Assembly: GCA_016926475.1 (NCBI GenBank)
Contig: JAFGON010000090.1
Coordinates: forward strand, 1-25,629
Source of the DNA: a candidate division WOR-3 bacterium
GTDB taxonomy: Bacteria > SDB-A
DNA: 25,629 nucleotides
Direction: 5' to 3'
The notes under the pieces were generated by a model that ran no database searches, was not told where the DNA came from, and worked only from the letters and a program-made list of their open reading frames with translations. This document shows, one piece after another, positions 1-25,629 of the stretch. The translations under genes and the position numbers were made by a program. Numbering within the stretch: the first letter of the stretch is position 1; every line of letters starts with the position of its first letter.

Positions 1-290
1 AAATAAGCATAAAAGGAGATTTAGATTTCAACCATTCTCTTCCTGACGATGTTTTTAACTTCATAAAAATTTTTCTCTACTCAGAAGGCAACATAAAGAA
101 AGTCGAAAAAATCCTGAACTGCTCCTACCCGAAAGTGAAAAATTTGCTCAGAGAAGCAAAAACAGCTTTGGGTGTATCACAAGATGAACAGGATGATGAA
201 AGCACAGACATTAGCGGGGTTCTCGACCTTCTCAAAGAAGGAAAGATCACTTACGAACAAGCAATGGAAGAGATAAAGAAAACTAAATGA
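1..290 (+). CDS. DUF2089-like regulator, 3' part (5' end outside window)
   Basis: The reading frame is open from position 3 to the TGA at 288-290, so only the last 95 residues are present. The first part (residues about 10-60 of the fragment, with GNIKKVEKIL and SYPKVKNLLREA) looks like the helix-turn-helix-like segment of DUF2089 proteins. In that family an N-terminal zinc ribbon normally precedes it, which here would lie outside the window. After an acidic linker, the C-terminus carries the short helical motif VLDLLKEGKITYEQAMEEI, a SHOCT/YvlB-type domain that recurs in two downstream proteins. DUF2089 proteins are thought to regulate neighbouring DUF4097-type genes, which fits the context. 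No direct functional evidence is available. The family call is by pattern recognition only. Confidence 0.7.
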   Translation, partial: ISIKGDLDFNHSLPDDVFNFIKIFLYSEGNIKKVEKILNCSYPKVKNLLREAKTALGVSQDEQDDESTDISGVLDLLKEGKITYEQAMEEIKKTK

Positions 291-303
291 GAGGAGTCAC
301 AAA

Positions 304-408
304 ATGAAAACAAGAAAGACCAGAGCCAGCGTTTTTCCGAGACTGTTTTCGGAAAAGCTGAGGAACGAAGTGATATTTTTCACAGGCAACAAACTTTTCA
401 TTTGGTGA
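304..408 (+). CDS. possible small basic protein, 34 aa
   Basis: A short frame starts at ATG 304 behind a plausible ribosome binding site (GAGGAG at 291-296) and ends at TGA 406-408. The product is 34 residues and rich in Lys, Arg and Phe. It resembles nothing I recognise. A strong inverted repeat (328-359) lies inside it, which weakens the coding case. The frame that continues past the DUF2089 stop is also open through this segment (291-551), so which frame, if any, is translated is unclear. It could also be the degraded start of a longer gene. Confidence 0.3.
   Translation: MKTRKTRASVFPRLFSEKLRNEVIFFTGNKLFIW
328..359. repeat. strong inverted repeat / hairpin
   Basis: TTTTCCGA (333-340) and TCGGAAAA (349-356) form a perfect 8-bp stem around the loop GACTGTTT. 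AGC (328-330) and GCT (357-359) extend it after a two-base bulge. No U-run follows on either strand, so it is not a classical terminator. It sits between the DUF2089-like gene and the DUF4097 gene. It could be an mRNA structure or a regulator-binding site, but its function is unknown. Confidence 0.5.
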
Positions 409-419
409 AGGAGCTTAAA

Positions 420-551
420 ATGAAACTAAACAAAAAACACGGTGCGGTCAGCAGATACTTCAGAAAAATAATGTCTGGAGAAATTCTGTTCTCGGGAAAA
501 AGATCCTGGTTTGAGGACAAGCAAGCAATTTTAAAACAAATCAACCGATAA
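420..551 (+). CDS. possible small basic protein, 43 aa
   Basis: ATG 420 follows AAGGAG (409-413 region) at normal spacing, and the frame ends at TAA 549-551, 18 bp before the DUF4097 gene. The 43-residue product is strongly basic with a few aromatic residues (motif FSGKRSWFEDKQ). It has no signal peptide or membrane segment and matches no family I know. It is in the same frame as the DUF2089-like gene, separated from it by the TGA at 288-290 and an open stretch, so a read-through or decayed extension cannot be excluded. The RBS and compact spacing favour a genuine small gene. Confidence 0.4.
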   Translation: MKLNKKHGAVSRYFRKIMSGEILFSGKRSWFEDKQAILKQINR

Positions 552-569
552 TTTAAAAAAGGAGCGTTT

Positions 570-1478
570 ATGGTTTTCATCAAACCCGAGGGCGACCTCG
601 GGATAGACATCAGCCTCCGCAACAGCGATCTCAACATTGTATTTGAAGACAGGGATGATGTTGAAGTATCGTTTGAAGAACTCAGAAAAAACGCGGCAGA
701 AGAGAGGTTTATCGTCCAGCTTGAAAACAATAGACTGTCAATTCAGGAGAAAAAGACAAAAGGTTGGATGAAAAACTTCCAAAGAGAAAATTCAGACATA
801 GAGAATATTACAGTAAAGATTCCTTCCTTCACGAAGACAGAAGGGACAATCGTTTCCTACGGCGGAGACGTGGGAACAGAAAACATGATTTTTAAAGGCA
901 AATTTCAGGTCTACAGCGGCGACATAGACCTCAGGGGCAAAACTGAAGCCGAAGCCGATTTCAAAACATACAGCGGGGATCTATCCTGCGAATTTTATTC
1001 CGGCTCCCTGAGGCTCCACGCCTACAGCGGCGATGTCCATCTGAAAGATTCTGATTTGAGTTTTGTCGAAATCAAAAGCTATTCCGGGGATGTCGACATA
1101 ACAGGACTCTTTTCTCTTGAAAAGAATTCTGAAATCAAAACTTTGTCCGGAGACACTTCTCTCAAAATCAAGGGTTACAACGGAGACAAAACTTTATCGG
1201 TTAAATCTCTCAGCGGAGACTTGAAGGTCGAAGGAGAATATCCCGAGGGCAAGGTCCTGACATCTAAACTGTCGGAAAATTTCGCGGACCTGGGAATTTT
1301 TCACTTTCCAAAATTCAGAAAGATATTCTCAAACTTCGACTCTTTTCCGGGCAGAAAAGAGAGAGAAATCAAAATTGACGAAAATTCTTCAAACATAGAA
1401 AAGATACTTGAAATGGTCTCTCAGGGCAAACTCGACGCAGATTCTGCAGAAAAATTGATAAAGGCGATAAGGAACTGA
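570..1478 (+). CDS. DUF4097-family beta-helix protein with SHOCT-like C-terminus
   Basis: The 302-residue protein starts at ATG 570 behind AAAAGGAG. Residues about 95-225 consist of repeated YSGD(V/L/I) turns (YGGDV, YSGDI, YSGDL, YSGDV, YSGDV, LSGDT, YNGDK, LSGDL), the hallmark of DUF4097/YvlB-type right-handed beta-strand repeats. Residues about 275-302 carry ILEMVSQGKLDADSAEKLI, the same short helical domain as in the neighbouring DUF2089-like and 1921 proteins. There is no signal peptide, so the protein is probably cytoplasmic or membrane-associated through a partner. YvlB- and LiaX-like relatives are linked to cell-envelope stress in Firmicutes. Any such role here is inference. The following gene begins two bases after its stop, so the two are co-transcribed. 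Confidence 0.8.
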   Translation: MVFIKPEGDLGIDISLRNSDLNIVFEDRDDVEVSFEELRKNAAEERFIVQLENNRLSIQEKKTKGWMKNFQRENSDIENITVKIPSFTKTEGTIVSYGGDVGTENMIFKGKFQVYSGDIDLRGKTEAEADFKTYSGDLSCEFYSGSLRLHAYSGDVHLKDSDLSFVEIKSYSGDVDITGLFSLEKNSEIKTLSGDTSLKIKGYNGDKTLSVKSLSGDLKVEGEYPEGKVLTSKLSENFADLGIFHFPKFRKIFSNFDSFPGRKEREIKIDENSSNIEKILEMVSQGKLDADSAEKLIKAIRN

Positions 1479-1480
1479 AA

Positions 1481-1912
1481 ATGCCGACCGCCATTTACTT
1501 TCTACCCGCGCTTTTCTTTTACGCCGTTTTTAAGGGGGTAATAATAAAAAAAAATATCGCCGTGAGAATAGCGATGAATTTATTTGTCTTTTCTCTGGCG
1601 TGTGTTATCCTGTTTGCTTCTTTTAGATTCAACACCATTTTGCTCGTATTGACGCAATTATACCTGGGCATCAGCCTGCTTGAATACATATTGCTGAATT
1701 TCGGAAAAGCTGCGAACGATCGATTTTTTGACTCGCACATTTACATTAAATCGGAACATGCGATCGTCAAATACTCTGTCTTCAAGCCTATTTTACTTCT
1801 TTTTGCAGACATTATTCTCTTTACGAAAAAAGCGCCTCTCCTGTGGATAAACGACACCGTGGATTTGTCGGTTGCATCAAAAAAAGATGTTTACGTAAGT
1901 ATAAAATTGTAG
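1481..1912 (+). CDS. small integral membrane protein, unknown
   Basis: A 143-residue hydrophobic protein starting at ATG 1481, two bases after the DUF4097 stop. Hydrophobic segments at about residues 3-20, 28-48, 52-72 and 98-115 suggest four membrane helices. A basic loop follows the first helix and a short hydrophilic tail ends the protein. I recognise no motif. It sits in an apparent operon between two proteins that share a SHOCT/YvlB-like domain, so it may be the membrane partner of that system. This is inference from position only. It has no strong RBS of its own, and translational coupling to the upstream stop is likely. Confidence 0.7.
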   Translation: MPTAIYFLPALFFYAVFKGVIIKKNIAVRIAMNLFVFSLACVILFASFRFNTILLVLTQLYLGISLLEYILLNFGKAANDRFFDSHIYIKSEHAIVKYSVFKPILLLFADIILFTKKAPLLWINDTVDLSVASKKDVYVSIKL

Positions 1913-1920
1913 GAGGAAAA

Positions 1921-2328
1921 ATGAACGAAAAGGCTAAGATTCTTGAAATGCTCAACGAAGGTAAAATAACGGTAGATGAGGCCGAAAAACTTCTCAACGC
2001 CGTCAACGAAGTTAAATCCAATGAATTTCAAGCGCCTAAACCTCCAAAAGCCCCCGCTTCCCCCTCTTCATCAAAAACAAAAGGGAAAATCAAAATCGAA
2101 GTTCTTTCTTCCGACGGTGACAACGTGAGAATCTCAGTTCCGTTGAAATTGGTCAAAGCAATCGATAAAATGCTTCCCAACAAAGTCGCTCTCGAGCTTG
2201 AAGAAGAAGGGATAAACCTCAGAGATTTGATTTCAAATATTGATGAAACAATCGATGAAATTGACGAAGATCTGGTGAACATAGTCTCGTCTGAAGGCGA
2301 TAATGTCAGGATATACATTGAAAAGTGA
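1921..2328 (+). CDS. SHOCT/YvlB-like domain protein, 135 aa
   Basis: ATG 1921 follows AGGAGG with 4-base spacing, so it is preferred over an in-frame ATG at 1843 that would overlap the upstream gene. Residues 4-28 (ILEMLNEGKITVDEAEKLL) are a near-exact counterpart of the C-terminal motif of the DUF4097 protein. A Pro/Ser/Ala-rich linker at about 36-55 follows. The rest is an acidic alpha/beta domain in which the phrase (S)DGDNVRI occurs once near residue 65 and again as EGDNVRI near residue 127, suggesting an internal duplication. Related small proteins are annotated as DUF2089- or YvlB-like. The function is unknown. It is probably the last gene of the cluster. Confidence 0.75.
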   Translation: MNEKAKILEMLNEGKITVDEAEKLLNAVNEVKSNEFQAPKPPKAPASPSSSKTKGKIKIEVLSSDGDNVRISVPLKLVKAIDKMLPNKVALELEEEGINLRDLISNIDETIDEIDEDLVNIVSSEGDNVRIYIEK

Positions 2329-2344
2329 TCTTGAAATATCACGA

Positions 2345-2373
2345 GTGACCGGGATACCGACAAGTGGTATTAT
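2345..2373 (+). promoter_or_regulatory. extended -10 promoter for folK
   Basis: TATTAT at 2368-2373 is preceded by TG at 2365-2366 (extended -10). GTGACC at 2345-2350, 17 bp upstream, matches four of six -35 consensus bases. Transcription would begin near 2380, at or one to two bases before the folK ATG (2382). This fits the absence of any Shine-Dalgarno sequence. It was called by eye. Confidence 0.4.
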
Positions 2374-2391
2374 AAATTCGTATGGTATCCC
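2351..2391. repeat. inverted repeat flanking the folK start
   Basis: GGGATACC (2351-2358) and GGTATCCC (2384-2391) are perfect 8-bp inverted copies separated by 25 bases. They flank the candidate -10 element, and the right arm begins at the last base of the folK start codon. The centres lie about 33 bp apart, three helical turns, which suits a dimeric regulator. If it folds in RNA it would occlude the start codon. It could also be chance. Confidence 0.4.
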
Positions 2392-2873
2392 CTGTTTCGG
2401 TTTTTCTAAGTTTAGGATCAAACCAGGGTTGGCGTGAAAACAACTTAAGACTTGCTACATCAGCCCTGGCGGCGATTCCATGTTGTCAGATCGTATCACA
2501 ATCGTCTGTATATGAAGAGAATTTCATCGGATCCGAAGGTCCCGCGATTTTGACCAAGGTTCTGAAGATAAGAACAGCGATTTTGCCTCATACACTCCTT
2601 GGTTTCATTCAGAAAATAGAAGATGATATCGGCAGACAAAGACAAAAACGATGGGCGCCGAGATTGATAGACATTGACATTTTAGATTATCGCGGATGGA
2701 TCTACGCCGACGAGCGACTCATCCTTCCACACCCCAGGTTTGATAAAAGACCCGGCACCATAAAAGCGCTTTTGGAGATTCAGCCCCATTGGATTCATCC
2801 CCTGAAAGGCCGGACTTGCAACATAAATGAAATTGACTTCAAAGGGCGGATTTTTGAAGAAGAAATTTCATAA
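2382..2873 (+). CDS. folK: 6-hydroxymethyl-7,8-dihydropterin pyrophosphokinase
   Basis: The 163-residue HPPK enzyme transfers pyrophosphate from ATP to 6-hydroxymethyl-7,8-dihydropterin in folate synthesis (EC 2.7.6.3) in the cytosol. Visible family signatures are FLSLGSN near residues 8-14, IEDDIGRQRQKRWAPR at 79-94, the magnesium-binding Asp pair in RLIDIDIL (D97 and D99), and LPHPRFDKR. The length is typical. The start is ATG 2382, giving the expected N-terminus, but no Shine-Dalgarno sequence precedes it, and a promoter immediately upstream suggests a leaderless message. The 3' end overlaps the next gene by 47 bases. folB and folP are not adjacent. Confidence 0.95.
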   Translation: MVSPVSVFLSLGSNQGWRENNLRLATSALAAIPCCQIVSQSSVYEENFIGSEGPAILTKVLKIRTAILPHTLLGFIQKIEDDIGRQRQKRWAPRLIDIDILDYRGWIYADERLILPHPRFDKRPGTIKALLEIQPHWIHPLKGRTCNINEIDFKGRIFEEEIS

Positions 2874-4488
2874 AGTTTTTCTAAAAATACTCCTAGCGGC
2901 GTTTTCGATTTTATCTTTTATATTCTTCGCTTTCACTCTTCCAAAGTATTTTCCTATCGCAAACATAAAAATACCTCCGACTGATTTGGCGAGATCCGCT
3001 GAATTTTACATGAAATCACTGGGTTATGACCTTTCAAAATACGATCGAGGAATCGTCCTCAAATGCGAGGAATGCGCTCTTTCTTACTGCGAGAGAACGG
3101 TTGGAATAGAAAATACGCTAAAATTGATAGACAGTGGCTCAAAATTGCTATACTACGAGGTCTATTTTAAAAAATACGGCGAAAGCGAATACTTCGTCGT
3201 CTCCTGCGTGTCCGACTCTGAAATTATCGGTTGGAGAAGATTCGTCCACGACGACATAACAGGTGACAGTTTGGGTGAAAGAGAAGCATTTGATTTCGCT
3301 CTCAATTCCATTCCATTGGAAAACTGGCGTCTAAAAGGAATCAACAGAAGGGTCCGCCCTCACAGAACGGATTGGGAGATAGTTTTGGAAAGAGAAATTC
3401 CTGAAGAACCAAAGATCATTGAAAGGGCTGTTTTCAATCTTTTTGGCAGCGAACCTTCTGGTTTCTCCCGAGATATATACGTGCCATCATCGTTCAGCGA
3501 CTCTATAGACAATCTTCAAAGCCGCGAAGAATCGATGACCGTGATCGGTTACATAGCCATGAGCGCTGGAGGTATATTCGCCTTTGTGTTTCTGATAAAG
3601 AATATGAACAAATCGGAAAATTTCGTCAAAAATTATTCTCCAGTCCTGATATTCGTATCTTTGTGCTGGTTCGCAACGATTTTTCTCGAACAACCTTTAA
3701 TGTTTGCTTCATGGAACCCTCTCTGGCTTAAAACTCTGTTTTTTGGCAGATGGATTGTCTTTTCCGTAATGAATCAAATCCAAATTTTGGTTCTCTTCGT
3801 GTCTTTGCTTTTCGCAGGATACATTTTCGCGGTTTCGACCGGGAACACCAGAGACGCAACATTCAACTCTCTTTTCGGAAAATCTTCACTTAACCGCCGC
3901 TCAAGCGATTCAATCGTAAGAGGTTTTTTTGTGGGAATGCTCGGCGGAGGAATTTTCGCCGCCCTTTGCCTTCTTTTTGTTTTCTATGAGGGGCATCTTT
4001 TCTCAATTCAGCCCAGAGGTTTTTACCTCTACATTTTAAATTCAAAATTTCCCGCGCTCTCCTCGGGATTATATTTTCTTCTGATCTCTGTCACAGAAGA
4101 AATCGGATACCGGCATTTCGGAATAATGCTGACCCGATCACTTTTCAAAAGCGATTTTCTGGCGATCCTCTCGTCATCCCTGATATACGGCCTCACCCAT
4201 TCTGCTCTTTCTTTCCTTCCTCCCGAAGAACCTTTTTGGGGCAGAGCCGCAGTGATGATGTGCATCGGGGTATTCTGGGCGCTTGTGTATTTGAAATACG
4301 ATTTACTGACCGTAATAACCGCCCATTACATTAGCGATCTATTCATATTCAACCTTCCTTTGATGCCCAGATCGAGTTCTCACGAGCTATTTATAGTTTT
4401 GGCCAGTATTTTCTGGCCTTTAATAATTCCTTCTGTTTACTTCATTTCGCTAAGGTTTTTTAAATCTCGGGTCACATACTGTCTCTAA
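2827..4488 (+). CDS. CPBP-family intramembrane metalloprotease
   Basis: The 553-residue protein has a membrane anchor at about 15-38, a large hydrophilic domain at about 40-235 presumably outside the cytoplasm, and a polytopic C-terminal half. The C-terminus holds the CPBP (Abi/CAAX-protease-like) motifs in order: EEIGYR (E424, E425, R429), YGLTH (H458) and AHYISD (H500, D504). These residues form the metal-binding active site in this family. Substrates of bacterial CPBP proteases are mostly unknown. The N-terminal extracytoplasmic domain, with three closely spaced cysteines near residues 80-88 (CEEC...C), is not one I recognise. The ATG at 2827 overlaps folK. A TTG at 2854 behind GGGCGGA is an alternative start. 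Confidence 0.85.
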   Translation: MKLTSKGGFLKKKFHKVFLKILLAAFSILSFIFFAFTLPKYFPIANIKIPPTDLARSAEFYMKSLGYDLSKYDRGIVLKCEECALSYCERTVGIENTLKLIDSGSKLLYYEVYFKKYGESEYFVVSCVSDSEIIGWRRFVHDDITGDSLGEREAFDFALNSIPLENWRLKGINRRVRPHRTDWEIVLEREIPEEPKIIERAVFNLFGSEPSGFSRDIYVPSSFSDSIDNLQSREESMTVIGYIAMSAGGIFAFVFLIKNMNKSENFVKNYSPVLIFVSLCWFATIFLEQPLMFASWNPLWLKTLFFGRWIVFSVMNQIQILVLFVSLLFAGYIFAVSTGNTRDATFNSLFGKSSLNRRSSDSIVRGFFVGMLGGGIFAALCLLFVFYEGHLFSIQPRGFYLYILNSKFPALSSGLYFLLISVTEEIGYRHFGIMLTRSLFKSDFLAILSSSLIYGLTHSALSFLPPEEPFWGRAAVMMCIGVFWALVYLKYDLLTVITAHYISDLFIFNLPLMPRSSSHELFIVLASIFWPLIIPSVYFISLRFFKSRVTYCL

Positions 4489-4496
4489 TATTTCTG

Positions 4497-4513
4497 TTGA
4501 AAATATTTTTCAA
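4497..4513. promoter_or_regulatory. AT-rich palindrome shared with the thiM leader
   Basis: TTGAAAA-TAT-TTTTCAA is a perfect 7-bp inverted repeat in the 153-bp gap before the zinc-ribbon/flavoprotein operon. Sixteen of its bases recur exactly at 18371-18386, just upstream of thiM. This may be a shared operator. The rest of the gap (4489-4641) shows no promoter I would call firmly. Confidence 0.35.
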
Positions 4514-4641
4514 TGATGCTTTACTTAGTAGTTGTATGGCTAAAAAGAACAAACTATGCTTTGTTAATATATTTTTTTTAGGAAATTTAAGGTCAGTCGA
4601 AATTCCCCTTTTTGAAACTTCAAACATTTAAGGAGGAACAC

Positions 4642-5490
4642 GTGCTTGCCAACATCAATCTCTCGGTCAAGTGTCCCAAGTGCGGAAAATCTCTCATGGA
4701 TCCTGAACATATGATCAACGGCCAACCCAGCGTTTTGTTAGACATTGTTTTTGAAGGGAAAAAGTCTTGTGTCTGGCTCAGCTCTGTTTATGGTGATTAC
4801 TCTCACGATATAGGCATTGATATGGATCTCAACAAAACAGCAGATTTTTTCTGCCCAAAATGCGGAGCAAATCTTGCCGAAGATTTCAACTGCTCATTTT
4901 GTGGCGCTCTAATGTGCTCTTTAGGTCTGGAACAAGGGGGTCTCGTAAATTTTTGTACAAGAAGGGGGTGCAAAAATCATTCCTTAGAGTTCAAGGACCT
5001 CGAACATGTGGCAAAGATGTTTGAAGATAAATTCGGTTGGGCTGGAGACACGTCTATTACAATCGATAACATCAAATCATCTCCGAAGAAAGAGGTTATT
5101 TCTTCTGGGGCTTATCTTTACTGCTACTGCCCATTTTGTGAGAGATCACTAAACGAAAAAAACACCGTCAAACTTAAAGTCTCGGGAAATGACGGCACGG
5201 AAGGCTTTTTATACCTCGACCCTCATCTGAATTCTTTTTCACACAAATCCACGATAGAATTACCAGACAAGGAGGAAGTCTCTGACCTCAAATGCCCCCA
5301 TTGCGACCACACCTTGATACTTGATGAACCACGATGTAGCCTCTGTTCAGCCAGAACAGCCAGTTTTAAAGTTTCGGCAATGACAAAACTTGTAGATTTT
5401 ATTTTTTGCACGAGAAAAAATTGCCATTGGCACTCAGTCAGCGACAAAGATTTGGAATTAATCGAGCTCGAAGACAGTCTGGAATGGTAA
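4642..5490 (+). CDS. tandem zinc-ribbon protein of the flavoprotein operon
   Basis: GTG 4642 follows AGGAGG (4631-4636) at 5-base spacing, so I choose it over an in-frame TTG at 4612 that has no RBS. The 282-residue product is two copies of one roughly 130-residue module. Each copy has CPxC (KCPKCGKSL; YCPFCERSL), an acidic beta region, a second CPxC (FCPKCGANL; KCPHCDHTL), a third C-x2-C, and a final (F)CTR(R/K)xC-x-x-H motif. The pattern predicts several structural Zn or Fe sites per copy. A third copy forms the N-terminus of the NfnB-like protein two genes downstream. Function is unknown. It may be a docking, electron-transfer or substrate module for the flavoprotein complex (inference). 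Confidence 0.75.
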   Translation: MLANINLSVKCPKCGKSLMDPEHMINGQPSVLLDIVFEGKKSCVWLSSVYGDYSHDIGIDMDLNKTADFFCPKCGANLAEDFNCSFCGALMCSLGLEQGGLVNFCTRRGCKNHSLEFKDLEHVAKMFEDKFGWAGDTSITIDNIKSSPKKEVISSGAYLYCYCPFCERSLNEKNTVKLKVSGNDGTEGFLYLDPHLNSFSHKSTIELPDKEEVSDLKCPHCDHTLILDEPRCSLCSARTASFKVSAMTKLVDFIFCTRKNCHWHSVSDKDLELIELEDSLEW

Positions 5491-5498
5491 GATAAACC

Positions 5499-6323
5499 AT
5501 GTATCCGATTATCGATAAAACAGTTTTGGCAGAAAACACTATCTGCCAATTTATTGTCAAAGCACCCGACATTGCAAATAAAGTCAAACCCGGTCAATTT
5601 GTCATAGTCAAAGCTTCTGATGAAGGCGAAAGAATACCTTTGACAGTCGCAGATAAAGACATCAAAGACGGAACAATAACGCTGATATTTCAGGTTATAG
5701 GAAAAACAACCGCTATATTGAGGAACCTCCACGTTGGTGAAAACATCAAGGATGTTGTCGGCCCCTTGGGCAAACCTACCCATCTTGATAATTTCGGCAC
5801 AGTAGTCTGTGTCGGCGGGGGCACCGGTATCGCAATTCTTCACCATTTGACAAAAGCCCTATACGAAATGGGCAACGAAGTAATCTCCATAATAGGCGCA
5901 AGAACCAAATCTCTCATTATAATGGAAAGAGAGATGGAGTTGATCTCCCACGAATTGATTGTCTGCACAGACGACGGTTCATACGGAGTCAGAGGTTTTG
6001 TAACGGATATCTTAAAGGAGACAATACAAAAAAGAGGCGACGTAAAACAAATTTTAGCAATAGGGCCGACTCCTATGATGCGCGCCTGCGTTGAAACCGC
6101 AAAAAATCCATATATACCCGTTCTGGTTTCTCTGAATCCGATAATGTTAGACGGAACAGGAATGTGCGGGGTATGCAGGTGTACCGTTGACGGAAAAACG
6201 AAATTTGCATGCGTTGACGGACCGGATTTCGACGGGCACAAGGTGGATTTTGAGGAACTTGAGAAAAGATTAAAAATGTACCTCATCCAAGAGAGAGAAT
6301 CTCTGCTTTATTCAATCAAATAG
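5499..6323 (+). CDS. nfnA: NfnA/SudB-like FAD/NAD(P)-binding [2Fe-2S] subunit
   Basis: The 274-residue protein belongs to the ferredoxin-NADP reductase/dihydroorotate dehydrogenase electron-transfer subunit family. It has an FAD-binding beta barrel (PGQFV near 31-35, ERIPLTVAD near 44-52), an NAD(P) domain (CVGGGTGIA near 104-112), and a C-terminal [2Fe-2S] site with C223, C226, C228 and C238 in DGTGMCGVCRC...FAC. Next to an NfnB/SudA-like large subunit, it should form a heterodimer. Known versions are NADH-dependent ferredoxin:NADP+ oxidoreductase (electron bifurcation) or sulfide dehydrogenase/polysulfide reductase. The sequence does not separate these. It lies 8 bp after the zinc-ribbon gene and 11 bp before the large subunit gene, so it is one operon. 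Confidence 0.88.
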   Translation: MYPIIDKTVLAENTICQFIVKAPDIANKVKPGQFVIVKASDEGERIPLTVADKDIKDGTITLIFQVIGKTTAILRNLHVGENIKDVVGPLGKPTHLDNFGTVVCVGGGTGIAILHHLTKALYEMGNEVISIIGARTKSLIIMEREMELISHELIVCTDDGSYGVRGFVTDILKETIQKRGDVKQILAIGPTPMMRACVETAKNPYIPVLVSLNPIMLDGTGMCGVCRCTVDGKTKFACVDGPDFDGHKVDFEELEKRLKMYLIQERESLLYSIK

Positions 6324-6334
6324 GGGGATCGGAC

Positions 6335-8134
6335 ATGGAAGAAATATCCGAAGTAAAATACATCAAATACGGTTCAAAGCTCCAAACATACTGTCCGAAC
6401 TGTCATAGAGGCTTAAATAAAAAGTACCCCCAAAAACAAACCGAATACGTTGAAATGGGCATAGAATACAAGGGAAATAAAGGGAAACTCAGACTTAGCC
6501 CCTATCTGAATATTTTCGATGTAGAACTCACTATTGACATACCTGAAAATGAAACCGCCGACGATATTTTTTGCCCTTATTGCAACTACTCTTTCATAGT
6601 AGATACAAGAAAATGCGAATTGGGCGATCATAAAATCGCTAAGATTTCCGTATCTGCTTATTCCCGCCTTTTGCCTTTTTACATATGCGCAAAAAAAGGG
6701 TGCACATGGCACGGACTTGATAAAGAAGACGAAGGCTGGCTAAAAATAAGAATTCCAAGGCAGAAAATGCCCGAACAGGATCCATACATAAGAGTTAAAA
6801 ACTTCAACGAGGTCCCTCTCGGTCTTAGAATGGAGCAGGCTATACTTGAAGCTTATCGCTGCATGCAGTGTCAAAGGCCCACTTGCATCGAAGGTTGTCC
6901 TGTCAATATTGATATCAAAGAATTTATCGGATGTATTCGAGACAGCGATATGATTGGGGCAATCAGAAAAATCAAGGAGACTAACTCTCTACCCGCTATC
7001 TGCGGAAGAGTTTGCCCTCAAGAAATCCAATGTGAATCAAAATGCATACTCGGAAGAAGCGAAGAGCCAGTAGCCATTGGTAATCTTGAAAGGTTTGTAG
7101 CAGATTACGAAAGAGCCATCGGCGTACATATACCTAAAAAATGTCTGAAATCAGAAAAAAAAGTGGCTGTAATCGGTTCAGGACCATCCGGCCTGACAAT
7201 GGCTTCGGAAATGATTAAATGCGGGCATGAAGTGATCGTCTACGAAGCGCTGCATGAGCTCGGAGGCGTGTTGGTATACGGAATACCTGAATTCAGACTC
7301 CCTAAAGAAATTGTCCGTCAGGAAATTGACTATCTAAAAAAAATCGGGGTAATTTTCAAGACCAACCATGTAATAGGTAAAATATTCACAATAAACGAAT
7401 TGTTTGATGACCTTGGTTTTAACGCCGTCTATATCGCAACTGGCGCCGGACTCCCGAAATTTATGAACATACCTGGTGAAAATGCCCCTGGTGTTTTCTC
7501 CGCAAATGAATACCTCACGAGGATGAACCTGATGAAAGCATATATGTTTCCGTCTTATGACACCCCAAACCCCAGAGGGAGAAGGGCAGTTGTCGTAGGT
7601 GGCGGTAACGTAGCCATGGACTGCGCAAGAACAGCATTGAGATCGCCCGGAACAGAAAATGTCACACTTATTTACAGACGATCAAGAGAGGAAATGCCTG
7701 CTAGAAACGAGGAGATTATACACGCGGAACACGAAGGAATTGATTTTCATCTTCTCACCAATCCAATTTCCATAAATCAGGACAAAAGAGGGAATGTAAG
7801 CGGAGTCACCTGCGTAAAAATGGTGCTTGGAGAACCGGACGATTCCGGCAGAAGAAAACCGATTCCCCTGGAAGGATCCGAATACGATATTGGATGCGAC
7901 ATGGTCGTTATTGCCATTGGCACCGGTCCTAATGAAATTCTGTTTCAGGGCACAGAAAACCTGAAAAGAAACAAGAGAGGTTATATTGAAGTCGACCCGG
8001 AAACAGGCAGGACTTCCATCGAAGGAGTATGGGCAGGCGGTGACATTGTAACAGGCTCGGCCACTGTTATTCTTGCCATGGGTGCGGCAAAAAAAGCGGC
8101 TTCAGACATAAATTCATACCTAAAATCCAACTGA
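6335..8134 (+). CDS. nfnB: NfnB/SudA/GltA-like flavoprotein with N-terminal zinc-ribbon fusion
   Basis: The 599-residue protein has a standard large subunit from about residue 150: Fe-S cysteines C176, C179, C184 and C188 (CMQCQRPTCIEGCP), a second set C223, C227, C233 and C237, an FAD Rossmann motif GSGPSG (281-286), an NADPH motif GGGNVA (422-427), and the C-terminal AGGDIVTGSATVI. Such subunits are often annotated as NADPH glutamate synthase small chain. With the adjacent NfnA-like gene, a transhydrogenase or sulfide dehydrogenase complex is more likely. Residues 1-140 are unusual, being a zinc-ribbon module (YCPNC at 19-23, FCPYC at 79-83, CAKKGCTWH at 118-126) homologous to both halves of the protein encoded at 4642. 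The start has RBS GGGGG at 6324-6328. The gene ends exactly where convergent selB ends. Confidence 0.88.
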   Translation: MEEISEVKYIKYGSKLQTYCPNCHRGLNKKYPQKQTEYVEMGIEYKGNKGKLRLSPYLNIFDVELTIDIPENETADDIFCPYCNYSFIVDTRKCELGDHKIAKISVSAYSRLLPFYICAKKGCTWHGLDKEDEGWLKIRIPRQKMPEQDPYIRVKNFNEVPLGLRMEQAILEAYRCMQCQRPTCIEGCPVNIDIKEFIGCIRDSDMIGAIRKIKETNSLPAICGRVCPQEIQCESKCILGRSEEPVAIGNLERFVADYERAIGVHIPKKCLKSEKKVAVIGSGPSGLTMASEMIKCGHEVIVYEALHELGGVLVYGIPEFRLPKEIVRQEIDYLKKIGVIFKTNHVIGKIFTINELFDDLGFNAVYIATGAGLPKFMNIPGENAPGVFSANEYLTRMNLMKAYMFPSYDTPNPRGRRAVVVGGGNVAMDCARTALRSPGTENVTLIYRRSREEMPARNEEIIHAEHEGIDFHLLTNPISINQDKRGNVSGVTCVKMVLGEPDDSGRRKPIPLEGSEYDIGCDMVVIAIGTGPNEILFQGTENLKRNKRGYIEVDPETGRTSIEGVWAGGDIVTGSATVILAMGAAKKAASDINSYLKSN

Positions 8135-10057
8135 TTAACTTTTTCGTATGACAAAACGGAGGTCTCCTTTTCGGACAGTTAATCCTTCGGCGTCAAAAAG
8201 GGCAAAAAGAAGTAGGCAAATTTTCCTGTTTCCTCCTATTAGATCTCTGAACTGAGCAACGGTCAAACCTCTATCGGAGTGCGAAATCTCTTTTGTTAAA
8301 GCTTTTTTTGCTTCTTCAACCGTTTTCGTGGAGATGTATTCTCCTTCAATCCTGTAGGCTTTTTTCTTGCTGACCAGGTAGTTGAGGACGAGATTAAGAT
8401 CTTTTTCCCCCATTTTGAACTTTGCAGCATGCTGAGCCAATTCTCCGTAGCGCGGTATTTTTAAACCGGCATCTTCAAGAAATTTTCCGACTATCCCTAC
8501 CCATTCGACCTGTTTTTGATCCATTTCTTCAGTTTCCCCGACCATGCTCCAGTTTTCTCCCTTTTTACCGACGATCCCGTTTTTTCTCAAATCATCAAGC
8601 AGTTTCAATATAAATTCACCGTAAACCTGGCCTTTTTTCGCAAAAGCGGAGTTTTTAATCTCGTCAGAAGTCGGGCCTCTGTTTAAAAGAGGATTTTTTT
8701 CAATAAAACTTCTAATAATTGCGGGTATCTTTTTTCTGACGGAGATTTCTTCATCTCTCTCTGCGAGTATAAAATCATTTTTGTGCGTGAAAACCGATAT
8801 TTTTTTTGTTTTTTCAACTTCCATCAGAATCTGGTTTTCGTGTACGTTCATAGACCTTGATATATTAGAAAGGCGGACAACCCCCCCTTTTTTACCGATT
8901 TCTTCATATATTGCCGCCGAAAAACCGCCCTCGGCAATTCTCGCAGTTTTTTTTCTTACCTTTTCGGTCCTTCTCCTGTGGTGCAGGGGATGAGAATCCG
9001 TAACGTACCCTCCTCCGAGCGTGCAATCGTCAGACGTGCTTCTTACAATAAATCTATCTCCATATCTCGTTACTACGGATTTAGACAATTGCAACTGAAC
9101 ATCAGCTGATTCGCCCGGTTTCAAGACATCAGCGGAAATAAGGTGTACTCTTGCCTGAAGTTCGTTTGTTCCGAGAAGAAATATCACATTCGACCACACT
9201 GGCAATTTTTTGACATCTTTGAACAATGTTATCCTGGAATCAATCATTCTTGTCTGTTCAAGAAGCCTGTTTGAAATCAGCGTACCCCTGACGAAATCCT
9301 CTCTTTCTAGGCCTACGAGATTAACCGACGCCCTGTCTCCCGTAAAAATTTCATCCGTCTCTTTTCCGTGCCTTTCCATCCGCCTTATCCTGAATTCCCG
9401 ACCTTTTCCGGGGATGAGAAAAACTTTCTCTTCCTTTTTGACCTTTCCTTCGACTACCGACCCAGTCAGGACACTCCCGAAACCCGGAATGCTGAAAATT
9501 CTGTCTGGATACATTCTGAAAATGCCTTCACCGGTTCTGGGTTCAGATATTTTTACCAGCTCGAATATTTCCCTTCTGAGTTCTTCAATACCTTGGCCTG
9601 TCACCGAAGAAACTCTGATTATCGGGCTTTTTTCGAGAAAAGTTCCCTTGATGAAAGATTTTATGTCCTCTTCCGCTATTTCAGCTGTCTCGGAATCTAC
9701 TGCGTCCACCTTGGTCATCGCCACAAGACCCTTTTCTATTCCGAGCGCTTGCATTATCCAAAGGTGTTCTCTTGTCTGGGGCATAATTCCACTGTCAGCT
9801 GAAATCGCCAAAAGGGCTATGTCTATTCCGCTCGCGCCCGAAACCATGGTGTGTATGAAATCTTTGTGCCCCGGCATGTCGACGATTCCGACAACTTCTC
9901 CCGAAGGAAAATCCAGATGCGCAAATCCCAGATGGATTGTTATTCCCCTTTTTTTCTCTTCATCATGGGTATCACAATCTATTCCCGTGAGAGCTTTCAC
10001 GAGCAGTGTTTTTCCGTGGTCTATATGCCCTGCCGTTCCAAGAATGAAGTGTTTCAA
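8135..10057 (-). CDS. selB: selenocysteine-specific elongation factor SelB
   Basis: The 640-residue GTPase delivers Sec-tRNA(Sec) to UGA codons and binds the SECIS RNA hairpin. The GTPase motifs are GHIDHGKT (10-17), the G2 region RGITIHLGF (37-45), DMPGHK (60-65) and TKVD (115-118). Beta-barrel domains follow, and the C-terminal third is a set of winged helices that bind SECIS in known SelB proteins. The length fits the family (about 610-640). The start ATG overlaps the selA stop by 4 bases (ATGA), so translation is coupled. The gene ends head-on against nfnB with no spacer and no visible terminator. Confidence 0.97.
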   Translation of the reverse strand: MKHFILGTAGHIDHGKTLLVKALTGIDCDTHDEEKKRGITIHLGFAHLDFPSGEVVGIVDMPGHKDFIHTMVSGASGIDIALLAISADSGIMPQTREHLWIMQALGIEKGLVAMTKVDAVDSETAEIAEEDIKSFIKGTFLEKSPIIRVSSVTGQGIEELRREIFELVKISEPRTGEGIFRMYPDRIFSIPGFGSVLTGSVVEGKVKKEEKVFLIPGKGREFRIRRMERHGKETDEIFTGDRASVNLVGLEREDFVRGTLISNRLLEQTRMIDSRITLFKDVKKLPVWSNVIFLLGTNELQARVHLISADVLKPGESADVQLQLSKSVVTRYGDRFIVRSTSDDCTLGGGYVTDSHPLHHRRRTEKVRKKTARIAEGGFSAAIYEEIGKKGGVVRLSNISRSMNVHENQILMEVEKTKKISVFTHKNDFILAERDEEISVRKKIPAIIRSFIEKNPLLNRGPTSDEIKNSAFAKKGQVYGEFILKLLDDLRKNGIVGKKGENWSMVGETEEMDQKQVEWVGIVGKFLEDAGLKIPRYGELAQHAAKFKMGEKDLNLVLNYLVSKKKAYRIEGEYISTKTVEEAKKALTKEISHSDRGLTVAQFRDLIGGNRKICLLLFALFDAEGLTVRKGDLRFVIRKS

Positions 10058-11421
10058 GATTTTCTCGTGTTTTCCGATTTGAAATAAACTTCGCTTATCG
10101 AATCAGCTATGTATTCAAAGTCTCTTTCTTTCAGAGTCAAAACATCGAAGACGAGTTCGCCTTTTCTGAGGACAGAAACTATGGGTTTTGAATTTCTCAT
10201 AAGGCTAAAAAACATTCTCTCGAGATTCTCTTTTCTCTTTTTTCCTTCCAATCTTATCGCAACACAGTAGCTCTCAATTTCAGTGTCTGTCAGGGAACCT
10301 CCTCCTGCCTTGCCCCGACTTTTTTCAACCCTTGAGTCAACTCCCTTCTTTTGCATCAACCCAGAGAGCTTTTCCGCTTTTTCCAGCAGCTCGCCAGACT
10401 TCGTTGAAGACATTTCTACTACAGGTATGTCTGTAAAATTTCCCGATTTTTCAGCGTGCCTTACAGCGACGGTTCCAAGGGCTGAAAGGGTCATTTTACC
10501 GACTCTAAGAGCTCTCATCATAGGAGCTTTTTTCAATTTTGCAATTTCTTCCTTATCGCCGCAAACGACACCCGCCTGAGGGCCTCCGAACAATTTATCG
10601 GCGCTGAAAGCGACAAAATCCGCTCCTGAAGCAACGGCTCTTTTTATGTCCGGTTCTTTTGAGAAAACATCGTTGATCTGACTGTCAGCGCAACCGGAAC
10701 CCAAATCGTAGAGAACCCGCAAATCAAATTTCCTTGCCAGCTCAACAATTTTTTCAAGAGGCGCTTCTTCCGTGAAACCTTTAATAACGTAATTCGACTT
10801 GTGAACTTTGAGAATCATAGCAGTTTTTGAATTTATTGCCTTTTCGTAATCTGAAAGCCTTGTCCTGTTTGTAGTGCCGACTTCGACCATTTTCGCACCC
10901 GATGCTTTTAGAATTTCCGGAATGCGGAAAGAGCCGCCAATTTCAACGAGCTCTCCACGCGACACCACAACTTCCTTTCTTTTTGCAAAAACGCTCAACG
11001 TCAGCATCAGACCAGCCGCGTTGTTATTTACCACTGCAACGCCGTCGGCGCCCGTGAGATATTTAAGAGTCTCCTCCACACATTTCGTCCGATTTCCTCT
11101 TCTCCCCTTATCCAGGTCGAATTCCAAATCGCAATATCCTGAAATCGCTTTTGAAATCTCGCGGACTATATCTTCTCCTAAAGGAGCCCTCCCCAGATTT
11201 GTGTGAATAATTATTCCTGTGGCATTTATGACTTCCTTGAGACCTGAATGGAATATCGATTGTATTTTACCTTTCGAAAGGTATTGGACTCTTTTTTCGA
11301 TATCGGCAACTTCATCTGTTTGTCCCATTCTTTTTATTTCGTCGAGGGCATACCTCACAGAATACAACACTGCTTCTCTTCCGTATTCTTTTTCGAGAGC
11401 AGAAATTTCCCGGATGTTCAA
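10054..11421 (-). CDS. selA: L-seryl-tRNA(Sec) selenium transferase SelA
   Basis: This PLP enzyme converts Ser-tRNA(Sec) to Sec-tRNA(Sec) using selenophosphate. Visible family features are INATGIIIHTNLGRAPL near 65-81, the Gly-rich NNNAAG near 132-137, and the PLP-lysine motif SADKLFGGPQAG (K276 counted from the TTG start). The listed start is TTG 11421. The conserved SelA N-terminal sequence KIPSVEKLL is encoded just upstream in frame, with no ATG, GTG or TTG before the in-frame TAA at 11488-11490, so translation may begin at an unusual codon such as ATT 11464-11466. The gene follows tRNA-Sec by about 70 bp on the same strand and is coupled to selB. No selD is present in the window. Confidence 0.95.
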   Translation of the reverse strand: MNIREISALEKEYGREAVLYSVRYALDEIKRMGQTDEVADIEKRVQYLSKGKIQSIFHSGLKEVINATGIIIHTNLGRAPLGEDIVREISKAISGYCDLEFDLDKGRRGNRTKCVEETLKYLTGADGVAVVNNNAAGLMLTLSVFAKRKEVVVSRGELVEIGGSFRIPEILKASGAKMVEVGTTNRTRLSDYEKAINSKTAMILKVHKSNYVIKGFTEEAPLEKIVELARKFDLRVLYDLGSGCADSQINDVFSKEPDIKRAVASGADFVAFSADKLFGGPQAGVVCGDKEEIAKLKKAPMMRALRVGKMTLSALGTVAVRHAEKSGNFTDIPVVEMSSTKSGELLEKAEKLSGLMQKKGVDSRVEKSRGKAGGGSLTDTEIESYCVAIRLEGKKRKENLERMFFSLMRNSKPIVSVLRKGELVFDVLTLKERDFEYIADSISEVYFKSENTRKS

Positions 11422-11440
11422 AAGCTTCTCTACGCTCGGA

Positions 11441-11465
11441 ATTTTCTGATTTTCTGATTTTCTAA
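11441..11465. repeat. short tandem repeat at the selA 5' end
   Basis: The 8-bp unit ATTTTCTG occurs twice, followed by a third partial copy (ATTTTCTA), where the selA reading frame should begin. A change in copy number would shift frame in the 5' codons. An ATG on the minus strand just upstream reads into a TAG before reaching the repeat, so I see no clear phase-variation mechanism. Confidence 0.4.
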
Positions 11466-11494
11466 TAAAACACCATTTTTTTGAGTTTTAAGAA

Positions 11495-11586
11495 CAGAGA
11501 GGGCAGGAATCGAACCTGCCACGAACGGTTTTATCCGGCCGCTACTGGTTTTGAAGACCAGCTGAACCACCAGATCCTTCCTCTCC
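11495..11586 (-). tRNA. selC: tRNA-Sec, anticodon UCA
   Basis: On the minus strand the sequence folds as a long class II tRNA. The acceptor GGAGAGG pairs with CCTCTCT, a short D-arm follows (GGATC/GGTTC with loop TGGT), and the anticodon arm is CTGGT-CTTCAAA-ACCAG with anticodon TCA. It has a long variable arm and a T-arm GCAGG-TTCGATT-CCTGC. The anticodon arm and T-loop closely match bacterial tRNA-Sec. Adding C 11587 opposite G 11495 gives an eighth acceptor pair, as expected of bacterial tRNA-Sec, but leaves U as discriminator instead of the usual G. CCA is not encoded. It is directly upstream of selA. Confidence 0.93.
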
Positions 11587-11592
11587 GAAAAA

Positions 11593-11622
11593 ATTATTCA
11601 TTCATTGCGGATACTTTGTCAA
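11593..11622 (-). promoter_or_regulatory. sigma-70-type promoter of tRNA-Sec/selA/selB
   Basis: On the minus strand a consensus -35 TTGACA (11622-11617) is followed after 18 bp by AATAAT (11598-11593). The predicted start at about 11587 coincides with the 5' end of tRNA-Sec. No terminator is visible between tRNA-Sec and selA, so all three genes are probably one transcript. Confidence 0.6.
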
Positions 11623-11649
11623 CATGAAATTGAATTTTCACTCAATTTC

Positions 11650-11678
11650 TTGACATATCTGTATTATCAAAATAATAT
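11650..11678 (+). promoter_or_regulatory. sigma-70-type promoter of the candidate selenoprotein
   Basis: The consensus -35 TTGACA (11650-11655), a 17-bp spacer and TAATAT (11673-11678) are followed by AAGGAG (11693-11698) and ATG 11704. It lies back-to-back with the tRNA-Sec promoter, and the two -35 elements are 27 bp apart. Confidence 0.65.
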
Positions 11679-11703
11679 CTTTACATGTAAAAAAGGAGTT
11701 TTT

Positions 11704-12894
11704 ATGGGCATACTTCTCGTCTTTATTTTCGTTGCCTTATGCGAAGGGGGAGTTTCACGTCAACTTGATATGAAATCACCTTCTTTACAAAGATCCGCTC
11801 ATGACAACAACAACCTCTGGACAGGACTTGACTTGGCTGGAGGAGACATCGGAAGCGCTACGGGACCTTCCATGCAGTTTCCCGGCGGGACTGGCATAAA
11901 CACCCTATACCAGGGTTGTCAGGCAATAGGCTTTTATAACGGCAGTTACCCGATTGTAGTCGGAACACAGCTCTGTTGAGGGGGCTTGACCGAATGGTCG
12001 GTTTCCCACAGTTCGTGGGAATGGATTGATGATTCTCTCTACAGAAGTTTTTACAGGCTGACAGACGTCTACCATGGCTCTCAGATTATAGTCGAAAGAT
12101 CCGGATTTTCTTGGTCTCAGGACATAAACGGTGACTTCATCTTATTTGTCAACAAGTTCATCAACACTTCCAGAGCATCATACGACAGCGTTTATACCGG
12201 GCTCTGGTACGACTTCGATATTCCTTCTACAGACTACATGAACGACTCGGCTGGCTACATACAGACTGTAAACCTATGCTATATGTCTGACGCAGCCGGT
12301 TATTCCCAGAAAATAGGGATATGTTTTTTACAGCCTTCTGCGCCTCATGGCGCAAACTGGTTCAACTACGCTACCACACCTGGGGACGACAACGCGTATT
12401 TTTCGGCGCTTCAAAACACGAGCGTCGCGACTGCCTGGCCTTCAGCTCCGTCTGATTACAAGATAATGATAAATTGCGGTCCCAACGCCCTGGGCGCGGG
12501 AGAAACTCTGACAATCGTCTACGGTGTAGTCGCTGGAAATGACGAAAGTGAACTCACCGCCGCTGTGACGAGAATGTCTTTTGTCTACGACAGTTTAAGC
12601 CTTTTTATAGAAGAACAGCCAATCGCTGAAAACACTCTGCGCCACTTATACATCCCAGGAAAATTCTTTACCGGCGATTTTTCAGCTCGTTTAACTGTCG
12701 GTCAAGATGAACCTGTCGAAGTCAAAGTGTTCGACATCCAGGGAAGAACCGTCCTCGATCTGGGTTTAATTCAAGCCAAAAAAGGCGAAAATCAAATATC
12801 CGTCAATGCGGGAAACCTCTGTGCCGGTCAATACTTTTTGAGGGTCACATCCTCCACCTTTGACTGGACTGAAAGGTTCGGCATTCTTGAGTAA
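11704..12894 (+). CDS. candidate secreted selenoprotein with T9SS-like sorting domain (UGA = Sec92)
   Basis: The frame from ATG 11704 (RBS AAGGAG, 5-base spacing) runs to TAA 12892-12894 with one interruption, TGA at 11977-11979, which would be Sec92 after Cys91 (QLC-U-GGLTEW). The product is 396 residues: a signal peptide at about 1-18 (hydrophobic MGILLVFIFVALC), an extracellular domain with several cysteines, and at about 316-396 a beta-sandwich like T9SS type A sorting domains (VKVFDIQGRTVLDL...AGQYFLRV). The part after UGA has no credible start: TTG 11986 lacks a spaced RBS, and no ATG is near. A hairpin at 12003-12021 suits a SECIS. The tRNA-Sec, selA and selB genes are adjacent and divergent. 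Alternatives are a nonsense-mutated pseudogene or a sequence error. I do not recognise the central domain, so the redox role of Cys-Sec is inference. Confidence 0.6.
12003..12021 (+). promoter_or_regulatory. candidate bacterial SECIS hairpin
   Basis: TTCCCAC (12003-12009) pairs perfectly with GTGGGAA (12015-12021) around the 5-base loop AGUUC. The apical loop starts 30 bases after the UGA codon, within the roughly 16-37 base range described for bacterial SECIS elements, and has a G in its first two positions, as required. A weaker hairpin (GACC-GAAT-GGTC, 11988-11999) lies too close to the UGA. Bacterial SECIS elements are translated, and this one encodes part of the protein. Confidence 0.5.
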
Positions 12895-12915
12895 AAACAC
12901 AGAGAAAAGCTTGTT

Positions 12916-15900
12916 TCAATATTGACGTGTAAGTTCAATTATCTTTTTTCTGAGCTCATTATCCGATGTTTTTTTGTCTTTCAATTGCTCGATAATTTTC
13001 CTCGCCGCTGCAATTTGTCCTGATTTCTCAAGAGCCGACGCGAGAGACACTGCCGCGTATAAAGTGTCTCCGTTATCCTCTCCCAGATTTTCTTTAAACA
13101 GTATATAGGAACGTTCAAAAAACTTTAACGCCTTTTTCATTTCGGATTTCTCCAAATAAATCTGTGCAATTGATCCGTAGACATACGCAGCATAAAAGCT
13201 TCTGACCCCGCAGGTTTTTTTGAATATCATCAGAGATACTTTAAAGAATTCAAGAGCCTTGTCGTAGTTTTTTTTTATAAACTCAATTTTACCGAGAAAG
13301 CTGTATGATATTGCTGAATCGGTGTTTTCTCTTTCTGCCCCTGTTTTGGTAAGTTTTAATACTCTCCTGTAACACTCGGCCGCCCTTCTGTAGTTTTTCT
13401 TCGAGAAATGGTTGTAGCCGAGATTGACATAAACTCTTATAGCGTCGGGAGATAAACCTAAACCCACTTTTCTGTAAATATCCGACGCTCTTATGAGATT
13501 TTTCCTCGCCTCTTCGTATTTTCCCATTTTGTTCAGCAGACCGCCTACGTTGTTCATGAGAAAAGCCACTTCTTTGTTTTTCGGACCGTAGATTTTCATA
13601 AACACTTCAAGCGATTTGAAATTGTAATGCGCTGATCTTTCATATTCTCCCAGGTAATAATACGCCACCCCGAGGTTGTTCAAAACGGAGGCAAACCTGT
13701 GGTCTTCGACAGCGCTCTCTTCTTTTACGAGCTGGACTGCTTTTTTAAGATAGAAAATAGCTTCCCTTGGTTCGCCTAGGTTTATGAGCGTGGATCCTAT
13801 GCTGTTCAACGCTTCAAATTCATCCTTTTTTCCAGACCTGCTTTTTTTTATCAAGTATAAATACCTCTTTCTGAATCTCAGGGATTTTTTGAAATTTTCC
13901 GAATTCGAGTAAACATCTCCGATTTCCTCAAAAACTTGATATTTTCTGCTTTCTTGTATTCTCCGAGGCCAAAGCTTAAAGGCGGTTTGAAAATGAGATA
14001 TCGCTTCTTCAAAATTTCCCTTCATTTTGCTGAGCTTACCCAACTTCATATAGATTCCGACAAGAAGAGGGATGTCTTTGAGTCCTGCCCTCTCGTATCT
14101 TACGAGCGAAGAAGTAAGGTAAAACTCGGCCTGTTTCAGTGAATTAGTGTTAAAAAGATCTTCTGCGATGTCGCACATCAAAGCGACTACTCGATTTTCG
14201 TTTTTTTCAGGGCTTTTTTCAAGACAATACAGGGCTTTTTCGGCAGAAAAAACCGCTTCTTCCGAATCGTATGACTCTCTGCAATGAATCGCCGCCTTCT
14301 GCCACCGCCCGAACGCTTTTTGGTATTCCTCGGCCATTTCGTAATGAAAGGCAATTTCTCTCTGTTTACGTCCCTCTTCACCGTAATTCTTTTCAAGCGC
14401 CGCCGCCGCACACCTGTGCTCAGACCAGAAGTTAGTCTGAGCCAGCATTTCTATGACAGTATCCCTGATCAAACTGTGCCTGAATTTGATTTTATTTCCT
14501 GAAATTTCTATCAATTTTTCTTTCTCAAAATAATCCAACGCTTTCTCCGTTACAAGTTTTGATCCGCTATTTATCATTGTGAGCAAATCTTCTTTTTCGA
14601 ACTCCTCTCCCATAACCGCGCAGGCGTTGAGAATCCTCCTGTACTCCGCTACTGTTCTGTCAATTCTTCCGGCGATTACAGAAAACATGCTTCCAGAGAT
14701 TGCTGCTTCATCACCCGAAAACGTCAATTTCCCCTTTTTAAAGACTGTAAGTCCGGATATTTTCATAAACCTGCAGAGTTCTTCTATTAACATCGGGTTT
14801 CCCAAAGTCTTTCTGCATATGAACTTTTGGAGCTTTCTGTCTATTCTTCTTCCGAAAACGGTTTCAGCCGCAAATATAGTCTTTTCTCTGCTCAGTTTGT
14901 CGAGTTTGAAATGAAATGGCTTTATACCATGGAATTTCCCCAGAACTGAAAATTCTCCAGAAGCTGTAAATACAAAAACAGTTCTTTTGAACGATTCATA
15001 GTCGAGCATTTTTCTGATCAGTTCCAAAGTCGCAAAGTCAAATTTGTCTGCGTCATCGAATAAGAACAGGCACTTTTTTTCTGCCGCGAAAAAAGACAGA
15101 AAACCAATCACCGATAGAAGAATATGTTCTTGCCTTTTCTTCGGGTCTATTTTTTCAAGAAAAGACCGGTATTTCATGATTCCGCACATACAGCCGATAA
15201 AAGGTTCAAGCGATTTTAATTCTTCATTCAACTCAAAGTATTTCTCGCTTTTTTTTCCCCGCGACAAGAAACCTTTCACGATCTGGGCATACTTCACTTC
15301 AAACATCTCTTTTCCGGTATCAGGTCTCAAACCTGCGGGGACCATGAAAGTCTCAGAAAAAAAATCCTTAAAAGGCTGAAAAGCGTCCTTTTTAAATTCG
15401 CCGCCTTTGAAATTGATTACGGGATACTTTCCTTTAACCGATGCGGATAAACCCTCGAGAACCGAACTTTTCCCCATCCCGTTTTCTCCTGAGACCAATA
15501 TAATTGTCCTGTCCTTAGTCTCCCTGGCAATACCGGATATCTTTGATATAAAATCTTTTCTCATTTCGGAGCCAAGTTTCTTCCCTCCTTTTTCTTTCTT
15601 TAAAAGGTTCTGAATTTCAACTTTATCACGGATTCCTTTGAATCTGCGTTTTTGGAAAAACTCAAAAGTGAATTTATCTCTCAGCCCGGCGGTTGTCACG
15701 GCGTCAAAAAGGCATTCTCCTTTTTTTGCCGTTTTTAAGATTCTCGAGGACAGGTTCACCGCTTCCCCGTTCACTGCGTATCTGTCTTTGGCTCCCGCAG
15801 AGAAATAACCGGTGAATATTTTTCCGAATACGCACGATGAAAAGGACCTGCCCTGATACCTTTCTCTCGCCTCGAGCATAAACTCACATGCTCTTCTGAG

Positions 15901-16761
15901 GTCAGAGCCCCTCGAAAGCGGTGCTCCGAAGAGGATGAAATATACGATACCGTCCTTCGTTGCTTCGACGTCATTTAAGTTGCCTCCGAAATCGCATGAC
16001 ATTCGGATTATGTCTTCGGATAAGAGACTCATTTCATTTTCTTTAATCACCCTTTTTATTTTCAGGAAGACACACCCGGCTTGCCTGAATTCACTCGACG
16101 GTCTTCCCTCTCTCGACTTTGCAAAATCGTTTTCCCTCAAGAAAACAGGTTTAATTGTCTTTTTCAGCCTATCTTCCAGCAAGTATGTTCTTTTTCCGAT
16201 GCTTTCTTTAATTCGGTATTCAAGATCTGTTTCATAAATACCACCCCCATCAAAACTGACGCTCAATTCGCCCGGAGGCGTTGATTCCTGCGCCGAAAGG
16301 CTCAAGAAGACCGCGTCTCCCGTGAATACGCAAAATTCTTTCCCCTTTTCCCCGAACGCAAACCATGACAAGCTTCCTTCAGTCGCTGAGGTTCTGAGCA
16401 GTACGCTCGATTCCCCTTCAGGGGTCAGAAACTTTGCCCTCTCAATCTTATTTTTTATTTCTGATCCTGCTCTGACGGCATTTTTCAAGGAATCCCGGCC
16501 GGGAAAAACCGAAGTATACGAATCGCCTGAAAGAGAGACGACTTGACCGCCGAACTTTTTTGTATTTCTGAAAACTGTTTCGTAGAAGTAATCCAACAAA
16601 AAAGTTATGATTCGGACGCCTTTTTTCCCGTGTCTCGACAGGCTTTCAGTCAGGCCAGTAAAACCGACTATATCGGAGCTGACAACAGATCCTTCGAAAC
16701 TGCCTGATTTAGAGCCGGCGAGTATTTTTTTCTCGAGAAATTGAGGAGTTGAACCGCGCAT
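12916..16761 (-). CDS. tandem class III cyclase / AAA-type ATPase / TPR protein (soluble adenylyl cyclase-like)
   Basis: The 1281-residue cytosolic protein has two cyclase homology domains (about 22-165 and 228-385), an ATPase module with P-loop GENGMGKSS (425-433) and Walker B LFLFDD (565-570), a winged-helix-like segment, and from about 780 to the end many TPR units. The order matches mammalian soluble adenylyl cyclase and bacterial cyclase-ATPase-TPR proteins. The first domain keeps the two metal-binding aspartates (D30 in SSDIVGFTG, D80 in SLSGDSY) but lacks the Asn/Arg pair. The second keeps Asn336 and Arg340 (GEAVNLSSR) but lacks the first Asp. The halves could make one composite site, or the protein may be a non-catalytic signalling scaffold. 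It is 12 bp downstream of the HD-domain gene and convergent with the selenoprotein gene (21-bp gap). Confidence 0.85.
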   Translation of the reverse strand: MRGSTPQFLEKKILAGSKSGSFEGSVVSSDIVGFTGLTESLSRHGKKGVRIITFLLDYFYETVFRNTKKFGGQVVSLSGDSYTSVFPGRDSLKNAVRAGSEIKNKIERAKFLTPEGESSVLLRTSATEGSLSWFAFGEKGKEFCVFTGDAVFLSLSAQESTPPGELSVSFDGGGIYETDLEYRIKESIGKRTYLLEDRLKKTIKPVFLRENDFAKSREGRPSSEFRQAGCVFLKIKRVIKENEMSLLSEDIIRMSCDFGGNLNDVEATKDGIVYFILFGAPLSRGSDLRRACEFMLEARERYQGRSFSSCVFGKIFTGYFSAGAKDRYAVNGEAVNLSSRILKTAKKGECLFDAVTTAGLRDKFTFEFFQKRRFKGIRDKVEIQNLLKKEKGGKKLGSEMRKDFISKISGIARETKDRTIILVSGENGMGKSSVLEGLSASVKGKYPVINFKGGEFKKDAFQPFKDFFSETFMVPAGLRPDTGKEMFEVKYAQIVKGFLSRGKKSEKYFELNEELKSLEPFIGCMCGIMKYRSFLEKIDPKKRQEHILLSVIGFLSFFAAEKKCLFLFDDADKFDFATLELIRKMLDYESFKRTVFVFTASGEFSVLGKFHGIKPFHFKLDKLSREKTIFAAETVFGRRIDRKLQKFICRKTLGNPMLIEELCRFMKISGLTVFKKGKLTFSGDEAAISGSMFSVIAGRIDRTVAEYRRILNACAVMGEEFEKEDLLTMINSGSKLVTEKALDYFEKEKLIEISGNKIKFRHSLIRDTVIEMLAQTNFWSEHRCAAAALEKNYGEEGRKQREIAFHYEMAEEYQKAFGRWQKAAIHCRESYDSEEAVFSAEKALYCLEKSPEKNENRVVALMCDIAEDLFNTNSLKQAEFYLTSSLVRYERAGLKDIPLLVGIYMKLGKLSKMKGNFEEAISHFQTAFKLWPRRIQESRKYQVFEEIGDVYSNSENFKKSLRFRKRYLYLIKKSRSGKKDEFEALNSIGSTLINLGEPREAIFYLKKAVQLVKEESAVEDHRFASVLNNLGVAYYYLGEYERSAHYNFKSLEVFMKIYGPKNKEVAFLMNNVGGLLNKMGKYEEARKNLIRASDIYRKVGLGLSPDAIRVYVNLGYNHFSKKNYRRAAECYRRVLKLTKTGAERENTDSAISYSFLGKIEFIKKNYDKALEFFKVSLMIFKKTCGVRSFYAAYVYGSIAQIYLEKSEMKKALKFFERSYILFKENLGEDNGDTLYAAVSLASALEKSGQIAAARKIIEQLKDKKTSDNELRKKIIELTRQY

Positions 16762-16773
16762 TCGACAATCCGA

Positions 16774-17364
16774 TTAAAAAAATAATTTTTCAGAGCATTC
16801 GTCAATAAGGCTTAACGCGAAATCCCAGAGCGCTTGAGATCCTTCGGCTATATGTTGGTTTGCTTCAATAACTTGATCTTTTTTTATTCCGTTCTCCCTC
16901 CATGCTTTGCCTTCTGTCGCATGGTTTTGCATTATCGGCTCAAGCCTGTCTATAGCGGTTGCGAATCTCGCTTCTGCGGTCTTTCTCTCTTCAAATTCCA
17001 GCCAAATATCCATGAATTCATCCTTTAAATTTTCCGGTAACAACCCGAAAATCCTTTTTGAAGCCGTTTCTTCCTTTTGCCTTTTTTCATCTTTTTTGTC
17101 CGTATAAAGAATATAATCACCTGCGTCAATCTCAACCAAGTCGTGTATCAGGACCATTTTGATGACTTTTAAAACATCGATAGGTCTGTTTGAGAATTTT
17201 TCAAAAACCATGGCCATAACTGCCAAGTGCCATGAATGCTCAGCGCTATTTTCATGCCTCGATCCGTCAAAAATATAGGTGTGCCTGAAAACTGATTTTA
17301 GCCTGTCAATTTCCCCGGTGAAATCTACCGAGCGCTGAAAATCTTCACTCCGTTTTTTATACAA
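16774..17364 (-). CDS. HD-domain phosphohydrolase (YfbR/HDDC2-like)
   Basis: The 196-residue protein has the HD signature metal ligands H43 (ENSAEHSWH), H74-D75 (LIHDLVEIDAGD) and D139 (ATAIDRLEP). Its size and motif order fit the single-domain HD_3 group that includes 5'-deoxynucleotidase YfbR and HDDC2. A nucleotide 5'-monophosphate or related phosphoester is the likely substrate, but specificity cannot be read from sequence. It lies 12 bp from each neighbour in an apparent three-gene minus-strand run: ketopantoate-reductase-like, HD protein, cyclase-ATPase-TPR protein. A link to cyclic-nucleotide turnover with the downstream cyclase-like protein is possible but speculative. Confidence 0.85.
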   Translation of the reverse strand: MYKKRSEDFQRSVDFTGEIDRLKSVFRHTYIFDGSRHENSAEHSWHLAVMAMVFEKFSNRPIDVLKVIKMVLIHDLVEIDAGDYILYTDKKDEKRQKEETASKRIFGLLPENLKDEFMDIWLEFEERKTAEARFATAIDRLEPIMQNHATEGKAWRENGIKKDQVIEANQHIAEGSQALWDFALSLIDECSEKLFF

Positions 17365-17376
17365 TGCCCCCCCTTG

Positions 17377-18339
17377 TTATGCCTGTTTTCCCTTTTGAAT
17401 ATCAAGATTTGAAATCTTTTTTATTTTCTCCAAGAGCCCGGCATAAAATTTCTTATGATTGGGTAATTCAAGATTAAATGTTTTCGCTTGTTTCACTACA
17501 TATCCAGCCAGTACATCCAGTTCGGTTTTCCCCCCTGAAATCAGATCTCTTTGAAATGACGTTTTTGTCGCCGGATCAAAAGAAGATAATAATTCAAAGT
17601 TATTTCGTAGTGTATCGTCTTCAATTGCTACATTTTGAGCTTCCGCCAAAATTTTAATCTCCTTCATTAAAGCCATTAATTCTTCCGTTTTATTTGGGTC
17701 TTCGACAATGTCTCCTGAGGTGCAGTCATAATAAGCCGAAATCGTCGAAAAAGGAGATAATAACAGAAATTTATCCCATTCTCTTTTTTTGATACAACTG
17801 TCGAATTCCGCCTTTATTCTCGATTCGTTCAACATCTCCAAAACTACTCTGTGGTCTTTTTCTTTAGAATTTTCCGAACCCATAAATAGTTTCCCCGCAG
17901 AACCCGTTTGTCTTACCAGCCCGGGTTTAACTATCTGAGAGCTCACATAAATACATCCGCCCAAGACATTGGTGAATGGAAATTTGTAACGTATTTTCTC
18001 TTCCATGTTTATGCCGTTCAGCATTGAAATTATTACAGTTTTATCATCTATGTTGCCTCGAATATTTTCAACGGCGTCATCGAGGTGATAACTTTTGACG
18101 CATACGAATACATGCGAAAACATCCCGAGACCGGCGGGATTGTCGGTGGCATGGTCTGGGTGTACTCTGTATTCATGATTTTCGGTTTTCAGGGTCACCC
18201 CCCCAGATTTGATAGCTTTTAAACCCTCTCCCCTCTGGATAAAGATTATTTGATGGGGGAGCGTCTGTTTTCTGAAGTAGCACAGCCTCGCGCCGAGATA
18301 ACCCCCGACGCCTCCTATACCCAATATTGCTATTTTCAT
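17377..18339 (-). CDS. ketopantoate reductase (PanE/ApbA) family protein
   Basis: The 320-residue NADPH-binding protein has the N-terminal Rossmann motif GIGGVG (G7, G9, G12), the family's CVKSYHLDDA and ISMLNGINMEEKI segments, and a helical C-terminal domain. Family members reduce 2-dehydropantoate to pantoate for pantothenate and CoA synthesis. The conserved catalytic Lys appears in REWDKFLLL. The Asn that normally follows four residues later (KLAVN in E. coli PanE) is Leu here, and the next Asn is Ser, so this may be a paralogue acting on another 2-oxoacid. I therefore give no symbol. It is divergent from thiM (56-bp gap). Confidence 0.82.
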   Translation of the reverse strand: MKIAILGIGGVGGYLGARLCYFRKQTLPHQIIFIQRGEGLKAIKSGGVTLKTENHEYRVHPDHATDNPAGLGMFSHVFVCVKSYHLDDAVENIRGNIDDKTVIISMLNGINMEEKIRYKFPFTNVLGGCIYVSSQIVKPGLVRQTGSAGKLFMGSENSKEKDHRVVLEMLNESRIKAEFDSCIKKREWDKFLLLSPFSTISAYYDCTSGDIVEDPNKTEELMALMKEIKILAEAQNVAIEDDTLRNNFELLSSFDPATKTSFQRDLISGGKTELDVLAGYVVKQAKTFNLELPNHKKFYAGLLEKIKKISNLDIQKGKQA

Positions 18340-18370
18340 TGTTGTTATTGTAATATATGGATTGGATCAA

Positions 18371-18386
18371 TTGAAAATATTTTTCA
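18371..18386. promoter_or_regulatory. palindromic 16-mer upstream of thiM, second copy
   Basis: TTGAAAATATTTTTCA is identical to positions 4497-4512. Here it ends immediately before the thiM RBS (AGGAGG, 18386-18391), so a bound protein or RNA fold would affect thiM expression. No TPP riboswitch fits in this 56-bp gap. Confidence 0.35.
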
Positions 18387-18395
18387 GGAGGACGC

Positions 18396-19205
18396 ATGGA
18401 TTATTCAAAAATGATTATGGGTAATTTAAAAAAATTGAGAGAAAAAAGACCTCTGATTCACCACATCACAAATTTCGTTGTGATGAACCAGACCGCGAAT
18501 TTAACACTTGCCATTGGTGGTCAACCTGTCATGTCACACGCCCTGGATGAAGTCGAAGAGATGGTGTCCTACGCTGGCTGCCTTTTGCTAAACATAGGAA
18601 CGCTGACCCCTGAATTAGTCCATTCAATGATAATAGCGGGGAAAAAGGCTGAAGAATTGGGTGTACCGGTCGTTTTTGATCCAGTCGGAGCCGGAGCGAC
18701 CAAACTCAGGACTGAATCAGCCCTCAAAATTCTTTCGGAAGTAAAGGTGTCAATTCTCAGAGCAAATCCTGCCGAAGCTTTGATTTGCGCCGGAATGGAA
18801 GCCGAAATCGTGGGTGTTGATTCAAAAGAAACTCAGGATACAGCGCTTGAAAAAGTCCGCGAAGCCTCAAAAATATTAGGAGTGGTAATGGCTGTCACCG
18901 GTAAAAAGGATATTATAACGGATTCAATAAAAACGGTGATTTGCACCAACGGGCACGAAATTATGAGCAGGGTAACCGGCACAGGCTGTTCCTCCTCGAC
19001 TTCTGTTTCGTGTTTTGCAGCGGTTGAAAAAGATCTTTTTTCAGCGGCTGTCTGCGGAGTGTCATTTTTCTCGCTAGCCGGCGAGATAGCAGCAGAGAAA
19101 TCAAACGGACCCGGTTCTTTCGAGGTCTCTCTCTCGGATAAGATTTATGGCGTAGCTGAAGAAGACATCAAAAACCGTTTAAAAATAGAGATTGTCAAGG
19201 ACTGA
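18396..19205 (+). CDS. thiM: hydroxyethylthiazole kinase
   Basis: The 269-residue ribokinase-fold enzyme phosphorylates 4-methyl-5-(2-hydroxyethyl)thiazole to salvage the thiazole half of thiamine (EC 2.7.1.50). Visible signatures are PLIHHITNFVVMNQTAN (19-35), VMSHALDEVEEM (46-57), VVFDPVGAGAT (92-102), ILRANPAEA (120-128) and RVTGTGC (192-198), whose Cys198 matches the conserved catalytic-loop Cys of the Bacillus enzyme. The length is typical. ATG 18396 follows AGGAGG at normal spacing. No thiD or thiE lies beside it, so it appears as a single-gene transcript, divergent from the ketopantoate-reductase-like gene. Confidence 0.96.
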   Translation: MDYSKMIMGNLKKLREKRPLIHHITNFVVMNQTANLTLAIGGQPVMSHALDEVEEMVSYAGCLLLNIGTLTPELVHSMIIAGKKAEELGVPVVFDPVGAGATKLRTESALKILSEVKVSILRANPAEALICAGMEAEIVGVDSKETQDTALEKVREASKILGVVMAVTGKKDIITDSIKTVICTNGHEIMSRVTGTGCSSSTSVSCFAAVEKDLFSAAVCGVSFFSLAGEIAAEKSNGPGSFEVSLSDKIYGVAEEDIKNRLKIEIVKD

Positions 19206-19256
19206 AAATCTTCTCCGGGATTATACCTGTCAACATTTTTGGTTTTCAATCCCATT

Positions 19257-19279
19257 ACTCATTTTTTTGAGTTTTTTTA
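19257..19279 (+). terminator. weak intrinsic terminator after thiM
   Basis: ACTCA and TGAGT form a 5-bp stem around a T-rich loop and are followed by a run of seven T. The stem is short and AT-rich, so its strength is doubtful. Its place 52 bp after the thiM stop supports the call. Confidence 0.35.
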
Positions 19280-19492
19280 AATGCTTTACTGTCCCGCATG
19301 AAAATCGACCTATAATTAAATGATTTTTTACAGAAAAAAATCTCTTATAGGGCTGAAGCGTCGAAAATTTCAATACAATAAACTTGTCAGATTACATTCA
19401 TGGGGTCTGTCATTATTTAAGATGTAAATTTCCCTAAAATTTTCCCAAGAAAAAAATTAATTGTCGTTTTCCGGCGTTTTATTTTTATCTTC

Positions 19493-19520
19493 TTGACATG
19501 GAGGGATTATTGGATTAAAT
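19493..19520 (+). promoter_or_regulatory. promoter of the MarR-efflux operon
   Basis: The consensus -35 TTGACA (19493-19498) is followed after 16 bp by TTAAAT (19515-19520), four of six -10 bases. Transcription would start near 19527, inside the palindrome described next. Confidence 0.5.
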
Positions 19521-19522
19521 GA

Positions 19523-19540
19523 TTAGTTATTGCTAACTAA
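19523..19540. promoter_or_regulatory. MarR-type operator palindrome
   Basis: TTAGTTA-TTGC-TAACTAA is a perfect 7-bp inverted repeat just downstream of the -10 and 11 bp before the MarR gene. It resembles the TTAG...CTAA palindromes bound by SlyA/MarR-family dimers, so autoregulation of the operon by the first gene product is likely. Confidence 0.55.
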
Positions 19541-19551
19541 CGGAGTATGAC

Positions 19552-19992
19552 ATGAATACGATTGACAGCCTGGAGCAGGTCATAATGGATTTTTCAGGCC
19601 TGCTGGATTTATTTGAAAGCGATTTCATGAAAAACCGAAAAACCAACGACCTGACTATTAAACAGCTTCTGTATCTCTCTCTAATCGAAACCATGCCCCT
19701 ATGCACCACAACAGCTATTTCCAAAAAACTTCAGGTAAAAAAGCCCACCGTATCAAACCTTATATCTGTTCTTGAAATTAAAGACCTTGTCCGTAAAAGA
19801 CTGTCGAATGAGGACGCAAGAATTCACTTAATTGAAATCACCGTAAAAGGAAAGAATCTGCTGGCGACAAGGAAAAAACTTCACAGAGATTTCGCCAGTA
19901 AAATTTTAAACTGCCTAAATGAATCTGAAAAAGCCCAGTCCTTGAAACTTATGAAAAAAATTTACGATTGCAATAAGGAGCTTTTAAAATGA
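19552..19992 (+). CDS. MarR-family transcriptional regulator
   Basis: The 146-residue protein has the MarR fold: an N-terminal dimerisation helix, a winged helix-turn-helix at about 35-105 (TTTAISKKLQVKKPTVSNLISVLEIKDLVRKRLSNEDARIHLIE region), including the wing, and a C-terminal dimerisation helix pair. ATG 19552 follows CGGAG (19541-19545) at normal spacing. As first gene of an efflux operon with a palindrome over its start site, it probably represses the operon until an effector binds. Its C-terminal codons contain the RBS (AAGGAG) of the next gene, and the two overlap by 4 bases. Confidence 0.9.
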   Translation: MNTIDSLEQVIMDFSGLLDLFESDFMKNRKTNDLTIKQLLYLSLIETMPLCTTTAISKKLQVKKPTVSNLISVLEIKDLVRKRLSNEDARIHLIEITVKGKNLLATRKKLHRDFASKILNCLNESEKAQSLKLMKKIYDCNKELLK

Positions 19993-21371
19993 TGTTCACC
20001 CTGATACTTTCTATTATCCTTTCCTTGCAGCCCCAAATTGTGATTTTCGATTTCGACGAATTTATTTGGGCTGGTCTCGATTTCAGCCATGAAATAAACA
20101 GCGCCGAAATCGCTGAAGACATCGCCAGAAATTCCGAAGCCGCGGCGTTCGGGAATATGCTGCCGAGAATATCTTTTAATTTCAGTTACACGAAAACCGA
20201 CAAACCTTTAGGCGTAGGTCTATCAGTTCCATCTCTTCCCGTGCTGTCGGCCGTGAATCCTCAGGAAATCATCGGATTCACACCTGCGATAGACACATAC
20301 TTGAATTTAACCAAGGATGATTTTAAAACAGCTTCAATAACACTCGTACAGCCTCTTTTCTGGGGAGGGAAGATTTACAAGAATTACAGGATACAAAACC
20401 TTGTAAGGCAAACCGCGTCCGAATACACCGACATTGCCCAGCAGAACACAGTCTTTCAATGCGTTGTCGCTTTCGCATCGTATCAAAGGGCTAAAAGCCT
20501 TCTTGCATCCGCTCAAAGTTATGAACAAGCTATCGCCTGCCACTTAAGAGACGTTGAAAACCTATATAAAAGCGGGGTTGTAATAGAGAACGATCTTGAA
20601 AAAACCCGAATATATCACCAAGACGCCCTTCTTTCAATTCAAGCAGCTGAAAACGCCCTAAAGCTCGCGCAGATGAATGTCTGCAGGCTTTCAGGCCTTG
20701 ACATGTCGACAGAAATAATCTTTTCCGATTCACTGCCGGAGCTGTCAGTACCGGAACTCGACCAAAACCGTCTTGTAGAATACGGAATGAACAACAGAAA
20801 TGAGTTGACTGTCGCCGAACTCAATCTATCGGTTGCCGATGAAAGGAAAGATATATCTTTTTTGAGATTTGTGCCTGACGTGACTCTCTTCGGGACTTTA
20901 AGGGCGAACAATCCCGACTTTGAACTTGAGGACAAATGGGAAACAGGTTGGGTTCTGGGAGTAGATTTAAGCTACACTTTATTTGAAGGTTTCGGAAGGA
21001 TCGCCCAGGTTTCTGCTTCATCTTCTTCCCAGGCTCAGGCCAGGGAAAACATCATCGTCGTCTGTGAAATGATAGAACTTGAAATAAGGAACGGCGTACT
21101 CGATCTCGAACTCTCCAAAAGCAAGCTTTCGACGACAAAAGAGAAGTATTTGTCCTCGCTTGAATACCTCGAACTGTCGAAGTTGCGTTTTACCAGCGGT
21201 GTCATAACCAATTCAGAACTTCTCGATGCCTACCTTCTTCTAAGCGAGGCTGAAACCGACCTGATATCAGCCAAAGCCGACCTTGTAGTAAGTTTTGCAA
21301 AACTGAAAGCCAGCCTGGGAACTCTTTATCCATCTGATGTATTTTCAGAAATTACGGAGGTGAATAATTGA
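19989..21371 (+). CDS. TolC-family outer-membrane efflux protein
   Basis: The 460-residue protein begins with a short signal peptide (hydrophobic FTLILSIILSLQP). It shows the TolC/OEP duplicated pattern of long amphipathic helices: residues about 35-220 and 240-450, each with a helix, strand and helix. The helical parts are rich in Ala, Glu and Ser. It would form the trimeric outer-membrane channel of a tripartite pump. The start ATG overlaps the MarR stop (ATGA) and uses an RBS inside that gene. The stop overlaps the TTG start of the membrane-fusion protein. The family and its operon partners make the role clear, but the exported substrate is unknown. Confidence 0.88.
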   Translation: MMFTLILSIILSLQPQIVIFDFDEFIWAGLDFSHEINSAEIAEDIARNSEAAAFGNMLPRISFNFSYTKTDKPLGVGLSVPSLPVLSAVNPQEIIGFTPAIDTYLNLTKDDFKTASITLVQPLFWGGKIYKNYRIQNLVRQTASEYTDIAQQNTVFQCVVAFASYQRAKSLLASAQSYEQAIACHLRDVENLYKSGVVIENDLEKTRIYHQDALLSIQAAENALKLAQMNVCRLSGLDMSTEIIFSDSLPELSVPELDQNRLVEYGMNNRNELTVAELNLSVADERKDISFLRFVPDVTLFGTLRANNPDFELEDKWETGWVLGVDLSYTLFEGFGRIAQVSASSSSQAQARENIIVVCEMIELEIRNGVLDLELSKSKLSTTKEKYLSSLEYLELSKLRFTSGVITNSELLDAYLLLSEAETDLISAKADLVVSFAKLKASLGTLYPSDVFSEITEVNN

Positions 21372-22408
21372 AAAGATATTTTTTGCTTTTGTTTACCGTA
21401 TCCTGTTTTCTTTCATGTACTCAAGACAAAGATTTGGATGTCGCTCAAAATGATCCGAAGAAGATCATGATCGCAGTCGCAGTGAACAGCGAATCGGTTC
21501 TATCGGTGAAGTTTTCTCAAAACATATCACCTAGAAGAGAATCGAGGTTGTCTCCGGCAATGCCTGGCAGGGTCGAGATGATACTCGTTGAAAAAGGCGA
21601 TTCCGTTCAGAAAGGTCAGCTCCTGGTTGTTCTTTCAGGCGAAATGCTCACTCAGGCTCAAGCTCAATTCGAAGCGGCTAAATCCGATTACCTCCGTGCT
21701 CAAAACCTCTACGAGAATTCCGCGATTTCACTTCAGCAGCTTGAAAAAGCGGAAGCCCTTTTCAAAAGCGCTGCCGCGCAAAGAGACATGGCCACCAGGT
21801 CGGCATATGTTTACGCCCCCTTCAAGGGAATCATCACGGACGTATCCTGCGAAGAAGGCGAAATCTTCAGTTTCACGCCCGAAATATCTCTATCTTCGGT
21901 CGAAGGAAGCGGTATCGTAACTCTTTCCGCCATAGACTCCGTCGAAATCACCGGAAACGTTCCTGAACGTTATTACACAAAAATGCGCAAAGGGTTGGAA
22001 GCAGTAATAAAACCTGACCTCTATTCCGACACAGCATGGACCGGCTTGGTTTCAAACGTCGGATCAGTTATTGACGTCTCGACGAGAACATTCGAGGTGG
22101 AAATCGTCCTTGAAAATCCCGGTAAAATTCTCAAACCAGGAATGTACGCCGAAGTGTCGATAATTACGGACCGTCTTATTTCGACTCGGATACCCGAAGA
22201 AGCTCTCGTCACTGATGTCGCCGGAAACGGCTATTATGTGTTCGTTGTCGAAAACGGGAAAGCCTTCCAAAGATCCGTAGAGGTTTCTTTGATTGAAAAC
22301 GGTTTCGTCGAAGTGCTTTCTGGTCTTGACAGCGGGGACACGGTAGCGACCGTCGGTTCGAGAACCCTTGCAGACAAAGACGAGGTCTCTGTCATCCGCG
22401 AGAAATAA
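21368..22408 (+). CDS. RND efflux periplasmic adaptor (membrane-fusion protein), lipoprotein
   Basis: The 346-residue HlyD/AcrA-type adaptor starts at TTG 21368 behind GGAGG (21356-21360), overlapping the tolC-like stop. The N-terminus is a lipoprotein signal (FTVSCFLSC, lipidated Cys17 likely). The lipoyl half-motif PAMPGRVEMILVEKGDSVQKGQLL (about 58-82), a helical hairpin (about 88-135), the second lipoyl half (YAPFKGIITDVSCEEGE) and a beta-barrel domain follow. It bridges the inner-membrane pump and the TolC channel. Its stop is one base before the pump gene. Confidence 0.92.
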   Translation: MKRYFLLLFTVSCFLSCTQDKDLDVAQNDPKKIMIAVAVNSESVLSVKFSQNISPRRESRLSPAMPGRVEMILVEKGDSVQKGQLLVVLSGEMLTQAQAQFEAAKSDYLRAQNLYENSAISLQQLEKAEALFKSAAAQRDMATRSAYVYAPFKGIITDVSCEEGEIFSFTPEISLSSVEGSGIVTLSAIDSVEITGNVPERYYTKMRKGLEAVIKPDLYSDTAWTGLVSNVGSVIDVSTRTFEVEIVLENPGKILKPGMYAEVSIITDRLISTRIPEEALVTDVAGNGYYVFVVENGKAFQRSVEVSLIENGFVEVLSGLDSGDTVATVGSRTLADKDEVSVIREK

Positions 22409-22409
22409 A

Positions 22410-25400
22410 ATGAATATAATCGACCTTGCCGTCAAAAAACCTTATATGACGCTGATGTTTTATCTATCGCTAGTAGTCATAGGAATTTTCAGCTTAACCA
22501 GAATTCCTCAGGATATGTTTCCTGACATCGAAATCCCTCAGCTTACTATAGTGACTGTCTACCCGGGAGCCTCCTGCGAAAACGTCGAAAGACTCATAAC
22601 TAAGCCTCTTGAAGAAGTTCTCGCGGGAGCATCCAACCTAAAGCATATAAATTCGTGGTCAAAGGACAACGTCTCAATTATACAGCTTGAATTCAACTAC
22701 GGCACCGATCTCGACGCATCTGCGTCTGACATACAGCAATTCGTGGATTTCGTTTCCGAAAACCTGCCCGACGAAGCAAAAAAACCCAGAATCATGAAAA
22801 TATCGACCGGGCATTATCCAATACTTTATTTCGGAATCAAATACCCAGAAAGCATCTCCGACATAGAAAACGTAGTCAACAACCAGATTGTTGAAAGGAT
22901 ACAGCGCTCTTACGGTGTAGCGAACGTGCTGGTTTTAAACCTCCCTCAAAAGGAGGTCAGGATCAGTCTCAGACCTTCTGATTTGAGAAAATACGGGGTG
23001 TCAATAGAGCAAATAAGAACCGCTCTCAGCCTGCAAAACATCGCTATTCCAGCGGGAAACGTAGATATAGGTACAATGAACTGGTCGATTTCAGTGCCTG
23101 CGGACCTCGGTTCCGCAGATGAAATAGCTTCTGTTCCGGTATCTTTTCATGACGGCGCCATTGTCAAACTTCTTGACGTCGGCACAATCAAGGACACAAT
23201 CGCGCCTTCGACCTCTTCTTCAATGGTCGACGGCGAAAAGGGGGTCGTTCTTGTCGTGATGAAACAGTCCGGCGTCAATTCCGTGGAAGTTTCAAACAGC
23301 GTCAGAACATCAGTCGAGCAGTTGAGGGAAAATCTTCCAGCCGGCGTGGAAATCGAACTCGTCCAGGATTATTCACAGAACATAACAAACATCATCGGAA
23401 ACCTCAAACAGACCATATTCATCGTGCTCATAGCCGTAATCGTCGTCGTGTTTTTCTTCCTGAGAAAACTGGTGCCGAGCCTGATAATATCACTTTCCAT
23501 ACCTGCGTCCATAATCATTGTTTTCATCGGACTTTTCGCCTTCGGATATTCCTTCAACGCGGTTTCGCTTATGAGCATCGCCATAGCCATAGGAATGATA
23601 GTCGATAACGCGATAGTGGTACTGGAAAACATCGACAAACACAGGGAGAAGTCCGAAGACATGAAGTCCGCCTCAATCAACGGGGCGAGAGAAATGGCTC
23701 CGGCGGTCATCGCCGCTACGCTGACGACCGTCATAGTGTTTTTACCACTCATCTTCGTGAGGGGTCTTGTCGGAATTCTTTTCGGACAATTGGCTTTTGT
23801 CATAATTGTAACTATCGGTTCTTCCGTATTAACGGCGTTGACCCTGACACCAATGCTGACTTCAAAACTCGAGAAGTCCAAAACGAAAAACATTTCTCTA
23901 AGTAAATTTTATGTAATTTCGGAAAAAGCATTTGGAAGTATTGAATTTTTCTACTCGTCGCTTCTTTCATTTGTTCTGAAGCATAAGTTTCCAACCCTGG
24001 CAATCGCCGCCTTTTTCTTCCTTGTTTCCCTTTTGCTGATACCTCTTGTCGGCGTCGGTTATTTCTCCAACATCGACACCGGCGAGATGACAATATCAAT
24101 CAACACACCCTCGGGAACATCTCTCGAAGCCACCGAGGAAGTCACAGCTCAAGTTTTCGCACTTATAGACGAAGTTGTAGATGATAAAATCGTCGCCTTT
24201 TCAATCGAGGGGCAAGACGAAAAAGGGCTTCTTTCCACAGCCGGGTTCGATGAAGGAAGCAACATCGCCACAATAATCGTCCGGCTGACACCACTGGAAA
24301 AAAGAGGTAAATCTGCTGAGGAAATTGCGGGTATTCTGAGAAGCAGAATGAACGAAATACCAAATATTACCAAATATAACGTTTCAAGCCAGTCAATAAT
24401 GCTTCAATTTTTACTTGGAGGATCAAGGGAAATTGAAATAGAAATTTCAGGGGAGGACCTTGAAAAAATCAACGGGATTGCCTCTTTTCTTGCCGACACA
24501 GTCAGGACATTATCCGGTGTGGCAGACGTTTCGACGACGGTTGACAACGGAAGACCGGAACTTCAAATCTTGATAGACCAAGACAAAGCTTCGTTGCTCG
24601 GAATAACACCGATGATGATAGCGATGCAGGTCCGACAGTCCCTTTATGGACAGTACGCAGGTTCGATTATCATCCAAGATTCGGACCGACCGATTTTCAT
24701 AACATACGAGGAAGCCTCCAAGGACAACGCCGATAAAATCAAAGACATAGTTCTGACGACAGCTTTCGGAAATCAAATTTCGATCGGAGAAATAGCCGAA
24801 ATTCAAAGAAATTTTGCTCCCATTGAAATCGCAAGAAAAGACAGGACGAGGACGGTAACAGTGATGCTTTCTCTTGCGGGAAAATCGATGGGGGAAATCT
24901 CTTCTGAATTGTCTCCCATAATTAACAGAATTGACACCATTAACGGGGTGAATGCCAGGATCGCCGGTCAGACCGAGGACCAGAAAGACACCTTTACGGA
25001 TCTCGCTGTTGCTTTATTCATCGGCATTGTTCTGGTCTACATGGTCATGTGTGCTCAATTCGGCTCGTTCAGGGATCCCTTCATTATTATGTTTTCAATT
25101 CCCTTCACTTTTTCGGGTATCATATTCGCTTTTCTCTTATCAGGATACGAGTTGAACATGATAACTTCCATCGGTGTTATAATGCTCATGGGAATAGTAG
25201 TAAACAACGGAATTGTTTTAATTGATAGAATGAGCGCACTCAAAAATTCGGGAAAATCCGTTCTCGAAGCCGTCACAGAAGGAGGCAGATCAAGGTTGAG
25301 ACCTGTTCTAATGACAGTTCTCACAACTGTGATTGGTTTCATTCCGCTCGCTCTTTCGAGAAAGCAGGGTTATGAAATCTGGTCCCCTTTCGCGACGACA

Positions 25401-25490
25401 GCCTTGGGAGGTCTTTTGGCGTCGACAATCGTCACTCTGGTGATAGTGCCGGTTATGTATTCTGTTTTTCATAGGGATAAAAATTCTTGA
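22410..25490 (+). CDS. RND-family (HAE1-type) efflux transporter
   Basis: The 1026-residue proton-driven pump has the 12-helix, two-loop RND layout. It begins with a TM1 segment (LAVKKPYMTLMFYLSLVVIG) and the porter signature IPQDMFPDIEIPQ. TM4 carries GMIVDNAIVVLEN, where AcrB-type pumps usually have two adjacent Asp and here there is Asp-Asn. TM10 carries GIVVNNGIVLID. ATG 22410, one base after the adaptor stop, gives the standard N-terminus. The in-frame ATG at 22368 lies inside the adaptor gene and would add 14 atypical residues. It works with the TolC-like channel and lipoprotein adaptor. The substrate is unknown. A terminator follows 16 bp after the stop. Confidence 0.95.
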   Translation: MNIIDLAVKKPYMTLMFYLSLVVIGIFSLTRIPQDMFPDIEIPQLTIVTVYPGASCENVERLITKPLEEVLAGASNLKHINSWSKDNVSIIQLEFNYGTDLDASASDIQQFVDFVSENLPDEAKKPRIMKISTGHYPILYFGIKYPESISDIENVVNNQIVERIQRSYGVANVLVLNLPQKEVRISLRPSDLRKYGVSIEQIRTALSLQNIAIPAGNVDIGTMNWSISVPADLGSADEIASVPVSFHDGAIVKLLDVGTIKDTIAPSTSSSMVDGEKGVVLVVMKQSGVNSVEVSNSVRTSVEQLRENLPAGVEIELVQDYSQNITNIIGNLKQTIFIVLIAVIVVVFFFLRKLVPSLIISLSIPASIIIVFIGLFAFGYSFNAVSLMSIAIAIGMIVDNAIVVLENIDKHREKSEDMKSASINGAREMAPAVIAATLTTVIVFLPLIFVRGLVGILFGQLAFVIIVTIGSSVLTALTLTPMLTSKLEKSKTKNISLSKFYVISEKAFGSIEFFYSSLLSFVLKHKFPTLAIAAFFFLVSLLLIPLVGVGYFSNIDTGEMTISINTPSGTSLEATEEVTAQVFALIDEVVDDKIVAFSIEGQDEKGLLSTAGFDEGSNIATIIVRLTPLEKRGKSAEEIAGILRSRMNEIPNITKYNVSSQSIMLQFLLGGSREIEIEISGEDLEKINGIASFLADTVRTLSGVADVSTTVDNGRPELQILIDQDKASLLGITPMMIAMQVRQSLYGQYAGSIIIQDSDRPIFITYEEASKDNADKIKDIVLTTAFGNQISIGEIAEIQRNFAPIEIARKDRTRTVTVMLSLAGKSMGEISSELSPIINRIDTINGVNARIAGQTEDQKDTFTDLAVALFIGIVLVYMVMCAQFGSFRDPFIIMFSIPFTFSGIIFAFLLSGYELNMITSIGVIMLMGIVVNNGIVLIDRMSALKNSGKSVLEAVTEGGRSRLRPVLMTVLTTVIGFIPLALSRKQGYEIWSPFATTALGGLLASTIVTLVIVPVMYSVFHRDKNS

Positions 25491-25506
25491 TAAAATTTAC
25501 TCAAAA

Positions 25507-25532
25507 AAAAAGGCGTCTTTCGACGCCTTTTT
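25507..25532. terminator. strong bidirectional intrinsic terminator
   Basis: AAAAAGGCGTC (25507-25517) and GACGCCTTTTT (25522-25532) form a perfect 11-bp stem around TTTC, with A-runs and T-runs on the two sides. It ends the efflux operon and, read the other way, the minus-strand gene entering from the right. Confidence 0.92.
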
Positions 25533-25550
25533 GTATCCAATGACTTAAAA

Positions 25551-25629
25551 TTATTTTTTTTCTTTTCCTTTTTCCTTGTCGTCTTTCTTGGCTTTTCTTC
25601 CGCCCCTTCGGGTAGCCGGCTTCTTTTCC
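25551..25629 (-). CDS. C-terminus of a lysine-rich protein (5' part outside window)
   Basis: On the minus strand an open frame enters from the window edge and ends at TAA 25553-25551. It encodes the last 25 residues, a highly basic tail (PATRRGGRKAKKDDKEKGKEKK). Such tails occur on nucleic-acid-binding proteins such as ribosomal or histone-like proteins. The fragment is too short to identify. The shared terminator just beyond it supports a real gene end. Confidence 0.5.
   Translation of the reverse strand, partial: EKKPATRRGGRKAKKDDKEKGKEKK

Follow-up and report, generated by a model that had tools for sequence, protein, structure and literature searches.

A very probable new selenoprotein family with a type IX secretion sorting domain, encoded beside tRNA-Sec in a candidate division WOR-3 bacterium

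The gene and its genomic neighborhood

The 25,629-nucleotide stretch of DNA from a candidate division WOR-3 bacterium that we analyzed (the window) carries, next to a set of genes for selenocysteine (Sec) insertion, a reading frame of 396 codons that is interrupted by a single UGA and is otherwise open. The features of this locus are as follows.

8135 to 10057, minus strand: selB, Sec-specific elongation factor (open reading frame with an EF-Tu-like GTPase start, GTAGHIDHGKT)
10054 to 11421, minus strand: selA, selenocysteine synthase (open reading frame and sequence; start as listed, it may lie elsewhere)
11494 to 11587, minus strand: tRNA-Sec with the anticodon UCA (ARAGORN; Rfam RF01852, 59.3 bits)
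11695 to 11698, plus strand: Shine-Dalgarno motif GGAG, 5 nt upstream of the ATG
11704 to 12894, plus strand: very probable selenoprotein gene, member 'a' of the new family
11704 to 11748, plus strand: N-terminal hydrophobic helix, putative signal peptide (residues 1-15; predicted helix 2-15)
11803 to 12612, plus strand: predicted beta-supersandwich core domain (residues 34-303; AlphaFold2 model, best PDB match 4zle)
11977 to 11979, plus strand: UGA, very probably selenocysteine (residue 92), preceded by TGT (Cys91)
12003 to 12021, plus strand: SECIS-like hairpin UUCCCAC-AGUUC-GUGGGAA
12691 to 12879, plus strand: T9SS type-A C-terminal sorting domain (residues 330-392; TIGR04183, PF18962)

The gene terminates with a TAA (12892-12894), and purine-rich motifs of the GGAG type also precede most of the homologous ATGs described below. 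TGA ends nine of the 18 likely genes in the window; UGA is therefore a normal stop in this genome. The initial annotation, made from the sequence alone, had claimed an ATG with a ribosome-binding site, a lone TGA at codon 92, the use of TGA as the normal stop of at least nine other genes under a code that is not reassigned, and a position abutting the tRNA-Sec/selA/selB unit; all of this held.

We compared the window's genome (G000) with three other genomes of its phylum, two of which share its genus and one its family. tRNA-Sec is present in all four, and in each of them it is adjoined by a gene of the subgroup to which the window copy belongs (subgroup a; in G001 and G002 at contig ends). 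The neighboring genes, which we take to be selA and selB, were named from recognized sequence, with no profile search behind the names; they are found in G000 and in G003, where they come next in the same order as in the window. The window's genome encodes two SelD proteins (loci L047:304-2538 and L048:1444-2514), one a Cys-bearing cysteine desulfurase-SelD fusion, the other a stand-alone protein in which a UGA of its own occupies the known Sec position (SEKAGUAAK). The gene for the Sec-bearing SelD adjoins those for a YedE-like transporter and another desulfurase. On the other side of the selenoprotein gene, and ending just downstream of it, lies a gene on the minus strand (12916-16761) for a protein of 1281 residues that apparently contains a nucleotide-cyclase-like domain, an ATPase and tetratricopeptide repeats; a homologue is likewise placed in G002 (L040).

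Conservation of the in-frame UGA

A search of the window's genome with the read-through protein recovered the window gene itself together with two paralogues at 35% and 33% identity to it, each with exactly one in-frame TGA, and the other three genomes of the phylum contributed six further homologues with exactly one in-frame TGA each. In all nine the in-frame stop is TGA, it always falls into the same alignment column, the residues flanking it are conserved, and no other stop or frameshift is present in any of the nine frames. The homologues share 31-71% protein identity with the window copy, and synonymous divergence is close to saturation or past it. A UGA column common to nine homologues from four genomes is far beyond chance, and an unselected stop would not be expected to remain UGA in nine copies over such divergence.

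The residues around this column sort the family into three subgroups, with the motifs LCUGGL(T/S)EW in subgroup a, (L/I)CUHM(I/L)NEW in subgroup b and GGNUGSALNW in subgroup c, the last of which was seen only in the window's genome. Cys precedes Sec in eight of the nine members, and Asn takes its place in paralogue c; the Cys-Sec pair proposed in the initial annotation is thus common but not invariant. As an observation on gene order, in each of the three same-genus genomes the next gene after that of subgroup b encodes a surface protein resembling a parallel beta-helix (L038:1636-3123, L041:3-1298 and L043:45-1529).

Past the UGA, the reading frame is subject to purifying selection: among close pairs, the dN/dS values that could be obtained for this part are about 0.05-0.14 and resemble those of the part before it. 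With synonymous sites close to or past saturation, the estimators failed for some pairs. We conclude that what lies distal to the UGA is functional and is translated in continuation of the proximal part.

These data bear on two alternative views of the locus. According to the first, the gene is a pseudogene, the UGA is a sequencing error, or UGA is generally reassigned, and it is true that this is how a single assembly with a lone in-frame stop could look. However, nine copies in four assemblies carry the UGA in one column and are under purifying selection past it, which excludes a chance stop, a frameshift pseudogene or a sequencing error, and the termination of nine of the 18 window genes by UGA speaks against a general reassignment. 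We consider this group of explanations to be all but eliminated.

According to the second, two products are made: the UGA would truly terminate a peptide of 91 residues, and translation of the downstream part would begin at its own start or through termination-reinitiation. An ATG located two codons past the UGA in subgroup b could be taken in favor of this proposal. However, subgroup a has only TTG or GTG there and subgroup c has no start near the UGA, none of the nine copies has TAA or TAG in place of UGA, one predicted domain fold spans both halves, and a fragment of 91 residues would be without the sorting tail. Two separate products are consequently most improbable.

With respect to the initial annotation, its statement that the downstream 304 codons lack a usable start holds for the window copy and not, given the ATG in subgroup b, for the entire family. 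As support it had asked for homologues in which a UGA occupies this position between conserved flanks, and eight of these were found. Neither a close relative with a sense codon at this position (among nine copies from four genomes) nor, as judged by dN/dS, relaxed selection past the UGA was seen, both of which it had listed as refuting signs; a third, a different base upon re-sequencing, is met by the independent assemblies, which rule out a base-call error.

A putative recoding signal downstream of the UGA

Within the 20 codons that follow the UGA, synonymous identity amounts to 0.66 versus 0.42 elsewhere; none of 221 non-overlapping windows reaches this value (column-permutation p about 0.001), and the excess constraint is present in subgroups a and b. 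Over the 51 nt that follow the UGA, the RNA folds more stably than synonymous shuffles do (mean z -1.85, compared with -0.15 at other positions used as control); as the sequences are related and hence not independent, we claim no exact p value.

The published bacterial SECIS model calls for a stem of 4-16 bp, a loop of 3-9 nt with a G in its first two positions, a spacing of 16-37 nt and an energy of -7.5 or lower. The hairpin in the window copy, located in the segment of excess synonymous conservation, meets these constraints with 7 bp, the 5-nt loop AGUUC with G at position 2, a loop that begins at a distance of 30 nt from the UGA and an energy of -9.5 kcal/mol; of the background positions in these genes, 2.6% also satisfy them. 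When the energy limit is strictly applied, only two of the nine copies qualify, that of the window and G003a. Three others (G001a, G002a and G003b) possess the same hairpin and spacing with an energy slightly above the limit, and the remaining subgroup b copies have at the same place an atypical structure with a stem of 10-11 bp and a larger loop of 10-12 nt. Covariation in the hairpin was not significant in our tests.

We infer with considerable confidence that tRNA-Sec and SelB would read the UGA as selenocysteine, with the downstream hairpin helping. In the absence of expression data, we regard it as very likely, and as close to certain as is attainable short of an experiment, that the gene at 11704-12894 encodes a selenoprotein.

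Export through a type IX secretion system

The C-terminal tail of the window protein scores above both curated cut-offs for sorting domains (TIGR04183, 28.8 bits against a cut-off of 23; PF18962, 27.3 against 27), so that the T9SS-like sorting domain noted in the initial annotation held up. TIGR04183 is matched by all nine members of the family, and SprA, the outer-membrane translocon of the T9SS, exceeds the TIGR04189 cut-off in all four genomes. Hydrophobic N-termini are likewise common to the nine proteins; in the window copy no basic residue lies ahead of the hydrophobic stretch, and the signal peptide that had been annotated there remains putative. Since sorting domains, SprA and hydrophobic N-termini occur together in this way, export via the Sec pathway and the T9SS is likely, an inference from domains that has not been shown. 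Directed by the putative signal peptide and the type-A sorting domain, the protein would pass the Sec translocon and the T9SS and reach the cell surface or the outside.

Predicted fold of the core domain and its distant relatives

Neither Pfam nor a sequence search of the PDB yielded anything convincing for the core domain. An AlphaFold2 model, computed from an alignment of five sequences (mean pLDDT 68), predicts a beta-supersandwich whose residues 34-303 superimpose onto the N-terminal domain of a GH94 cellobionic acid phosphorylase (4zle; Z 17.5, rmsd 3.5 over 232 residues). The likeness includes the helix that follows the supersandwich. The differences from GH94 phosphorylases are substantial: sequence identity is about 11%, the enzymes have no Sec, and their catalytic (alpha/alpha)6 barrel is absent from the window protein, in which the T9SS tail follows the supersandwich instead. 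An identity as a GH94-type phosphorylase was rejected: with the supersandwich and the sorting domain the protein is complete, and the required catalytic barrel is lacking. Sec92 is placed in a predicted loop between the strands formed by residues 82-87 and 98-108; residues 90-96 have a pLDDT below 50.

Profile searches found the same domain at the C-terminus of subtilase-like T9SS/dockerin proteins from other phyla (L084, L089 and L098; best E 2e-21). These domains share with the new family the pattern YPxGS...LYxGxxxxG...VS...DF but have neither a UGA in the loop nor the HxNNNLWT motif. At the place of Sec, the distant relatives possess a variable loop that is mostly devoid of Cys. In two of them, from two species of one genus, a Cys-Cys pair occurs in the matching loop at an offset of four residues from Sec; the subtilase-like proteins L098 and L118, from one genus of another phylum, read N(E/D)FCCFPQ in this loop. 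No one-to-one counterpart with Cys was found for the family, which is unusual for selenoproteins.

Separately, a distant homologue of the domain from another phylum (L101:1372-2964; G060:C1:642329-643921) contains a single in-frame UGA (PADCGPTDVUEWYMDDLC) at a place different from the family column, in a genome with a tRNA-Sec of 65.8 bits. It may be an independent selenoprotein or a pseudogene; both remain possibilities, as only one genome of its phylum was examined.

Relationship to known selenoproteins

The prokaryotic catalogue of May 2026 lists 119 selenoprotein families and subfamilies (Zhang et al., 2026, PMC13188914). In none of them is a T9SS sorting domain present or a beta-supersandwich described, and none of the Pfam/NCBIfam domain identifiers listed there is matched by the window protein. 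The literature that we searched contained nothing relevant on a selenoprotein with a T9SS, a sorting domain or a WOR-3 origin. The absence of a catalogue match and of a T9SS selenoprotein in the texts searched leads us to consider the protein the representative of a new family, in agreement with the initial annotation, which knew of no selenoprotein family with such an architecture. NCBI protein records were outside our search, and an unpublished annotation can consequently not be excluded.

With this reservation, it is the protein and the way in which it is exported that are new; decoding follows a known mechanism. The catalogue families are alike in their in-frame UGA, their tRNA-Sec/SelA/SelB/SelD and their downstream stem-loop, and CU motifs also occur among them in SaoL, SaoC, HgcA, MbdU and KCU-star (PMC13188914). 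Selenoproteins of the TonB-dependent receptor FCYXU type and the MtrB/PioB type likewise have a location in the cell envelope, but these are by name outer-membrane barrels rather than secreted T9SS cargo and have no sequence match to the window protein.

The usual route to new selenoprotein families is a UGA opposite a Cys in known families. As the present family has no clear Cys homologue, it would be missed by discovery of this type, and standard annotation would truncate or split such genes.

Proposed function

Taken as one joint reading, we hold it very likely that the locus encodes a selenoprotein of a new family that is exported by the T9SS and consists of a supersandwich with a Sec-bearing loop. 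Outside the cell, it would fold into a small beta-supersandwich whose Sec sits in a loop, in most members as part of a vicinal Cys-Sec pair, and the invariant residues of the HxNNNLWT motif may, together with conserved W, H and R residues, form a site around it. This would extend selenium chemistry to proteins with type IX secretion tails and to a fold resembling that of carbohydrate enzymes.

What the selenocysteine does is far less certain. Most selenoproteins are redox-active, and a selenylsulfide can arise between vicinal Cys and Sec. On this ground we infer a redox center, most likely one that cycles between a selenylsulfide and the selenol/thiol form; this is inference only, and we would put its chances at no better and no worse than those of its being wrong. 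Such a center would reduce or exchange disulfides or detoxify oxidants extracellularly. Given the Asn in place of Cys91 in paralogue c, a Cys-Sec selenylsulfide cannot be universal in the family.

The main rival to the redox proposal accepts the selenoprotein and sees in it a surface-binding protein whose Sec is a ligand for metals or metalloids (Hg, Cu, As or Se species, for instance). It is favored by the vicinal CU motifs of metal-related families, namely the MerB-like SaoL, HgcA and the metal-binding MbdU (PMC13188914), and by the single isolated domain without a cofactor-binding motif. Against it stand the lack of a conserved Cys/His cluster besides Sec and the fact that no metal-resistance or methylation genes were noticed beside the inspected loci. 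It is a possibility that we keep in mind.

A bolder version of our preferred reading, that of an exported new-family selenoprotein, can be formulated as well: a lineage-specific surface protein with a structural beta-supersandwich would have gained its loop Sec without passing through a one-to-one Cys stage. The arguments for and against it are, in our estimation, nearly balanced, with a slight lean against it. If true, T9SS-delivered extracellular selenium chemistry, be it redox or metalloid binding, would exist outside every known selenoprotein fold.

The host phylum has almost no cultured members, and the conserved place of the gene beside tRNA-Sec suggests that the family helps to keep the selenocysteine trait in this lineage. 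As a minor observation, the genome deposited as 'Desulfuromonas sp. SDB' (L051, L053; LKUE01) falls into one family with a WOR-3 metagenome-assembled genome among those compared here and possesses the same selA/selB/tRNA-Sec/selenoprotein block; on account of this grouping and the shared block, its NCBI genus name is probably wrong.
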